From: a virus
Strand: one strand, 5' to 3'
Length of the DNA stretch: 61,578 nucleotides
IMG/VR virus record: IMGVR_UViG_3300032047_000009
Location: 1-61,578 of that record
Of the stretch, positions 1 to 61,578 are shown piece by piece. A program made the position numbers and the translations under genes. The notes below the pieces were generated by a model. It saw only the letters and a list, made by a program, of their open reading frames with translations. It did not search any database and was not told where the DNA came from. Numbering within the stretch: position 1 is the stretch's first letter; each line of letters begins with the position of its first letter.

Positions 1-2779
1 CGCTAACATTAGAATACCCACTAACTTTGTCATAAGTTAATCTATTTGTCCAACGATTTGAGTTTGAACTACCGTTTTTACCGGATATTTCACCACTACT
101 ATTTACTGTAGCAATAACACCAGTTTCATCAGCTGAATATCCTATTCTATCAGCGTTTGGTATGAAAGCAAGTACTGGATCTGCATTTGTTACAAATATT
201 TCTTTAGTGAAATTTTGTGCTCCACTAGATGTTGTTGCTCTAAAAGTTATTGTGTATTTGTTAGATGGTGAAGGTCTAAATTCTTGGCCATTTACAAGTT
301 TTAATTTTATTACATCTGTATTTCCAATTTGTTCTGCACTAAAATCATTGAAATAACTTTGATTTATATTATCTTCTACCCTTACAACACTTTGAACACT
401 TATAGTTAAATTATTTGTTCCAGGTGTTAATTGCGTGCCATTAGCATCAAAAACTTTGATAATCATTATATGTGAATTACCAGCTGTACTTTCAATAAAC
501 TCATCTAAATCTGCATCATCATTGAGATTTCTTAATACTAAACTAGCGGCACTAGAAGATCCGCCACCAGAAGATATTTTAGAATTTAAATCTGATATTA
601 ATCCACATGTAGATGTTTCATAAAATATATCTAGTTTAGATTTAAATGGCTTTGTTTCAAAAACAGCTAAAGAAGGTGCATTATCTCCTGAAACAGTAGC
701 CTGCTGACCATAACCACCTTTAATTTGTGCAAACAAATACTGTTTGTCTTTATCATAAAACTCTACTTTATCAGCATCCACAATACCAAAATCATCAAGT
801 TTACCTATTGATATAACATTATGTGTAGAAGTTTGTATACCAGTGTCTCCATTTTCTAGTATACCATCTAAAATAACACTACTTGTAGATAAGTTTATAT
901 TACTTCCTTCTGTTACTTCATCTCTAGGTATTTTATTTATATTGTCACCATATATAGGAAAATAACTCATATTATCACCAGTGCCTCCTGTGTTATACCA
1001 AACAACTCCTGGTGTATATACGTTATAATAATCTTGTTCTGTTTGTTTTACTACTATTCTATAAGAATACCAACCTAAAGGGTTAGTATCAGCTTGCCAT
1101 AAAAAAGAACTATCAACACCTTCGTTAAATATAACTTTTAAAGAATCTCCATTTATACTTATTTGCGATCTTTTGTGTTGTATTGATGAACTATGCTGAT
1201 TAGAAAGCATTACAGGTGATTGTCTTCCATATCTATCTGAAAAGACAACACCAACAACATATGTTCTATCTTGCTTTAATGTGTGTCTTTTATATTCTTC
1301 GTAAAGAAATTCATCTTCTTCATTTTTAGAACCAGTACTTAATTCAAAATTTAATCCAGAAGGAGGTAATTCTTTACCTGTAACAAAATTACCATATACA
1401 AGTCTATTACCTGTTATTTCTTGTGCTAATGCTTTTACTGGAACACGATCATAAACTCTGAATGTTTGTGATTCGGGTAACATTTTATAAGGCTCTTCTG
1501 ATCTATATATATAATATAATTCTTTTCTTCTATCGTTAGTAGAACCACTAACTGTGTTATTGATATATTTTTTTATTTTACTTCCAGAAACAACACCGTT
1601 TGTTATTGTAGAAGGATCTTTTCTTAACGTAGATATGTTTTTTATATCTATAGTATCTAAAACCTTTACTGCTAAACTATCTGATTCTTTAAATAATATT
1701 TCTATTTCTTTTATTAATAAGTCACTATAAGGATCTAAAGTAGGTAACATTATTTCTAACTCTAAATAGTTTATAGAATTAACAAATGTAGAAACCTCAG
1801 TTTCTTTATAAGCGTTTTCTTTTTCTGTATTAGTGAATGTTTGTATTTCTGGTACAAAAGCTATTTGAGTGAAGGGTGCAAAAATAGAATAAGTATTATC
1901 TTCAAACCTATATCTATATGAAAATCTAGCAAACTTTTCTTTTAAAAATTCTTTGTCTATACCTGAATCAGCTGCACTATTATCTATCATAGAAGAACCT
2001 ATAATTGATAATTTTTGACCATTGGCTATTGTTACGCTTTCACTTAAAGTTAAAGTTGTAGAACTTATATTATTTATAATAATATCATCATCTAAACTAT
2101 CATGCCTAACTAAAAATTTTTTACCAGCAGCGTGATCAGCGGCTAAAGAAGAATTAGCTGCTGAAATTGTAACGGTAGCGCTATTACTAACAGCACCATT
2201 GACGGTTAAAATATATTTTGGTTTTAAAAATTTAGGTGCACAATATGGTGCATATTTAGCCACACTTATTTTGTCTTCAAAATATTGATCATCTGAATAT
2301 AGATTAGGTCTTTCAACATTAAAAACCCTTGGTTGATTTAAATTATCTGTAAAATATAAAAAACCATCTAAAATATTTACACCGTGTATAGCAAAAGATT
2401 TATTAAAATTAAATCTATAAGTTTTAAATATTGTGGTAGTAGTTGGTGATGAATCTGGGCTATATTTTACAATAGCACACTTTGCACTAGAAGGAGCTTT
2501 TATATTAGAATCAGCGTTTGAAAAATTAGTTACAAAATAGTATACGTTTTTATTTTCAAAATCAACAACATGACCTATAACTTCAGTAGATGATAAATCA
2601 GATTCTATACCACTAACTTTATTATTAGAAAGTATATTTTCTACAACACCTACATCACCACCTTCAGATCTACTAACTTTAATGTTTTTTGCATCAAAAT
2701 ACTCTCCTTCAGGTAGTATCCTAGGGTCTAAATCTTTATTCATTTTACCTTTTATAAAGGTATTTTTAACTTCAGGCAT
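1..2779 (-). CDS. large tail/virion structural protein, C-terminal part beyond left edge
   Basis: The minus-strand frame is open from the ATG at 2779 to the left edge, giving about 926 codons with no stop. The N-terminus reads MPEVKNTFIKGKMNKDLDPR and continues with LPEGEYFDAKNIKVSRSEG. This opening is familiar to me from tail tubular (gp12-like) or tail-hub proteins of marine phages. The rest alternates short beta-rich stretches typical of a virion protein. It starts 4 nt after the preceding connector gene, in the order capsid, connector, tail expected for a podovirus. The identity is by resemblance and position only; the C-terminus lies outside the window. Confidence 0.75.
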   Translation of the reverse strand, partial: MPEVKNTFIKGKMNKDLDPRILPEGEYFDAKNIKVSRSEGGDVGVVENILSNNKVSGIESDLSSTEVIGHVVDFENKNVYYFVTNFSNADSNIKAPSSAKCAIVKYSPDSSPTTTTIFKTYRFNFNKSFAIHGVNILDGFLYFTDNLNQPRVFNVERPNLYSDDQYFEDKISVAKYAPYCAPKFLKPKYILTVNGAVSNSATVTISAANSSLAADHAAGKKFLVRHDSLDDDIIINNISSTTLTLSESVTIANGQKLSIIGSSMIDNSAADSGIDKEFLKEKFARFSYRYRFEDNTYSIFAPFTQIAFVPEIQTFTNTEKENAYKETEVSTFVNSINYLELEIMLPTLDPYSDLLIKEIEILFKESDSLAVKVLDTIDIKNISTLRKDPSTITNGVVSGSKIKKYINNTVSGSTNDRRKELYYIYRSEEPYKMLPESQTFRVYDRVPVKALAQEITGNRLVYGNFVTGKELPPSGLNFELSTGSKNEEDEFLYEEYKRHTLKQDRTYVVGVVFSDRYGRQSPVMLSNQHSSSIQHKRSQISINGDSLKVIFNEGVDSSFLWQADTNPLGWYSYRIVVKQTEQDYYNVYTPGVVWYNTGGTGDNMSYFPIYGDNINKIPRDEVTEGSNINLSTSSVILDGILENGDTGIQTSTHNVISIGKLDDFGIVDADKVEFYDKDKQYLFAQIKGGYGQQATVSGDNAPSLAVFETKPFKSKLDIFYETSTCGLISDLNSKISSGGGSSSAASLVLRNLNDDADLDEFIESTAGNSHIMIIKVFDANGTQLTPGTNNLTISVQSVVRVEDNINQSYFNDFSAEQIGNTDVIKLKLVNGQEFRPSPSNKYTITFRATTSSGAQNFTKEIFVTNADPVLAFIPNADRIGYSADETGVIATVNSSGEISGKNGSSNSNRWTNRLTYDKVSGYSNVS

Positions 2780-2783
2780 TTAA

Positions 2784-3899
2784 TTAATGTTTTATCTGTT
2801 TTGATTTACCTCTCATTACCTGAGTTAATTCAGGTATATTTATTTCATATAATCTTATTTTAGCTTGCCTCATAGATGCTCTTCTATCTCTCTTATATCT
2901 ATTGACAATATATTCCGGTATATTTGCCATAGTAGAAAGCATTGAATATGCAACATGTTTATATATAGCTTCTTCGGCAAACTTGTGTACTTTCATTTCA
3001 TTGTCAGTACCCATACTATCAGATATATATTTTAATGTTATTAAAGCTCCTCTTAATTCACTACTAAAATTTATAGTACCGTTATATTGATCTATTATAT
3101 ATATACCATTTCTATTCATATGTTGTGGATCTCCACCATATCTCTTTCCAGCTTCAATTAATCTTTCTGATGGAAAGTCACTATTGTAAAAATAGTCATC
3201 ATTTCCATGGGCATATGTTAATTGTGAATTATTAAAACCTTTGAATCTTTCATTAGTAAGAGCTGTTGTTTTAATTATACTACCATTACTGTCATAAGTG
3301 TAGTTAAATTCATCATCTTGAGCAATAGCTTCTGTTGGTTTAGATGTATTAGAACCTTTTGTAATCATATGTTCTATTCCAGAACCATCTATCCAAGAAA
3401 TACTTGTAGCACTAACAAAGTCTTTTGGCATAGGTATAGACAATGTGTGACCAACTTCAACTTCTTGTATTTTTTCTACCTTTGTAATGTCATAAGCAAA
3501 CTCTTGTATACCTCTTTTTGTGTGAAATAATACATCTCTTCTATTTGCTCTATTAATTATTTTCCCTTCGCCTACATATGAAAACATAAAATTATTTACT
3601 ATGTCAGATAAAGATGTGTATCTATATTCGCCATACAATTTTTCTTTTAATTGAACTGTTACAACATCGTTGTTAGATAATGTTATGTTACTTATTGTTA
3701 CTCTTTTATTTGAATTAGTAAAAGATATGTTTGTTGTAGATACAACATTACCATTTATATAGACATAAAAATCTCCTACAGCAGTTGGCGAAGGATCTAT
3801 AGTTGTTATAGTGAAATATTGTGGATCCCCAGTTTCCCATCTAAAGCTTTGGGAACCAGCGTAGTAAGCTTGATCTGTTTGATTATCTAAAAAACCCAT
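2784..3899 (-). CDS. virion connector/ring-type structural protein
   Basis: A 371-residue protein. Around residues 120-175 it carries a run of the type HTKRGIQEFAYD followed by HTLSIPMPKDF and SISWIDGSGIEH, which I recognise from structural proteins next to the capsid gene in Bacteroidota podoviruses. The C-terminus is basic with helical character (YIVNRYKRDRRASMRQ). It follows the 248-residue connector gene by 3 nt and precedes the large tail protein by 4 nt, so it probably belongs to the head-tail joining complex. No enzymatic motif is seen. The exact role (ring or tail-stub protein) is inferred from order. Confidence 0.65.
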   Translation of the reverse strand: MGFLDNQTDQAYYAGSQSFRWETGDPQYFTITTIDPSPTAVGDFYVYINGNVVSTTNISFTNSNKRVTISNITLSNNDVVTVQLKEKLYGEYRYTSLSDIVNNFMFSYVGEGKIINRANRRDVLFHTKRGIQEFAYDITKVEKIQEVEVGHTLSIPMPKDFVSATSISWIDGSGIEHMITKGSNTSKPTEAIAQDDEFNYTYDSNGSIIKTTALTNERFKGFNNSQLTYAHGNDDYFYNSDFPSERLIEAGKRYGGDPQHMNRNGIYIIDQYNGTINFSSELRGALITLKYISDSMGTDNEMKVHKFAEEAIYKHVAYSMLSTMANIPEYIVNRYKRDRRASMRQAKIRLYEINIPELTQVMRGKSKQIKH

Positions 3900-3902
3900 T
3901 TG

Positions 3903-4649
3903 TTATATATTTTCTTTATTAAACTTATTCTGCTCTTGTTGTGATGATGATTGTAATACTAAAGGATCTTTTATTACTACACCAACGTAAGATAGTATTT
4001 TTGTAATTAAACTAGGTTCTTCTGATGGATGTAACTCGAAGTTAGTACTATTTGCTGAAGAAAAAGTTATAGAATTATTTGGTCCAGGTGTATTAGAAGC
4101 GTTCCAAGAAGGAGTATTAGGTATTTTAATATAATGTATATTAACATTACCAGTCAAAGTACTAGGAAGTAGTTTAACTGCATCATCTAAATTTGAACCG
4201 TCTGTTATTTGTTGTCTGTAGTATATAGGATAAGAACTACTAGGTGAGATAAGTTTAGAAGATAAAACATAAGGAAGTTCTGATATTTTTATTTCTTCAA
4301 ACTGTGTTAAATTGTCACTTTTATATATAGATATTAACCTATAAAGATCAGTAACATTATCTGTTAAATTTATTAAATCATTTGTTGTATCTATAGCAAC
4401 AGATTTTAATTTTAAAAAATGATCTATTTTTTCTTTTATATTATTTGCTAAATCGCCATAATCGTCATTAGAACCAATAACATTTGATTTTGATAAAACT
4501 CTATTATAATCATAAAAAGTTTTTTCTAATATTTCTAGTTGAGCTTGCTGAGCTAATTTATTAAATTGGCCAGGTGTTAATTGCCCTCTCTGTTCTCTGT
4601 TTAAAATTGTAAGTACAGTTTTGTATATTTTATCTACACTTATAGCCAT
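3903..4649 (-). CDS. head-tail connector (adaptor-like) protein
   Basis: A 248-residue protein. Its N-terminus (YKTVLTILNREQRGQLTPGQ, then FNKLAQQAQLEILEK) is a conserved helical signature in marine and Bacteroidota podoviruses, at the position of an adaptor or ring protein. The rest is mixed, with a beta-rich middle (LLPSTLTGNVNIHYIKIP). It is separated from the upstream gene by a perfect hairpin at 4671-4695, so its expression may be set apart from the capsid block. The assignment rests on the recognised N-terminal pattern and the gene order. Confidence 0.65.
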   Translation of the reverse strand: MAISVDKIYKTVLTILNREQRGQLTPGQFNKLAQQAQLEILEKTFYDYNRVLSKSNVIGSNDDYGDLANNIKEKIDHFLKLKSVAIDTTNDLINLTDNVTDLYRLISIYKSDNLTQFEEIKISELPYVLSSKLISPSSSYPIYYRQQITDGSNLDDAVKLLPSTLTGNVNIHYIKIPNTPSWNASNTPGPNNSITFSSANSTNFELHPSEEPSLITKILSYVGVVIKDPLVLQSSSQQEQNKFNKENI

Positions 4650-4670
4650 ATTTTATTTTTTTTTATAATA

Positions 4671-4695
4671 GTTAGGCCACATAAAGCGGCCTAAC
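4671..4695 (-). terminator. perfect 8-bp hairpin between structural genes
   Basis: GTTAGGCC (4671-4678) and GGCCTAAC (4688-4695) are exact inverted repeats around a 9-nt loop. They sit in the 58-nt gap between two minus-strand structural genes. On the minus strand the stem is followed by A-rich rather than T-rich sequence, so a weak terminator, an RNA-processing site or an mRNA-stability hairpin are all possible. Confidence 0.5.
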
Positions 4696-4707
4696 CGTTA
4701 TATGTGA

Positions 4708-5445
4708 CTATTTTAATCTTTTTTCCAATGTTTGGAAAACTTCAACTCCTTCATCTGTCTTAAACCAAGCTGCAAGCGCAGAGTATGGGTTTTCATCAAA
4801 AGGTACAGTCATTAATTTTCTACCATTACTAACCCACTGAAAAGTTCTTTGGTCATTTGATAGTTTTATTATGTTTGCTTCAACGCCTTTTAAACCTACA
4901 TTCCTTAAGTTTACATTTTCATCAGCTGCTAGTTCTAAAAATAATTCTGGATCATTATTAGCAAAAACTAATAAATCTCTTTTTATTTCTTTAGATGTCA
5001 TGTTAGCAACAGAAGATCCAACATTTACTCTTACTATTGCTTCAGCTTCATCTATATTTAAATTTTTAGCTGCATTTAAAGCTTCTATTCTTTGTTCAAG
5101 CTCTACTAAGTCATCTTTAGCCTCTTCTTGTGGATCATACTCAAAGTATAATTTATTTAATCCAGGGTGATATAAAGATAATAATTTTTGTAGTGTTTGT
5201 TTTTGTTTTGGTACTATTAACATACCATCTTCAAATATAATGTGACCTAATCTAGCATCACCTTTGAAATCATCTACAAATGGAGTTTTTTGGTTAACAG
5301 TATATTTTAATTCTCTTTCAAAACCTTGCTCTTCATCAAACCAATATATGTTTTTACTTTTCATTGTAAAGGTTAAAGGAGATAGGTCGTTTTTCAGTAT
5401 ATATGTTCTATCCTTGATAGACCATTTATTTTTTGTTTTTGTCAT
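4708..5445 (-). CDS. capsid-proximal structural protein of unknown function
   Basis: A 245-residue acidic protein lying directly after the major capsid gene. The first half is beta-rich, with a segment describing a mostly hydrophobic sheet (GHIIFEDGMLIVPK). Residues about 110-180 form an acidic helical region (DDLVELEQRIEALNAAKNLN, then FANNDPELFLELAADENV). No enzyme motif is seen. The place between capsid and connector suggests a capsid decoration or head-completion role, but this is inference. Hairpins on both sides (4671-4695 and 5481-5504) set this gene apart as a small transcriptional unit. Confidence 0.6.
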   Translation of the reverse strand: MTKTKNKWSIKDRTYILKNDLSPLTFTMKSKNIYWFDEEQGFERELKYTVNQKTPFVDDFKGDARLGHIIFEDGMLIVPKQKQTLQKLLSLYHPGLNKLYFEYDPQEEAKDDLVELEQRIEALNAAKNLNIDEAEAIVRVNVGSSVANMTSKEIKRDLLVFANNDPELFLELAADENVNLRNVGLKGVEANIIKLSNDQRTFQWVSNGRKLMTVPFDENPYSALAAWFKTDEGVEVFQTLEKRLK

Positions 5446-5480
5446 GATATAATATAATAAAAATTAATAAAAGTAATAAT

Positions 5481-5504
5481 TACCCCCGTTGATAAAACGA
5501 GGGT
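5481..5504 (-). terminator. hairpin downstream of major capsid gene
   Basis: TACCCCCGTT (5481-5490) and AACGAGGGTA (5495-5504) form a ten-pair stem with one C-A mismatch and a 4-5 nt loop, 18 nt beyond the capsid stop codon. On the minus strand it is preceded by TTTTT and followed by an A/T-rich stretch. It may partly terminate or stabilise the abundant capsid message. Confidence 0.5.
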
Positions 5505-5521
5505 AAAAATTACGTTAAGTA

Positions 5522-6913
5522 TTATGCAAAGTTACCAAACAGTACGAAGTTATTCGCAGCTTGTACAACTAAACATCTTTCTGATAGGTAATGTACCTCC
5601 ATCGCATCAAGATCGCTAGTAGATGCTCCACCAACAGATCCTGTGATCCAAGATTTTAATTTTCTATCATCAGCTTGTGAAGCTCTGTATCTTACGTGTA
5701 AGAAAGGTCTTTTGATGTTTTTACCAAGAATTTGGTCATAAACAGATGAAGTACCCGCTGGTACTAATATACCTGTAACATCAGAAGCAATTTCTCCTCT
5801 AGTAGATGCATCGTTTAAGTATTTCCAGTCAGTTTTGTAGAAGTCATAAGAACCTCTTCTAAAACCAGAAAAACCTAAGTTGATCGCCATATCTTCAGAA
5901 TTATTAAATAATCCCCAAGAAGTACCACCAGAACCATAAGAGTTTTGAGCAGCTAACATATCATCAATATTTAAAGATAAATCTCTATTTAAAAATAATA
6001 CATTTTCCTCAATAGCTCCTTGCTTATCTAATTTCTTAAGCATGTTATCAAAATCAGCTAAATCATCAGAAGCAGAAGAACCGTCAATACCATCTTCATG
6101 GATGTGACCTCTATCTTTTACCGCAGCAAATAAACCTTCAGTTCCTGCGATGTCTGCTAAATTTGTATTAACATTTTTTTCTGATTCAATCATCGCCATT
6201 TCTAAGTAATCCTCGAATCTCTTTCTAGTATCACCTTCAGCTTTGATATACCATAAGTAACCTGACTGACCAGCTTCACCTGTAACTTCAACCCATCCAA
6301 TTTGAGAAGCATCAGATCCAGAGATCTCATATTTATCTTTTAAGATAATTGGGTTGTTAGTGTAAGACTGGAAACTTGGCTTAACCGCTTCGTTCATACC
6401 AGTGTCAGCTTTTTTGAATTCAGAACCGTATACGAAAAGTTTAATTCCAGATCCAGCTGTTAAACCTCCACCAACACAACCAGTAGAGTTTGTGTAACAT
6501 TTAACTGTTATTGCTGATGAAGCAACCGCTGATACATAAGCTTTTACGACAGCTGTACCATCACTTACCACTACGGTTTGTCCTACTCTAATAGCGTGAT
6601 CAGTAAGTCCTGTTATAGAATTTGAACCACTCGAATCAGCTACTAGTGTACCACCTGAGTAAGATAGGTGTAATCTTCCTTGTTCTGACCAAATGATTTG
6701 ATCTGAACTCATAGGCATTTCTGCGCCTACCATTTTTAAAAACCCACCAACAGATCTATCACCGAACTTTTCGATCTCTGCTTCATATAAGTCTGGAAGA
6801 TATTGTTGCGCCCATCCTTTTTCTGCAGCCGATGTAAAGTCAATGTAGTTTGTTGACAAAGTTTGTTTAACTGGAGCTGGAGTTGTAGTTCCGCTCCCTA
6901 ATGTAATTGCCAT
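5522..6913 (-). CDS. major capsid protein
   Basis: A 463-residue protein beginning MAITLGSGTTTPAPVKQTL. It holds the usual position after portal and scaffold. Codon use is more GC-rich and regular than in neighbouring genes, as expected of the most abundant virion protein. Features typical of HK97-fold capsid proteins are visible but not diagnostic: an N-terminal extended arm, an alpha-helical spine region around residues 225-260 (RKRFEDYLEMAMIESEKN), and a C-terminal beta segment ending NNFVLFGNFA. A hairpin follows the stop. The assignment is firm from context and size; the fold is inferred. Confidence 0.85.
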   Translation of the reverse strand: MAITLGSGTTTPAPVKQTLSTNYIDFTSAAEKGWAQQYLPDLYEAEIEKFGDRSVGGFLKMVGAEMPMSSDQIIWSEQGRLHLSYSGGTLVADSSGSNSITGLTDHAIRVGQTVVVSDGTAVVKAYVSAVASSAITVKCYTNSTGCVGGGLTAGSGIKLFVYGSEFKKADTGMNEAVKPSFQSYTNNPIILKDKYEISGSDASQIGWVEVTGEAGQSGYLWYIKAEGDTRKRFEDYLEMAMIESEKNVNTNLADIAGTEGLFAAVKDRGHIHEDGIDGSSASDDLADFDNMLKKLDKQGAIEENVLFLNRDLSLNIDDMLAAQNSYGSGGTSWGLFNNSEDMAINLGFSGFRRGSYDFYKTDWKYLNDASTRGEIASDVTGILVPAGTSSVYDQILGKNIKRPFLHVRYRASQADDRKLKSWITGSVGGASTSDLDAMEVHYLSERCLVVQAANNFVLFGNFA

Positions 6914-6931
6914 AATTTGTTTTTTTTAAAG

Positions 6932-8116
6932 TTATTTTTTAATTTTAATTCTTAATTTTGAACTATCATCGCCGCTTATAGCTCTCACTTTCATTCCTCC
7001 AGAATCTATATTTTGACCAATCCTTCTAGGATCCATATTAATATTTTTAGCTTCTGCAGACATTTGCTTTATAGCATCTGACTTTCCTTGTTCATAAAAA
7101 TGATTCGCTATTGAATCAGCGTTTCTAGCAGCATAAAGTGCCTTATGATAACCATTAGCATCTTTTAACATGTTTTTGTCATCTAAGAACGTCTCAAATG
7201 CACTTAATATGTTACTTTGTGCTTGTTTAGTTGTCTGAACATCTTTTACGTTGTATCTAAACTTGTTTTCACCAACTTTAAACTCAAAACCTTTGAATTT
7301 ATCACTAAAAACATTATTAGTTTGATTAACAAAATGTTCATTTGACTTTTGCTGCTGAGCAGTTAATTCGTTCTGCTCTTTTTTATAATTATCATAAAAA
7401 TTTATAGCTTCTTTAATTTCCGGAGAAAAATTAGAACCAGATTTTATGTCATTATAGTATTTACTTTTTGCGTTAGCTAAATATTTTTTTGCGCTAGCGA
7501 CTTCTTCTTTGTAGTTTAATTTTTTTCTTCTAATATCTCTTTCTTTATCTATTTCATCATCATAAGAAAATTTATCCTCTAACAAAAAATTGATTTCATC
7601 ATTGTTTAAATGAGGTTTTGTTGATTTGTAGTATTCTAACAATAGGTCATCATCACCTAGTGATTCAACATCAACATTTAATTTTACATAATCCTGTAAT
7701 GTTCCGCCAGTTTCACTCATAAAATCCATGAGTTTCTTAACATCTTCAGGATATTCTAGTTTTACTTCTTCTTGTAAGACTTGACTTTCTTCGGGCTGCT
7801 TTTCTTGTACTTGCCCTTGCTCTTGCACTTGTATGCCATCTTTTTCTTCTTTAATTAATGTTATTACTTCTTCTTGTTCTTGAGGTTCAACTTGTTTTTC
7901 TTCCTCTTTAATCTGTTCAACAGGTTCCTCTTGTTTTTTAGCTTCTTCTACTTTTTCAACAGGAGGTTGTTCAACGGTTTTTTCTTCTGGTTGTTTAGTT
8001 AAATCAACTTTGTAAACGCCATCTTCTTGTTGTCCACTAGTTTGATCGACTAATTCTTGTTCTTTTTCAGCTGTAGACAAATTGTCTTCAACTGGTTTCA
8101 TTTTGATTTCTGACAT
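6932..8116 (-). CDS. scaffolding-like protein (Glu/Gln-rich)
   Basis: A 394-residue protein lying between portal and capsid genes. Residues about 1-125 are extremely rich in Glu, Gln, Val and Pro (repeats such as VEQIKEEEKQVEPQEQEE). The middle is predicted coiled coil (ERDIRRKKLNYKEEVASAKK) and the C-terminus is basic (DDSSKLRIKIKK). This composition, an acidic disordered N-terminus and a basic C-terminal helix next to the capsid gene, is the classic pattern of a phage scaffold protein that is lost on capsid maturation. No protease domain is visible in it. Confidence 0.7.
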   Translation of the reverse strand: MSEIKMKPVEDNLSTAEKEQELVDQTSGQQEDGVYKVDLTKQPEEKTVEQPPVEKVEEAKKQEEPVEQIKEEEKQVEPQEQEEVITLIKEEKDGIQVQEQGQVQEKQPEESQVLQEEVKLEYPEDVKKLMDFMSETGGTLQDYVKLNVDVESLGDDDLLLEYYKSTKPHLNNDEINFLLEDKFSYDDEIDKERDIRRKKLNYKEEVASAKKYLANAKSKYYNDIKSGSNFSPEIKEAINFYDNYKKEQNELTAQQQKSNEHFVNQTNNVFSDKFKGFEFKVGENKFRYNVKDVQTTKQAQSNILSAFETFLDDKNMLKDANGYHKALYAARNADSIANHFYEQGKSDAIKQMSAEAKNINMDPRRIGQNIDSGGMKVRAISGDDSSKLRIKIKK

Positions 8117-8142
8117 AATAAAATATTATAAAATTTAAAAAA

Positions 8143-10560
8143 TTATCTTGGATCAAATTGTTCTAATCCAAATCCACCTAAATTATCAAATCCTGCAGAT
8201 TCAAAATCTTTTGGTGGTTTTCCAGTTTGTCGCTGGTTTATAAGCTCACTTTGTTGTGTAGCTTGTATTTTTGTTCTTTTGTCTTTTCTGTTTTCTTTGT
8301 ATTCTTCTTTATTATTTATCACCTGTGTTTCAGCTTGTTTAAGCTGCATGTTAAGTTGAAACTCGTGAAACATTAATTCTTTTTTAATTTCAGCTTCTCT
8401 TTCAAGCTTTTGTATTTCAAATTGATGTTCTATTTCTGACATTTTAGCTTTACCTTGCATTATCACCTGTTCTTTCTGAGCTTCACTCTGAGCAGCAGCC
8501 TGCGCAGCTTGTGCATTTGATCTGCTTTGAGCTTCAATATTTTCCATTTGAAGTTGTCTATCTTTTTCAAACTTTTTCTTTCTTCTTAGTTTAAGTAATT
8601 GATTAGCAAGTTTTAAATTTTTAACCTCTCTCGCATCAATAGCATCTTCTATTTCTATTTGCTTTTGTTGTAATGCCATTTGAATATTATTTTCAAGAAT
8701 TTGTTTCTGTTCTTCATCTGGAGCTAATTCTAAAAATATACCAAAATCATGCAAATGTAACGTTTGTATTTCTTTTAAACTAGCCACATTAAATTTACCA
8801 ACACCATTTATAAATGCTTGAGTTGTATTTCCATATTGTAACACATCAGAAACTCTTAATGATATTGCTTCTGCTGTTTTTAAAGTTAAATATAATCCAG
8901 CTTGTAAAACATGCCTAGTAGCAACATTTGAATTAGCAGCGGCTATTTTTTGTAAACCTACTAAAGCATTTTTATCAGGCATACTACCATCTCTTGCTTC
9001 ATTTAAACCAGTCACATCTCTAATCATTTGTAAATAATAATTATAAGATTGAATTAAACTAGCTATTTTCTGTCCACCAGAAGATGATTGTAATTCTTGA
9101 ACTGGCATACGACTATGATTATATTCACCATCACCAGTCATAGATCTACCTATAACAGAACCCGTTTGGAAATACATGTTTAATGCTTCTTGTGGATTGT
9201 AATTAGTTCCGTTACCTAAATCTATTTCAGCTATACCATCAGCATCTAAATAAACACCATCCGGTACCATTCTTGATAATACTTGTTGTAATTTTAAATG
9301 AGTCAATTGAACCATATCAGCAAACGTTGTCATTCTACTTACTAAAGATTCTATTTTACCTTTATAAATACGTGGAGCAACAATACTATAAGATAGTTGT
9401 GCTTTTGTTATATCAGAATATGGTCTTGTCATATTTTCTGCTAACTTCCATTTAAGTAGTTTATTTGATCCAATTATTTTGGCACCTTCATAAATAACCT
9501 CTATTGATCTATTTACTTTTTGAAACCTGTTTTCTGCATTTTTTGGTGGATCAAATTGATCAGTCTTTTTTATAGATTTTTGTGAACCAGTTGATGTTTC
9601 TTTAATTTTATAAACTTGATTATTAAATGTTTTATATTCAAAATATAAAATATAAACGTAATTATTATCTGGAGAATCTGCAGAAGAATAAGACTTATTA
9701 TATAACATAGCACTATTGCTAGAGTCTTCTAGTTCTTTAATATCATCACTGTTTAATTCAGGATACTGTTTTTTCAAATCAATCAAGCTAACTCTTTTTA
9801 CCTCTCCTACATAATATATATCATCAAAGTATGGTGATTCAGTATATGAATAAACTAGATCAGCAGGATCTACATAATCTATTTTTATACCTTCAGAAGT
9901 ATTAAAACTATTTTTAACAGCTCCAATACCTAAAACAGCTAAATCATAATCTAATCTCTTTTTTAATAAATCATATTTATTATAGTCAAAAACATTATTT
10001 ATTGCTTCTTCTTCAGCTATTTCTATTGATTGTTTATAATCAAGTTGCATATGAAGTTCTAACTCTTCTTGTGTTTCTGGCAAAGTTTCTCTGTCATTAT
10101 TGTACATGTTAATTGAAAAAGAATCCTGTAACTCATCAAATAATGATTTGTTTTTCATGTCTCTAACAATAGAATCAACATAACTTGTTCTTGTATCTAT
10201 AGAAGCTTGATCTTGAGAATAAGCTTTTATATCATACATTCTTTCTGATATACCATTTACTACAATATCAACAAACTTAGGAATTATAGGTATTGGCTTC
10301 CAGTCTAAATTTAAATATGATAAATCACCATTAATTGATAATTCATCTTTATATTTTTGTATGCTCTGCTCTCCTCTAGCATAAAGCCTTAATCTGTGAA
10401 ATTGATCTCTATTAGCATAGTATCTAACAGAACCTGAATCTCTTTTAAACCATTCAGCTTCTATAGCTTTTGCAACTTCTAAACCATATGTAGATGAAGA
10501 TTTTTCACCATCACTAGCTGATTGGCTAGGAAACCGTCCTTTTGTTATTTGTTTTGACAT
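8143..10560 (-). CDS. portal protein
   Basis: An 805-residue protein that starts 3 nt after the terminase stop. Size and order (terminase, portal, scaffold, capsid) fit a podovirus portal. The central part contains the pattern usual for portals of Bacteroidota podoviruses: a wing region with VDPADLVYSYTESPYFDD, then RDVTGLNEARDGSMPDKNAL and KIAAANSNVATRHVLQAGLY, a stem region with many helices. Residues about 620-770 form a long charged coiled coil (EEQKQILENNIQMALQQKQ, then QLLKLRRKKKFEKDRQLQ), probably the barrel. Its role is to form the dodecameric DNA entry ring and dock terminase. Confidence 0.85.
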   Translation of the reverse strand: MSKQITKGRFPSQSASDGEKSSSTYGLEVAKAIEAEWFKRDSGSVRYYANRDQFHRLRLYARGEQSIQKYKDELSINGDLSYLNLDWKPIPIIPKFVDIVVNGISERMYDIKAYSQDQASIDTRTSYVDSIVRDMKNKSLFDELQDSFSINMYNNDRETLPETQEELELHMQLDYKQSIEIAEEEAINNVFDYNKYDLLKKRLDYDLAVLGIGAVKNSFNTSEGIKIDYVDPADLVYSYTESPYFDDIYYVGEVKRVSLIDLKKQYPELNSDDIKELEDSSNSAMLYNKSYSSADSPDNNYVYILYFEYKTFNNQVYKIKETSTGSQKSIKKTDQFDPPKNAENRFQKVNRSIEVIYEGAKIIGSNKLLKWKLAENMTRPYSDITKAQLSYSIVAPRIYKGKIESLVSRMTTFADMVQLTHLKLQQVLSRMVPDGVYLDADGIAEIDLGNGTNYNPQEALNMYFQTGSVIGRSMTGDGEYNHSRMPVQELQSSSGGQKIASLIQSYNYYLQMIRDVTGLNEARDGSMPDKNALVGLQKIAAANSNVATRHVLQAGLYLTLKTAEAISLRVSDVLQYGNTTQAFINGVGKFNVASLKEIQTLHLHDFGIFLELAPDEEQKQILENNIQMALQQKQIEIEDAIDAREVKNLKLANQLLKLRRKKKFEKDRQLQMENIEAQSRSNAQAAQAAAQSEAQKEQVIMQGKAKMSEIEHQFEIQKLEREAEIKKELMFHEFQLNMQLKQAETQVINNKEEYKENRKDKRTKIQATQQSELINQRQTGKPPKDFESAGFDNLGGFGLEQFDPR

Positions 10561-10563
10561 TAA

Positions 10564-12768
10564 TTATATTATTTTTGAAGAAAATCCTCTGTTATCGTAT
10601 TTTTTAAATCCAAAATCTAGTTTTTTAACTACTTTATCCGCTCTAGGAGTATATAAATGCCTATTACAAGCCATTATAGCTAATCCAGAACTTATAGTAG
10701 CATCAAATTTTGTTCTATTTGTTATATCAAACTTTGACCAATCATTTAATGTTCTATTAAAATACATAGAACCGTAAGATCCATCAGGTTTTATTCCTAC
10801 ATGTTGCTGTATATATGTTTCTATTGCAGCAGCATGAGCTTGTTTAATATCTTCACCTGTATTAGGTATACCACCAACTTCTTTTTCTGTTGTTGATAAT
10901 CTACTATATGTTTTATCAGGTCTATTCATAGAATACCCTCTATAACCTCTTCTTTTTAAGTAATAAAGTAAACGAGGTTTGTTGTTTTCAGCTAATAGTG
11001 GCATCCCATAAAAAACTAAAGACATAAGTACATCTTCAAAGAATATTTCTGCAGTTTGTGGTCTTGCAACATATTCTAAAAAAAATGTATTTATTGGCGC
11101 ATCTTCCATGCTAAATTTAGTTAAACCATGTAAAGAACCTTTAGATCCTCTTCTGTCAACAGTACCTGATATATCATAAGAGTCACAACCAAAAGCACCA
11201 ATATGTTCATTACCTGGTTTTTTAAAACCATTTTTCATTACAACATTGTTTTGTAAATTCATTTGTGGAATCCATGAAATATAAAATCTACCTTTCATAT
11301 CGGGATAAAAATTAACCTCAGTATCCTTAACTCCATTTTTCCATTGAAAATTACCTCTAGTAACAATACCACTACTTTTTAAATCTTCGTTGTAATCTAT
11401 TTGCTCATATAATTTAACTAAGTTAAATATACTATTTTTTGTTTCATCTCTAAAAGCATGTTCCTCTGTTCTTGGAAACTGTCTATAAAACTCATTTAAA
11501 GCATCATGATTGCTTTTTAAACCATCTGCTTCATTTTCCCAATGTTCAATGACCCCGATGTCGATAGTTTCACCATGAGGTCCAATAGCTGCTTCTTTTG
11601 GTGTGTCGAATACAGGTAATCCATAAGTATCAATGAATCCTTCGTAATTCCATTCCATAGGTATAAACAAACTATATAATCCAGAGCGAGTCTGTCCATT
11701 TTTATTTCTTTTTGTGACGTCTGAATCATAATATAATTGTTTAAAATTATTTCCACCTTTATCAAGAGAGTTACTTGTTGAACCCATCATACATTTACCT
11801 ATAATTCTACTACCTAACCTCAAGGTTGTTTTTGTAACCCTCCAGTTATTCAATATGTTTTCTGGTCTTTCCCATTTTCCAGCTTCATCATGTACAAGAA
11901 GTGCAAGCTTTTCACCATCATAACTGTTATCACCCGTATTTTTCCAATCAATGGTTGTATCTAATCCCTCCATTTCTTGAGGTTTATCTTTAGATTCTAG
12001 TCTTTTACGTGTAAATTTTGATGCAGGTACTCTATATGCAAGCTCAGTTTTAGGTCGATCCATACCATCTTGTATAGGTCTAAAAAAAAATGGATAATTA
12101 ATCGATATTGGTACTACTTTATCTGTAAACATTTTTTTAGCATCAGCTCCAGATTTAGACAATATACCATAGCGTGCGTCAGAAGATATAGTTGCTAAGT
12201 TGACAGTTTCTCCTGATGCCATAAATGAAAAACCTGAACGTCTATTTTTAAGATAGCACATTCCATAACATCGTTTATCTGCTTTACATGCTTCCCAGAA
12301 AATAAAGAATAATCTGTTTGCTTCTCTAAAATCAGGTCTTCCGACATCAATTTTTGTCCATTGCAAGTACATATAATGAGTCCCAGTAATATAAGTAGAA
12401 TTGCCCTTATTATTGAACCAATGACCTTCTTCACGTCTCGTAAACTCTCTGTCAATATATTTATGCCATTTTTCTTTAAATTCATTTGGTAGTTCTTTCC
12501 AGTCAAATATACTTTTAATTCTTTTTAGTTCCTTAGGATATTCGTGTTGTTGCCATTTATTGTTTTCATTAGAAACTTTTTGTGTTTTAGGCAATGCTAT
12601 TTTTAAGTTCTGTATGCTATACACATCTCCTATTTCACCTGTTTTACTTATAACTACTAAATCATATTCTTTGTTATAACCATACTCCCATTTTTTTGAT
12701 TTATTCAATCTATTAATAGTAGTTTTTTTAATAGGTTCTATTATTTTATATAAACTTTGTTCGTACAT
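10564..12768 (-). CDS. terL: terminase large subunit
   Basis: A 734-residue packaging ATPase-nuclease. A Walker A-like sequence KNRRSGFSF lies at residues 174-182, of the deviant type found in many TerL proteins. Walker B LALLVHDEAG lies at about 288-297 with the DE pair. The coupling motif region follows as MMGSTSNS (about 327-334). The nuclease half shows an acidic site at GCDSYD (about 527-532) and further acidic residues near FFEDV (about 576-580). Residues 1-60 are an extra N-terminal segment (SLYKIIEPIKK, then DLVVISKTG) ahead of the usual terminase core; it resembles the start of the GroES-like protein two genes upstream. The start codon overlaps the stop of the 90-residue gene. Confidence 0.9.
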   Translation of the reverse strand: MYEQSLYKIIEPIKKTTINRLNKSKKWEYGYNKEYDLVVISKTGEIGDVYSIQNLKIALPKTQKVSNENNKWQQHEYPKELKRIKSIFDWKELPNEFKEKWHKYIDREFTRREEGHWFNNKGNSTYITGTHYMYLQWTKIDVGRPDFREANRLFFIFWEACKADKRCYGMCYLKNRRSGFSFMASGETVNLATISSDARYGILSKSGADAKKMFTDKVVPISINYPFFFRPIQDGMDRPKTELAYRVPASKFTRKRLESKDKPQEMEGLDTTIDWKNTGDNSYDGEKLALLVHDEAGKWERPENILNNWRVTKTTLRLGSRIIGKCMMGSTSNSLDKGGNNFKQLYYDSDVTKRNKNGQTRSGLYSLFIPMEWNYEGFIDTYGLPVFDTPKEAAIGPHGETIDIGVIEHWENEADGLKSNHDALNEFYRQFPRTEEHAFRDETKNSIFNLVKLYEQIDYNEDLKSSGIVTRGNFQWKNGVKDTEVNFYPDMKGRFYISWIPQMNLQNNVVMKNGFKKPGNEHIGAFGCDSYDISGTVDRRGSKGSLHGLTKFSMEDAPINTFFLEYVARPQTAEIFFEDVLMSLVFYGMPLLAENNKPRLLYYLKRRGYRGYSMNRPDKTYSRLSTTEKEVGGIPNTGEDIKQAHAAAIETYIQQHVGIKPDGSYGSMYFNRTLNDWSKFDITNRTKFDATISSGLAIMACNRHLYTPRADKVVKKLDFGFKKYDNRGFSSKII

Positions 12769-13040
12769 TATTTAGATCTTCTTTCAGCAAAACCTTTAAA
12801 ACTCTGTTCTTTTTTTTCTATAGGTTTATTTTCTAATAAACTTTCTTCTTCCTGTATCCTATTTAGTATTTCAAAAGCATCAAATATAGCTAGTTTTTTT
12901 GTAGCAGCAGCATTCTTTAATCTATCAGCAGATATATCATCATCTGAATCTACTATAGGTTCTTTAGCTACTTTTATTAATTCATCTACAGCTTTATGTC
13001 CAGCTTGGATTATATTCTTTTTCGTGTCCTTGACGTTCAT
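12768..13040 (-). CDS. probable small terminase subunit
   Basis: A 90-residue helical protein whose stop overlaps the terminase large-subunit start by one base (TAATG). It contains DDDISADRLKNAAATKKLA and FDAFEILNRIQEEE, a helix-rich pattern I associate with small proteins directly ahead of terL in marine phages. It ends with the basic tail GFAERRSK. Position and size fit a small terminase subunit that recognises DNA and loads TerL. No helix-turn-helix is obvious, so the call rests mainly on order. Confidence 0.5.
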   Translation of the reverse strand: MNVKDTKKNIIQAGHKAVDELIKVAKEPIVDSDDDISADRLKNAAATKKLAIFDAFEILNRIQEEESLLENKPIEKKEQSFKGFAERRSK

Positions 13041-13581
13041 ATTTTATACAAATTGATTTAATTGGAACTCTATATAGTCTTTCGTTATCTATAATAAATT
13101 CATATTCACTATTTGGAGTAAATCCAATTAGTGTATTTTTTTTAATAATTTTATTGTTTTCTATATACTTAACGATACCTATTAATTCACTTTCCTTTTC
13201 TGTAGAAAAAAACTTATTTTTTTCAATAGGTTTTACAAAACAAAAATCATCAATTGATTTCCATGTTTTATTTTGTTTATACATGAAAATTTGATCTAAA
13301 TAAATAAAATACTTATTTTCTTTAAAGTAAGATGAACTATCTACTTCTTCACCTCTTATATTATTATATCTTCTAAATATATTATGATGAACTATTACTT
13401 CATCTCCTATTTTTATATTTGTTTTTATGTTTTTAGGTACAGATAATATAATTGCATTTCTATTAACATATCTATGATCTTGTATCTCGGTATTTAATAT
13501 TAAGTTTTTTTCACCTACTTTTTTAATATTATTATATCTTGATTTAATAGGTTCAACAATAAAAGCATATAAACTTTGCAT
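12994..13581 (-). CDS. GroES-like beta-barrel protein
   Basis: A 195-residue protein. It begins MQSLYAFIVEPIKSRY and contains NAIILSVPKNIKTNIKIGDE followed by VIVHHNIFRRYNN, and then a second beta-rich part (LIGIVKYIENNKIIKK). The pattern of a short barrel with an IKIGDEVI turn is like that of chaperonin-10 proteins, so it may be a divergent co-chaperonin. It overlaps the next gene by 47 nt, showing tight packing. It is distinct from the clear GroES gene at 17592-17849. The function is uncertain. Confidence 0.45.
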   Translation of the reverse strand: MQSLYAFIVEPIKSRYNNIKKVGEKNLILNTEIQDHRYVNRNAIILSVPKNIKTNIKIGDEVIVHHNIFRRYNNIRGEEVDSSSYFKENKYFIYLDQIFMYKQNKTWKSIDDFCFVKPIEKNKFFSTEKESELIGIVKYIENNKIIKKNTLIGFTPNSEYEFIIDNERLYRVPIKSICIKYERQGHEKEYNPSWT

Positions 13582-13799
13582 TAATATTGTAAATTATATT
13601 CTACACTAACAGCCATATTTTTATTAAAATCTTTCCAAGGTAGTATTTCACCTTGTTTTTTTATAAATATACTAAATTTTTCTTCTTTTTCAATAATATC
13701 ACATATAATATGGCCACCATATACTTCTTGGCCAACTGCATAGTGCATTGCAGAGTCTTTATAGTCTCTGCCTACACTTATTTTTCTAATTAAATTCAT
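13581..13799 (-). CDS. small conserved phage protein, unknown function
   Basis: A 72-residue protein beginning MNLIRKISVGRDYKDSAMHY and continuing with AVGQEVYGGHIICDIIEKEE. The pattern is familiar from small proteins in marine phage late regions. It is probably a small beta-barrel. Its stop overlaps the start of the GroES-like gene by one base, and it follows the holin gene by 3 nt, so it is translationally coupled in this block. No function is recognised. Confidence 0.55.
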   Translation of the reverse strand: MNLIRKISVGRDYKDSAMHYAVGQEVYGGHIICDIIEKEEKFSIFIKKQGEILPWKDFNKNMAVSVEYNLQY

Positions 13800-13802
13800 A
13801 TT

Positions 13803-14264
13803 TTATTTTTTAAATATACTTGCTGCTTTTTCTCCACTTCGTCCTCCAAAATAAGCTAATACAACTGACATCATAACTTTTTCAAAAGTATCGTTCCATG
13901 TTTCACCTATATGGAATGGTATTGATTCTACACTATCTAATATACCCGCTAATGAAAATATAACAATACACCACACTAAAACTAGCGGACGTACGTTTTT
14001 TGAAAGCCATGAATCTGACATAGAATCTGCTTGCCATCTTGAAGTGATGCTTTCCATTTCTTTATTTTGTTGTTCAAATATAAGCTGTTGTAATTTTATT
14101 TTATCGTCATTACTTACGTCAGATTTACCTATTGCTGCTATAGCTTCTGCTGGTGTTGAAGCTCCACTAATTAAATTACCTAAAGTAGGGTTTACTAACG
14201 ATGCAGCACCAAATAAAAGTTTACCTACAGTAGTTTGTGCAAATTTCTTTTTTTTATCACTCAT
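13803..14264 (-). CDS. holin (3-TM holin superfamily-like)
   Basis: A 153-residue membrane protein. Residues about 65-90 are a charged helix (NKEMESITSRWQADSMSDSW) leading into WLSKNVRPLVLVWCIVIF and a first membrane span (about 91-110). A second hydrophobic segment lies near MMSVVLAYFGGRSGEKAA close to the C-terminus. This arrangement is characteristic of the phage 3-TM holin family, whose members open the inner membrane at lysis. The muralytic enzyme is not adjacent; the M15 peptidase at 54058-54513 and the 3D-domain protein at 42576-42926 are candidates. Confidence 0.7.
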   Translation of the reverse strand: MSDKKKKFAQTTVGKLLFGAASLVNPTLGNLISGASTPAEAIAAIGKSDVSNDDKIKLQQLIFEQQNKEMESITSRWQADSMSDSWLSKNVRPLVLVWCIVIFSLAGILDSVESIPFHIGETWNDTFEKVMMSVVLAYFGGRSGEKAASIFKK

Positions 14265-14270
14265 TTTATT

Positions 14271-14423
14271 TTATTTATATGGAAACATTTCATTTAAACG
14301 TTTTTTTCTACCTTCACAACCACATGGAATATTCAAACCTTTAGAAACTTTATCTACAATAGTTTTAATGCCACTGGCTTTTGTTATTTTTTCTACAGTA
14401 TCTCCTAAACCTTTTGATTTCAT
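14271..14423 (-). CDS. small protein with CGC motif, unknown function
   Basis: A 50-residue ORF. It begins ATG at 14423, 3 nt after the stop of the metallopeptidase-motif gene, and ends 6 nt before the holin start, so it fills the gap exactly. The C-terminus NIPCGCEGRKKRLNEMFPYK, with a CGC pair followed by basic residues, is a pattern I have seen in short proteins near the holin in marine phages. No function can be assigned. Confidence 0.55.
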   Translation of the reverse strand: MKSKGLGDTVEKITKASGIKTIVDKVSKGLNIPCGCEGRKKRLNEMFPYK

Positions 14424-14426
14424 ATT

Positions 14427-15818
14427 TTAATCTAATATTGATTGTAAAAATTTTATTCTATTTCTTTTAGCTAATCCTGGATCTTCTTTTTTATTTTCTT
14501 CTTGGAAGTCTATTCCTCTAAAAAGCATTCCTCCTTTAAATTTACCTTCTTTTTTTGATTCTAACAAATTTTGCTCAAACCATGCACCAAACTCCATGTT
14601 TTGGTTTTTATAAGGATTAGGACCCCTTGTTGAAAATTTGGTTTTATAAGCTAAACCTAAAACAGCATCTAAACCAGAAAGGTGAGTTGGGTTTGTAGGT
14701 GATTCTTGACCAAAAGCAAAACCACGTGTTCCTGGGGCTATTGTTGGCACTTTACCTACAGGATACTCTGTTGCGTGTAAACCTTCATGTAACAATATGT
14801 TTTCAACATTGTCAATACTTTCTGAAGGGAGGAAAAATGCTGAACCCGTACCTCGATTTTGAGCCATTCTATGACTTAAATGAATTGTTTTTGAACCAAC
14901 ATCATATGAACCTATAGTGCCAAGGCCTGTGAATTTTCCTTTTTCATCATGAAAAACAGGTCTCGATAAACCAAAGTTTAATTGTTCCTCTAAATTATAT
15001 CTATTAAAATCTCTAGCATGATATGAATACTTATCTGTGTTATATTTTCCTCTAGATTTATCTAATTCATTTACTTTTATAAAATCTTTATCCTTTGTGT
15101 CTAAAACGGTTCTATAAATATTTTCTGGATAATATTTATCATAATATTTATCATACGCGTAGTATCCTTGTCTAGGATTATGTTGAATTTGATACGTATT
15201 TTCATTTTCTTCACTTCGATAAGAATAATATTTTTGATTAATATTAGAAACTGAATCTTTAGGTTTTATTTTGTTTCTAATGTTAATGAAATTATCTATT
15301 TTATCAAGTATACGATTATTGTATGATTCTTCTGATAATACACTATATGTATCAAAATTTACATTTTCATTTATTAATTTAACAAGCTTTTTATTTCTTT
15401 CTTCTGAAAATCTTTTAATTAATGCATTGTTTTTTATTTCACCTAAATTAAAGTTTAGTATTGTACGATTCTTGTGATAATTAGGATCATATCTTTCTAT
15501 GCTCTCACTTTTTTCTATACCTTCTTTATTAAAAAAATCTCTATATCTTAATGCTAATTTTAATCTATTAGATTCTTTTATTTTTAAATTTGATTTTGAA
15601 TTTTTTTCAAAAAATTGTTTATAATTTTGATATTCTTCTTGCGTGGGCGCTTTGTCAAAATCTATATTATCAGAAAAATATGTTCTTTTATCCTCGTATT
15701 TAGGTAGTTTGTTTTTATCAATTCTTTTAGTTACCAATGAATTAACAGATCTTTTTAATCTTGGTTTGGCTTTAAATTTTTTTAATAATTTAAGTATATT
15801 AGGATCTAGTTCTTCCAT
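14427..15818 (-). CDS. putative virion-associated metallopeptidase (HEGLH motif)
   Basis: A 463-residue protein. The first 270 residues are Lys/Asn/Tyr-rich and probably extended. A zincin motif, HEGLHATEY, lies at residues 344-352 after a hydrophobic beta strand (NVENILLHEGLH). A possible third ligand is a Glu in NMEFGAWFEQNL, about 65 residues further on. The N-terminus (MEELDPNILKLLKKFK) resembles that of the next gene (MENFDPEIFDFIKNFKK), suggesting a common targeting peptide. Such proteins can be structural or ejected enzymes. The peptidase activity is inferred from the motif only. Confidence 0.55.
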   Translation of the reverse strand: MEELDPNILKLLKKFKAKPRLKRSVNSLVTKRIDKNKLPKYEDKRTYFSDNIDFDKAPTQEEYQNYKQFFEKNSKSNLKIKESNRLKLALRYRDFFNKEGIEKSESIERYDPNYHKNRTILNFNLGEIKNNALIKRFSEERNKKLVKLINENVNFDTYSVLSEESYNNRILDKIDNFINIRNKIKPKDSVSNINQKYYSYRSEENENTYQIQHNPRQGYYAYDKYYDKYYPENIYRTVLDTKDKDFIKVNELDKSRGKYNTDKYSYHARDFNRYNLEEQLNFGLSRPVFHDEKGKFTGLGTIGSYDVGSKTIHLSHRMAQNRGTGSAFFLPSESIDNVENILLHEGLHATEYPVGKVPTIAPGTRGFAFGQESPTNPTHLSGLDAVLGLAYKTKFSTRGPNPYKNQNMEFGAWFEQNLLESKKEGKFKGGMLFRGIDFQEENKKEDPGLAKRNRIKFLQSILD

Positions 15819-16682
15819 TTATTTTTTTGATAATTTATACTTACCTTTTTCTTCTTTTATATATCTTCTATCATATATTTCAAATTCATCTACTATACTT
15901 TCTAATGGTCCTTTAAAATCATACTTATCATATATAGATATATATTTTTCTTTTTTATCTTTATCATATCCAACACTAACTTGAAAATTTTGTAGTGGAT
16001 CTATTCCTTCAAATTTATCAGATTCCATAAAACCTTCACGTATATAAGGAGTAAGTCCTTCCACATTTACAGTATCACCTACTTTTTTATTTTCTATTTT
16101 TTTTAACAATTTTTCATAATCAATAACATCATCACTTAAAGCATAATATTTAGCATTAGGGTTTTTTGATTTAGTAGGTTTGTATTTATTTTGCTTAATA
16201 ATATATTTATTTTTAGTTTCTAAACCTAAAGACATAGCCCAAGCTTCATCACCTATTGTGTAGTCACCATCTTTATCTAAAGAAGGAGGAGTTGTGTTAT
16301 TTATTCCTAATTTTTTACCCATTAAACTAATCATTGTAGTTGTCATAGTAGTGATGTTTGGATAACTCAAGGGTCTTACGTTATCAAATATAAACTGTTT
16401 ATTCTCTTTTGATATATCAGAAAAATCTGTGTATTGAGACATTTTATCCATTATAAAATCGCTAACATTGTCCACTGCTTTAGCACCACGCTTTAATGCT
16501 GGAAAAACAATATCATCATCTAAAACATTACCGCCTCTTCCTGAATTAGAAAATTGTAAATCTTGAGTTTCTTTTATTTGATTTTTAATTAAACTATTAC
16601 CAAAACCTATATTATTATTTATAGATTTATTTTTTTTAAAGTTTTTTATAAAATCAAATATTTCAGGATCAAAGTTTTCCAC
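15819..16682 (-). CDS. hypothetical protein, N-terminal relative of adjacent gene
   Basis: A 287-residue Lys/Asn/Asp-rich protein of unknown function. Its first 17 residues match in pattern the start of the following 463-residue protein (acidic, DP, then a phenylalanine/leucine-rich basic helix), so both may be packaged or cleaved by the same machinery. A segment GDEAWAMSLGLETKNKY lies near the middle. The stop abuts the next start exactly. It may be a virion or ejected protein; no motif supports an activity. Confidence 0.55.
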   Translation of the reverse strand: MENFDPEIFDFIKNFKKNKSINNNIGFGNSLIKNQIKETQDLQFSNSGRGGNVLDDDIVFPALKRGAKAVDNVSDFIMDKMSQYTDFSDISKENKQFIFDNVRPLSYPNITTMTTTMISLMGKKLGINNTTPPSLDKDGDYTIGDEAWAMSLGLETKNKYIIKQNKYKPTKSKNPNAKYYALSDDVIDYEKLLKKIENKKVGDTVNVEGLTPYIREGFMESDKFEGIDPLQNFQVSVGYDKDKKEKYISIYDKYDFKGPLESIVDEFEIYDRRYIKEEKGKYKLSKK

Positions 16683-16795
16683 TATTTTTTCTTATTAGGA
16701 ACGCAATTAGGAACATTTCTACCACCTTTTTTTTTCATACCTACCATTTGGTAACCTTTCCAACATGGATTCTTTTTTGATTTCTTTTTTGCCAT
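16682..16795 (-). CDS. very small basic protein (CWKGY motif)
   Basis: A 37-residue protein. I chose the ATG at 16795 (MAKKKSKKNPCWKGYQMVG) over a longer upstream extension because the extension lies inside the neighbouring gene in another frame. The sequence CWKGYQMVGMKKKGGR then NVPNCV is a recurring pattern in small basic proteins of marine phages. It may bind DNA or the capsid interior. Its stop overlaps the next start. Confidence 0.6.
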   Translation of the reverse strand: MAKKKSKKNPCWKGYQMVGMKKKGGRNVPNCVPNKKK

Positions 16796-16805
16796 AATTA
16801 TAATT

Positions 16806-17063
16806 TTAACATTTCCAACGTCTTCTAGCTGCTTTGCCTCTTTCACCTGTCCAACCTTTTGATCTAGCACAAAAAGATTTTCTACGTTTAGCTGCTTTGC
16901 TGCCTTTTTTTACTTTGCCTGTTACAGCGGTTTTTAATTTACTACCAGGGTTGTTTTTTCTATACTTTTTTACACCAGCTTTAGTCATACCGGCGCCTTC
17001 TTTAACAGTACGAAAGTTTCTACTTTTACCTTTAGTAGTTTTTCTTACTCTTTTTGCAGGCAT
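16806..17063 (-). CDS. small basic protein (GMTxxGV...NPGSKLKTAV family)
   Basis: An 85-residue protein, about one third Lys/Arg. It contains GAGMTKAGVKKYRKNNPGSK then LKTAVTGKV and SKAAKRRKSFCARSKGW, a pattern I recognise from a conserved family of small proteins in marine phages and phage-like contigs (DUF6321-like). It is likely nucleic acid-binding, perhaps packaged with DNA. The start overlaps the preceding 24-residue gene by TAATG. The family function is not established. Confidence 0.65.
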   Translation of the reverse strand: MPAKRVRKTTKGKSRNFRTVKEGAGMTKAGVKKYRKNNPGSKLKTAVTGKVKKGSKAAKRRKSFCARSKGWTGERGKAARRRWKC

Positions 17064-17137
17064 TATTTCTTAGATTTTTTCTTAGATTTTTTCTTTGAGA
17101 TTTTTTTAACTAATTTTGATTTTTTTCCGTAAGGCAT
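17063..17137 (-). CDS. 24-residue lysine-rich peptide
   Basis: A very short ORF, MPYGKKSKLVKKISKKKSKK and four more residues, starting at 17137. Its TAA overlaps the ATG of the next basic protein, and the ATG lies 17 nt after the stop of the winged-helix gene, so it fits exactly into the late operon. The tandem KKKSKKKSKK run and the coupling suggest translation, but a peptide this small could be chance. Confidence 0.45.
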   Translation of the reverse strand: MPYGKKSKLVKKISKKKSKKKSKK

Positions 17138-17154
17138 AATTTTAATTTTAAGGT

Positions 17155-17595
17155 TTAACGTTCTTTATCTTTTATCATATCATCAAAAGCTTTATTAAAA
17201 ACTTTATCAGTATATGATTTATTTTTATAAAAAATATTTTTTCTAGTAACAGGTACATCTTCATCACCTAATAGTATTCTGTAAACTCTACTAATTAATT
17301 GTTTTGTTTTAAAAGAAACACAGTATATGCTATATTTTATAGTTGTTCTATTTCTATTTCTCCAAACATCTATCCAACCCTCGTTTCTTAATCTTTCCCA
17401 ACGATGTTTATCCCAACTATATGTGTAAACACCATCTTTAAAATCTTTTATAGAAAATCTATTCAAACAGTCTAAATATATAAGAAGTTCTAAGTCCGCT
17501 TCTTTTATTTTATATGTTTTACAAGCCCACTTTCTAACTATTCTATAGTATTTTAATATTTGTAATTCTTTTAAATCACTTGAAGAAAGTTTCAT
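17155..17595 (-). CDS. winged-helix (MarR-like) DNA-binding protein
   Basis: A 146-residue protein. A helical N-terminus (YYRIVRKWACKTYKIKEADL then ELLIYLDCLNRFS) is followed by a likely recognition helix and wing (WDKHRWERLRNEGWIDVW then RNRTTIKYSIY). This matches the layout of MarR-type winged-helix regulators. It overlaps the GroES gene by 4 nt, inside the late block. It could control late transcription or be a structural DNA-binding protein. The DNA-binding fold is inferred from pattern; the target is unknown. Confidence 0.5.
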   Translation of the reverse strand: MKLSSSDLKELQILKYYRIVRKWACKTYKIKEADLELLIYLDCLNRFSIKDFKDGVYTYSWDKHRWERLRNEGWIDVWRNRNRTTIKYSIYCVSFKTKQLISRVYRILLGDEDVPVTRKNIFYKNKSYTDKVFNKAFDDMIKDKER

Positions 17596-17849
17596 ATAAC
17601 AATAACAACATCTTGTTGTCTAATAACATAATATGTTTTATCGTTATATTCGACCATATGGCCAGCATGTTTATCATAATAAATTTTATCATTTGGTTTT
17701 AAACCATCTGTTTGGTTACCAACACTTATTACGTGACCTTTTAAATAACGTATATCTTTTTTATCATTATTAGTTAATATAAGTCCATTAACTTTTTTTG
17801 ATTCTTCTTTTATTTTTTCTATTATGATGTAATTATTTATCGCCTGCAT
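17592..17849 (-). CDS. groES: co-chaperonin GroES homologue
   Basis: An 85-residue chaperonin-10 protein, a little shorter than bacterial GroES (about 97). It shows the mobile-loop region (KEESKKVNGLILTNNDKK), the GHVISVGNQTDGLKPNDKIY beta-barrel core and the end YVIRQQDVVIVI. It caps the GroEL ring. It overlaps the end of the groEL gene by 17 nt and so is transcribed with it, in the order groEL then groES, the reverse of the usual bacterial order. It is probably used to fold capsid or tail proteins. Confidence 0.85.
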   Translation of the reverse strand: MQAINNYIIIEKIKEESKKVNGLILTNNDKKDIRYLKGHVISVGNQTDGLKPNDKIYYDKHAGHMVEYNDKTYYVIRQQDVVIVI

Positions 17850-19392
17850 TCATTCTCATATTAGAAATTACACAATCTGCAGATATTATAGTACTAACAA
17901 CACTAACTGCATTTTTTAAAGCTGTTTTTGTAACTAATACAGGATCTATTATTCCAGCCTTTAACATATTAGTTTCTTTACCATTTACAACATTTATTCC
18001 AAATCCTTTTTTATTACTTTCTAAGTATGGTAAACCAGCATTTTCTATTATAACAGAATAAGGATATTTTATTGAGTTTAATAATATTTCTTCTCCTACA
18101 TTTTCAGCTTTAATTTTTTGTGATGCATTTAAAAGTGCAACTCCACCTCCTGGAACAATACCTTCTTGTAGCGCTGCTTTAGTTGCATATATCGCGTCTT
18201 CAACTCTGTCTTTTTTTTCTTTTAACTCTACTTTTGAATTAGCACCAACTTTTATAATAGCAACAGAACCTGTCAACATTGCTATTCTTTGTTCTAATTT
18301 ATTTTTTATAAAAGCATTAGTCTCTGTTTCTATTTTGCTATACACACTTTTTATTCTTTCTTTAGCTTCTTCATTAACTTCATCTATAGTAAGAACAGTG
18401 TTTTTATCATCTGTAATGGACTTTAAGCATTCACCTAACACATCAGGTTGGATTAAGTCTAAATCATCTCCTAGTTGCTCATCTATTATTTTAGCCCCAG
18501 TTAAACAGGCTAAATCTTCTATCGTATCTCTTTTAGTAGAAGCAAAACCAGGAAGATCAACAACGTTAACCCTAATATTACCTTTAACTTTATTAGTTAA
18601 TAATGCAGACATAGGCTGTTGATCTACAGAAGCCACAATTAATAAACTTCTTTTTGTTTTAATTATATGTTCTAATACAGCTTGTATTTTTCTAATATTA
18701 GTAATTGGAGAAGCTACTATTAATATATAAGGATTATCTAAAATAGATTTATCTTTATTTTCGTTTGTAGTTAAATGATTTGATTTCAAACCAGAGTCAA
18801 ACTGTACACCTTCTACGTTTTCGTAATAAGTTTTTTCAGTTTCTGACTCTTCCATTAATACAACTCCATTTTTACCCACCTTATTGTAGGCATCAGCAAT
18901 TATAGAACCTAAAATACTATCATTGTTAGCCGATATAGTGCTAACATCTTTAAGTTTATCATGTTTAACATCAATAGATATTTTATCTAAGTAATTATTT
19001 ATTTTAAATAAACCGGTTTGTAAACCTAGTTTTATATCTCTTATGTTATATTTTTCTTTTTTACAATTTTTTAAAAGTGAGTAAGCAAGGACGGTTGCCG
19101 TAGTGGTACCGTCTCCTGCTTCTTTCACTGTGTTTTTAGCAGCTTCTTTTAAAAGTGTTGCTCCTATATTTTCTAAAGGATCAAATAATATTACTGATTC
19201 AGCTACGGTTACACCATCTTTAGTTATAACCGGTTTACCTAATGAATCTTCATATATTACACATTTTCCTGAAGCTCCTAGTGTAGACTTAACAGCTTGT
19301 GTTAATTTTCCTACACCTATCATTATTTTATTGTTAGCATCTGCCCCGAAGGACAAATCTTTAACTATCTCACTTGGGTTATTATATTCCAT
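17833..19392 (-). CDS. groEL: chaperonin GroEL homologue
   Basis: A 519-residue full-length chaperonin-60 protein, about 30 residues shorter than bacterial GroEL because it lacks the GGM tail. ATP-binding signatures are intact: GDGTTTATVLA at residues 93-103 and, near residue 400, KEKKDRVEDAIYATKAALQE then GIVPGGGVAL. The apical region is divergent. It ends NMRMNAGDK. As a phage chaperonin it would fold virion proteins. It lies between tail genes and head genes, in one transcription unit with GroES. Confidence 0.93.
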   Translation of the reverse strand: MEYNNPSEIVKDLSFGADANNKIMIGVGKLTQAVKSTLGASGKCVIYEDSLGKPVITKDGVTVAESVILFDPLENIGATLLKEAAKNTVKEAGDGTTTATVLAYSLLKNCKKEKYNIRDIKLGLQTGLFKINNYLDKISIDVKHDKLKDVSTISANNDSILGSIIADAYNKVGKNGVVLMEESETEKTYYENVEGVQFDSGLKSNHLTTNENKDKSILDNPYILIVASPITNIRKIQAVLEHIIKTKRSLLIVASVDQQPMSALLTNKVKGNIRVNVVDLPGFASTKRDTIEDLACLTGAKIIDEQLGDDLDLIQPDVLGECLKSITDDKNTVLTIDEVNEEAKERIKSVYSKIETETNAFIKNKLEQRIAMLTGSVAIIKVGANSKVELKEKKDRVEDAIYATKAALQEGIVPGGGVALLNASQKIKAENVGEEILLNSIKYPYSVIIENAGLPYLESNKKGFGINVVNGKETNMLKAGIIDPVLVTKTALKNAVSVVSTIISADCVISNMRMNAGDK

Positions 19393-19419
19393 TTAATTTA
19401 ATTTTATTGGTAAGTGGTT

Positions 19420-19716
19420 TTATTTAAAGCTCTTTACTACTTTAGGTCCTTTTAAAAACTCTAATTTTTTTTGATAATGTTCAATACTTCCATCAATAGC
19501 AGCCTCGCAGCTGTCTACAGTTTCACGTCTTGTAACATCTATCCATTTGGATTCATCATTCAGGTCTTTATGTTCTGCTTGAAAAAACCCGTTAGGTAGT
19601 TGAACTATACGCCAGTTTTTTTTCTCAACGATGTGTTCCCAAAGCTTTCTGGTTCCTTCGGGTATTCCTTGGGTACTATTGTTCCCCCAGGAATAGGTTT
19701 TATAAAAATAGGTCAT
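19420..19716 (-). CDS. small hypothetical protein in late operon
   Basis: A 98-residue protein beginning MTYFYKTYSWGNNSTQGIPE and containing RRETVDSCEAAIDGSIEHY. It is rich in Trp, Tyr and charged residues, with no membrane segment and no known motif. It lies between the coiled-coil protein and GroEL. Its base composition is less AT-rich than its neighbours, like the next two small genes, hinting at high expression or a separate origin. Confidence 0.6.
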   Translation of the reverse strand: MTYFYKTYSWGNNSTQGIPEGTRKLWEHIVEKKNWRIVQLPNGFFQAEHKDLNDESKWIDVTRRETVDSCEAAIDGSIEHYQKKLEFLKGPKVVKSFK

Positions 19717-19746
19717 GGTTAATGGTTAATATAGGTTTTATCTATA

Positions 19747-20031
19747 TTATGCTTTCTTTAATACTTCTGGTCCTACAATTTCTTCGCCACCTTCTTCCTC
19801 AATGGGTTCGAAATTACCAGTTTGAATATCAATTTTAATTTTTCCGTACTTTTCTTCTAGCTTAGCTTGAAACTTTTGCAAGTCGCTTTGAACTTCAGCA
19901 GCAGCGTGGTTGAGCTGGTGTTTTTGGAGTTCTAGGTTTCCAATTTGAGAAGCAGCATTATTTAGTTTTCCTACATAACCTTGCAATTCTTCTAATTGGT
20001 CTTGGCTGATTTTGTTTTCTTGGTTTTCCAT
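19747..20031 (-). CDS. small coiled-coil protein
   Basis: A 94-residue protein, almost all helical: DQLEELQGYVGKLNNAASQI then GNLELQKHQLNHAAAEVQ. Residues about 10-65 show heptad spacing of Leu, Ile and Ala, so a coiled-coil oligomer is likely. It ends in an acidic tail (EPIEEEGGEEIVGPEVLKKA). In this position it may be a tail or fibre-associated scaffold. No homologue is recognised with confidence. Confidence 0.6.
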   Translation of the reverse strand: MENQENKISQDQLEELQGYVGKLNNAASQIGNLELQKHQLNHAAAEVQSDLQKFQAKLEEKYGKIKIDIQTGNFEPIEEEGGEEIVGPEVLKKA

Positions 20032-20071
20032 AATTTTAATGTAATTTTAATTTAACTTAATTTAATTTAAT

Positions 20072-20413
20072 TTACGCCCAAGGTAATTCCTCGATTTCGA
20101 CGTTTTTTGGTGTTTTTTGTTCGTTAATGTTTTTAATAATAACTTCCTGCATATGTTCTACAGGGTGGTTTGCTTTTGCCCATTCTATCACGTCAGCTTC
20201 AGTAACCTCGGCTAATGCAGTAAAACTTTCAGAGTCAGGCGCACTTATTGGGCAGGCGCCTGAAAATTCAGCAGTGTAAAAATTATCATCAGAATCTTTT
20301 TCACTATCTGTTCCTACGTATTTAAAATTTACGTGTGTAATCACATCCGACAAACCGTCGAGACTGGGTGCCTTTTTCATAGCCGTGATGCCCCATGTGT
20401 AAGTAATTGCCAT
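20072..20413 (-). CDS. tail-associated small protein, conserved in marine phages
   Basis: A 113-residue protein beginning MAITYTWGITAMKKAPSLDG. It has the pattern I know from short proteins near tail fibre genes in marine phages: TWxIxxMxxxP followed by a beta-sheet core and a C-terminal helix ending VEIEELPWA. It lies next to the S74 tail fibre gene and probably is virion or fibre-assembly associated. No enzyme motif is seen. Confidence 0.55.
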   Translation of the reverse strand: MAITYTWGITAMKKAPSLDGLSDVITHVNFKYVGTDSEKDSDDNFYTAEFSGACPISAPDSESFTALAEVTEADVIEWAKANHPVEHMQEVIIKNINEQKTPKNVEIEELPWA

Positions 20414-20494
20414 AATTTTTGTTTTTTTATTTATTAATTTTAACTATTTATTATTATCACCTGTTTTTGCAAGTATCTAATTTTAGTGAATATA

Positions 20495-23400
20495 CTAATT
20501 ATTTTCTAAAGTTTCAAGTCTTGACTTCAAGTCATCTATAATTGCTTGTTGCTCTTGTATTGCCTTAGTTAACACCGGAACCATTTTTTCATATGTTATA
20601 CCGTAATGATCTTGGTCAACAATTCTATCAACAACTAAATTAGTTTTATTAGCTACATCATAGCCAAACGATTTTTCAACAACTTCAACTTCTTGTGCTA
20701 AAAACCCTAGTGTTAATTCTGGTAACTTGTTAGTTCCATCAGGTGTTCTATCTTCATAGTCTGATCTTTTGTCCCATCTGTACGTAACAGGATTAAGTTT
20801 TTTTACAAATTCTAATCCTAAATCTAAAGGATTAACATCTGTTTTATCTCTTGCATCTGAATTTACTGTCCAGCTAATCTGTATTCTTGCTGTAGTATGG
20901 TTTTCATTACCCATATGTATTTGGTTACTACCACTTGTTATCCCAGCTATAGACTGGTAAGGGGACTGATAACCTGTTCTACCAGCATTTTGACCAAATA
21001 ACAAGTTATTGCTTCCAGAAGTTACATTGTAACCCGTTGCGTCACCCATAGCTATATTACTACCACCACTACTTAAATTACCTAATGCCGCATAACCGTA
21101 AGCAAAGTTTCTACTACCAGTACTACAACCCCCTAGTGCCTCAACACCAAACGCTGCGTTGTTAGTACCAGATGAAATAGCATTCATAGTGGTGCTATTA
21201 CCCATTCTTATATTATTAGCAGAACCATGCTGTGTATAATTAAATTGCAACGCGTTTAAAACACTAGTTGATCCGGGGTCTGTATAATAACCAGTGTTAT
21301 TATAATCATAAAATATAGTACCTCTAATATCACTAGTTGTAACTAGTCTTCCACCACCCCAAGACCCTTTGTAACTACCACCCTCTATTATTAGCAGACC
21401 GTGAGAAGCTAAGTTGTTAGCCCCACCTTTAGTCCCAGCATTCTGGTGTGACCAATATAAACCATATGCATTTCCAACTGAGTTACCATCGTTTGGAAGT
21501 TTATATGAAGCGCCCATATTAAATATGGTTTGTATTCTATAACTTGAGTATAATCCAGTAACACCAACACCATAATTATCACCAAAAAGAAGACCACCAG
21601 CACAACTCATAGTGTTAAGATGAGTGTGACTACCGAAGTCGCCGTAATAAGCAGTGTTTGTATCGTAATATATAGGTACTCTTAAATCAGGTGCATTCAT
21701 TAATCTACCTGAATTATCAATATAAGATACATCACTACCGTCTCTTCTGAATTGAACAATTCTGTTTGATGAAGAATCTGCAACTATATACCATCTATTT
21801 GAATGGTATTGTATTTTACCTGCACCACCTGGATTACCTGTCCAAGATGATGATGCTGAAGATAATATAGAAGAATTTGTAATATTTATTGCGCCATGAC
21901 CAGCATTACAATCAATTACACCAGCAGCTGTTATTGAACCTCTTATATTTATAGTATTACCACTCTCACCAATAAACATTTCTTGACTACCAGTATCACC
22001 ATACCAATGTTGCGCTTGCAACACGTAAAAAGCTGTATCCCATCTTGGCGCCGCTTGTTTTGAACTACTTTGTATTTTATTTATGTTACTTGTACTATTT
22101 GCATCCACATAATAAGACGTGTCATTTGAATCATATAATCGATCAGAATATAAACTTCCACTTCCATAATTGTAACCTAATACAGCAGCCTGAGAAAGTG
22201 TTGTTGTAACTTTTTTACTTGAAGAAGGCTCTGTTGAATTAACAACTGTCAGTGCTCTATTTCTTGAACCTCCGCCAGCATCTCTTACTCTTACTTCAAA
22301 TGAATTCCAATAAGATATTCTTGGCCACCAAAAAGCAAGTTTATTATCAGAATGATTAAAAACTTTTATTTGGTTAGTAGAAGTTAAGTGTTTTCCATAA
22401 CTAATACCACTGTGGTTAATTATAGTATTATTATACAAATATCCTTGAGCTTTAAAAGCGAAAGGTGGCTCTCCTGAATAACTTTTACCGGTAACTTCTA
22501 TAATATAAGATGCTCCATTGGTTGCATTAGCCGGAATGTCAGTTGTTACTAAAGTACCACTAGCAAAGTCTGAGCCTGAGTGTTTACAATGTATAAATTC
22601 ACTACCATTGTTATTTTGGGCATGATATAATCTAGATGTTCCAGCGGGATCAACATAATAATTCGTATCATCTGAGTCGTAGAATATAGGTGATCTTAAT
22701 GAGTTAGTACCAATTAAATAATCATAAACTGTCGCAACACCGCCGCCGCTAACGTGGAAAGTATTGGTACCTGAAGCGTTTCTAAAATGTACATATGCGG
22801 CAGCTTGTAAATACCAAGAATCACTATGATACTGCATTTTACCTCCAACTTCACCAGACCAAGAATTACTAGTTTGTCGCCAATCGCCAATGGTTTTTAA
22901 TGCATTTCCGGCAGAAGCGGAAGGATTTAAAAAGTATGAGGTATCATTTGAATCATAAAATACAGGTGCTCTATAAGAGTTACCTGCGTATCCTATTCTA
23001 CCGGTATAAACATCATTAGTATCTAGTTGAACATACCAGGGCCAAACGCCACTTATTTGTGTGTAGCTAGTAGAATCAACTGGCGCACCAAGTACGTAGA
23101 ATCTATTTGAATTATTATGTAATGCTACTGACCTATGGTTTGTATCCCTAAAATATATTGTAGGGTCACCACTTCTTAAAACTAATTGTGCATTATTCAA
23201 ATAAGAGTTTGTATCAGTTGAACTGTAAAATATAGGTGCTCTATATGAGCCATTTTCTTGACTATATCCATTAAATAATACTTGTCTAGTAGCGTTATGT
23301 GAGGTTAAATACAAGTTATGTCCTGTTACCATACCAAAATAAGCACCACTATGACCAGTGTGAGTATACCAAGTAGACAACATTGAGTCAGCATCTTGTC

Positions 23401-24745
23401 CAACATCTATTTTAGCGTGTACATTGTCTACAACATTTAATCTAGCTCCCCAAGTACCTGTATTTGAACTATAAGATGAACTATCACCTATGTTAACATA
23501 TTGTCTAAATTTTCCTGATGTAGATGTGCTTGCGGGGTCTATGTAATAAGTAGTATCATTAGAGTCGTAAAATACAGTCGCTCTAACATCACTGTTTACA
23601 ACAAGATTGCTTCTTGTGATATTAACCTGACCATTATGCAATATGTTCATTGCTGTTTTAGAACCTGTAGCATATGAATCAGTTGTAGAAAAATACATCT
23701 TAGTACCATAACTACCATCTGATCTAATATATATACCTGCTTGCGCATTTGTACCATTAGAAGCATCAGAAGCACCAAATGTTATTGCCGCTCCTGCGTG
23801 GTCAGTGGCACTATTAGGGTCTAAATGTAATGCACCTTTTCCTGTGCCTTGGGTGGTAGCATCCCAAACCGTTCCTGCATTCAAATCTAAAGTAGATAAA
23901 TTACTGCCACCTGTTACAGTAATATCTCCTGAAAAAGTTGCATTTTGTGACGTATCTAGCACAAGTGCTGTTGTGCTATTAGTTAAAAATGAAATTGGAG
24001 AGTTTGTGCTAGTTCTTATACTATTTTGATCTATTCTTAATGTTTGTGTTGGACTTTGTAAAACTAAAATTGCATCACCAGAAGCAGGATCTACTGTTAT
24101 ACTACTACCAGTTGTTGTTATATTCCCTGCAAAAGTTGCATTACCAGTAAACGATGGTGAAGCTAATGGTGCTTTCAAAGCAATACTATTTGTAACTGTT
24201 GTGCTAAAGTTTGCATCATCACCTAGAGCTGCTGCTAATTCATTTAATGTATTTAAAGTTCCAGGTGCTGAATCAACTATTAAAGCAACCCTTGCATCAG
24301 CTCTTGCGTCTGTATAATATAAATTTGTTCCTTCACTTAAATCACTAGTTGATTTACTACTTAAATCTAAGTTACTACCAACTTGTAATGCAATTCTAGC
24401 GTCAGCTCTTGCATCTGTGTAGTATAAATTACTACCTTCAGTAATATTTGATGTATTCTGAGCAGGCATTGTAAATGACATAACACCTGTTGTACTATTA
24501 TAACTTAAGGAACCAGTACCGCTAATTGCTGCTCTAGCTCTTGCATCAGTATAATATAAATTTGTTCCTTCAGATAAATCTGATGTGCTTAAGCTACCTA
24601 TTCTTGAATCAACTCTAGCATTAGTAAAAAATAACTTATCACCTTCAGCAATGTGAGATGTTGTTATACCGTGACTTGAATGTAAGTGTCCCTGGGTTAT
24701 TGAACCCGCTTTTATAAAATCACCTGTTACTTTAGTTAATGCCAT
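20495..24745 (-). CDS. tail fibre/spike with S74 chaperone domain
   Basis: A 1,416-residue receptor-binding type protein. Residues about 1-190 carry repeated LYYTDARADARI units. The middle holds about seven copies of a unit like FYDSNDTSYYVDPA, typical of repeating fibre domains. The C-terminus is a Peptidase S74 intramolecular chaperone with the catalytic serine region NSDARDKTDV (the S-D pair at the cleavage site), LGFLAQEVEVV and a final coiled coil (AIIDDLKSRLETLENN). The domain drives trimer folding, then cuts itself off. It overlaps the upstream fibre gene by 14 nt and shares modules with it. Confidence 0.85.
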   Translation of the reverse strand: MALTKVTGDFIKAGSITQGHLHSSHGITTSHIAEGDKLFFTNARVDSRIGSLSTSDLSEGTNLYYTDARARAAISGTGSLSYNSTTGVMSFTMPAQNTSNITEGSNLYYTDARADARIALQVGSNLDLSSKSTSDLSEGTNLYYTDARADARVALIVDSAPGTLNTLNELAAALGDDANFSTTVTNSIALKAPLASPSFTGNATFAGNITTTGSSITVDPASGDAILVLQSPTQTLRIDQNSIRTSTNSPISFLTNSTTALVLDTSQNATFSGDITVTGGSNLSTLDLNAGTVWDATTQGTGKGALHLDPNSATDHAGAAITFGASDASNGTNAQAGIYIRSDGSYGTKMYFSTTDSYATGSKTAMNILHNGQVNITRSNLVVNSDVRATVFYDSNDTTYYIDPASTSTSGKFRQYVNIGDSSSYSSNTGTWGARLNVVDNVHAKIDVGQDADSMLSTWYTHTGHSGAYFGMVTGHNLYLTSHNATRQVLFNGYSQENGSYRAPIFYSSTDTNSYLNNAQLVLRSGDPTIYFRDTNHRSVALHNNSNRFYVLGAPVDSTSYTQISGVWPWYVQLDTNDVYTGRIGYAGNSYRAPVFYDSNDTSYFLNPSASAGNALKTIGDWRQTSNSWSGEVGGKMQYHSDSWYLQAAAYVHFRNASGTNTFHVSGGGVATVYDYLIGTNSLRSPIFYDSDDTNYYVDPAGTSRLYHAQNNNGSEFIHCKHSGSDFASGTLVTTDIPANATNGASYIIEVTGKSYSGEPPFAFKAQGYLYNNTIINHSGISYGKHLTSTNQIKVFNHSDNKLAFWWPRISYWNSFEVRVRDAGGGSRNRALTVVNSTEPSSSKKVTTTLSQAAVLGYNYGSGSLYSDRLYDSNDTSYYVDANSTSNINKIQSSSKQAAPRWDTAFYVLQAQHWYGDTGSQEMFIGESGNTINIRGSITAAGVIDCNAGHGAINITNSSILSSASSSWTGNPGGAGKIQYHSNRWYIVADSSSNRIVQFRRDGSDVSYIDNSGRLMNAPDLRVPIYYDTNTAYYGDFGSHTHLNTMSCAGGLLFGDNYGVGVTGLYSSYRIQTIFNMGASYKLPNDGNSVGNAYGLYWSHQNAGTKGGANNLASHGLLIIEGGSYKGSWGGGRLVTTSDIRGTIFYDYNNTGYYTDPGSTSVLNALQFNYTQHGSANNIRMGNSTTMNAISSGTNNAAFGVEALGGCSTGSRNFAYGYAALGNLSSGGSNIAMGDATGYNVTSGSNNLLFGQNAGRTGYQSPYQSIAGITSGSNQIHMGNENHTTARIQISWTVNSDARDKTDVNPLDLGLEFVKKLNPVTYRWDKRSDYEDRTPDGTNKLPELTLGFLAQEVEVVEKSFGYDVANKTNLVVDRIVDQDHYGITYEKMVPVLTKAIQEQQAIIDDLKSRLETLENN

Positions 24746-27700
24746 TTATTTGATTTTTTAATGTTTTTACTTCTTGAGTTAATTCTTGCATTGCTTTTAT
24801 AAGCATAGGCACGAATACTGAATATTTTACTGATTTAGTTGGTGTTTCTGTATCACCGCATTCATATACTAACCCTGGAAATATTTTTTCTAATTCTTGT
24901 GCTACTACACCTATTTGTTTAGTTGGTGCGTTCGTTTCTTCGTTTATATCATCTATATAATTAAAGTTTACAACTCTTACTTGATTTATTTCATCTAGCT
25001 TTGGTGTAGCGTCTACAATATTTTCTTTTAAATTTATGTCTGATAATTGCCCATAGCTATTGTTACTATTTTGAATATTACCATTGGAATATATTTTTAT
25101 TCTTTCACTAGCACCACTATTAGTTGCGCCTAAAAAAAATCTACCTGAGGTATTCGCGCTCGTGGACCTATGTAAAACGTTTATACCATATACATTTCCA
25201 CTACTAGCGTGACTATATATCATAACCGTAGGTTGGTCAGCTGCACTGTTAGTTATGGAGTGAAAATTATAAGCGTTCCAAGTTGTATTACCATTGTTTG
25301 TTAACTTACTATAACCACCACTAGTAACAAACATGGTATCGTTCCCCATATTGTTTAGAGTAAAATAATTACTACCTGAATCAAAAGATAAATTACAATA
25401 TTGAGTGCCATCACTTTGTGAATCAATAAAATTTAAATAAGCTTTATTTTCATGTGTATTATATATGTTTATTGCATTTCCCCCTGCCACTTCCACATTA
25501 ATTTTTGCCGTGGGGTTGTTTGAATAGTTGTCCCAAGTCAACGATCCATAATTTGCAACATTAAGATGTGAAGTGCTAGCAGGATTTACATAATATCCAG
25601 TATCATTTGAATCGTAAAATATAGTACCTCTTACGTCACTATCACCCCTAAAGCTAAGCGACGTTGTTATCACGTCCCCATAAATTCTTAATAAATGATC
25701 CGCACCCCAATGTCCTATTGTTACGTAGTTGTTATTACTTCCAGCAGAAGCATAATTATATCCTATATAACCGGAATTTTTAGTACTACCTTCTTTTCCT
25801 ATAACAAATATATTAGCCTGACCAGCCGTCATATTAGTGGTAAATAATTCACCCGAATGAATAAATGCAGATGATGATGGGTTGTCTATTTCTAACGTAG
25901 CAGCATTTGCGGTACCAGTGCCTTGTAATTTTAATCTATAAAATACAGATTGGTTACTCGGATACGTATAATAACCCGTGTTTGATGAATCGTAAAAGAT
26001 AGGCGCTCTTAAACTACCAGTAGCAGTTGTATGACCCTGGTAATCAACCCTAAACCTTTCGGCTAAATTTGACGGGTTACCTGGGTCATTTGTTGAAGCA
26101 TTATTTGTATAAACTACAAAAGCACCAGAACCCTCTTTTAGCTGTGAATTTGCATTCCCATTATGTCCAACTTCAGCACCTATTCTAACTTGTGGCCAGT
26201 CGTTATCATTATCGTCTTCAAAAATAAAATCAATAAATGTTTTTTGAGTATCTAAATCCGCACCTACATCATTGTGTAATGTTAAAAATGTTGAGGAGTC
26301 TGCACTTGTTAAATATTTAATTAATGTTGTATCTTGAATACGTATTTGACTATATCCTTCCCCAATTTGCAATATGCCTCCATCTGTAGCACCTTCCAAA
26401 GCTCTATGGCCATTAAAATATATTCTATTGTTACCACCAAGGAATGAAAGGCCTTGTGAGGCACCATTTATGGTAGTTCCATTTGCATCAACCATAAACA
26501 CATCGCTACCACCCCCAGTACCTGCTGTGTTTACAGTAAATTTTCCGCCAGAGCCAGATGAAATACCAGCTTGAACCCACCCTGGTTTGGTTGCATGAGA
26601 ATGTGAATATAATTTTAATCCACCACCATATCCAGCAGAGCCCCCTCCGGCTTGGATGGTCATTGATCCTGTTCCAGTATTCGTATTATTGGTGAAAATA
26701 TAATGATTAACTGGAGTTGTAGTTCCTGTTGAGGGTAATATAAATCTTGTTGCGTTTACTTGTCCTGCAAAAGTTGCTACTGTCGGTGATAAAGTTAGTG
26801 CATCTGTATTTGCACCTAACGACCAATCAAACCATCTCATTATTAATGTGTCTGTACCACCTCTAACTATCCATCTATCGTTAACGTCTGTAAAACTATT
26901 TGTATCTACAATTTTTAATTCAGGCGAAGTACTACTTATTGTTATATCGCCCGTTACAGTTCCCCCTGCTAGTGGTAAATGTCCAACTTGAGAATACGTG
27001 TAAGCGGTATCCCAATTGCTATCTTTTCTTGTTCCTGCCCCAGTTCCTGAAGCGGGTTTAGAATATATACCTTCGTTATACATTAACTTGCCATCAGCAA
27101 GTATTGTCATTGTACTTTCAGTACCACTAATTACAAAGCTTTCAGCACTTCCATAAGAAAGACTATTAGCGTGATTGTAAGCAAAAGTCCCCTTTTGATC
27201 GAGGCTTGGAACAATAGAGCTAAAAACAATTTTGGCATCTACCGCATCTGTGGTAGCATGTATGGTTAACCCATCATTCGATTCAATTTTAACACTACCT
27301 GCAAAAGTTGCGGCATTATCTGCACCTGCTATTGTAAAGACATCAGCGCCTGCTGTTTCATTTCTTACAGTAAATGTTTCATTATTAGTTCCAATACTGA
27401 AATTTCTTGCTACACCTTGATTATCTGTTAAATTTAATTTAGGATATGTTTTACCACCTATTGTAATATCACCTGAAAATACTCCATTACCTGTTACTCC
27501 AATTCCTGTGCTTGTAGTTTCAAACTTTGTATTTCCGTAATGTTTTAATTGTACACTTCCAGCACCACCATTAACTACTATATATTCAGCAACTCCCCCA
27601 CTGCCATCATCACTTCTAAAAATAATATTACCATCATCTGCATATTGTGTAACAAATAAACCGCCAGTATGGTTTTCAAAATTATTATTACCTGATGTTG

Positions 27701-29147
27701 AATTATGATATAATCTTATATCGTTATTACCACCTAAGCGAAGTTCAACGTTATCATCAAAACGCATTAGTTTATGTACAAAAATTCTTTCAACACCACC
27801 ATCAATTGTCAAGTAATTATCTCGGCCACCGCTGCCATTATCACTTTGGAATATAATATCTGAATCATCTGCATCGTTTCTAATTATTAGGTTTCCAGTA
27901 GAGTTTCCTATAATAGAATTTGTAGCATCGTGAATTAAAAATAGATCTCCACTTCCACCTAAACTTAACGTAGTGCTATCATTAAAACCTACATTACCCG
28001 TAAAAGTTGTAGCACCAAAGCTATTAGAATTTCCTGCTGCTGTTACACTTGCTGAAAAAGTTCCTGTTGAAGCTGATAATGCCGCTATAGTCGTATTTCC
28101 AAAACTATTTGAATTACCACTTGCGGTTATACTTCCTGAAAAACTAGCAGTTGTTCCTGTCAATCCTCCAGTTAATGTTCCACCAGCCAACGGCAGTTTT
28201 GTTCCAATACTATTGGCGGTTGTAGTTGCAAAATTTGGGTCATCACCTAAAGCCGCCGCAAGTTCATTTAAAGTGTTTAATGTTGCAGGCGAAGAATCAA
28301 CTAAATCACTTACCGCAGTATCTACATATGTTTCTGTAGCTAAATCAGATATTGTTACAGCCTTTACACCAGCTAAATCTGTTAATTCAGAATCCATTAA
28401 AGCACCAGCAGCAGTTACATTTGCTGTGTCTGTTACATCAGCAGAAGCCTCTATTGCATTTAACTTAGTATGATCAGCATCAGTAAATACATTTGAATCA
28501 GTTGCCGCTTCAACAGCTGCTCTAATTTCAGCATTTGTTTGATCCGCTGTAGCGTTAGCTTCTATGCCATCTAATTTAGTTCCATCGACAGAAACATCTC
28601 TACCATCAAACGTACTGTTAGTGGTTATAGCTCCTGTTATCGCACCACCCGCTAAAGGTAAGTGCCCAACTTGTGAATACGTATAAGCCGTGTTCCAGTT
28701 TGAAGAATTATTTGTAGTTATGCTATACACACCCGATCCATTGGTTGTCATTAAACCAGCAGATGCAAAATCTGTATCATATAAAATATCATCAGCAGCT
28801 GTAACGCTACTAAAAGATATAACTTCTATGTCACTTGAATTTGGTGGAGCGGTGCTAAAGGTAAGAGTTGTACCGCTTAAAGAATAATTATCTTTATGCT
28901 GGTATACACCGTCTATATACACTTGTGTTTTATTTTCGTTGTCTATACTATTGGCTAAAGTAAAAGCAGTTGTGCTGCCATTGCCAGTAAAACCATCTTG
29001 GTATATAACACTTGCAGAAGTAGTAGTATTTATCCAGTTTACACCAGATCCAGTTGAAGACAATACTTGTCCACTGTTCCCTATGTCTCCACTAGAATCA
29101 TATACTCCTGCGGCTATTTTTATATCGGTTAAAAACTTTTTAGCCAT
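24732..29147 (-). CDS. second tail fibre/spike with S74 chaperone domain
   Basis: A 1,471-residue protein of the same class as its neighbour. It shares with it the module TLNTLNELAAALGDD and the FYDSNDTGYYVNPA unit (two copies here). The N-terminus (MAKKFLTDIKIAAGVYDSSG) is a likely attachment segment. The C-terminal S74 domain shows SDINLKENIVDATPKLDEIN, then IGVVAQELEKIFPGLV and a final coiled coil (MQELTQEVKTLKNQI). Serine in the SD pair is the expected cleavage residue. Two S74 fibres in tandem suggest two receptor-binding specificities or a hetero-assembly. Confidence 0.85.
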   Translation of the reverse strand: MAKKFLTDIKIAAGVYDSSGDIGNSGQVLSSTGSGVNWINTTTSASVIYQDGFTGNGSTTAFTLANSIDNENKTQVYIDGVYQHKDNYSLSGTTLTFSTAPPNSSDIEVISFSSVTAADDILYDTDFASAGLMTTNGSGVYSITTNNSSNWNTAYTYSQVGHLPLAGGAITGAITTNSTFDGRDVSVDGTKLDGIEANATADQTNAEIRAAVEAATDSNVFTDADHTKLNAIEASADVTDTANVTAAGALMDSELTDLAGVKAVTISDLATETYVDTAVSDLVDSSPATLNTLNELAAALGDDPNFATTTANSIGTKLPLAGGTLTGGLTGTTASFSGSITASGNSNSFGNTTIAALSASTGTFSASVTAAGNSNSFGATTFTGNVGFNDSTTLSLGGSGDLFLIHDATNSIIGNSTGNLIIRNDADDSDIIFQSDNGSGGRDNYLTIDGGVERIFVHKLMRFDDNVELRLGGNNDIRLYHNSTSGNNNFENHTGGLFVTQYADDGNIIFRSDDGSGGVAEYIVVNGGAGSVQLKHYGNTKFETTSTGIGVTGNGVFSGDITIGGKTYPKLNLTDNQGVARNFSIGTNNETFTVRNETAGADVFTIAGADNAATFAGSVKIESNDGLTIHATTDAVDAKIVFSSIVPSLDQKGTFAYNHANSLSYGSAESFVISGTESTMTILADGKLMYNEGIYSKPASGTGAGTRKDSNWDTAYTYSQVGHLPLAGGTVTGDITISSTSPELKIVDTNSFTDVNDRWIVRGGTDTLIMRWFDWSLGANTDALTLSPTVATFAGQVNATRFILPSTGTTTPVNHYIFTNNTNTGTGSMTIQAGGGSAGYGGGLKLYSHSHATKPGWVQAGISSGSGGKFTVNTAGTGGGSDVFMVDANGTTINGASQGLSFLGGNNRIYFNGHRALEGATDGGILQIGEGYSQIRIQDTTLIKYLTSADSSTFLTLHNDVGADLDTQKTFIDFIFEDDNDNDWPQVRIGAEVGHNGNANSQLKEGSGAFVVYTNNASTNDPGNPSNLAERFRVDYQGHTTATGSLRAPIFYDSSNTGYYTYPSNQSVFYRLKLQGTGTANAATLEIDNPSSSAFIHSGELFTTNMTAGQANIFVIGKEGSTKNSGYIGYNYASAGSNNNYVTIGHWGADHLLRIYGDVITTSLSFRGDSDVRGTIFYDSNDTGYYVNPASTSHLNVANYGSLTWDNYSNNPTAKINVEVAGGNAINIYNTHENKAYLNFIDSQSDGTQYCNLSFDSGSNYFTLNNMGNDTMFVTSGGYSKLTNNGNTTWNAYNFHSITNSAADQPTVMIYSHASSGNVYGINVLHRSTSANTSGRFFLGATNSGASERIKIYSNGNIQNSNNSYGQLSDINLKENIVDATPKLDEINQVRVVNFNYIDDINEETNAPTKQIGVVAQELEKIFPGLVYECGDTETPTKSVKYSVFVPMLIKAMQELTQEVKTLKNQINGIN

Positions 29148-29161
29148 GTATTTTATTTAAA

Positions 29162-30190
29162 TTATCCTATTTTACTAACAAGAACTCTCATGTCAGTTGA
29201 TGCTGGTGCCGAGGCAAAACTAATTGTAACTTGATTAACTGTATTTCTTGTAACGTCTGCAAAAACAGTTTCGTTATTTGTTAGATCATATATTTGTACA
29301 ATAACGTCTTTAGTATTAAAACCGTGTGTTAACGCAAAAGATGTTGCAGATCCATCACCTATAGTGAATGCTTTTGTACTGTTTTCTACTACTTGTATTT
29401 TCTTATATGTTGAACCATCTTCAGTTATTTGCCATATATTATTAGCTTCATTCCATCTTAATGCAACATTTGTTTCATCTCCTCTTTCTACTTCTATACC
29501 CGCATTTTCAGTAGCTGTAGAACCAGTAAAATTACTATTTAAAGTAATTATATTATCAGCTAAATTAATTGTTTCTGAATTTACAGTAGTTGTCGTTCCT
29601 GATACCGTTAAGTCTCCTGTTACTACAAGGTCATTACCTATTGTAACATCATCGGGTAAACCTATAGTTACTTTATTATTAGAAACTAATGTTGTTACTT
29701 CATTAGCAGTTCCTTGAAAAACTAATGTATCACTTCCTACAGATACTACATCTGTATTAGGCGTGCCTTCAGCATCACTTATTGTTAAATCTGTACTTAT
29801 TGAAGCCGTACCAGCAGCTGTTAATTGACCTTGTGCATTTACTGTAAATGTTGGAATTGCTGTTGCTGAGCCATATGAACCAGCAGTAACAGATGTGTCT
29901 GTAATAGCAATGTCATTTGCATTTGCTGTAATACCAGTTCCACCGATAACATTCAGTGTTACAGCTCCGTTTGTTCCACCACCAGTCAAACCGGTTCCAG
30001 CGGTTATACCTGTTATATCACCAGTTAGATCTATCCAGTTTGAACCATCTGAAACAAAAAGCTTGCTAGATCCAGTATTAAAATATACTTGACCAGCTGA
30101 TGGGCTTGAAGGAGCAGAACTATTAGGATGAAGTGTAGCATTTTGTAATTGATTATTTGCTAAATCAATATTACTTAAATATTTTGCCAT
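29162..30190 (-). CDS. tail fibre-type protein
   Basis: A 342-residue protein, Gly/Thr/Ser/Asn-rich, starting MAKYLSNIDLANNQLQNATL, the same style of N-terminus as the 1,471-residue fibre. It contains fibre-like GTGLTGGGTNGAVTLNVIG and GDLTVSGTTTTVNSETINLA and ends with a small globular C-terminal part (DMRVLVSKIG). It is likely a short fibre or adaptor holding a larger fibre to the tail. No enzyme motif is seen. Confidence 0.7.
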   Translation of the reverse strand: MAKYLSNIDLANNQLQNATLHPNSSAPSSPSAGQVYFNTGSSKLFVSDGSNWIDLTGDITGITAGTGLTGGGTNGAVTLNVIGGTGITANANDIAITDTSVTAGSYGSATAIPTFTVNAQGQLTAAGTASISTDLTISDAEGTPNTDVVSVGSDTLVFQGTANEVTTLVSNNKVTIGLPDDVTIGNDLVVTGDLTVSGTTTTVNSETINLADNIITLNSNFTGSTATENAGIEVERGDETNVALRWNEANNIWQITEDGSTYKKIQVVENSTKAFTIGDGSATSFALTHGFNTKDVIVQIYDLTNNETVFADVTRNTVNQVTISFASAPASTDMRVLVSKIG

Positions 30191-30199
30191 AGTTTTATT

Positions 30200-30898
30200 T
30201 TAGTTTAAATATGCAGTACCTGAAGTGTCTGCACTAAATGTTATTGTTAAATTACTTAAAGAGGTGTATTGTACATCACCATAAACAAGATTATTACCAG
30301 TGTCTACAACGCTTACACTTGGATATTTATTTAATGAATGATTTATATCCCAAACAGTTTGAGCTGATATTTGTTTAACAGCTGTTTTATCAGAATTTTG
30401 AAACATTGCGGTCATGTTAGCTTGATCACCACCTGTTAAAGTGCCATTGCTAGCTAACGCGTCTACAGTTAGTTGTATTACATCGTTTGTTAAAAAATTA
30501 ATCGTTTGAACTCTATAAACTCCAAAACTTAATGTATCACTAGAATTATATATAGTTAAAACACCATCTTTAGACCTTATTTCATCTAAATATGTTTGTA
30601 CATTTCCATTTTCAGCATTTATTTTATTTAAATAAACTGTAGTTACAGCTGAAAAAGGTGTATTTGTAGTACTATTATTATTAAAAGAAACTAATCCTTG
30701 ACCTAAATTAGAATAACTTTGATTTTGATCATATTTATAAACAAATATATTACCTAATATATTAGATTGTTTTGCTAAATAGTTATTTATTGTTTCAATT
30801 GAAAAGTTTCTAGTAGCTTTTGATGTGAAATCAGTTCCTAATAAAGAATCATCTTTTATTATTTCGTTGTCTTGTGTGTATTTACTTATTCTTGCCAT
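30200..30898 (-). CDS. tail fibre adaptor-like protein
   Basis: A 232-residue protein. Its N-terminus (MARISKYTQDNEIIKDDSLL) is closely similar in pattern to that of the 1,518-residue protein (MARISSYNRDELLRAEDQLV), so both probably dock on the same tail site. The C-terminus (ISAQTVWDINHSLNKYPSVS) is a small receptor or collar domain common in fibre proteins. It overlaps the chaperone gene by one base and is a likely short fibre. Confidence 0.65.
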   Translation of the reverse strand: MARISKYTQDNEIIKDDSLLGTDFTSKATRNFSIETINNYLAKQSNILGNIFVYKYDQNQSYSNLGQGLVSFNNNSTTNTPFSAVTTVYLNKINAENGNVQTYLDEIRSKDGVLTIYNSSDTLSFGVYRVQTINFLTNDVIQLTVDALASNGTLTGGDQANMTAMFQNSDKTAVKQISAQTVWDINHSLNKYPSVSVVDTGNNLVYGDVQYTSLSNLTITFSADTSGTAYLN

Positions 30899-31278
30899 TA
30901 ACTTGGTTTTTGTGGATATGTTATATTATTTATATCTACAGTAGAAGGTAGATCCCTTAACTGTTGTCTATATGTTGACCATTCTTGTTTTTTATCATTA
31001 CTTAATGGTGAATCTGAAAATTGTGTCCAATCACATGATTTTAATAAATTATTTCTTTCAGATCTTAATATAGCGTATTTTTTGTTATTTATTTCAGTAT
31101 CTGTAAAAGGTATTTCAGTATGCGTACCATCTACAACTCTACATCTAACGCTATTTGCTTTTTGCCATTGTTCTTCTGTTAGTACAATATTAGGTGTAGG
31201 TATATCTTTACCGTGTATTTCTTCTGTATAAAAACCTGTATAATCACCGTTTTCATCGTATGTTGCGTAATAATTCAT
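30898..31278 (-). CDS. tail (fibre) assembly chaperone-like protein
   Basis: A 126-residue protein. The C-terminal half has the pattern of phage tail assembly proteins: ILRSERNNLLKSCDWTQFSD then KKQEWSTYRQQLRDLP and a final NNITYPQKPS. The N-terminal half is a short beta domain (YYATYDENGDYTGFYTEEIH). Such proteins assist fibre trimerisation and may stay in the particle. It sits between the two MARIS-type tail proteins, consistent with that task. Confidence 0.65.
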   Translation of the reverse strand: MNYYATYDENGDYTGFYTEEIHGKDIPTPNIVLTEEQWQKANSVRCRVVDGTHTEIPFTDTEINNKKYAILRSERNNLLKSCDWTQFSDSPLSNDKKQEWSTYRQQLRDLPSTVDINNITYPQKPS

Positions 31279-31288
31279 AAATTATATT

Positions 31289-34200
31289 TTAATCACCAAA
31301 AGCTATCCACCAAAAATCATGTGGACTATCTGTTACAGCCACAAAACTATTTTTACTTACACTATAAGCATAGTTTGCCCCATCTCCAGATCTACTATTT
31401 CTATTACATGTAACACTAACAGAATTACACCTTGTAGGAAATGCTGTAGGAAAAGTTACAGTAACATCTTCAACACTACCAGTTTGATAACCCCATTTCA
31501 TAAAAGTACCTGATGGTAATTTTTGAGAGTGTTTTTGATAAGTTGTGCTACTCGTACTACTCGTGCTTGCTGTTTTTGCAAAATCCCAAGATTCTCCATC
31601 AACTTCTAAACCACCTTTAACCTCTACATAATCACCGGTTATATCTGTTCTATCTATTTTAAAATAGTATGCCGAACTACTAGCAACCTGTATTCCTTGA
31701 TCTGTAATTTCTGTTTGATTTGCTGTTTTTGCAAAAGCTACATTTGTATCGTTTATATCAAAAGTGCTACCAGGAAAAATAACATAACCAGAACTTAAAA
31801 AACCAACTCTTTTCCAATAAAATCTTAAATATAAGTTATCAGATGATCCAGTTACGTTAAAAGTGAAATTTACAGTTCTTTGCGTAAAACTTAAATCTGA
31901 TCCAGCACCACTATCTGATGCACTATTTAAAAATTTATCTGCTATTATTTCTGTAAATGATGTGTTTGTAGATATTTGAGCTCTTAATTCTATATATACT
32001 AAACCAGAAAAATTAGCACTTGTAGATGCAAAAGCATTTAAAGCATTTGTTGTTATACTTCCTGTATATGTACCAGTTCTGTCACCGGTACCAAAACTAG
32101 CTTGTTTATATAATGTACCAGATGTTTTAAATAAAGAATCTGTTATATTACCTATTGTAGTGTAATTAGAAGACCAACAAGAAAATTGCAAGTCATTCAT
32201 TGTATTAAACGTTGCAGTAACTAAAGAAGTTAATGCAGATAAGTTACCTTGTCTAACTTGTAGTTTAGGTGTACCACTAGTATCATTTATTATTAAACCT
32301 TGATCTGGATCTAATTCTACTCTATCAGAAGAAGATTTTATTTTATCTGTATTTATTGTCCAACCACCTATATTACCAGAACCAGCACTAAGTTCACCAG
32401 AGAAACTTCCAGTAACACCGTTTAGCGGAACATTCAGTTTTAATTGATTGTTATCTAATACAAATGGCGTTGCTGTAGTTGTGCTAGATTTTATAATAAA
32501 CTTGTCTGTTTGAAAAGTTACTGATGATACATCTGTTGTTGTTCCATCAGCAGCCAATATAGACATACCGGTTACTACATTTCCAGCTGTAGCTTGTAAT
32601 GAATACCTAGATTCTGCAAAACCTTCTACAGTAGATATACTACTCGTGTTAGCTATAATATCTGCTCTTAGTCCAGAGTTATCATCACCACCTACTAATG
32701 CACTAAGGGTTGTAACCGAAGATGCTGAAGCAAAATCAGAATTAGTTGTAGTTGTAAAAACATCATTAGCAAAAGCCTCACTAACACTAACAGCAGTAAA
32801 AGTTCCATCAGTATTATCGTATCCTGTGAAAAAGTTTGATGCTAAACTATCTATTTTAGTTGCACTAGCAGACTCGGCATCTGATTGTGCTGTGTTTATA
32901 ACTGTATTTAAAGTATCTGCAACACCGGTTATTTGATTGCTTGAATTAAACGTAAACTGTGTTTTTAATTCTGTGACATCCGATGCTGAAGCTAGACTTG
33001 CGTTTGTTATTGCATCTCCAGCGTGAGTAGTTACTGCTGTTGATAAAGCACCTGTTATATCGTCAACATCATTGTTAGAATCAAAACTAAATACTGCTTC
33101 TAATTTATCTAAAGAATTAGCTGTAGCTTGGACAGCACTTGATGCCGCATTGTTTATAGATGTATTTAATGCGCCGGCCACACCGCTAACATCGTCGTTT
33201 GCATCAAAAGTAAAAACAGCTTCTAACTTAGTGACATCTGATGCTGTAGCACTTATGTTGGTTGCATTAGTACTTATATCATCGACGGCATCGGATAAAC
33301 CCTGAACAGTATTGCCTGTTCTAGGATCTACTGTTAACGTCCAAACATTAGGTGTTCCAGAAACAAGTATATATGGTTTGTTGTCATCATTTGCATCATA
33401 CCAAACCGAACTAACTGGCTCTGTAACGGCTGGAGCTGAATTTTGCCTAAAAATTTTAGGTTTCAAGCCTATGGCTGTTGTGTTATTAGCTATAGCAGTT
33501 GCATTAGTTGATGCAGCTGAAGCATTTACGGCTATTCCACCGTCTTGGCTAGCAACCCATGTGTTTGTTCCACTAACGTCTTTTAATACATAGGGTTTAT
33601 TACCATCATTAGTATCATACCATATTGAACTTAGTGGGTTTGTAATAGCAGGAGCATCATCCTGAGAGAAGACTTTTGGTCTTAAATTAGCAGTTGCTTG
33701 AGCGGTTGCAATAGTTGAATCTACAGTTGCGGTCCATGTATTAGTTCCACTAACATCTTTCAACATGTAAAGTTTGTTACCGTCATTTGTATCGTACCAT
33801 AATGAGTTTAATGGTACTGTTATAGCTGGAGCATCATCTTGTCTAAATATTAATGGTATAGAGTCTTGTGCTGTTTTATTACTAGTTACTGTTGATGATA
33901 AGTTAGTTATTGATGTAGCATTAGCTGTATTAGCTGTTGAATTTGCTGTAATAGCTGTTTCCGCGTCACTTATAGATTGTGTATTAGTTGCTATTCTACC
34001 ATCAAATGTTGCTGTCCAAACTTTTGGAGTTCCTGCAACTAATATATATATCTTATTATCATCATTACTATCAAACCATATTGAACCAGTTGGGTTATTA
34101 GCGGATGGCTCTGCATCTTGTCTAAAAGTTAAAGGTTTATTATTTACAGTAGTTGTTAATGTTGTTACATCACTAGATGATGCAAAATCAGTATTTGTGG

Positions 34201-35845
34201 TGGTAGTAAATATATCGTTTGCAAATGCTTCAGTTAATGTACCAGCTCCTGTTGCATTATTGTAATTTGTAAAAAATTTAGCCCCTAAAGTGTCAACTTT
34301 TGCCGCAGAAGCAGATTCTGCATCACTTCTAGCTGTATCTATAGCTGTGTTTAGTGATTCTGAGCCATTTACACCCGTTATATTGTTACCTGTATATGTA
34401 AATTGAGATTGAAGTTCTGTAATTTTAGCCGCTTCAGAAGAAATAGCCGTAGAATTTGTTGTAATAGCTGTATTTGCTGATGCTAAAGAGCTAATATTTG
34501 TAGCTATTCTTCCATCTGTAGATTCTGTCCACACATTTGGGCTGCCCGACACCAAAACATATACTTTATTATCATCATTTGTGTCAAACCATATAGATCC
34601 AACCGCTTCAGTTACATCTGGAGCGTCATCTTGCCTAAAAATATCAGGTTTTAAGTTAAGATTTGATGTTAATGTTGTTACTGAAGCTGCAGAAGCAAGT
34701 GCGGCATTAGTAATTGCTGCATTTGCACTAGTATTTACAGCTGTTGCAAGACCTCCTCCTGGTGTCATACCATCTACATCACCATTACTATCAAAACTGA
34801 ACACAGCTTCAAGTTTATCTAAGTCACTAGCAACTGCTCCGGCAGCAGAAGTAGCAGTACTACTAACACTTGTTGATAAAGCACCAGCAATTCCGGTAAT
34901 ATCTGTGCCTGTAAATGCAAATTGTGACTCTAATTCTGTTATTTTTGTTGCCCCTGATGATATATTTGTTGCATTTGTGCTTATTTCATCGTTTGCACTA
35001 GCTATAGATGTTACTGCAACACCAATTCTTGAGTCGTCTGTTAAAATCCAAGCTGTTCCGTTAAATATATACAGTTTATTTTCATCATTTGTATCATACC
35101 AAAGTGAATTTGCTGGCATATTACTTGTTGGTGGCTCGTCGTTTTGTCTAAAAACTCTAGGTCTTAATGCTAAACTACTAACATTATCACTTATACTAGT
35201 TACGTTGGTGCTTATATTAGCTGCGTTTGCCGCTATACTAGCATCTACTGTAGCTGTCCAAGTTTTTGTGCCACTTACATCTTTTAATATATATAATTTA
35301 TTACCATCGTTAGTGTCATACCACAGAGAATTTAATGGAACAGAGGTAGCTGGGGCGTCGTCTTGTCTAAAAATTAAAGGTATTAAATCTTGTGATGCTT
35401 TGTTTGTTGTAACTATACTTGTTAAAGAGGTAAGCTGTGCCGCCGAGGCGTAATCTGTAGATGCCGATGTGTTTAATATTGAATCAGCAAATGATTGAGA
35501 TAAACTCGTGAGGTTACCATTACTGTCAAATGTACCAAAAGTAGAAGCTAGATTAACAGCATATGTAGCTGTAGCAGATATACTATCAGCATTTGTAGAT
35601 ATACTAACATTAGCTGTAGCTAGTGCATTAGTATTCGTAGTAATACTAGAAGACATGCTATTTAAATTATAATTAACCTCACCTATAGTAAATGTGTTGT
35701 TAAGGTAATTAGATAACTCGTCTAACGTTATATTATTCGTTATGTATATAGAACCATATTGACCTTCACCCTCGTAAGAGGAGATCACTAGTTGATCCTC
35801 TGCCCTTAATAGTTCGTCTCTATTGTAACTGCTTATTCTGGCCAT
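31289..35845 (-). CDS. large repeat-containing tail protein
   Basis: A 1,518-residue protein. The N-terminus (MARISSYNRDELLRAEDQ) matches the docking segment of the 232-residue protein. Residues about 60-1,080 alternate helical Ser/Thr/Ala-rich spacers with seven copies of a unit of about 45 residues (FRQDDAPA ... SLWYDTNDGNKLYIL ... WTATVD). Later parts include a carbohydrate-binding-like beta region and a C-terminal domain ending SPHDFWWIAFGD. It probably is a long fibre or host-recognition protein comparable in style to tail-tip J C-terminal regions. It overlaps the preceding basic-protein stop by one base. Confidence 0.75.
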   Translation of the reverse strand: MARISSYNRDELLRAEDQLVISSYEGEGQYGSIYITNNITLDELSNYLNNTFTIGEVNYNLNSMSSSITTNTNALATANVSISTNADSISATATYAVNLASTFGTFDSNGNLTSLSQSFADSILNTSASTDYASAAQLTSLTSIVTTNKASQDLIPLIFRQDDAPATSVPLNSLWYDTNDGNKLYILKDVSGTKTWTATVDASIAANAANISTNVTSISDNVSSLALRPRVFRQNDEPPTSNMPANSLWYDTNDENKLYIFNGTAWILTDDSRIGVAVTSIASANDEISTNATNISSGATKITELESQFAFTGTDITGIAGALSTSVSSTATSAAGAVASDLDKLEAVFSFDSNGDVDGMTPGGGLATAVNTSANAAITNAALASAASVTTLTSNLNLKPDIFRQDDAPDVTEAVGSIWFDTNDDNKVYVLVSGSPNVWTESTDGRIATNISSLASANTAITTNSTAISSEAAKITELQSQFTYTGNNITGVNGSESLNTAIDTARSDAESASAAKVDTLGAKFFTNYNNATGAGTLTEAFANDIFTTTTNTDFASSSDVTTLTTTVNNKPLTFRQDAEPSANNPTGSIWFDSNDDNKIYILVAGTPKVWTATFDGRIATNTQSISDAETAITANSTANTANATSITNLSSTVTSNKTAQDSIPLIFRQDDAPAITVPLNSLWYDTNDGNKLYMLKDVSGTNTWTATVDSTIATAQATANLRPKVFSQDDAPAITNPLSSIWYDTNDGNKPYVLKDVSGTNTWVASQDGGIAVNASAASTNATAIANNTTAIGLKPKIFRQNSAPAVTEPVSSVWYDANDDNKPYILVSGTPNVWTLTVDPRTGNTVQGLSDAVDDISTNATNISATASDVTKLEAVFTFDANDDVSGVAGALNTSINNAASSAVQATANSLDKLEAVFSFDSNNDVDDITGALSTAVTTHAGDAITNASLASASDVTELKTQFTFNSSNQITGVADTLNTVINTAQSDAESASATKIDSLASNFFTGYDNTDGTFTAVSVSEAFANDVFTTTTNSDFASASSVTTLSALVGGDDNSGLRADIIANTSSISTVEGFAESRYSLQATAGNVVTGMSILAADGTTTDVSSVTFQTDKFIIKSSTTTATPFVLDNNQLKLNVPLNGVTGSFSGELSAGSGNIGGWTINTDKIKSSSDRVELDPDQGLIINDTSGTPKLQVRQGNLSALTSLVTATFNTMNDLQFSCWSSNYTTIGNITDSLFKTSGTLYKQASFGTGDRTGTYTGSITTNALNAFASTSANFSGLVYIELRAQISTNTSFTEIIADKFLNSASDSGAGSDLSFTQRTVNFTFNVTGSSDNLYLRFYWKRVGFLSSGYVIFPGSTFDINDTNVAFAKTANQTEITDQGIQVASSSAYYFKIDRTDITGDYVEVKGGLEVDGESWDFAKTASTSSTSSTTYQKHSQKLPSGTFMKWGYQTGSVEDVTVTFPTAFPTRCNSVSVTCNRNSRSGDGANYAYSVSKNSFVAVTDSPHDFWWIAFGD
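33310..35385 (-). repeat. seven internal protein repeats (FRQDDAP-type)
   Basis: Within the 1,518-residue tail gene, seven related units occur, each starting with an FRQDDAP-like motif, followed by SLWYDTND or SIWFDTND, NKLYIL or NKPYVL, and a W. The first is coded near 35,385-35,240 and the last near 33,470-33,310. Units 1 and 5 are nearly identical, pointing to recent duplication or recombination. The repeat number is likely to vary among related phages. Confidence 0.75.
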
Positions 35846-36087
35846 TATTTTGTGTTATATTTTTTTGTACCCTTACCGTGTCCACTTCTATTTTTCTTCC
35901 TAGATATGAATTTCTTTGCATTGTGATCATAATCTAGCCCATCTAAGTTTCTACCTTTCTTCTTAGCAGCGCGTCTAAGTCTTTGGTTTTCGGCCTTCAT
36001 TCTTCTTCTACGAGGAGTTTTTGCTGTAGCCAAATCTCTTTTAGCTTTAGCCAGTCTTGCTTTCTTACTAAGTTTCTGTTTTGCCAT
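35845..36087 (-). CDS. small, highly basic protein at start of late operon
   Basis: An 80-residue protein with about 40 percent Lys/Arg (KLSKKARLAKAKRDLATAKT then PRRRRMKAENQRLRRAAKKK). Short basic proteins of this kind occur beside tail genes in marine phages. It may condense DNA or be a ribosome- or virion-associated protein. It is the first gene of the minus-strand late block, so its upstream region (36,088-36,361) should hold the main late promoter. The stop overlaps the tail gene start. Confidence 0.55.
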   Translation of the reverse strand: MAKQKLSKKARLAKAKRDLATAKTPRRRRMKAENQRLRRAAKKKGRNLDGLDYDHNAKKFISRKKNRSGHGKGTKKYNTK

Positions 36088-36272
36088 AACCCTTATATCA
36101 CCTATTTTTAGGAGGTTTTAAACATAGGGGTTTTGTATAATACCTATACTTTACGGTACAGCTATCAATACCAAAACGACTTGTAAAAGGCCCACGGGCC
36201 GTTGTTTACCTCCATTTTGTCTAGAACTTTTAGCTTTTACCTAGGGCTTGTTATTAGTCCTTATGCTATACA

Positions 36273-36290
36273 CAGACGAGTCACGAGCAG
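36273..36290 (+). repeat. upstream copy of promoter -35 element
   Basis: CAGACGAGTCACGAGCAG is a nearly exact direct copy of the -35 region at 36298, 25 bp downstream. No TATAAT lies at the right distance from this copy, so it is more likely an extra binding site for the regulator or sigma factor than a second promoter. The same 25-bp arrangement recurs at 36683 and 36708. Confidence 0.6.
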
Positions 36291-36297
36291 AGTAGAG

Positions 36298-36326
36298 CAG
36301 ACGAGTCACGAGCATCTTTATATAAT
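36298..36326 (+). promoter_or_regulatory. early promoter P1 (CAGACG-17-TATAAT)
   Basis: The -35-like CAGACG at 36298-36303, a 17-nt spacer starting AGTCACGA, and TATAAT at 36321-36326. It lies 36 nt upstream of the 85-residue gene. It belongs to a family of nine sites with identical spacing. Confidence 0.7.
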
Positions 36327-36361
36327 ATATATAATTAATAAATAAATCTAAATAAATAATT

Positions 36362-36619
36362 ATGAAAAAAGAATCAAGTAATCCAAGTGTTAAACAAACT
36401 AAACTAACTACTAAAAGGTTTGTGATCAGAAAGAATCTAATCGGTAAGAATGTAACGATTGAATTCAAAACAAAAGAAGGTAAGACATTCAAGTATAATC
36501 ATGACAAAGTATATAGTAGTAACAAGAAAAGGTTTGAAGGTATGAACTGTTTCAAGAAGTATAAGTCATACACTGCAACAAACAATGTACCAACATTTGC
36601 AAGAGACTTCCTACTGTAG
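36362..36619 (+). CDS. small early protein, paralogue A
   Basis: An 85-residue basic protein of unknown function. Its core (KRFVIRKNLIGKNVTIEFKT then KEGKTFKYNHDKVY and FKKYKSYTATNNVPTFARD) is repeated in the next gene, so the two are tandem paralogues. The first gene of the early block is a likely host-takeover factor. It has its own promoter (P1) and a hairpin after the stop, giving an individually regulated gene. No known domain is recognised. Confidence 0.7.
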   Translation: MKKESSNPSVKQTKLTTKRFVIRKNLIGKNVTIEFKTKEGKTFKYNHDKVYSSNKKRFEGMNCFKKYKSYTATNNVPTFARDFLL

Positions 36620-36645
36620 GGAGTTTCTTTTGGGTAAAGCGAAGC

Positions 36646-36670
36646 AAAGGGGAGTGTAATGCTCCTCTTT
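36646..36670 (+). terminator. hairpin after paralogue A
   Basis: AAAGGGGAG (36646-36654) and CTCCTCTTT (36662-36670) form a 9-pair stem with one G-U pair and a 7-nt loop, followed by GTGTGTATAG. It lies 27 nt after the stop codon and probably ends or stabilises the small transcript. Confidence 0.55.
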
Positions 36671-36682
36671 GTGTGTATAGCA

Positions 36683-36700
36683 CAGACAGGTAACGAGCGA
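36683..36700 (+). repeat. upstream copy of promoter -35 element
   Basis: CAGACAGGTAACGAGCGA is a second-copy element 25 bp ahead of the P2 -35 sequence, with the same CAGAC and ACGAGC blocks. It lacks a -10 at 17 nt. It mirrors the 36273/36298 pair. Confidence 0.6.
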
Positions 36701-36707
36701 AGAATAA

Positions 36708-36736
36708 CAGACACAATACGAGCAAGTGACTATAAT
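36708..36736 (+). promoter_or_regulatory. early promoter P2 (CAGACA-17-TATAAT)
   Basis: CAGACA at 36708-36713, spacer CAATACGAGCAAGTGAC, TATAAT at 36731-36736. It is 36 nt upstream of the paralogue B start, the same distance as for P1 and paralogue A. Confidence 0.75.
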
Positions 36737-36771
36737 ATAAATGTAACTAATTAATACTAAATATATATACT

Positions 36772-37005
36772 ATGAAAAATTCTATTATTAAAACAAAAAG
36801 ATTTGTAATCAGAAAATCTTTACTTGGCAAGAACTCAATTATTCAATTTACTAACAAAGAAGGTAAGTCTTTCAAGTACAATCATGATGAAGTGTACAAA
36901 GTAAACAAAAAGCATTTTGATTCTATGAAGTGTTTTGAAAAGTACAAATCATACACTGCTACTAATAACATGCCAACCTTTGCTCGAGATCTAATAATCA
37001 AATAG
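36772..37005 (+). CDS. small early protein, paralogue B
   Basis: A 77-residue protein closely related to the previous one: KTKRFVIRKSLLGKNSIIQF then NKEGKSFKYNHDEVYKVNKK and YKSYTATNNMPTFARD. The shared pieces cover nearly its full length. The duplicated unit also includes the promoter and downstream hairpin. The function is unknown; the basic character and position suggest an early host-interaction protein. Confidence 0.7.
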   Translation: MKNSIIKTKRFVIRKSLLGKNSIIQFTNKEGKSFKYNHDEVYKVNKKHFDSMKCFEKYKSYTATNNMPTFARDLIIK

Positions 37006-37022
37006 CAATAGTAACTGTACTG

Positions 37023-37037
37023 CTCCGCTTTGCGGAG
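37023..37037 (+). terminator. GC-rich hairpin after paralogue B
   Basis: CTCCGC (37023-37028), loop TTT, GCGGAG (37032-37037), 18 nt after the stop of paralogue B. It is followed by GTATAGCA and a GAGCGAAG segment similar to the flank downstream of paralogue A. Confidence 0.6.
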
Positions 37038-37088
37038 TATGTATAGCAAAATGGCAGAGCGAAGTGAAGAATAGTGTGACACTAGCCA

Positions 37089-37211
37089 CTAATATACCTT
37101 ATTATACTGCCTTATGTCACCTTTTTTCAATAATCTCACAGCATCAGGCGGAGCTTTATACCTCCTAATACCTCTACTACACTTAAATAAACAATCCACC
37201 TTTGCAGACAT
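37089..37211 (-). CDS. possible 40-residue minus-strand ORF
   Basis: In the 256-nt gap between early genes, an ATG at 37211 opens a 40-codon frame (MSAKVDCLFKCSRGIRRYKA then PPDAVRLLKKGDIRQYNKVY). The composition looks protein-like. However, it points against every neighbour and would have to share sequence with P3, whose -35 covers its start codon. I list it as a weak possibility; otherwise this gap holds only the hairpin and P3. Confidence 0.25.
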   Translation of the reverse strand: MSAKVDCLFKCSRGIRRYKAPPDAVRLLKKGDIRQYNKVY

Positions 37212-37233
37212 AATACACAAGTAATTATATAAT
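37205..37233 (+). promoter_or_regulatory. early promoter P3 (CAGACA-17-TATAAT)
   Basis: CAGACA at 37205-37210, spacer TAATACACAAGTAATTA, TATAAT at 37228-37233, 28 nt ahead of the ATG at 37262. Confidence 0.75.
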
Positions 37234-37261
37234 ATATATAACTAATCTTAATTAACATACT

Positions 37262-37474
37262 ATGATAATAAAAAAGTCAAGTAAATCCAAAAAACCATTC
37301 ATTAAATTCAACCACACTCGTCACTTTGGTTTCCAAATTGGTAAGTTACCAAAAAGACTATGTGATGTGGAGTCTAAGAATCCAATTCACTCGTGGTTTA
37401 ACTACAAAGGTTTCACATTTATCAGTGAACAGAACTTCATAAATCCAATCACTGGTCAGATAACAATAGAATAA
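37262..37474 (+). CDS. small early hypothetical protein
   Basis: A 70-residue basic protein (KKSSKSKKPFIKFNHTRHFG then FQIGKLPKRLCDVESKN). It is not recognised. It is led by promoter P3 and followed 4 nt later by the next small ORF, so it starts a short operon. There is no signal peptide or membrane span. Confidence 0.55.
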   Translation: MIIKKSSKSKKPFIKFNHTRHFGFQIGKLPKRLCDVESKNPIHSWFNYKGFTFISEQNFINPITGQITIE

Positions 37475-37478
37475 TACT

Positions 37479-37607
37479 ATGAAATATATATCACCAATTA
37501 CAGGTAAAGAAGTATCAAAGAAACAATACTTTGAGATAATGTTTGGCGTAGAGTTTATGCAAAGCAATAATAAAGGAACTTTAATAGAATATAATTATGA
37601 GAAATGA
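37479..37607 (+). CDS. small early hypothetical protein, 42 residues
   Basis: A short ORF beginning MKYISPITGKEVSKKQYFEI and ending IEYNYEK. Its start lies 4 nt after the previous stop and its end overlaps the following gene by 11 nt, as in a coupled operon. The motif SPITGKEVSKKQYFE looks like a small binding module, but no function is recognised. Confidence 0.5.
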   Translation: MKYISPITGKEVSKKQYFEIMFGVEFMQSNNKGTLIEYNYEK

Positions 37608-37827
37608 AATTAAATTATTAAGAGAAACAAAAGAAACTGTATCAGTGGATCCAGTAACTTATACTGAATTCTATGATTTATCAGGTAATGAATTTATATA
37701 CGAGGATGGTGTCTTAAAAGATATATTAATAGGTAATAAACACATTCATATCTTTCACGAGGGTGATATAGAAATAGATGATGTATCTGTTGAAGCAAAT
37801 GGAAATTGTGTTGTAGTAAGAGTATAA
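37597..37827 (+). CDS. small acidic hypothetical protein
   Basis: A 76-residue acidic protein (TVSVDPVTYTEFYDLSGNEF then FIYEDGVLKDILIGN and HIFHEGDIEIDDVSVEANGN). It is beta-rich and may be a small sheet protein. It is not recognised. It is the last gene of the P3 operon, with P4 starting immediately after its stop. Confidence 0.55.
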   Translation: MRNEIKLLRETKETVSVDPVTYTEFYDLSGNEFIYEDGVLKDILIGNKHIHIFHEGDIEIDDVSVEANGNCVVVRV

Positions 37828-37832
37828 AATTA

Positions 37833-37861
37833 CAGACATATAACAAGAGTAATAATATAAT
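37833..37861 (+). promoter_or_regulatory. early promoter P4 (CAGACA-17-TATAAT)
   Basis: CAGACA at 37833-37838, spacer TATAACAAGAGTAATAA, TATAAT at 37856-37861, only 17 nt before the next ATG. The transcript leader must be about 10 nt. Confidence 0.75.
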
Positions 37862-37878
37862 AAATAAAAATAATAATT

Positions 37879-38064
37879 ATGTTAATCAAGAAAAAAATCG
37901 TAAATGAGTGTACAGATACCATACTAGACAGTATTTATGAGAATCTTACCGAGTACATGTTTGAGTATGGTAATTATTCAGAAACTGATGACAAGTTTTC
38001 AAAAGACCATAGTAATTATATGGAAGCAGTTATCAAAGAATTATATAAAAGAATAAATAAATGA
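37879..38064 (+). CDS. small early hypothetical protein
   Basis: A 61-residue protein (KKIVNECTDTILDSIYENLT then EYMFEYGNYSETDDK). It is helical and acidic, with no known motif. It is driven by P4 and overlaps the following ORF by 4 nt (ATGA type), so it heads an operon of small genes up to 38,979. Confidence 0.55.
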   Translation: MLIKKKIVNECTDTILDSIYENLTEYMFEYGNYSETDDKFSKDHSNYMEAVIKELYKRINK

Positions 38065-38186
38065 AAGAATTATTAGAGGAAATATACTTTCACATTAAAA
38101 TGTTACAAGATGGTAATATAGATAATGATGATTTTAGTAATGCAATAGAACAAGTGTGGGAACACTATTATTATAATAAATTATGA
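38061..38186 (+). CDS. small early hypothetical protein, 41 residues
   Basis: A short ORF starting ATGAAAGAA at 38061 inside the stop of the previous gene: MKELLEEIYFHIKMLQDGNI and then DNDDFSNAIEQVWEHYYYNK. The acidic helical sequence and coupling on both sides (4-nt overlaps) support translation. It is not recognised. Confidence 0.5.
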   Translation: MKELLEEIYFHIKMLQDGNIDNDDFSNAIEQVWEHYYYNKL

Positions 38187-38350
38187 AATATAAAATGAGT
38201 GACTATAAATTAGTAGATATAATACTAAAGATAGTTTTAATAGGTTTAGCGATAATGTGGGTGTTAGGTGTGGTTCAGTTATTTTACCACCTTATAACTA
38301 ATCCATCAGCTCTAGATAATGCAACGTTTGGAATCTTTGATACAATATAA
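38183..38350 (+). CDS. small single-span membrane protein
   Basis: A 55-residue ORF starting in the TTATGA overlap at 38183. Residues about 12-33 are strongly hydrophobic (IILKIVLIGLAIMWVLGVVQ), giving one membrane span with a short N-terminus and a C-terminal tail (HLITNPSALDNATFGIFDTI). It could be an early membrane-acting or exclusion peptide. No match is recognised. Confidence 0.5.
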   Translation: MKYKMSDYKLVDIILKIVLIGLAIMWVLGVVQLFYHLITNPSALDNATFGIFDTI

Positions 38351-38351
38351 T

Positions 38352-38471
38352 ATGGAAAAATGTAAATTCTGTGGTGGTTATGATTTAACTTATCATCAAT
38401 ACTTTATAATGGATTCTGTTTGCTCTGAATGTGGCGAGTGGCAGGACGGTAATACAATACAATATGAATAG
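38352..38471 (+). CDS. small zinc-ribbon-like protein
   Basis: A 39-residue protein with two CxxC pairs: CKFCGGYDLTYHQYF then VCSECGEWQDG. The spacing suits a zinc ribbon. Its 3' end overlaps the next gene, which has the same CxFCGGYxLxY pattern, so the two are tandem paralogues. It may bind nucleic acid or a host protein; there is no more evidence. Confidence 0.55.
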   Translation: MEKCKFCGGYDLTYHQYFIMDSVCSECGEWQDGNTIQYE

Positions 38472-38697
38472 TTGTGGATTTTGTGGTGGCTATGAATTAA
38501 TTTATAGTTGTCCAGAGTGTGGAGATCTTAAAAAACAAGATGTGTTTTCATTAGATTGCTCTTATTTTAATAAAAACTTTACATCTATTGCTGATCTTAT
38601 AGAGTATATAACAGTTAATGGTATGGATCCAAACTATGAAATAACTAAAAATGGTAAACACACATATCAAAAAGCAATAAACTTAATACAATTTTAA
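38464..38697 (+). CDS. zinc-ribbon-like protein
   Basis: A 77-residue protein. I take the ATG at 38464 (MNSCGFCGGYELIYSCPECG), which overlaps the previous stop as ATGAATAG, rather than a GTG further upstream. It has two CxxC pairs (CGFC and CPEC) followed by a helical C-terminus (SIADLIEYITVNGMDP). It is related to the preceding 39-residue protein. It is a likely small zinc-binding regulator. Confidence 0.6.
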   Translation: MNSCGFCGGYELIYSCPECGDLKKQDVFSLDCSYFNKNFTSIADLIEYITVNGMDPNYEITKNGKHTYQKAINLIQF

Positions 38698-38979
38698 ATG
38701 GAAGAGTATACTAAAAAACACGAGCATAGGGGTATAGATTATTATTATTTAGAGTGGAAAACTTGGAATGATAAAGACGCTAATGGTTACATATGTAAAA
38801 ATGAAAGGTTGTTAAGTGGTTTAAACTTAGTACAGTTTGGTATGCCTACAAAATACTTAATGAAACAAAAGATTAATGATTTACTTGATTACAAGCATAA
38901 GTATTTAGAAGATCAAGAGCAATATGATAGAGCAGCTGAAGAATATATGAGTAAAATAGGTACTGAAGGCGATGGTTAA
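38698..38979 (+). CDS. small early hypothetical protein
   Basis: A 93-residue charged protein (MEEYTKKHEHRGIDYYYLEW then NERLLSGLNLVQFGMPTKYL and LDYKHKYLEDQEQYDRAAEE). The ATG follows the previous TAA without a gap. It is not recognised. It ends the P4 operon, with P5 starting just after its stop. Confidence 0.6.
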   Translation: MEEYTKKHEHRGIDYYYLEWKTWNDKDANGYICKNERLLSGLNLVQFGMPTKYLMKQKINDLLDYKHKYLEDQEQYDRAAEEYMSKIGTEGDG

Positions 38980-38981
38980 TA

Positions 38982-39010
38982 CAAACATAAAACGACACTA
39001 AAAATATAAT
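38982..39010 (+). promoter_or_regulatory. early promoter P5 (CAAACA-17-TATAAT)
   Basis: CAAACA at 38982-38987 (one change from CAGACA), spacer TAAAACGACACTAAAAA, TATAAT at 39005-39010, followed by ATAATAAAT. The next ATG is 34 nt away. Confidence 0.7.
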
Positions 39011-39044
39011 ATAATAAATTGTTTAACTTAAATATAATACTATT

Positions 39045-39341
39045 ATGACTAAATCAGAATTACAAATTTCGCATTACAGAGAAGTTCAAGACATTATAGA
39101 TCGTTTTCAAAACGGCAACTTTAACTTATACTCATTAGAGTGGAAGTTAGATGATTTATATCTTGAAGCTTTAAAAAACAACATAGCACTGCAAGATGTA
39201 GATGTTATTGTAGAGGTTTATAAAATTAAATCTTTAGCAAATGCTAGAAACAAACTAGAAGAAACTACAGAAGAAATAGTTGATGAGGTTACTGATGCTT
39301 TATTAACTAATACAATAGATATAATATCTGGTACGGAATGA
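39045..39341 (+). CDS. small helical early protein
   Basis: A 98-residue acidic helical protein (SELQISHYREVQDIIDRFQN then LYSLEWKLDDLYLEALKNN and NKLEETTEEIVDEVTDALLT). It may form a coiled coil. It is not recognised. It heads a three-gene run that includes a zinc-finger ORF, and overlaps the following gene by 4 nt. Confidence 0.6.
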   Translation: MTKSELQISHYREVQDIIDRFQNGNFNLYSLEWKLDDLYLEALKNNIALQDVDVIVEVYKIKSLANARNKLEETTEEIVDEVTDALLTNTIDIISGTE

Positions 39342-39562
39342 AGCTAATAAATGTAACAACACACGGTAGTTTACAGTTTAGACTAGATGACAATAGAATA
39401 GCTGTATCATGTAATAGTGGGTATATAAGAATAAATACCCACCATCGCAATATGTTTAATGGTTTAAAAGTTTTCTATCAAATGAGAAAACAAAAAATAA
39501 TGTGTCCAAGAAAAAGATACAAGTTTATAAAAGATTTTAATTCTAGGATATGTACAAAGTAA
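39338..39562 (+). CDS. small basic early protein
   Basis: A 74-residue protein (INVTTHGSLQFRLDDNRIAV then HHRNMFNGLKVFYQMRKQK and MCPRKRYKFIKDFNSRICTK). It is basic at the C-terminus and possibly nucleic acid-binding. It overlaps both neighbours (4 and 13 nt). No family is recognised. Confidence 0.55.
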   Translation: MKLINVTTHGSLQFRLDDNRIAVSCNSGYIRINTHHRNMFNGLKVFYQMRKQKIMCPRKRYKFIKDFNSRICTK

Positions 39563-39708
39563 GAACAGTAGACATATATAAATGTGAGATGTGCAAGGGA
39601 GGTATGACATCAGAAGAATATTTCTTTTGTGATATATGCCCTGACTGTAGAGATTATGATGAGTACGAAGAAACAAACGAAAGCGTGTATAGCAACGGCG
39701 GAAAATAA
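39550..39708 (+). CDS. small zinc-finger-like protein
   Basis: A 52-residue ORF starting ATG at 39550 inside the previous gene. It has two cysteine pairs (YKCEMCKGGMTSEEYFFCDI then CPDCRDYDEYEE), the layout of a small zinc finger. It ends just before P6. It is a third short zinc-finger-type gene in this early region, so such modules are favoured here. Confidence 0.5.
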   Translation: MYKVRTVDIYKCEMCKGGMTSEEYFFCDICPDCRDYDEYEETNESVYSNGGK

Positions 39709-39710
39709 TA

Positions 39711-39739
39711 CAGACAGATAACAAACAAGTAAGTATAAT
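39711..39739 (+). promoter_or_regulatory. early promoter P6 (CAGACA-17-TATAAT)
   Basis: CAGACA at 39711-39716, spacer GATAACAAACAAGTAAG, TATAAT at 39734-39739, then ATAATAAATA. It is 16 nt before the ATG at 39756, so the leader would be about 10 nt. Confidence 0.75.
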
Positions 39740-39755
39740 ATAATAAATAAAAAAT

Positions 39756-40145
39756 ATGAAATTAAAAGTTTTAAAAAATGGCGACGAATTTTATATCGGC
39801 GGCACATTCAAGTTAGCATCTCTTTACAATGTACGTTATATTGATTTAGTTGATGCGTTAGGCGAACCCACATTACCCGAAACAACATTAGATAATAAAA
39901 CACAAGTTTGTTGGGTGTTAGAGTATGACAACAACCTGTATACTATCTATGATTATAGAATGACTGACAGAGAGTTTGTATTAAAACATAACAAAATGTG
40001 GTCTATTGGTGGTAGAAAAAGCTTACCACTTGAAGTTGAAGATAAATTAATAAATAAAATTAAAAAAGGTCAAATTGGCGGTTTATTTATGCATCACGAT
40101 TTAAAATGGTATGCACAAGATTTACAAAGCCAAAAAGTAACATAG
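39756..40145 (+). CDS. hypothetical early protein, 129 residues
   Basis: A 129-residue beta-rich protein (LKVLKNGDEFYIGGTFKLAS then VDALGEPTLPETTLDNKTQV then VCWVLEYDNNLYTIYDYR and MWSIGGRKS). The pattern with VCWVLEYDNNLYTIYDY and WSIGG looks like a family present in marine phages, of unknown function. It is the last gene before the 420-nt RNA/origin-like segment. Confidence 0.6.
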   Translation: MKLKVLKNGDEFYIGGTFKLASLYNVRYIDLVDALGEPTLPETTLDNKTQVCWVLEYDNNLYTIYDYRMTDREFVLKHNKMWSIGGRKSLPLEVEDKLINKIKKGQIGGLFMHHDLKWYAQDLQSQKVT

Positions 40146-40394
40146 TCAGACGAGTAGCTTAATTAGGTGTGTATGTGAGTCCTTATGGAAATCGGAAGTG
40201 TATTACACGCACATAAGTGAATAGCTGGCAGAGAGGTGGCGGCATACAGGTCACGTTAGGTAGATCGGTACAATTACACATTAATTTATAATTAATAGTA
40301 ATGGTAATTTAATTACTGTACCAGTACAAAACAGAAATTGTGGATAAATGATAATACTAGGTAACTACCTGTCCACAACTGGTGCCTCTCATAA
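40146..40394 (+). other. non-coding segment with origin-like features
   Basis: No ORF of note. It begins with a CAGACGAGT element (40147), as in P1, but without a good -10. An AT-rich tract lies between inverted repeats GGTACA (40267-40272) and TGTACC (40317-40322). Then comes a perfect DnaA-box sequence on the minus strand at 40338-40347 and a second, imperfect one at 40370-40379. Together these could form a replication origin or an RNA leader for the tRNA. No function is proved. Confidence 0.5.
40338..40347 (-). promoter_or_regulatory. perfect DnaA-box-like sequence
   Basis: TTGTGGATAA reads TTATCCACAA on the minus strand, an exact match to the DnaA box TTATCCACA. Its TTGTGGA part forms a 7-bp inverted repeat with TCCACAA at 40372-40378, enclosing a smaller AGGTAACTACCT hairpin. 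A chance match in an AT-rich genome is possible. Confidence 0.45.
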
Positions 40395-40467
<73 letters not shown>

Positions 40468-40476
40468 CTACAGACT

Positions 40477-40530
40477 GGTGAAGTTAGTCACACGTTGCAT
40501 TCACCGTGAGAAGCTTACGACATTGCTCAC
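40477..40530 (+). ncRNA. tandem hairpins downstream of the tRNA
   Basis: GGTGAA (40477-40482) pairs with TTCACC (40500-40505), and directly after it GTGAG (40506-40510) pairs with CTCAC (40526-40530). Two hairpins head to tail behind a tRNA could guide 3' processing or end transcription. The stems are short and no T-run follows. The function is unknown. Confidence 0.35.
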
Positions 40531-40565
40531 AGGTTGGTCGCCACTCTAACATTAAATAATTAAAT

Positions 40566-40778
40566 ATGGCAAATATGAGTTACTGCAGGTTTGAAAACAC
40601 TGCAAAAGCATTACAAGACTGTGTAAACGCTATACAGGATAGAGAAATAGATAATTTAAGTACTTACGAAGTAAATGGCTTAGCGGAAATACAACTGCTT
40701 GCTATGGATATAGTAGCTTTACAAGACGAAATAGGTGAAATAATAGATCATAATAAAGAAAGATATATTACAGATTAA
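40566..40778 (+). CDS. small conserved phage protein (MANMSYCRFENT)
   Basis: A 70-residue protein beginning MANMSYCRFENTAKALQDCV. This opening recurs in small proteins of many marine phages in my experience. The rest is an acidic helix (EIQLLAMDIVALQDEIGEII). The function is unknown. P7 overlaps its last codons (CAGATT is part of its end), so the next gene is separately promoted. Confidence 0.65.
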   Translation: MANMSYCRFENTAKALQDCVNAIQDREIDNLSTYEVNGLAEIQLLAMDIVALQDEIGEIIDHNKERYITD

Positions 40779-40799
40779 TAACTTTAGTAAACATATAAT
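40771..40799 (+). promoter_or_regulatory. early promoter P7 (CAGATT-17-TATAAT)
   Basis: CAGATT at 40771-40776, spacer AATAACTTTAGTAAACA, TATAAT at 40794-40799. The next ATG is at 40806, 6 nt beyond the -10, so transcription should begin at the start codon (a leaderless message). Confidence 0.65.
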
Positions 40800-40805
40800 A
40801 TATAT

Positions 40806-41291
40806 ATGAATATATTTTATCTACATAAAGACCCAGCAGAAGCGGCTAAACTACAATACAATAAACACGTAGTAAAAATGATTTTAGAATCAGCACAAAT
40901 GTTATGTACAACACATCACGCACTTGGCAATGGACACAACGCGCCTTATAAAAAGGCTCACTTAAACCACCCTTCAACTATTTGGGTTAGAGAAAATGCT
41001 TTGCATTATGATTGGCTTTGGAACCATATGGTTGCTTTAGGACGAGAGTATACTAAACGTTACGGTAAACACCATTTGTCAATACAAAAAATGATAGACT
41101 ATGAGATGTGGTCATATCCATATAATATACCTTATAAATCATTCGAAGAACCTCCTCAGTGTATGCCTGATCAGTACAAACACAAAAGTGCTATACACGC
41201 TTATTGGCAGTATTATATTGCAGAAAAAAGTAATGTAGCTCACGAATCAGAAAATATATACAAAAGTATTCCAAGCTTTATACAGACATAA
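40806..41291 (+). CDS. conserved phage protein, possibly DNA-repair related
   Basis: A 161-residue protein beginning MNIFYLHKDPAEAAKLQYNK, then HVVKMILESAQMLCTTHH, NHPSTIWVRENALHYDWLWN and PPQCMPDQYK ending with AYWQYYIAEKSN. This is a widespread phage family. I recall annotations ranging from hypothetical to pyrimidine-dimer glycosylase-like, which I cannot confirm. The conserved His, Cys, Trp and Glu residues suggest an enzyme. It follows P7 without a leader. Confidence 0.65.
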   Translation: MNIFYLHKDPAEAAKLQYNKHVVKMILESAQMLCTTHHALGNGHNAPYKKAHLNHPSTIWVRENALHYDWLWNHMVALGREYTKRYGKHHLSIQKMIDYEMWSYPYNIPYKSFEEPPQCMPDQYKHKSAIHAYWQYYIAEKSNVAHESENIYKSIPSFIQT

Positions 41292-41311
41292 AACAAACAG
41301 AAACATATAAT
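41283..41311 (+). promoter_or_regulatory. early promoter P8 (CAGACA-17-TATAAT)
   Basis: CAGACA at 41283-41288 forms the last codons of the previous gene. The spacer is TAAAACAAACAGAAACA and TATAAT is at 41306-41311. The next ATG at 41318 lies 6 nt beyond the -10, as at P7, again predicting a leaderless message. Confidence 0.75.
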
Positions 41312-41317
41312 AATAAT

Positions 41318-41506
41318 ATGAATATTGAACCAATAGATGCTGAAAGCATTAGGCGAGCTTTTTTAGAAATTAATACTAGTTCAGAATATATTTTTAACGA
41401 GTATATATCGTCAGGTGTTAGTGACAAAAGGCTGTTAAACTATCTTGAATTAACATGCGATAACTTACAAGAGTTATTGTTTAAAATACAAAAAAAGTAT
41501 GAATAA
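41318..41506 (+). CDS. small acidic helical protein
   Basis: A 62-residue protein (MNIEPIDAESIRRAFLEINT then DKRLLNYLELTCDNLQELLF). It is helical, with no known domain. It heads the P8 operon and overlaps the following gene by 8 nt. Confidence 0.55.
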   Translation: MNIEPIDAESIRRAFLEINTSSEYIFNEYISSGVSDKRLLNYLELTCDNLQELLFKIQKKYE

Positions 41507-41849
41507 TAAAAACAAAGTATTAAAACATTATGGTGCAAATATTACAGATGTTTGGAATAATGTAGATCATGTAGACATGGTATTTGAATCTGTGTACACT
41601 GCAGATAGTTATAATGTTTACTGGATGCACGAGCCTAGTGATATGGCTTTTAACCCTGAAAGTATATTTTATTATGCAAGTAGTTGTTCTGATGATATAA
41701 AAAACTGTATTAAAGATGGTTTAAGCTTGTTTGTTGATTCAGAAATATATGATGAGTGTTACTTTGATGACGAGTTCGAAGATATGTGGGACGATATAAA
41801 AAACGAACGTGATTCACCATTTGTTTCATATCACGAAAACAAAAAATAA
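41499..41849 (+). CDS. acidic hypothetical protein, 116 residues
   Basis: A 116-residue very acidic protein (DVWNNVDHVDMVFESVYTAD then YWMHEPSDMAFNPESIFYYA and ECYFDDEFEDMWDDIKNERD). Such acidity in small early phage proteins can mimic DNA, but no fold is recognised. It overlaps both neighbours by a few bases. Confidence 0.55.
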   Translation: MNNKNKVLKHYGANITDVWNNVDHVDMVFESVYTADSYNVYWMHEPSDMAFNPESIFYYASSCSDDIKNCIKDGLSLFVDSEIYDECYFDDEFEDMWDDIKNERDSPFVSYHENKK

Positions 41850-41986
41850 TGTTGTTAGATGCAAAAAAATATCAAATAGATCTGTTAATCAAAACAACTG
41901 AAATTGATCAAATCTGGGCCATGTATAAAGACCTGGGAGACCGAGAGTCGGTCGAATATATTGAAAATAAATATAAAATTAATTAA
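41849..41986 (+). CDS. small hypothetical protein, 45 residues
   Basis: A short ORF starting at the overlapping TAATG (41849): MLLDAKKYQIDLLIKTTEID then QIWAMYKDLGDRESVEYI. It is helical. It is in the correct phase between two coupled genes and fills the gap exactly, so I prefer it over a longer alternative frame starting with TTG at 41904. It is not recognised. Confidence 0.5.
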   Translation: MLLDAKKYQIDLLIKTTEIDQIWAMYKDLGDRESVEYIENKYKIN

Positions 41987-41987
41987 T

Positions 41988-42191
41988 ATGAGAAAATTTA
42001 GTAGGTACAAACAAAACTTATCAAGAGTTGGTAATAAAATATACTCTTACAGTACAAACGTAGCAACCGTTGAATATCCTAATTTAGTACAACATGGCTG
42101 GTGGAGTGTAACAACACAAAAACATATAAATTTCGTAGCAAGAGAATTAAACTTAAATATAATTAAAGATTATGGACATCAAAACGATTAA
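41988..42191 (+). CDS. small basic early protein
   Basis: A 67-residue protein. I use the ATG at 41988 (MRKFSRYKQNLSRVGNKIYS), one base after the previous stop. The 28 extra codons upstream overlap the 45-residue gene in another phase. It contains ATVEYPNLVQHGWWSVTTQK. It is basic, Trp-containing and not recognised. The end overlaps the next gene by 20 nt. Confidence 0.55.
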   Translation: MRKFSRYKQNLSRVGNKIYSYSTNVATVEYPNLVQHGWWSVTTQKHINFVARELNLNIIKDYGHQND

Positions 42192-42396
42192 ACATTTAAC
42201 ACAAGAAACTCAGCCTTATTTTTTCGATGAAAAAACTATGCAATTTTTTAATCAAAAATTATCTGATTTTACTATCGAACAACTAACATCAACAACATAT
42301 TTAATATCTGCACCAACTTATTGGGACGGTCATTTGATGGGTTATACAAAAAGAGTATTTAATACGGAGACTAACGATTTAGAACAAACAGATTAA
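42172..42396 (+). CDS. small hypothetical protein
   Basis: A 74-residue protein (MDIKTIKHLTQETQPYFFDE then LISAPTYWDGHLMGYTKRVF). It is beta-rich with aromatic residues. It is not recognised. It lies in the P8 operon, one base before the following ATG. Confidence 0.55.
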   Translation: MDIKTIKHLTQETQPYFFDEKTMQFFNQKLSDFTIEQLTSTTYLISAPTYWDGHLMGYTKRVFNTETNDLEQTD

Positions 42397-42397
42397 A

Positions 42398-42583
42398 ATG
42401 GATTTAACATTAGAAGAACAAGATTACTATAAGTTATTAGATGAACTTCGTTTTGTTATAAGTGAAGTTAAAGACGAACAAATAACTAAAGATGAATTTA
42501 TAGATACAATTGAAGATATTTATAAAGAAAATTATTATACAAATTATTTAAAGCTTGCTAAAAAAGTACATAAAAATGTTTAA
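42398..42583 (+). CDS. small acidic helical protein
   Basis: A 61-residue protein (MDLTLEEQDYYKLLDELRFV then ISEVKDEQITKDEFIDTIED). The DKxxF-like acidic helix may be EF-hand-like, but the calcium loop is not complete. The stop overlaps the start of the 3D-domain gene (ATGTTTAA). Confidence 0.55.
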   Translation: MDLTLEEQDYYKLLDELRFVISEVKDEQITKDEFIDTIEDIYKENYYTNYLKLAKKVHKNV

Positions 42584-42926
42584 ATATTTACATATAGTAC
42601 TGATAATCAGTGAGTTAGTTACAGCTACAATATATCACGCTGTGCCTGCTCAAACTGATGACACACCTTTTATAACAGCTAGTAACTCTAAAATAAATCC
42701 TGAAAATCCACAGGGTCATAGGTGGATAGCTGTATCGAGAGATCTTGAAGCTTTAGGTTATACCTTTGGCACAAAAGTATGTGTTGAAGGAACTGGTATT
42801 TTTGATGGAGATTGGATTGTTCAAGATCGCATGAATAAAAGATGGAAAAAACGTATAGATTTTTTAGTTAATGAAGAAATAAAATATGGTAAATGGCAAA
42901 ATGTAAAAATAGAAATAGTATATTAG
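42576..42926 (+). CDS. exported 3D-domain protein (putative cell-wall enzyme)
   Basis: A 116-residue protein. I choose the ATG at 42576 (MFKYLHIVLIISELVTATIY), which gives a signal-peptide-like hydrophobic N-terminus and overlaps the preceding stop as ATGTTTAA. The body matches the 3D (triple-Asp) double-psi barrel: ISELV, TASNSKINPENPQGHRWIAV, SRDLEALGYTFGTKV, then GDWIVQDRMNKRWKKRIDFL. The Asp residues of DWIVQDR and RIDFL are the expected signature. Such proteins cut peptidoglycan (RlpA/MltA-like fold). In the early region it may help genome entry or remodel the wall, rather than lyse. Confidence 0.65.
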   Translation: MFKYLHIVLIISELVTATIYHAVPAQTDDTPFITASNSKINPENPQGHRWIAVSRDLEALGYTFGTKVCVEGTGIFDGDWIVQDRMNKRWKKRIDFLVNEEIKYGKWQNVKIEIVY

Positions 42927-42946
42927 CGTGTATAGCAAACGCGATA

Positions 42947-42975
42947 CAGACTAAAAACGACACATTTTGGATAAT
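42947..42975 (+). promoter_or_regulatory. early promoter P9 (CAGACT-17-GATAAT)
   Basis: CAGACT at 42947-42952, spacer AAAAACGACACATTTTG, GATAAT at 42970-42975. The expected start of transcription (about 42,982) is inside the next ORF, so this promoter may serve genes further downstream, such as the helix-turn-helix gene. Confidence 0.55.
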
Positions 42976-43215
42976 ATAAACGATGATAAATTAGATAAAT
43001 TAGCTGAATTAATAATTGATAAGTTATTTGAAAAGCACAATCAATGGTATTTAATTGCAGAAAGAGAAGATCAACTTTTAGGCGAATTAGCTAGATTACA
43101 TACTATTATGGCTATGCACGAGCACAATGAAGAATATATGAAAGCTGCAGTTATTAAAAATAAAATTGATATTTTAGAACATCGTATTGATAAGTTAAAC
43201 GGAATCAAAGATTAA
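42967..43215 (+). CDS. small coiled-coil protein (LLGELARL motif)
   Basis: An 82-residue protein read from a TTG at 42967: DNINDDKLDKLAELIIDKLF then EDQLLGELARLHTIMAMHEH and YMKAAVIKNKIDILEHRIDK. This LGELARLxTxxxMxExxE pattern occurs in small proteins of marine phages. There is no in-frame ATG near the start, and P9 overlaps the start region, so the true first codon is uncertain. It probably forms a helical dimer. Confidence 0.55.
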   Translation: MDNINDDKLDKLAELIIDKLFEKHNQWYLIAEREDQLLGELARLHTIMAMHEHNEEYMKAAVIKNKIDILEHRIDKLNGIKD

Positions 43216-43259
43216 AATAATTTTCATAGAAAATTTATGTTTTATTAGTTAATGTTTAG

Positions 43260-43364
43260 TTTTGGTTATACACGTATTGAGGGTTTAATAATCTTTGACT
43301 CAATACAAACCAAAATGTGACAATAGGGAATAAGATAATAATAATACAGGCTAATGTCACATTT
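43260..43364 (+). promoter_or_regulatory. nested inverted repeats ahead of HTH gene
   Basis: The 138-nt leader of the next gene contains TTTTGGTT (43260-43267) paired with AACCAAAA (43308-43315). Inside it lie GTATTGAG (43274-43281) and CTCAATAC (43299-43306). Then AAATGTGACA (43313-43322) pairs with TGTCACATTT (43355-43364), which covers the start codon. The two structures share three bases and so may exclude each other. This suggests an operator or an RNA switch; no T-run follows. Confidence 0.6.
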
Positions 43365-43998
43365 GAGAATGAATTTTTTATTTTCAAACAGAATAATTAC
43401 TAGAAGGTATCCTGTTTTAGATAAACCTACACATGTTTTTGATTGGGGTTGGTTTTATGAAAACGGCACTTATGAATATTATTCTCTGTTTTCGTATGAA
43501 AAATCTATTATAAGAAGTTATAGATCTTTAAAATGGCACCTTTTAGTTATAAGGTATTTAAATGATAATTTAGAAAACAAAATGTTTGAAAAAATAGCAA
43601 AACATATATCAAAAAAGAAAAATGGTTTTACAACTTTTGATATTGATGATAGCAGTTTTATTAGAATAATGAACGAAATATTGAACCATGATTTTGAGTT
43701 TGCACCTAAGAATAAAAGACGTAAAGTAATATTTAAAGATGGTTGTGGTTTAACAAAAAGTCAAAAATTAAGCATAACAGGAAAATTAATAGGAAGAAAA
43801 AATAGTGTCAATAATAGTGACCTATATGAAATAATGTTATATATTCATGATACAAGTGAAAAAATAACAATAAAAAAGCTTGCAAAAGCTTTAAATGTTT
43901 CTTCAAGAACAATACATAGAAATATGGATTTGAACTTGAAAACAGAAAAAAACCTATTAAATGAAGAATTACAACGTAGAAAACTATGTGCGTTATAA
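43354..43998 (+). CDS. helix-turn-helix regulatory protein
   Basis: A 214-residue protein. The C-terminal third is a helix-turn-helix of the type KITIKKLAKALNVSSRTIHR (residues about 170-190), a typical recognition-helix pattern. The N-terminal two thirds are beta/alpha, including THVFDWGWFYENGTYEYYSL and a basic middle (KNKRRKVIFKDGCGLTKSQ). It may be a transcription regulator or a replication initiator. It overlaps the sigma-factor gene by 38 nt, and its start codon lies inside the right arm of a 10-bp inverted repeat, suggesting self-control. Confidence 0.65.
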   Translation: MSHLRMNFLFSNRIITRRYPVLDKPTHVFDWGWFYENGTYEYYSLFSYEKSIIRSYRSLKWHLLVIRYLNDNLENKMFEKIAKHISKKKNGFTTFDIDDSSFIRIMNEILNHDFEFAPKNKRRKVIFKDGCGLTKSQKLSITGKLIGRKNSVNNSDLYEIMLYIHDTSEKITIKKLAKALNVSSRTIHRNMDLNLKTEKNLLNEELQRRKLCAL

Positions 43999-44719
43999 AA
44001 GAGATTACAGCGTATGTGAATTAGAAGATAAACCTTGGATAAAATATACAAGAGACGAATTAATTATAGTACTTATGCCATACGCAGAAAAATTATGTAG
44101 ACAGTTTTCAACAGCAGATAGAGCTTCTGGTGTTATGAGCATGTTAGATATTATGCAAGAGGCTTTTTATGGTTTAACTGCTGCTGTAGATCGTATTGAC
44201 TGGTCTTTGATTATAAATAAAGATGTTGAAGAAGACGTTAGAAAACAAATTAAAGGTTTTGTTAAAAAAAGAATTTTAGGTTCTGCTAGAAGAAATATAG
44301 ACATGAATAGAGGCGATATTAGGATACCAGAACATAAGTTAAACGAAATAAGACGTTCTGATGGTAGAGATAAAAAAATGATACAAATGTTTTTTAACTC
44401 TGTTTTTCTAAGTATGGACGATGAAAATGATAAAAGAACAACAAATGATTTTGAAGATAAATCTATTTTGTATAATATTAATATTCTTAACAAATATATA
44501 TTATCTTTGATGAAACAACATTTGAACGATAAAGAGTATGATGTGTTACGCATGAGCTTTGGATTAGATTGTGATAAAATTCCTGCTAAAAAAATAGCTG
44601 AACTTTTAGAAATTAAAGGTGTTGCTGACTTTGTAAGGGTTTCACAAATAAAAAGAGAAGCTATAGATAAGCTTATAGATAATATAGATCCTGATCAAAT
44701 AATAGATTTTTTAAATTAA
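43961..44719 (+). CDS. sigma-70 family RNA polymerase sigma factor
   Basis: A 252-residue protein. The region 2-like part is YAEKLCRQFSTADRASGVMS then MLDIMQEAFYGLTAAVDRID (residues about 41-78), equivalent to the DLIQEGxxGLxxAVxxFD motif that binds core polymerase and melts the -10. The region 4-like C-terminus is HLNDKEYDVLRMSFGLDCDK then KKIAELLEIKGVADFVRVSQ (about 188-228). A Lys-rich linker lies between them. It likely directs host RNA polymerase to phage promoters; the CAGACA-17-TATAAT family upstream is a candidate target. It lies next to an HTH regulator. Confidence 0.8.
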   Translation: MKNYNVENYVRYKRDYSVCELEDKPWIKYTRDELIIVLMPYAEKLCRQFSTADRASGVMSMLDIMQEAFYGLTAAVDRIDWSLIINKDVEEDVRKQIKGFVKKRILGSARRNIDMNRGDIRIPEHKLNEIRRSDGRDKKMIQMFFNSVFLSMDDENDKRTTNDFEDKSILYNINILNKYILSLMKQHLNDKEYDVLRMSFGLDCDKIPAKKIAELLEIKGVADFVRVSQIKREAIDKLIDNIDPDQIIDFLN

Positions 44720-44733
44720 TTAAATACTTATAT

Positions 44734-45168
44734 ATGAATACCCAGAAAACCAAATCCCAAATTTTAAATGAGTTATATAAAAAATATAACTTACACGACC
44801 AAGACACTTTTAAATCCCCTCAAGGTTGGACAATAATAACTAGGTCAGGCATTGATAAAATTCAAGCTGTTGCAGACATAGATATTACTTATAAGCTTGA
44901 GGAATATACCCCTGGTAAATCCGCGGCAGTATTAGCACACTCAAAATGGAATAACAGAACTCTTGAAACCTTTGGCGAGGCTAATGAAAAAAACTGTAGA
45001 CAAAGTTATGTATTAGCTATGGCTGAGAAAAGAGCAATGTCACGTATTGTATTAAAACTAACTGGTTTTTATGCTTTAGGAATTTTTGGACAAGATGAAT
45101 CTGAAGATTTTATTGATGCGTCTAAATACAAAAAAATAGTTGATGGAGTTAAAAGAAACAAACTATGA
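44734..45168 (+). CDS. putative single-strand annealing/recombination protein
   Basis: A 144-residue protein of a conserved phage family: GWTIITRSGIDKIQAVADID then TYKLEEYTPGKSAAVLAHSK and ANEKNCRQSYVLAMAEKRAM. The latter part (VLAMAEKRAMSRIVLKLTGF) resembles the core helix region of Erf/Rad52-like annealing proteins. It is immediately followed (4-nt overlap) by an exonuclease, the usual partner order of a phage recombination pair. The annealing role is inferred from position and pattern. Confidence 0.5.
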   Translation: MNTQKTKSQILNELYKKYNLHDQDTFKSPQGWTIITRSGIDKIQAVADIDITYKLEEYTPGKSAAVLAHSKWNNRTLETFGEANEKNCRQSYVLAMAEKRAMSRIVLKLTGFYALGIFGQDESEDFIDASKYKKIVDGVKRNKL

Positions 45169-45920
45169 ATATAAAACAACATAAAGAGTGGTGCGAGCTT
45201 TTAAGAGAAGATAAATACTATTACGGAGAGTTTGGACAAAAGTTTTTAAGTTACAGCAAAATAGGTACATTGTTGACTAATCCTAATAAGTTTAAAGAAA
45301 CAACAGAAAAAAATGTTAACATGCTTATAGGCGGATATTTACACACAATAATTCTTGAACCTGAAAAAGTTAAAAACTTTAAAATAATAGATGCATCAAC
45401 AAGAAATAATAAGTCATATAAAGAAATATCAGGAGGAGAACTTTGTTTGTTACAACATGAAGCAGACAAAGTAGAATTGCTAAGAGATATTTTAATGAAT
45501 AATGATGTTTGTAAAGATCTTATACATGGTAGTGGAAAAAATTCTAAAAATATAATTTATGAAGAACCTGGTATAGGCGAAATACATGGCAACCTTTGGA
45601 AAGGTAAAGCCGATATATTAAATAAAAACGAAAAGCTTATCATTGATATTAAGACTACTTCAGATATAGAAGGTTTTAAATATAGCGCTCGTAAATTCAA
45701 TTACGACGCTCAAGCTTACATATATAGAATATTATTTGGTTATGATATGATGTTCTTGGCAATAGATAAAAACACACATAAAATTGGTATATTTGAATGT
45801 TCAGAAGATTTTTATAATTTTGGAGAAGACAAAGTTTTAAAAGCTACTGATATGTATGACTTATTTTATAAAACAGAAGGATTTGATCCTTCACAATATT
45901 TTGAAACAAAAACCCTTTAA
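45165..45920 (+). CDS. PD-(D/E)XK exonuclease (recombination)
   Basis: A 251-residue nuclease of the phage exonuclease/RecB-like type. Visible motifs: SYSKIGTLLTNPNKFKE at about 29-45, IGGYLHTIILEP around His60, WKGKADI with Asp150, then LIIDIKTT with Asp161 and Lys163, and the QAYIY (QxxxY) motif at 183-187. These make up a full PD-(D/E)XK active site. It makes 3' single strands for the neighbouring annealing protein to use in recombination or replication. It is in a tight cluster of replication genes. Confidence 0.8.
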   Translation: MNIKQHKEWCELLREDKYYYGEFGQKFLSYSKIGTLLTNPNKFKETTEKNVNMLIGGYLHTIILEPEKVKNFKIIDASTRNNKSYKEISGGELCLLQHEADKVELLRDILMNNDVCKDLIHGSGKNSKNIIYEEPGIGEIHGNLWKGKADILNKNEKLIIDIKTTSDIEGFKYSARKFNYDAQAYIYRILFGYDMMFLAIDKNTHKIGIFECSEDFYNFGEDKVLKATDMYDLFYKTEGFDPSQYFETKTL

Positions 45921-45930
45921 ATTTTAAATT

Positions 45931-46236
45931 ATGGCAAGTATAATAAACTCAAGTATTAATCTTAGTGAAATACCTAAGGAAAAAATTATTAACGGAAAAA
46001 AAGGTAAATATTTACCTATAACAATTACGTTAAACGACGAACAAGATAAATTTGGTAATAATGGACCTATTATCGTTCAACAAACTAAAGAAGAAAGAGA
46101 ATCAAAAGTTGAAAAGAAATATTTAGGTAATGTAAAAGTTGTTTGGACTAATGGAACCAACGTTGAACCAAATAAAGAAATGGCAGCTCCACAGCAAATA
46201 ACTAACGATAATAAAGAAGACGATTTACCATTTTAA
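45931..46236 (+). CDS. single-stranded DNA-binding-like protein
   Basis: A 101-residue protein. The core (EKIINGKKGKYLPITITLND then FGNNGPIIVQQTKEER and YLGNVKVVWTNG) has the size and strand pattern of a small OB-fold. The C-terminus is the acidic tip NDNKEDDLPF, which matches the DDxPF end of bacterial SSB that recruits partner proteins. It sits between exonuclease and primase-helicase. The fold is inferred; the acidic tail is clear. Confidence 0.65.
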   Translation: MASIINSSINLSEIPKEKIINGKKGKYLPITITLNDEQDKFGNNGPIIVQQTKEERESKVEKKYLGNVKVVWTNGTNVEPNKEMAAPQQITNDNKEDDLPF

Positions 46237-46249
46237 AAACTAAAAATAC

Positions 46250-47974
46250 ATGCACGTTAATGACGTAGAAATCAATGGATTTACGATTGATAATTTTAAT
46301 CAACACAATTTAGATGTTGGCAAAACCCAAGGTATTTGTCCTAACTGCTCGCACAACAGAAAACCTAAAAACAAAAAAAATAAATGTGCTTCATATGATT
46401 GGGAAAGAGGTTTAGGCACCTGTCACAATTGTAATACTACTTTTCAGTTACACACATACCATAGAAAAGGAGAAACAGAAAAAGTGTATGTAAGACCTGA
46501 TGCTATAGATGTAGTTGATCCTGAAGAATTAGGTTCAAAAGTATATCAATGGTTTAATAAAAGAGGAATATCTCAGCAAACTCTTAATGATTTAAACATC
46601 ACTGAGGGTTCTGAGTATATGCCTCAAACAGGTAAACACGAAAACACAATACAGTTCAATTACATAATGGGTAATGAACTAATTAATATAAAATATAGAG
46701 ATGGTCACAAAAATTTTAAGCTTTATAAAGGAGCTGAAAAAATCTTTTATAACATTAATAGTGTTGTTGGATTTGATCAGGTATATATTGTTGAAGGAGA
46801 AATGGATGTTCTTTCGTTCCACGAGGCGGGCATATTCAATGTGGTTAGTGTACCTAACGGTGCTACGATCAACAATAATAATCTTGATTATCTTGATAAT
46901 TGCATTGATTATTTTTTAGACAAAGAAAAAATTATAATAGCTGTTGATCAAGATGAAGCTGGAGAAGCTTTACAACAAGAATTAATTAGAAGACTTGGAG
47001 CTGAAATATGCTACATTATTAACTTTGATGATGTTAAAGATGCAAATGAATACTTATTAAAATATGGAAAAGAAAAATTACGAGAAACAGCGTTTAATCC
47101 AAAACCAGTACCTCTTGAAAATGTTACAACTTTTAAGGACATTGAAAATGAAGTTACCGATTTTGTTAAAAATGGTTTCAAACCTGGTTATCAAATTGGT
47201 ATACGTAATTTTGATGATATTTTTAGTACTTATACTAGTCAGTTTATCACTGTTACTGGCATACCATCTAGCGGAAAGTCAGACTTCGTTGATCAAATGG
47301 TAGTTGGTTATAATATTAATTACAATTGGAAAACAGCTTTTGCATCACCAGAAAACGCTCCTACATATTTACACGCACATAAAATATTAAGAAAGTTTTG
47401 GCAAGGCATGCCAACCAGACATGATATTAATAGTGAAAAGTGGAATAAATTATCACAACATGTAAATGATAATTTCTTTTTTATTGACATGGAAAGATAT
47501 ACTTTAGAATCAGTATTAAGAAAAGGTGCTGAATTAGTTAAAAGAAAAGGTATAAAGTGTTTAGTTATAGATCCTTTTAATAAAATAAGGGATGTAGATA
47601 CAAAAACAGAAGACGTAAACAGGTATACAATGGAATATTTAACTAAAATAGAGACTTTTTGTAAAAAATATGATACATTAGTATTTATTATAGCACATCC
47701 TACAAAAATGTATAGAGATAAAGAAGGCAATATAGAAGAACCTACAATGTATAATATTAAAGGCGGAGGTGAATGGTATGATGCTTCTTATCACGGTATT
47801 TTAGTTCATAGAGATTATGAAAACAAAACAGTAAAAGCTAAAATTTTAAAAGTAAAATTCCAAAATTTAGGTGAAAACGGAGCTGAGGCAAACTTTACAT
47901 GGGAACCAAAATCAGGAAGTTTTATTCCATTGATAACACAGCAAATTAATGAGAAAGAATTACCGTGGGAATAA
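46250..47974 (+). CDS. primase-helicase, T7 gp4/DnaB type
   Basis: A 574-residue bifunctional replicase factor. A zinc ribbon is at Cys30/Cys33 and Cys58/Cys61. The TOPRIM primase core has VEGEMD at 181-186 and AVDQDEAGE at 231-239. The helicase half has Walker A GIPSSGKSD at 337-345, Walker B LVID at 438-441 and GGGEWYDASYHG near 500-520, typical of gp4/Twinkle helicases. It unwinds DNA and makes primers at the fork. With SSB and the exonuclease it implies phage-driven replication, yet no polymerase gene is seen nearby. Confidence 0.9.
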   Translation: MHVNDVEINGFTIDNFNQHNLDVGKTQGICPNCSHNRKPKNKKNKCASYDWERGLGTCHNCNTTFQLHTYHRKGETEKVYVRPDAIDVVDPEELGSKVYQWFNKRGISQQTLNDLNITEGSEYMPQTGKHENTIQFNYIMGNELINIKYRDGHKNFKLYKGAEKIFYNINSVVGFDQVYIVEGEMDVLSFHEAGIFNVVSVPNGATINNNNLDYLDNCIDYFLDKEKIIIAVDQDEAGEALQQELIRRLGAEICYIINFDDVKDANEYLLKYGKEKLRETAFNPKPVPLENVTTFKDIENEVTDFVKNGFKPGYQIGIRNFDDIFSTYTSQFITVTGIPSSGKSDFVDQMVVGYNINYNWKTAFASPENAPTYLHAHKILRKFWQGMPTRHDINSEKWNKLSQHVNDNFFFIDMERYTLESVLRKGAELVKRKGIKCLVIDPFNKIRDVDTKTEDVNRYTMEYLTKIETFCKKYDTLVFIIAHPTKMYRDKEGNIEEPTMYNIKGGGEWYDASYHGILVHRDYENKTVKAKILKVKFQNLGENGAEANFTWEPKSGSFIPLITQQINEKELPWE

Positions 47975-48218
47975 AGGTTATGTTGTCAGATATGGTAAAT
48001 ACACACCAACAGAAGACGAACACAAAGCATATAGATGGTGTATAGCAAATGGAATTATAATATGGCCTGAATCAAAAATGGCCGATGAATGGCGAATTGA
48101 AATTAAGTTAAATAAAAAAAAATATTACTCACCACAGGCTTATAAAAAAATAGAAGTTTGGGAGAAAATGTTTGAATATTACAAATATTATTATAATAAA
48201 TATGAAAAGAAAATATAA
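47949..48218 (+). CDS. small basic protein, conserved in marine phages
   Basis: An 89-residue protein (MRKNYRGNKGYVVRYGKYTP then DEHKAYRWCIANGIIIWPES and DEWRIEIKLNKKKYYSPQAY). It has the beta-alpha pattern of a small nucleic acid-binding protein. It overlaps the end of the helicase gene by 26 nt and the start of the hydroxymethylase gene by 17 nt. Its function is unknown, but the context points to replication or nucleotide metabolism. Confidence 0.6.
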   Translation: MRKNYRGNKGYVVRYGKYTPTEDEHKAYRWCIANGIIIWPESKMADEWRIEIKLNKKKYYSPQAYKKIEVWEKMFEYYKYYYNKYEKKI

Positions 48219-48843
48219 AAACGCAAACGAAGCATATGAAAGTTTATTAGATGAAATAATAATCTATGGTGTTGATTTTGATGATACTAAAGCAATTTTT
48301 AATCGTGGTTTTTATATAACAAATCCACTCGACAACCATATTACTAATAAACAAAGAAAATGGAAATTAGATTATGCCGAAGCTGAGTGGCAGTGGTATT
48401 TGTCAGGAGATCCTAATATTAAAACTTTAGGTGAAATATATGGTAAAATACCTCCTATATGGGAAAAAATGGCTGATACTGATGGGAACGTTAATAGTAA
48501 TTATGGTTGGCAATGGCAACGTAATTATCAACTCGATTACGTTGTTGCTAAACTAAAAGATAATCCGAACACGAGACACGCTGCTTTAACTATATACGAT
48601 TGTAAAGAATTTGAACAATATAGAAACGATACACCTTGTACTTATGCAGTTCAATTTACAATATTAGATAATAAGCTGAATATGTCCGTCTATATGCGTT
48701 CTAATGACATCTGGTACGGCTTTTGCAACGATCAATATCAATTTTCATCATTACAAAAACTAGTTGCAGAAAGGGTTGAAATCAAAGTTGGCTGGTATTA
48801 TCATCACGCACATAATTTACACTTATATAACAATAAACTTTAA
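48202..48843 (+). CDS. dCMP hydroxymethylase/thymidylate synthase homologue
   Basis: A 213-residue enzyme of the thymidylate synthase superfamily. I take the ATG at 48202 (MKRKYKNANEAYESLLDEII). It matches phage T4 gp42 most clearly: NVNSNYGW, then catalytic Cys146 in DTPCTYAVQF and MRSNDIWYGFCND. The residue that is Asn (177 in E. coli ThyA) is Asp177 here, as in T4 dCMP hydroxymethylase, where it selects cytosine. A His-rich end (YYHHAHNLHLY) completes the active site. It would add a one-carbon group from methylene-tetrahydrofolate to dCMP or dUMP. The substrate is not proved. Confidence 0.8.
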   Translation: MKRKYKNANEAYESLLDEIIIYGVDFDDTKAIFNRGFYITNPLDNHITNKQRKWKLDYAEAEWQWYLSGDPNIKTLGEIYGKIPPIWEKMADTDGNVNSNYGWQWQRNYQLDYVVAKLKDNPNTRHAALTIYDCKEFEQYRNDTPCTYAVQFTILDNKLNMSVYMRSNDIWYGFCNDQYQFSSLQKLVAERVEIKVGWYYHHAHNLHLYNNKL

Positions 48844-48848
48844 AAAAA

Positions 48849-49625
48849 ATGTATTATATTTATCATATTCCAAAAAAAAAAATAGGTGTTACTTCAAACC
48901 CTAAAATAAGAGTAGAAAAAATACAAGGTTATAAACCTAGAGAATATGAAATACTATTAAAAACAGAAGACATAGATGAAGCTTCAAAAAAAGAAATAGA
49001 ATTACAAAAAAAATATGGATACAAAATCGATACTCAATTATATAAGAATCTTAAATTTAATAAAAAAATGAAAATAAACATCACTGAGCAGACAACAACA
49101 TTTCCATTACCAGTTAACAAGTTAAAAGGTAGACTTATGGACCACATTGGATTAAAATGGCAACATCCAGAGTTTGGTACTTTTGAATTAACAAATGAAA
49201 ATATACCTTGGATACAAAAAAATGCTTTATCGTCTCAATACAGTAAAGACAGATGTTATATTTATAACAAAGCTTTTTATGAAGCTTTTCAAGATGAAAG
49301 TCCCGCTGAAACAAAATCACAAACACCTAACAGAGATATATTTCCACTGATAAGAGATTGGGCTAGAAAAAGAGGTATATTTGACAAAGGTAATTCCCAC
49401 ACGCAATATGTTAAATTAATGGAAGAGTCTGGAGAACTAGCTCAGTCTTTATTAAAAAAAGATAAAGAGGGCATAAAAGATGCTATAGGTGACATGGTAG
49501 TTGTTTTAACAAATTTATCACAACTAGAAGGTATGTATATTGAAGATTGTATACAGTTCGCTTATAATGAAATAAAAAACAGAAAAGGCGAAATGTCTAA
49601 CGGAACTTTTGTAAAAAAATTATAA
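48849..49625 (+). CDS. GIY-YIG-like N-terminus fused to MazG-like pyrophosphohydrolase
   Basis: A 258-residue protein with two recognisable ends. Residues about 1-65 (MYYIYHIPKKKIGVTSNPKI then RVEKIQGYKPREYEILLKTE) look like a degenerate GIY-YIG endonuclease domain. Residues about 165-258 match all-alpha MazG pyrophosphohydrolases: KLMEESGELAQSLLKK followed by DAIGDMVVVLTNLSQLEGM with the EExxE and GD metal sites. The middle (LMDHIGLKWQHPEFGTFELT) is not recognised. MazG-type enzymes cut nucleoside triphosphates or ppGpp. Next to a dCMP hydroxymethylase, a dNTP-cleaning role is plausible. Confidence 0.65.
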   Translation: MYYIYHIPKKKIGVTSNPKIRVEKIQGYKPREYEILLKTEDIDEASKKEIELQKKYGYKIDTQLYKNLKFNKKMKINITEQTTTFPLPVNKLKGRLMDHIGLKWQHPEFGTFELTNENIPWIQKNALSSQYSKDRCYIYNKAFYEAFQDESPAETKSQTPNRDIFPLIRDWARKRGIFDKGNSHTQYVKLMEESGELAQSLLKKDKEGIKDAIGDMVVVLTNLSQLEGMYIEDCIQFAYNEIKNRKGEMSNGTFVKKL

Positions 49626-49626
49626 T

Positions 49627-49869
49627 ATGAATAAAAAAGAAATTAATTTTAGAGATCCTGTTGTAGAACGTGTAGTTGATAAGTTTATTCAAAGATCAAA
49701 CGTTGGTTTTGAAAAATATGGTCAAACTTTAGAAACTGAAAGATTATCTAAAATAAAAAGCTTAAAAGATTATTTAAATGATGTTCAAGAAGAACTAATG
49801 GATGCAATACTATATATACAAGCTGCGCGCGAAGATATTGATGATATATTAAATAAAAAAAATGATTAA
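49627..49869 (+). CDS. small MazG-like protein
   Basis: An 80-residue protein of a frequent phage family: VERVVDKFIQRSNVGFEKYG then LKDYLNDVQEELMDAILYIQ. The EELMDA pattern is the metal-binding half of MazG-like proteins; the full set of residues is not all visible. It may act as a dimer on nucleotides. It starts one base after the preceding stop and overlaps the nuclease gene by 8 nt. Confidence 0.6.
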   Translation: MNKKEINFRDPVVERVVDKFIQRSNVGFEKYGQTLETERLSKIKSLKDYLNDVQEELMDAILYIQAAREDIDDILNKKND

Positions 49870-50320
49870 GCGTCATAGGAAAAAAAGTAAAAAAAAAGGT
49901 CCTGTACAGGCTAAAAAAAGCAAATATGATGGGATAATGTTTGCCTCTGGCCTTGAGAAATACATGTATAAAGCTTTAAAACAGGCTAAAATAAAATGTA
50001 AATATGAGGGAGAAACTTTTGTTTTAAATAATGGTTTTTATTTTGAAAACGAATGTTATGAAAGAATGTCTAATGGCAAGGGTGAATTTAAAAATAGAGG
50101 CAAAAAAAGAATATTACCCATAAAATATACACCTGATTTCATAGGTAAAGATTATATTATAGAGTGTAAAGGAAGAGCTAATGAATCTTTTCCAATGAGG
50201 TGGAAAATGTTTAAGCTTTTAGTTAGTATACAGTTTCCTAATTATAAATTGTTTAAACCACAAAATCAAAATGAATGCGACCAAGTAGTCAAAATAATAT
50301 TAGAAACCAAAAAGGTTTAG
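49862..50320 (+). CDS. T7 endonuclease I-like PD-(D/E)XK nuclease
   Basis: A 152-residue basic nuclease. The N-terminus is very Lys-rich. Active-site residues appear in order: the Glu in SGLEKYMYKAL, then YTPDFIGKDY, and IIECKGRANESF with Glu and Lys (PD-(D/E)XK). This resembles phage T7 endonuclease I, a Holliday-junction resolvase, and the DUF1064 family. It would resolve branched DNA before packaging. It overlaps the next small ORF by 46 nt. Confidence 0.7.
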   Translation: MIKRHRKKSKKKGPVQAKKSKYDGIMFASGLEKYMYKALKQAKIKCKYEGETFVLNNGFYFENECYERMSNGKGEFKNRGKKRILPIKYTPDFIGKDYIIECKGRANESFPMRWKMFKLLVSIQFPNYKLFKPQNQNECDQVVKIILETKKV

Positions 50321-50475
50321 CAAGAAGAAAATATGCAGAAAGAAAAATTGACAAATACATAAATTGGTCAATTAAAACTAAAGGTTATATTAAGTATTCT
50401 GAAATAAGAAAAATTCACGATAAATTTAACATAAAATGTTATGTATTATCAAATATTAAAAAACATAAATTTTAA
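50275..50475 (+). CDS. small basic protein, 66 residues
   Basis: A basic protein (MRPSSQNNIRNQKGLARRKY then ERKIDKYINWSIKTKGYIKY) overlapping the nuclease gene by 46 nt in another frame. The pattern could be a small DNA-binding module. It is not recognised. The long overlap lowers my confidence, but the next start follows its stop within 4 nt, as in a coupled series. Confidence 0.45.
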   Translation: MRPSSQNNIRNQKGLARRKYAERKIDKYINWSIKTKGYIKYSEIRKIHDKFNIKCYVLSNIKKHKF

Positions 50476-50478
50476 AAT

Positions 50479-50631
50479 ATGAAAAAAGAAAAAAAAGAAT
50501 TACAATGGGAGATTAGTTTTGGCACTTATAAAGGTGTGTTAATAGGCTATAGAAATTATAACGAAGAAGATTTAATAAATCATGTTTTCTATTTACCTTT
50601 TGTAGATGTTTGTTTAACCATAGTAAGATAA
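50479..50631 (+). CDS. small hypothetical protein upstream of nrdB
   Basis: A 50-residue ORF beginning ATGAAAAAAGAA at 50479: MKKEKKELQWEISFGTYKGV then LIGYRNYNEEDLINHVFYLP. The end (PFVDVCLTIVR) is hydrophobic. It fits between the preceding ORF and nrdB with gaps of only 3 and 1 nt. Similar short proteins sit before ribonucleotide reductase genes in marine phages, as far as I recall. The function is unknown. Confidence 0.5.
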   Translation: MKKEKKELQWEISFGTYKGVLIGYRNYNEEDLINHVFYLPFVDVCLTIVR

Positions 50632-50632
50632 T

Positions 50633-51610
50633 ATGAAAGCACCTATATTTACTGAAAGAATACCTTATAAGCCTTTTGAATATCCTGAGTATTATAATGA
50701 TGGTTGGTTAAAGCAAGCTCAAGCGTTTTGGTTACACACTGAAATACCCATGTCAGGTGATTTAAAAGACTGGAACGAAAAGCTAAATGATAAAGAGAAA
50801 AACTTAGTAGGTAATATACTATTAGGTTTTGCACAAACTGAATGTGCTGTTTCAGATTATTGGACACAAAAAGTCGTAGGTTGGTTTCCTAAACACGAAA
50901 TACAACAAATGGCCATGATGTTTGGTTCACAAGAAACAATACACGCTGTGGCTTATAGTTATTTAAATGAAACACTTGGGCTCGAAGATTACGAAGCTTT
51001 TTTACATGAACCTGCCACAGCTGCTAGATTTGATAACCTTGTAGCTTATGAAGGTAATGATCCTGTAGGTATAGGTAAATCACTAGCTACGTTCTCAGCT
51101 TTTGCAGAAGGTGTTAGTTTGTATTCTGCGTTTGCTGTGCTATACAGCTTTCAAATGCGTAACTTACTAAAAGGTATTGGGCAACAAATGAAATGGTCTG
51201 TAAGAGATGAATCATTACATAGTAAAATGGGATGTCAATTATTCAGACACATGTGTTCTCAAATACCGGGACTAAAAGAACAATGTAAAGAACATATATA
51301 TGACGCAGCTTTAACCATGCATAATGCTGAAATGACTTATATATCTAAATTGTTTGAAATGGGTGATATTGAAGGAATAACAAAATATGACCTTCAACAT
51401 TTTATTAAAAAACGTACAGGTGATAAAATTAAAGAATTGGGTTATAAAGCAGAGGGAAAATTTAAGTTTGAATATGACCAAAAGTCAATTGATAAAATGG
51501 CTTGGTTCGACCATCTTACTGGGGGTCACACTCACACTGATTTTTTCGCTATTAGGCCGACTGACTATAGTAAGGCAAATGAAGGAGAAGATTTTGAAGA
51601 TATTTGGTAA
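50633..51610 (+). CDS. nrdB: ribonucleotide reductase small subunit (class I)
   Basis: A 325-residue ferritin-like protein that holds the radical cofactor. Metal-ligand patterns are GFAQTECAVSDYW (first Glu), GSQETIHAVAYSYL with ExxH, and VRDESLHSKMG with the second ExxH. In ETIHAVAY the Tyr, seven residues after the Glu, fits the radical tyrosine position. The C-terminus (NEGEDFEDIW) is the tail that docks on NrdA. It supplies deoxyribonucleotides during infection. It lies 10 nt before nrdA. Confidence 0.9.
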   Translation: MKAPIFTERIPYKPFEYPEYYNDGWLKQAQAFWLHTEIPMSGDLKDWNEKLNDKEKNLVGNILLGFAQTECAVSDYWTQKVVGWFPKHEIQQMAMMFGSQETIHAVAYSYLNETLGLEDYEAFLHEPATAARFDNLVAYEGNDPVGIGKSLATFSAFAEGVSLYSAFAVLYSFQMRNLLKGIGQQMKWSVRDESLHSKMGCQLFRHMCSQIPGLKEQCKEHIYDAALTMHNAEMTYISKLFEMGDIEGITKYDLQHFIKKRTGDKIKELGYKAEGKFKFEYDQKSIDKMAWFDHLTGGHTHTDFFAIRPTDYSKANEGEDFEDIW

Positions 51611-51620
51611 AAAATAATAT

Positions 51621-53342
51621 ATGTGGAATAATAATTGGAAAAAAGGTGTTGATTACCCAAGCTGGGGAGACACTGATGTATACAAGAAAACAATATCAGG
51701 AGGATATTTATTAAAAAACGAAACTCCTAGAGAAGCTTACACTAGGGTTTGTGAAACTGTAAGTAAACGTTTAGATCGTCCAGAAATGGCTAAAGATTTT
51801 TTTAGTTATATATGGAAGGGTTGGTTGTGTTTAGCCTCACCCGTGTTATCTAACACTGGAACAGACAGAGGTTTGCCTATATCTTGTTTTGGTATTGATG
51901 TAGGAGATAGTATATATGAAATAGGTATGAAAAACCTAGAGATGATGTTACTCGCAAAACACGGCGGCGGAGTTGGCATCGGACTAAATATGATTAGACC
52001 CGCCGGAACAAAAATAACTCAAAATGGAACATCTGACGGAACTGTACCTTTTTGTAAGATATACGATTCAACAATACTCGCAACAAATCAAGGATCTGTC
52101 CGTAGAGGAGCTGCAAGCGTTAACATTAATATTGACCACCCCGATTTCGAAGAGTGGTTGGATATACGAGAGCCAAAAGGCGATGTTAATAGACAGTCAC
52201 TCAACTTACACCAGTGCGCTGTGGTCGGCGATAAGTTTATGCGAAGACTTGATGCTGGAGATAAAGAATCGAGAAGATTATGGGGAAAACTGTTACAAAA
52301 GCGAAAAGCAACTGGAGAACCTTATATCTTATTTAAAGGAAATACGAACAAAGCTAACCCAGAACATTACATCAAACACGGTTTAAAAGTTCACATGACA
52401 AACATATGTAGTGAAATAACATTACATACTGATGAATCACACTCGTTTGTGTGTTGTTTGTCTAGTTTAAACATAGCTAAATATGATGAGTGGAAAAACA
52501 CTAATCTTATTTATGACAGCATCTGGTTTTTAGATGGTGTGTTAGAAGAATTTATACAAAAATCAAAAGGTAAAGTTGGATTTCATAATTCAGTAAGATC
52601 AGCAGAAAAAGGAAGAGCAATTGGCTTAGGTGTTTTAGGTTGGCATACTTACTTACAAGAAAAAGGTTTACCGTTTGAAGGATTATTATCACAATATGAA
52701 ACGAGAAAAATATTTAGTCAAATTAAAATTGAAAGCGAAAGAGCCTCTATGGCGTTGGCTGAGAATTTCGGGGAACCCCTTTGGTGTCGTGGTTCTGGCA
52801 TGCGCAATACTCATTTACGCGCTATTGCTCCTACTGTCAGCAATAGTAAACTTAGTGGAAATGTTTCCCCTGGTATCGAGCCTTGGGCTGCAAATGTATT
52901 TACTGAACAAAGCGCGAAAGGTACTTTTATACGCAAGAATCCTACGCTTAAGAAAGCTTTAAAGAAATACAAGTTAGATACAGATAGGGTTTGGAATAAA
53001 ATTTTGAGAGATGGAGGATCTGTTCAAGGGGTAAAAGAATTAGAAAAAATTACCATTGGAAAATTTGATACACCATTAAAAGAGGTTTTTAAAACATTCA
53101 AAGAAATAAACCAATTAGAGTTAGTAAATCAAGCAGGAATAAGACAACAGTATATAGATCAATCTGTAAGTTTAAATTTGGCTTTTCCTAGTATAGCTAC
53201 ACCAAAATGGATAAATAAAGTTCACATGGAAGCTTGGAAGAAAGGAATAAAAACTCTTTATTATGTTAGAACAGAATCTGTGTTAAGAGGAGACATAGCG
53301 GAACAAGCAATGGATGAAAATTGTTTAGCTTGTGACGGATAA
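51621..53342 (+). CDS. nrdA: ribonucleotide reductase large subunit (class I)
   Basis: A 573-residue catalytic subunit, shorter than typical bacterial NrdA (about 750) because the N-terminal ATP-cone is missing. Visible motifs: LASPVLSNTGTDRGLPISCF with the substrate-site cysteine, the HGGGVGIGL loop, GNTNKANPEHY, and the C-terminal CLACDG redox pair at the end. Without the ATP cone, overall activity should be free of dATP inhibition, a useful property for a phage. It is the last gene of the plus-strand block, followed by a strong terminator. Confidence 0.92.
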   Translation: MWNNNWKKGVDYPSWGDTDVYKKTISGGYLLKNETPREAYTRVCETVSKRLDRPEMAKDFFSYIWKGWLCLASPVLSNTGTDRGLPISCFGIDVGDSIYEIGMKNLEMMLLAKHGGGVGIGLNMIRPAGTKITQNGTSDGTVPFCKIYDSTILATNQGSVRRGAASVNINIDHPDFEEWLDIREPKGDVNRQSLNLHQCAVVGDKFMRRLDAGDKESRRLWGKLLQKRKATGEPYILFKGNTNKANPEHYIKHGLKVHMTNICSEITLHTDESHSFVCCLSSLNIAKYDEWKNTNLIYDSIWFLDGVLEEFIQKSKGKVGFHNSVRSAEKGRAIGLGVLGWHTYLQEKGLPFEGLLSQYETRKIFSQIKIESERASMALAENFGEPLWCRGSGMRNTHLRAIAPTVSNSKLSGNVSPGIEPWAANVFTEQSAKGTFIRKNPTLKKALKKYKLDTDRVWNKILRDGGSVQGVKELEKITIGKFDTPLKEVFKTFKEINQLELVNQAGIRQQYIDQSVSLNLAFPSIATPKWINKVHMEAWKKGIKTLYYVRTESVLRGDIAEQAMDENCLACDG

Positions 53343-53396
53343 AATTTGGAAGAAGCGCGCGTGAGGAAATGAGTGGTAGGTGGGATCCAAATAGTT

Positions 53397-53425
53397 AAAA
53401 GGGGGATTAATTAACCCCCTTTTTT
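53397..53425. terminator. bidirectional intrinsic terminator
   Basis: AAAAGGGGG (53397-53405), a 9-nt loop ATTAATTAA, then CCCCCTTTT (53415-53423) running into TTTTTT. The stem is perfect and has A- and T-runs on both sides, so it can stop transcription from nrdA and from the convergent lipoprotein gene. The lipoprotein stop codon lies in the loop. Confidence 0.88.
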
Positions 53426-54061
53426 CATTATTACCTTTGTTGAATTAACAATATCTCTACCGGACCTATTGTTATTATAATTATTAATATCTTGCCTAGG
53501 TGTTATTTTAGATTCAAATCTATTTGGATTTTCTCTTGGCTCAACTTTTATGTTATTATTCCAACTTCTGGAAACATTATTAGGATTTTTATAAATTCTT
53601 TCTTCTCTATAATCTACTTTCTTTCTTAATTTATTTGCTATAATATCTACATTTGCTGTTCTTCTTCTTTCTTTCATTATAGCTATACTACGAGGCTCTT
53701 CATACATATAATATCTTGGTATTCTATAATTAAAATAAGGGTATCCAAAAGCCCAATCGTACCAAAAATTATGTCTATTCCAATACATATCAAAAGAATT
53801 AAACGGATTCCAAAATCTAGCAAACGACGCAGACGAGTAAAATGAGAACGGCTGATTAGATGCAAACTTAGCGTAGTTCCATCTAAACGTAAAGCTATCT
53901 CTCATCTTCCAACTTAATCTTGTATAAGATAACGTATCTATCTTTACAGTGCTAGGCACTTTTAATACTACAAACTTAGTAGGCTTATGGTTGATAGTAG
54001 ATAATTGAACAGCTCCACACCCTGTTAATATTAATAATAAAATTAAAATATATTTTTTCAT
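53411..54061 (-). CDS. lipoprotein of unknown function
   Basis: A 216-residue protein with a clear lipobox: MKKYILILLLILTGCGAVQL, with the cysteine at residue 15. The mature part is aromatic-rich (FRWNYAKFASNQPFSFYSS then YWNRHNFWYDWAFGYPYFN) and ends in a basic, Asn-rich tail. It would sit on an inner face of the outer membrane. A role in blocking superinfection or in lysis is possible; nothing proves it. It is the last gene of the right-hand cassette and overlaps the M15 peptidase by 4 nt. Confidence 0.65.
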   Translation of the reverse strand: MKKYILILLLILTGCGAVQLSTINHKPTKFVVLKVPSTVKIDTLSYTRLSWKMRDSFTFRWNYAKFASNQPFSFYSSASFARFWNPFNSFDMYWNRHNFWYDWAFGYPYFNYRIPRYYMYEEPRSIAIMKERRRTANVDIIANKLRKKVDYREERIYKNPNNVSRSWNNNIKVEPRENPNRFESKITPRQDINNYNNNRSGRDIVNSTKVIMKKGG

Positions 54062-54513
54062 ATAACCATATATTTAGTTTTACCATCTTCTTTATAAGCT
54101 TTTAAACATCTTTTTCTATTTGAATCGGCATCTACATAGCTCACGTGTACCCAGTCTGGGTTTTGATCGGTACCAAACTCCCAAATCATTTGATCGTAAT
54201 CTAAGTTTGCTTTTATATATTGGTACATATCAGCATTAGACATATAACCATATGTATCATCTAAATCCATTGCTCTTCCTTGGCAATGTTGTGATTTTGA
54301 ACTTCCGCCAATTGCTTTATTTAATTCTTGTGAACGAAAGAATGAATTAATTTTAATTGGTCCATTAACATGTTTTCTTAATGGCTCAAATATCTTCTCA
54401 GCAATTAATTCCATGTTCTGTAATTCATACTCACCAGGTGTATTATCTATACCTTTTCTAGTTGCTGTTGCACTAAACGTTGCTTCTTTTTTACTAATGT
54501 GTTTGCTAATCAT
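54058..54513 (-). CDS. M15 family peptidase (probable endolysin)
   Basis: A 151-residue enzyme. The zinc-binding pattern of Peptidase M15 is seen: SFFRSQELNKAIGGSSKSQH then CQGRAMDLDDTYG, and NPDWVHVSY (H, D and H ligands). The conserved FRS and SQHxxGxAxD motifs are intact. Such peptidases cut peptide cross-links in peptidoglycan and are common as phage endolysins. There is no signal peptide, so it needs the holin at 13803-14264 for release. Confidence 0.8.
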   Translation of the reverse strand: MISKHISKKEATFSATATRKGIDNTPGEYELQNMELIAEKIFEPLRKHVNGPIKINSFFRSQELNKAIGGSSKSQHCQGRAMDLDDTYGYMSNADMYQYIKANLDYDQMIWEFGTDQNPDWVHVSYVDADSNRKRCLKAYKEDGKTKYMVI

Positions 54514-54516
54514 TTT

Positions 54517-55929
54517 TTATAATTTAAATTTACCGCCTATTGTTATTGAATATGTTAATGGAAATGAGTCTGTGCTTTTAGCTACATTAAAACCTAAATT
54601 CATTCTAAAGGTTTTAGTTATAGAAAAATCAAAGTTAGCACCACCCACAAATAAAGCGTGCTCATTAAAAACAAATCCATTATCTAAAGTACTGTAACTC
54701 ACTGGTGTTAGTGCGGTAGCTAACATGGGTGATACAGTAAATCTTTTAAAATTGTAAGGCTTAGTGCCAAACACTACAAAGGCTGGCATTATGTTCCACT
54801 CGCCTTGACTGTATAAAATATTATTAGAAGCAGATATACCTCCAACAAATCCTTTCCACTTATTTTCTTTTTGGCCAATATATACATTACTAATACCGAG
54901 GGACATATTGTAAACACCATACATATACATTAATCCAGCTGATAATGTTTGTACGTTTGCAATACTACCTTTATCATAATAATGACCAAACACATATTCC
55001 TTACCATCTTCTATAATTATCACGGGTACTTTTTTATCGTATCTATGGAATGTATGACCTCTTGATCCACTTAAACTAAATTGTTTTAAGTTATCCCATA
55101 TCATCATGTTTGCAGAGTAATTGAACTCACCATTCATAGATGATTGTGCAAAGCCAATACCTATAACTTGATTTGCTGCGCCATCTAATCCTGACATACG
55201 CATTAAATTAGCAGATATAATTATAGGGTTTGTGTTTTTCTTTTTCTTTTTTTTATCTTCTTCTTCCTCTTCTTCTTCAGTTTCCTCTTCCTCTTTTTCT
55301 TCTTCTTCTTCTTCTTCTTTCTCTTCTTCCTTTTCCTCTTCTTTTTCTTCCTCTTGTTCTTCTTCTTTTTGTTCTTCTTCATTATCGCTATCGTCAGAAT
55401 CATCAGAGTCGCCGCTATCATCACTATCATCAGAATCGCCACCATCATCTCCTCCATCATCACTATCGCCTCCCCCATCATCAGAGTCACCACCACCGTC
55501 GCTGTCTCCTCCACCATCTGAATCGCCGCCGGAATCACCACCACTGTCTCCAGTGTCACCACCACTATCTCCTCCAGAATCAGAACCACCCCCTGAATTA
55601 TCAGTCGATCCACTTCCGCTAGAATCAGAACTATTATTTGTGTTTGATGTAGATGTTTGCGTAGTTGTTTGCGTGGTCTGTGCTGTTGAGCATGCTGACA
55701 ATGCATACCACCAAGCGTAAGTTTGCTCCATCCAAGTTCTTAATGCGCCACTGTAAAAATCATTAGCAGTAAAAGTTTTTGTTCTATTATAAAAGGATAC
55801 TGTTGTGTATCCTTCCATTTGAATTGAAACTCTTTTAATCTCTCCGGTACATCTATCCGCAAAGGCTTGTACTAATGTTTGAGAATATATACTTGAGGAA
55901 AATAATAATAATATTATTATTTTTTTCAT
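54517..55929 (-). CDS. secreted outer-membrane barrel-like protein with acidic spacer
   Basis: A 470-residue protein. A signal peptide (MKKIIILLLFSSSIYSQ) ends in Ser-Gln. Residues about 18-95 form a small Cys-containing domain. Residues about 96-231 are pure low-complexity: Gly-Asp-Ser repeats (SDGGGDSDGGGDSDDGG), then a Glu/Lys block. Residues about 235-470 alternate short strands (SLGISNVYIGQKENKWKGFV then FAQSSMNGEFNYSANMMIW) and end ITIGGKFKL, as in outer-membrane barrels. It may be inserted in the host outer membrane. Barrel fold and location are inferred. Confidence 0.6.
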   Translation of the reverse strand: MKKIIILLLFSSSIYSQTLVQAFADRCTGEIKRVSIQMEGYTTVSFYNRTKTFTANDFYSGALRTWMEQTYAWWYALSACSTAQTTQTTTQTSTSNTNNSSDSSGSGSTDNSGGGSDSGGDSGGDTGDSGGDSGGDSDGGGDSDGGGDSDDGGGDSDDGGDDGGDSDDSDDSGDSDDSDDSDNEEEQKEEEQEEEKEEEKEEEKEEEEEEEKEEEETEEEEEEEDKKKKKKNTNPIIISANLMRMSGLDGAANQVIGIGFAQSSMNGEFNYSANMMIWDNLKQFSLSGSRGHTFHRYDKKVPVIIIEDGKEYVFGHYYDKGSIANVQTLSAGLMYMYGVYNMSLGISNVYIGQKENKWKGFVGGISASNNILYSQGEWNIMPAFVVFGTKPYNFKRFTVSPMLATALTPVSYSTLDNGFVFNEHALFVGGANFDFSITKTFRMNLGFNVAKSTDSFPLTYSITIGGKFKL

Positions 55930-56648
55930 TAATGATCAAATATCTTTTTTCTTATCATTCGTTTAACGACTTTAGCAACCGCAGTTTCTAAAGCTTTTTT
56001 AGTCGATGTACCAATTGATGATTGGTTGAACTTAACATCTTCTAAATTCTCATTATTTAATAAAGTTAACTCTCTTGTTGTTGTAGCTTTACCTAAGCCA
56101 GACCCGGTCATGTATAATCCAGTTTCAGAATCAACAAGCTTAACCTGCAGACCTAATCTTGTAACTAATTTATTTTTAATACCGTCTTTTAAATTAACAG
56201 TTTCATCTTCTGATATACTGAAATCGTATACCTCTATATAACAAAAGTATTTAGCTAAAACTATTTTACCTATAGGATTTATTACATTAGCTGTAAAACC
56301 TTTCTCACTTGCTTTGAATTGTTTAATCATTCTGTCTTTTATTTCATCTCTTGTTTCTACAAACTCAAAACGAAACGTTTCATCTAAGAACGCTACAGTT
56401 ATATTAGTTAAACCTAATCCAACCCTATAATCACCTAATTCAGGATACTGATTTAATATTTCTTCAGTAACACCAATGTTAAGCAAGGCTACAGATACGG
56501 GGTCACCATTATATTCTGGTACACTCCATATAGATTCTCTTGACTCAAAGCTACCAACGTAATCTTCGGTTGTTGTTTTTCCAATTACTTGACTATGAAC
56601 AGAAGCCACAGCCGATACAAATATCGCACATAGTATAAATTTTTTCAT
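55929..56648 (-). CDS. CsgG-like outer-membrane export protein
   Basis: A 239-residue exported protein with a signal peptide ending SVHSQ. The body matches the CsgG/HfaB pattern of curli secretion channels: VGLGLTNITVAFLDETFRFE then FVETRDEIKD, VGLQVKLVDSETGLYMTGSG then LGKATTTRELT, and QSSIGTSTKKALETAVAKVV. CsgG is a nonameric outer-membrane pore. No lipobox cysteine is present after the signal, unlike bacterial CsgG, so membrane targeting may differ. It overlaps the barrel-like gene by one base, suggesting a functional link. Confidence 0.65.
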   Translation of the reverse strand: MKKFILCAIFVSAVASVHSQVIGKTTTEDYVGSFESRESIWSVPEYNGDPVSVALLNIGVTEEILNQYPELGDYRVGLGLTNITVAFLDETFRFEFVETRDEIKDRMIKQFKASEKGFTANVINPIGKIVLAKYFCYIEVYDFSISEDETVNLKDGIKNKLVTRLGLQVKLVDSETGLYMTGSGLGKATTTRELTLLNNENLEDVKFNQSSIGTSTKKALETAVAKVVKRMIRKKIFDH

Positions 56649-56649
56649 G

Positions 56650-56880
56650 TTACCAATCTATTTCTCTTTCTTCTTTCTTTGGTTTTTGTATAACTGTTTT
56701 AGTTATAACCAAAGTATCTTTTACAACACTCGGGGGTATTGTTATTGTTTGTTCCATTGTTGGTGGAGGTGAATCATCTTCAGGGCTAAATATGGCTTCC
56801 ATGTTAGCTATGAGTATTCCACCAGCTGCAGTTATAATTAAACCTACTGTAGCTATTATTTGATTTTTTAATTCCTTCAT
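56650..56880 (-). CDS. small membrane protein, 76 residues
   Basis: A 76-residue protein with one membrane span (IIATVGLIITAAGGILIANM, residues about 8-27) followed by a Pro-rich, Thr-rich stretch (EDDSPPPTMEQTITIPPSVV) and a basic/acidic tail. This could be a spanin-like or periplasmic link. There is no lipobox. It sits between the CsgG-like gene and the lipoprotein, one base from each. Confidence 0.55.
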   Translation of the reverse strand: MKELKNQIIATVGLIITAAGGILIANMEAIFSPEDDSPPPTMEQTITIPPSVVKDTLVITKTVIQKPKKEEREIDW

Positions 56881-56881
56881 A

Positions 56882-57241
56882 TTACTTCATTGAAAAGGTT
56901 TGTCGACCTATGAATTGATTGTTTTTAGTATACAGCTCCACGGTGTATGAGCTAACTGGCAATGAATTAACGTATATATTTAATATGTTATCTCCTTCTT
57001 TGCCTTTTATTATTTCTTGATTAATTATAGTATTTGTGAAATCTAATATTTTAATTCTATAATCACCATCAGAAGGTAACTTAGTATTTATTCTTACTTT
57101 ATCTTGTACTATATAGCTTTCAAGTTTTAAACCTACAGCTTGAGGCATAAATAAAGATTGTGGCACTTCTTGTATTGGTCTTTCATTGTATACCTCCGTG
57201 GTACAACTTATAAATAAAAATAGTATAAAAAGTTTTTTCAT
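56882..57241 (-). CDS. lipoprotein, 119 residues
   Basis: A 119-residue protein with a lipobox cysteine in MKKLFILFLFISCTTEVYN (Cys13). The mature part is beta-rich (LESYIVQDKVRINTKLPSDG then RIKILDFTNTIINQEIIKG and VELYTKNNQFIGRQTF), like a T9SS-type C-terminal beta-sandwich domain or a small Ig-like fold. It belongs to the same cassette and overlaps the dockerin-like gene by one base. The function is unknown. Confidence 0.6.
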   Translation of the reverse strand: MKKLFILFLFISCTTEVYNERPIQEVPQSLFMPQAVGLKLESYIVQDKVRINTKLPSDGDYRIKILDFTNTIINQEIIKGKEGDNILNIYVNSLPVSSYTVELYTKNNQFIGRQTFSMK

Positions 57242-58866
57242 TATTGTATTTTTAAAATTACTTTAGTTCCATCGCTTGTAACAGCATCTGTTGTTTTAAA
57301 ATAAATTAAACCCGATGCATTTGTTACGGTTTGTTTTGTATTAAATATAATTTTATAAGGTTTACCAACCTTGATGCTTTCTTGGTTCTCTACACTAATG
57401 CTACCAAAATATAATTTATTATCGCGCTCTGTTGCAAAATTAGTTAATAGATTGCCTGTATCGAATTGAACCTCTTCAAATTCTAATATAGTATCGTCAA
57501 ACTGAATTACAAATTGCATGCCCGCTAAATAATCTTTTTCGAGCTCAACTAATAATTCCACTTTATCGTTAACTAAACTTGTTGAAATATCTAAATCTAA
57601 ATTTTCAATTTTACCCTGCACACTAGGCATCCTTGGAATTCCTTCGTCATCGTCTTCAACAATAGGCTCAAAAGAATGTGAAAAATCTACATCTCCAATA
57701 AGTCCGTGACCAAAATCAAAAACCTTATTAGAATCAGTAGGTGTAAAATGTTTTTTTTGTCCGAAATAATAATCGTCCGTAGCATACCCATATTGAGTTT
57801 TTTCACCCCAAATATCTTTAGCACCGTTAGTAGAGCTGGTAAAATATTCACTAATGTTTTCGTCCATTATGTGGCTTAGCATAACGTAGGAATCATCAAA
57901 GTCTACGTTGCCACTATTATTAACCTCTCCTAATAAAGATTGTAGAGCGTGCGTAAACGTACTTGCTGAACTACTTGGGCTAGAACCAGCGCCAATAGCC
58001 TCTTTAAATACTAAAAATACATCAGTAACAGTGACCACATCATCTAACCAATCCGACGCTAATTCATTATCAACAGTAATGTTAATATTGTATTTAACAT
58101 CGTTTTCTAAACCGGTTACAATAGCTTGGGAATTAGCATCAAAGTTACCACTAGCTATACTATTATTATTACTTAATATATCGTATTTGTAATGTGTTGG
58201 TTTGTCGTTCTCTGTTTTAAGATTTATAGTAACACTACCCGCATCACCACCTTCAACGTTCGATAATGTTATTTTTTGCTGCATTGCATCAACATCGTAT
58301 TTTGTTGATGTTGAATTATCCTCAGCTCTCATCCAGTTAAGATGTGTTACATTATTATAATTACTGTAGTTAGTATTAATCTTATCTTTAATTTTAAAAT
58401 CAACTTCAATTAAAGTATTATTATATGTTATACCTACACCATCTTGAATCGTTATTCTTTCAACTGACCAATCGTTATCCGTGGGATATGAATTAGTATC
58501 TCCTTGAACTTGTGTTCTATTAAACCAACCGTGTAAATATTGTGCTGAAAGATTATCTTCATCATAAGTGCTTAAAACCTTATATTTATAACCGTCCCAG
58601 TGTGTTAACGATGTTTGTGCGTTTGTGTTAGCTGAGTTATCGGTTACTTTAAATCTATGAGCAATCTTTTGTAGCAATTTGTTATTGTACTCATAATCAA
58701 ATATATACAAGTTGGGATCTACATTTTCTGTAACCTGTATTGTATTAAACTTTATTGTTATAGTATCACCAACCGCAAAATCCTCGGCGTTTGTGTAACT
58801 GTGATCAAGTTTTAAGTCTTGCGATAAACAGAATAATGGTAATAATAAAAACAATAGTTTTCTCAT
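57241..58866 (-). CDS. secreted dockerin/cohesin-like protein
   Basis: A 541-residue exported protein with signal peptide MRKLLFLLLPLFCLSQ. Residues about 1-290 contain several Ig-like beta segments. A dockerin-like calcium loop, LLGEVNNSGNVDFDDSYVML, lies at about 314-333 and a second half-copy LIGDVDFSHS at about 389-398. The C-terminus (residues about 425-541) reads like a cohesin domain: DKVELLVELEKDYLAGMQFV then IQFDDTILEFEEVQFD and GKPYKIIFN. It is an unusual combination for a phage. It could be an extracellular adhesin or scaffold of the cassette. Confidence 0.6.
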   Translation of the reverse strand: MRKLLFLLLPLFCLSQDLKLDHSYTNAEDFAVGDTITIKFNTIQVTENVDPNLYIFDYEYNNKLLQKIAHRFKVTDNSANTNAQTSLTHWDGYKYKVLSTYDEDNLSAQYLHGWFNRTQVQGDTNSYPTDNDWSVERITIQDGVGITYNNTLIEVDFKIKDKINTNYSNYNNVTHLNWMRAEDNSTSTKYDVDAMQQKITLSNVEGGDAGSVTINLKTENDKPTHYKYDILSNNNSIASGNFDANSQAIVTGLENDVKYNINITVDNELASDWLDDVVTVTDVFLVFKEAIGAGSSPSSSASTFTHALQSLLGEVNNSGNVDFDDSYVMLSHIMDENISEYFTSSTNGAKDIWGEKTQYGYATDDYYFGQKKHFTPTDSNKVFDFGHGLIGDVDFSHSFEPIVEDDDEGIPRMPSVQGKIENLDLDISTSLVNDKVELLVELEKDYLAGMQFVIQFDDTILEFEEVQFDTGNLLTNFATERDNKLYFGSISVENQESIKVGKPYKIIFNTKQTVTNASGLIYFKTTDAVTSDGTKVILKIQ

Positions 58867-59327
58867 AGTTTTAATTTCTTAATAATGTTTTCGGATAATT
58901 TTTTTAACGCAACGCTTACACTATTTTGTGTAAACTTACCTTGTTCATTTAATAAAATTAAAGATGTAGTTATATCTTTTGATGTGCCTTTTACTTTTAC
59001 TTTTTTCTTTTTATATTTAGCAATAGCAATTATTTCGGTTTGACTCGATGATTTGCTATACAACGCAATATTTGACTGAGTACGTTTTACATCAAAATAA
59101 ATTAGTTCAACATCTAAAACATTTTTACTTCTATCATTTAAGTTATAATCTTGATCCTGAACCACTTCCTCTAATATGTTTTTCAAACCAAACCCAACGT
59201 TCTTATTGCCGACTAAAGGACCAGTTTGAATTGAATTTTTTATATCGTTTATTTTAATATCTTGTGCAGATATTATTGTACAAAACAATAAACTACTTAT
59301 TAGATTGATTTTTTTTATGTATGTCAT
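58863..59327 (-). CDS. second, divergent CsgG-like secreted protein
   Basis: A 154-residue exported protein (signal peptide with ...CTIISAQ). The mature part carries VGFGLKNILEEVVQDQDYNL then NVLDVELIYFDVKRTQSNIA, and ends FTQNSVSVALKKLSENIIKK. These resemble VGLGLTNI and FNQSSIGTSTKKALETAV in the 239-residue CsgG-like protein, so I read it as a shorter relative. It may be a partner subunit of the pore. It overlaps the dockerin-like gene by 4 nt. Confidence 0.55.
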   Translation of the reverse strand: MTYIKKINLISSLLFCTIISAQDIKINDIKNSIQTGPLVGNKNVGFGLKNILEEVVQDQDYNLNDRSKNVLDVELIYFDVKRTQSNIALYSKSSSQTEIIAIAKYKKKKVKVKGTSKDITTSLILLNEQGKFTQNSVSVALKKLSENIIKKLKL

Positions 59328-59457
59328 ACCATCGGGCTATTGTAAAACCTATAGAAACTAACAATAATATTATTTTTAATATTGTTTCCATCTCTGTCAT
59401 AGATAGTGTAAGTGTTGCACCATTAAAGGCCATTAGTTTAATATCTTGCCATTCCAT
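59293..59457 (-). CDS. small membrane protein, 54 residues
   Basis: A 54-residue ORF starting ATG at 59457, 2 nt after the preceding stop. It has one membrane span (METILKIILLLVSIGFTIAR) and a basic tail (YDIHKKNQSNK). It overlaps the next gene by 35 nt. The layout (short N-terminus, one span, positive tail) fits a class III holin-like or accessory lysis peptide. Translation is supported by tight coupling only. Confidence 0.5.
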   Translation of the reverse strand: MEWQDIKLMAFNGATLTLSMTEMETILKIILLLVSIGFTIARWYDIHKKNQSNK

Positions 59458-59459
59458 AG

Positions 59460-61578
59460 TTAATTATATTTTTTTCTTTTTGAATATCTGCTTGATGCAG
59501 AGTTGTTTGGTCTAATTTTTCTTGTTTTTCTTTTACCTTTTGATCTTATAGAGTAATAACTATCATCTGGTTCAAAGTTTACGGTCCACCTGTTCCAACC
59601 AGATAATAATGCTATTTTTTGCCATGTTTCTGTTTCAACATCTAAAGCGTCTTTAACGTTTCTAGCTTTTGAAACAACCCTATCTAAGGGCACATTAAAA
59701 AATGAAGCAGAGCTACCTATCATATCTAATACAGGATTTTCTATAGATATACCCATTTTTTTAAAAGATTTTTTTTTATACTTGTAATCTGTCAAAGCAT
59801 CATACATGTCTCTATATTTAATACCTATTGAAGGACCAATATTAAAAACTTCACCTATAATTGCAGCCACATCAAATTGTCCTTTTCCTTCCTCAACTTT
59901 TTTGTTTTCGTCATATAACTTTTTACTAGCATTTTTTACCATTGAAAAAATAGCACCTTTAATGCCCGTACCTCTAACTAATGTATCTAACATGTTGTTT
60001 GCTATATAACTTATTTTTCTTTCATTTCTTTTTGTTTCTTCGTCTTCATCTTCTCCTGGAAATAACATACTAAATAAACCTTGTTGTAATGCAGCAAACA
60101 TCATATTTTGTAAAAATGAATAATATAATATTTTACTTACTTTTTCTTTTGGATTACCTCTACCATTTATTAAATCTAAACCGGCTTTTTCTATTAATCT
60201 AGTATATTGCATTGGTGTGTTTTGAAATGATAATATCCATTTACCAGCGGTGCTAGTCTGTTGCATTGATAATCTATCAGCTCTTGCAGACTGTTGTGTT
60301 TCTTCAGTAACCTCTTGAAAATCTATAAAAGCTTTTCTTTCTGCTTCTACTTTTGAAAAACCTTTTGCTGTATATGTATTTATTCTATTTCTGTAAAAAC
60401 TAGCTCCACCCGCGGCAATCGCAAAAGCATCACCAGCTTTAGTAAAAACAAAACCTTTTTGTAAAACTAAACCTAAAACACCTTTAAATCCTTTATTTCT
60501 CTTAATTGCATCAGCAATCTCTGCCTCGTTAACATCAGTTCTTAAACCTCCCCTTCTTTCTTTTAAAAAATCAGAATACATTATGTATTTGAAATCTTTT
60601 GCCCATTGTGTAGGGTTTCCTACCAACGCCTTGCCAAAATGATATATATTGTTGTCTGACCAATTAATATAATTAAAAGTAGATAATGTTTGTAGTGATG
60701 CTGTTCTAGTGTTTAAAAACATTGTGGACGCAACAGAACCTCTCACCCAATTTAACGCTCCATTCATGAAACGATCATTTTTGTTTGAGAGTTTTCCAGT
60801 TTCCATTCTAGTTAAAATATTTAGTAATGCTTTTAAATACTTCTCACCATAAGTTGCTCTTATTTTATTTATATTGTTTTCACTAAAAATAGCATTTTTA
60901 TTCTCAATAAAAGGTCCTAAGAATTTTTTCCTTGAAAGTTGATCTATTGATCTAAGTATATCTTGTCTAATAGTATCAGTTTGCCATGAGTTAACATCTG
61001 GATCTATCCAATATGAATCTTGTCTCATAATACTAGATAAATTACTAGCATATTTTAACATTTTATTACCTGGATATGTTATTATTTTTCCTTTTATTTT
61101 TTGTAGCGTTGCATCATTAACACCAGGAACTTTAGAACCATTTTTAGTATAGAGGTATATTCTTAATGCTTGATCATAGTTAAAACCAGAAATTCCAGTT
61201 TCTTTCTCCATTTCTTTGTGGAAATTAGGATTATCTTTTAAAAACTGTTTATATTTTCTACTAGATAATTGTCTAGATATATCTAATGACATTACTGCTT
61301 TACTAAAAGGTTTTATTAAGTTATCAGTAAAAAATTCTAATTGTTTTTCTCCTTTTTTTCCTTTACCAAGAAAACCATAAAGAAGACCAGCTAAATCTTG
61401 TGCAGAGTGATCCATTATTCTCCACATTTTTTTTCTAGTAGTAGCCAAATTTTTTGAAGTTGCAACATCAATTATGTCATCTAAAGAATATCTTTTATCT
61501 TTTGCCGACAACATTAAACCCATTTGTGATTCTAATTTCAATGTTTTTACTTCATCATTAAAATTAACTTGACTTAAC
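59460..61578 (-). CDS. large polyvalent/internal virion-type protein, N-terminal part beyond right edge
   Basis: A partial ORF running off the right edge. The frame is open upstream of the TTG at 61541 to the last base, so the real start is outside. Over 700 residues are seen. The C-terminal half has FQNTPMQYTRLIEKAGLDLI, preceded by SARADRLSMQQTSTAGKWIL, a signature I know from the end of very large phage proteins thought to be ejected with DNA (large polyvalent proteins). A basic C-terminus (GKRKTRKIRPNNSASSRYSK) follows. It probably is an internal capsid or ejected protein. The enzymatic domains expected in the N-terminal part are not visible here. Confidence 0.75.
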   Translation of the reverse strand, partial: LSQVNFNDEVKTLKLESQMGLMLSAKDKRYSLDDIIDVATSKNLATTRKKMWRIMDHSAQDLAGLLYGFLGKGKKGEKQLEFFTDNLIKPFSKAVMSLDISRQLSSRKYKQFLKDNPNFHKEMEKETGISGFNYDQALRIYLYTKNGSKVPGVNDATLQKIKGKIITYPGNKMLKYASNLSSIMRQDSYWIDPDVNSWQTDTIRQDILRSIDQLSRKKFLGPFIENKNAIFSENNINKIRATYGEKYLKALLNILTRMETGKLSNKNDRFMNGALNWVRGSVASTMFLNTRTASLQTLSTFNYINWSDNNIYHFGKALVGNPTQWAKDFKYIMYSDFLKERRGGLRTDVNEAEIADAIKRNKGFKGVLGLVLQKGFVFTKAGDAFAIAAGGASFYRNRINTYTAKGFSKVEAERKAFIDFQEVTEETQQSARADRLSMQQTSTAGKWILSFQNTPMQYTRLIEKAGLDLINGRGNPKEKVSKILYYSFLQNMMFAALQQGLFSMLFPGEDEDEETKRNERKISYIANNMLDTLVRGTGIKGAIFSMVKNASKKLYDENKKVEEGKGQFDVAAIIGEVFNIGPSIGIKYRDMYDALTDYKYKKKSFKKMGISIENPVLDMIGSSASFFNVPLDRVVSKARNVKDALDVETETWQKIALLSGWNRWTVNFEPDDSYYSIRSKGKRKTRKIRPNNSASSRYSKRKKYN

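Follow-up and report, generated by a model that had tools for sequence, protein, structure and literature searches.

The middle promoters of T4 are built around a phage-specific block, the MotA box, which replaces the −35 element and is combined with a TATAAT-like −10 element. A second well-characterized design is that of the CII and PhoB sites, in which same-strand repeats approximately 10–11 bp apart lie on one face of the DNA and are needed at every target. Here we describe a promoter class of a virus in which a long block is likewise joined to a TATAAT- or GATAAT-type −10 element, and in which two promoters, P1 and P2, carry an additional copy of that block at a fixed distance upstream. 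Judged from its sequence and its relatives, this doublet is a real, clade-restricted variant inside a strict promoter class, and it is probably a control element. A small number of literature searches returned no description of either the class or the doublet, and a term look-up in PMC8776804, which concerns the Pervagoviridae, found no use of "promoter" and none of "sigma".

The stretch of DNA analysed, hereafter the window, is the virus record IMGVR_UViG_3300032047_000009, with a length of 61,578 bases. Searches with its terminase and portal, which yielded 87 records each, retrieved phages of Flavobacterium (68), Cellulophaga (15), Tenacibaculum (2), and Maribacter (1), together with a single environmental record; given that this kinship is mostly with flavobacterial phages, the host is very likely a flavobacterium. 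Genes below position 36087 run leftward and include virion proteins, the portal, the terminase, and GroEL, while the rightward genes begin with gene 1, past a divergent region (36087–36270). This region contains a GGCCCACGGGCC hairpin, similar versions of which occur in the relatives L004 and L006 and which is absent from L005, as well as a TTTTAGCTTTTACC-like stretch common to the window and all three relatives. A reading as an RNA element was dropped, as an Rfam scan at gathering cut-offs yields only the tRNA.

Genes 1 and 2 are paralogues (Table 1), and relatives of their family are encoded in at least 372 IMG/VR stretches, the best 80 of which were used here. Neither gene has a Pfam or PHROGs match at an E value of 0.001, and gene 2 as a lone query retrieves two near-identical loci only. 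The 8-mer GTATAGCA, always preceded by T, occurs 13 times in the window compared to 2.65 times in shuffled sequences, and in two places it lies behind a GC-rich hairpin, once after gene 1 and once after gene 2. In several relatives, with L002 and L003 left out of one of the comparisons, TGTATAGCA is found just upstream of promoters of the class, often behind a hairpin. Generic scans of the window were uninformative for promoters of the sigma70 type (17 promoter-like sites against 10.2 in shuffles) and for terminators (1 terminator-like site against 0.7).

Table 1. Coordinates of the promoters, genes, and associated elements in the window
Feature	Position	Strand	Remarks
P1 upstream block copy, CAGACGAGTCACGAGC, without its own −10	36273..36288	+	layout repeated in L004 at 4905
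P1 promoter, CAGACGAGTCACGAGC and TATAAT (36321–36326)	36298..36326	+	score 18.0, window-free model
Gene 1, 85 aa, protein without assigned function; first rightward gene	36362..36619	+	44 related loci
Hairpin after gene 1 (GGGGAGT-GTAAT-GCTCCTC)	36649..36667	+	−9.7 kcal/mol for a 26-nt stretch; next to GTATAGCA at 36675
GTATAGCA copies	36675, 37041, 39687, 42930 (+); 36271 (−)		8 others
P2 upstream block copy, CAGACAGGTAACGAGC, without its own −10	36683..36698	+	layout repeated in L004 at 5332
P2 promoter, CAGACACAATACGAGC and TATAAT (36731–36736)	36708..36736	+	score 25.0, window-free model
Gene 2, 77 aa, paralogue of gene 1	36772..37005	+	53/76 identical to gene 1
Single-copy class promoter	37205..37233	+	score 20.8
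Single-copy class promoter	37833..37861	+	score 19.2
Single-copy class promoter	38982..39010	+	score 29.5
Single-copy class promoter	39711..39739	+	score 24.7
Single-copy class promoter	41283..41311	+	score 24.9
Top-scoring window promoter, upstream of the HTH and sigma genes	42947..42975	+	score 38.5
HTH protein (214 aa); may read the block or act as a partner in reading it	43354..43998	+	HTH_11, 5.4e-6
Sigma70-like factor, 252 aa	43961..44719	+	phrog_351, 4.6e-11

The initial annotation of this DNA had proposed that at both P1 and P2 a second copy of the −35 block precedes the promoter copy by exactly 25 bp and lacks a −10 element, and both statements hold in sequence and in coordinates. The blocks, of the form CAGAC-N5-ACGAGC, are separated start to start by 25 bp at each promoter; the P1 copies are identical over 17 nt, and those of P2 differ by two mismatches. 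A TATAAT −10 element, placed 18 nt after CAGAC, follows the downstream copies only, the corresponding place of the upstream copies (23 nt after the first C) being occupied by AGCAGA at P1 and AACAGA at P2. The relative L004, whose sigma factor is 74% identical to that of the window, exhibits the same layout at the corresponding promoters (4905/4930 and 5332/5357), again with a 25-bp step and again without a −10 element at the upstream copy (ATCAGA and AACAGA), so that none of the four doublets has one. A loose 16-mer with three permitted mismatches is weak on its own, with 7 matches against 3.86 expected; the significance of the doublets therefore derives from the exactness of the pairs, with zero and two mismatches, from their place before −10 boxes, and from their conservation in L004. 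Shuffled sequences, together with this conservation, make a chance repeat unlikely.

The class to which P1 and P2 belong can be defined with considerable precision. Its pattern consists of CAGAC or CAAAC followed after 18 nt by TATAAT or GATAAT, and P1 and P2 fit its extended form of CARAC, 5 nt, AC(G/A)A, 9 nt, and (G/T)ATAAT. The window contains eight such promoters between 36298 and 42947 (36.3–43.0 kb), all on the + strand, compared to a mean of 0–0.1 matches in Markov shuffles of the window, with a matrix trained without the window, four thresholds from 10 to 16, and 10 shuffles at each. The consensus, ACAAACTAAATACGA-N9-GATAATATA, derives from 87 promoters in the window, L004–L044, and L050; near-identical contigs of the window lineage were excluded from this count (L001–L003 and L045–L049) and from the matrix scan (L001–L003). 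While CARAC, ACnA, and GATAAT were imposed by the search pattern behind the consensus, positions left free are still conserved, namely, an A before the block (92%), an A at position 7 (93%), and an A after GATAAT (97%). The class is tightly associated with the gene 1 family: 56 of 62 family genes carry a class promoter, against 2 of 62 random places, under a model trained on promoters of other genes, with some of the 62 drawn from near-identical contigs and 2 of an original 64 set aside for having too little upstream DNA. The six genes without a promoter call are L005:4971, L026:4980, both of L024, and both of the near-identical L025; by eye, the motif is present at L005:4971, where the spacer is shortened by one base.

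Within this class, the doublet is a rarity. The window and related IMG/VR contigs provide 353 distinct class promoters, which remain from 387 with at least 60 nt of upstream sequence once near-identical ones are removed. A complete second copy, matching at 9 of 9 positions and located 15–46 bp upstream, is missing from 347 of these and present in six, at 25 bp in four cases, at 40 bp in one (L085), and at 16 bp in one (L074). All four 25-bp cases come from the window lineage and L004, one at P1 and one at P2 of each, and a second block at 25 bp is thus not a feature of the class as a whole. The extra copy of L085 is a short AC-rich repeat flanked by two complete promoters and that of L074 nearly abuts the promoter block; both look incidental. 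When 7 of 9 matching positions suffice, a distance of 25 bp occurs in 6 of 353 promoters, as often as 33 bp (6) and 40 bp (6), and therefore does not stand out. Pattern scans of IMG/VR that left the distance free (15–45 bp or 14–44 bp) recovered 25-bp doublets before a −10 element, within the phage group, only from the window lineage and L004, and class promoters at other distances in L082 (14 bp), L074 (16 bp), and L085 (40 bp). Contigs not recognized as belonging to the phage group were matched as well. On one of these, L080 (7012–7065, − strand), a CAAAC-type doublet of exactly 25 bp has no gene downstream and reads into the 3′ end of a convergent gene; we regard it as probably due to chance. 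The doublet is, as such, known only from the small branch formed by the window and L004. The comparison with related phages called for by the initial annotation thus gives a divided answer: L004 shares the two-copy layout, and other relatives keep the promoter without the upstream copy. This second finding is one half of a refuting condition set in the initial annotation, which further requires that the loss be without effect. Among the relatives with the promoter alone, L005 and L006 contain both gene 1-family genes behind single promoters, which indicates that the upstream copy is dispensable over evolution. In another clade (L008, L012–L015, L017, L019, and L024), a conserved element, approximately AACAAGTAAACAAA(C)TATATACTTT, immediately precedes the block at the promoter of the second gene 1-family gene; it may correspond to the upstream copy found in the window.

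A candidate reader of the block is encoded downstream of the eight promoters. The profile of the sigma70-like factor matches SigA, FliA, and RpoD chains within positions 15–139 (best E value 1.1e-9); sigma70 regions 2 to 3.0 are recognizable, and region 4 gives a weak Pfam match of 18.7 bits against a cut-off of 24.1. A gene of this kind occurs in 13 of the 23 relative records searched, which form part of a set of 44, and records without it may be fragments. The adjacent gene, for a protein with a helix-turn-helix (HTH) motif, overlaps the sigma gene by 38 nt in the window, and in 10 of 10 other sigma loci an HTH homologue overlaps the sigma gene or lies no more than about 150 nt ahead of it, 8 of the 13 sigma records having been opened as loci. 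This persistent proximity suggests that the two proteins work together. The AlphaFold model of the HTH protein (mean pLDDT 85) has no PDB match with an E value below 1, nor has that of gene 1, and a known fold for either was accordingly discarded as a candidate. The sigma and HTH genes are correlated with the promoter class within a single phage lineage, and we infer that the sigma factor, the HTH protein, or both read the promoter block.

The explanation that we favor, and to which we would give about an even chance, is that the upstream copy gives the factor that recognizes the block another place to dock, boosting or timing the first two early transcription units. Promoters of the class would be read as one block of 14–16 bp that extends over the −35 region and the spacer, plus the GATAAT or TATAAT −10 element, and their recognition would probably fall to the sigma70-like factor that the phage itself encodes, acting alone or together with the HTH protein of the adjacent gene. 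Repetition of the block 25 bp upstream at P1 and P2 would offer this reader a second place to bind, and thereby raise occupancy and promoter strength or sharpen the timing of the two units. The presumed identity of the binding protein, the presumed earliness of the genes, and a presumed activating rather than repressing effect of upstream binding are all integral to this proposal. With transcription assumed to start 7 nt after the −10 element, the proximal block covers approximately −35 to −20 and the upstream block approximately −60 to −45. In other bacteria, the polymerase alpha subunits or class I activators act at about −60 to −45. A more elaborate version, in which a self-made pair of sigma70-like and HTH proteins jointly reads the long block and one branch of the lineage has added a 25-bp amplifier at its first two promoters, is a good deal more speculative, and we offer it as a tentative extension.

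Foremost among the alternatives is that the doublet is a neutral relic without function, the block having been duplicated locally in tandem and the arrangement then carried from one of the two promoters to the other by gene duplication or conversion. The exact identity of the P1 copies, the confinement of the doublet to one small clade that excludes L005 and L006, and the paralogy of the genes behind P1 and P2 are all as such a history would have it. The pattern of substitution is not. Between the upstream 25-mers of the window and L004, 1 of 20 family-conserved positions differs compared to 14 of 30 others (Fisher p = 0.0016, in a test chosen after the sequences had been seen), and between the promoter copies the values are 2 of 20 and 16 of 26; with so similar a pattern of change, the upstream copies look as constrained as the promoter copies, in a sample of four promoters from two independent lineages on which these statistics rest. 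Moreover, the upstream flanks of P1 and P2 have suffered insertions and deletions between the window and L004, and the 25-bp step is unaltered at all four promoters. The initial annotation had reasoned that equal spacing at two places bespeaks a regulator touching both copies rather than chance; its dismissal of chance is strengthened by L004, which keeps the 25 bp at both promoters while non-conserved bases have changed. Its own caveat, that the copies might be mere by-products of the neighboring gene duplication, is answered by L005 and L006, whose two gene 1-family genes come without the doublet; a simple by-product of this kind was rejected, as gene duplication alone does not account for the doublets. 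On balance, a functionless relic appears possible but improbable.

The ancestry of the doublet can be bracketed with a tree of the sigma and HTH proteins. Under midpoint rooting, the window and L004 are sisters (support 98/97), L005 joins them at 89/91, which is below the starred level, and L006 falls outside, the four being united at 100/100. Either the doublet was gained at both promoters in the branch of the window and L004, twice or once and then copied, or it was lost from both promoters in L005 and L006. Between the window and L004, corresponding genes share 75% and 77% identity; paralogues within each share 70%, and one cross pair between the two reaches 74%; in the tree of the gene 1 family, built on 79 columns, most copies from the window, L004, L005, and L006 sit in an open fork. 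Given this cross pair and the open fork in the gene tree, the pairing of the genes between the window and L004 relies on their position and shared flanks.

It is also conceivable, if unlikely, that the doublet is an operator; P1 and P2 would then be shut off by a phage protein bound at both copies, perhaps the HTH protein or the product of gene 1 or gene 2. In the window, doublets are confined to the promoters of the two paralogues, genes 1 and 2, the other six promoters having none, and gene 1 encodes a small, lysine-rich protein. Against this, gene 1-family genes outside the clade of the window and L004 have the promoter without a complete second copy, the gene 1 model (mean pLDDT 87) has, as noted above, no match to a solved fold with an E value below 1, and the proximal copy is part of every promoter of the class, a distribution more in keeping with a factor that reads promoters than with a repressor.

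A dedicated dimeric activator that places one monomer on each copy, the example put forward in the initial annotation, is harder still to sustain, and we consider it quite improbable. It would account for the same spacing and the same orientation at four promoters. However, copies 25 bp apart are about 2.4 helical turns from each other and so on different faces of the DNA, and with 347 of 353 promoters having no complete second copy within 15–46 bp, a factor that requires two cannot serve the class; these are the two grounds for disfavoring a simple, rigid dimer bound along one face of the helix. Furthermore, no such activator emerged from the analysis. Lastly, a second promoter overlapping the first, with the upstream copy as its −35 region, is highly improbable, since the proper-distance −10 element is missing in all four doublets and a hidden second −10 is thereby rejected, even though the upstream copy keeps the conserved positions of the block and complete tandem promoters do exist in some relatives, such as L024 and L085.

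If the preferred reading of a second docking site within a phage-specific class is correct, probable flavobacterial phages possess a defined promoter system that comprises one strict motif, a sigma gene, and a partner gene, and that is found in many IMG/VR contigs. The window and L004, set against L005 and L006, would then constitute a natural test of what a second upstream block contributes. The relevance is to flavophage transcription, and its reach is modest.

Among described phages, the Elemovirus and Callevirus members of the Pervagoviridae encode a terminase and a portal homologous to those of the window, and GroEL is annotated in them and encoded in the window too. Their likeness does not extend to the promoters: the first 50 kb of each of the cultured phages elemoE and phi38:1 contain none of the window's class, and neither do those of the environmental relative MW202828. 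The sigma factor and gene 1 have no tblastn match in the annotated phage collection, and the sigma profile has none in MW202828 or elemoE in a search run without a positive control. Promoters of the flavobacterial sigmaA, for which PMC9723704 gives the consensus TAnnTTTG at −12 to −5, resemble the window's class in an AT-rich −10 region and in the probable flavobacterial host. The motif TTG-N17-21-TAnnTTTG is not enriched in the window (7 occurrences, with 30 shuffles averaging 11.4) and is absent from the 36–43 kb promoter region, and host sigmaA promoters, so defined, were rejected as the identity of the class.

As regards the two designs introduced at the outset, the HTH protein has no MotA family model among its Pfam matches, taken up to an E value of 5 with most of those above about 0.1 dropped, and no CII model matched it. 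Like the sites of lambda CII and PhoB, P1 and P2 display same-strand repeated elements around or above −35; unlike them, they have a step of 25 bp, and most promoters of their class make do with one copy, so that the CII-type arrangement of repeats one helical turn apart at every target is not that of the window's class. MotA promoters are not known to carry an additional copy of their box 25 bp upstream. In overall plan the class resembles the T4 middle promoters, with a phage block at −35 and a TATAAT-like −10 element, from which the window's class is set apart by a block that spans the −35 region and the spacer in two conserved parts and by the presence of a sigma70-like gene of the phage.
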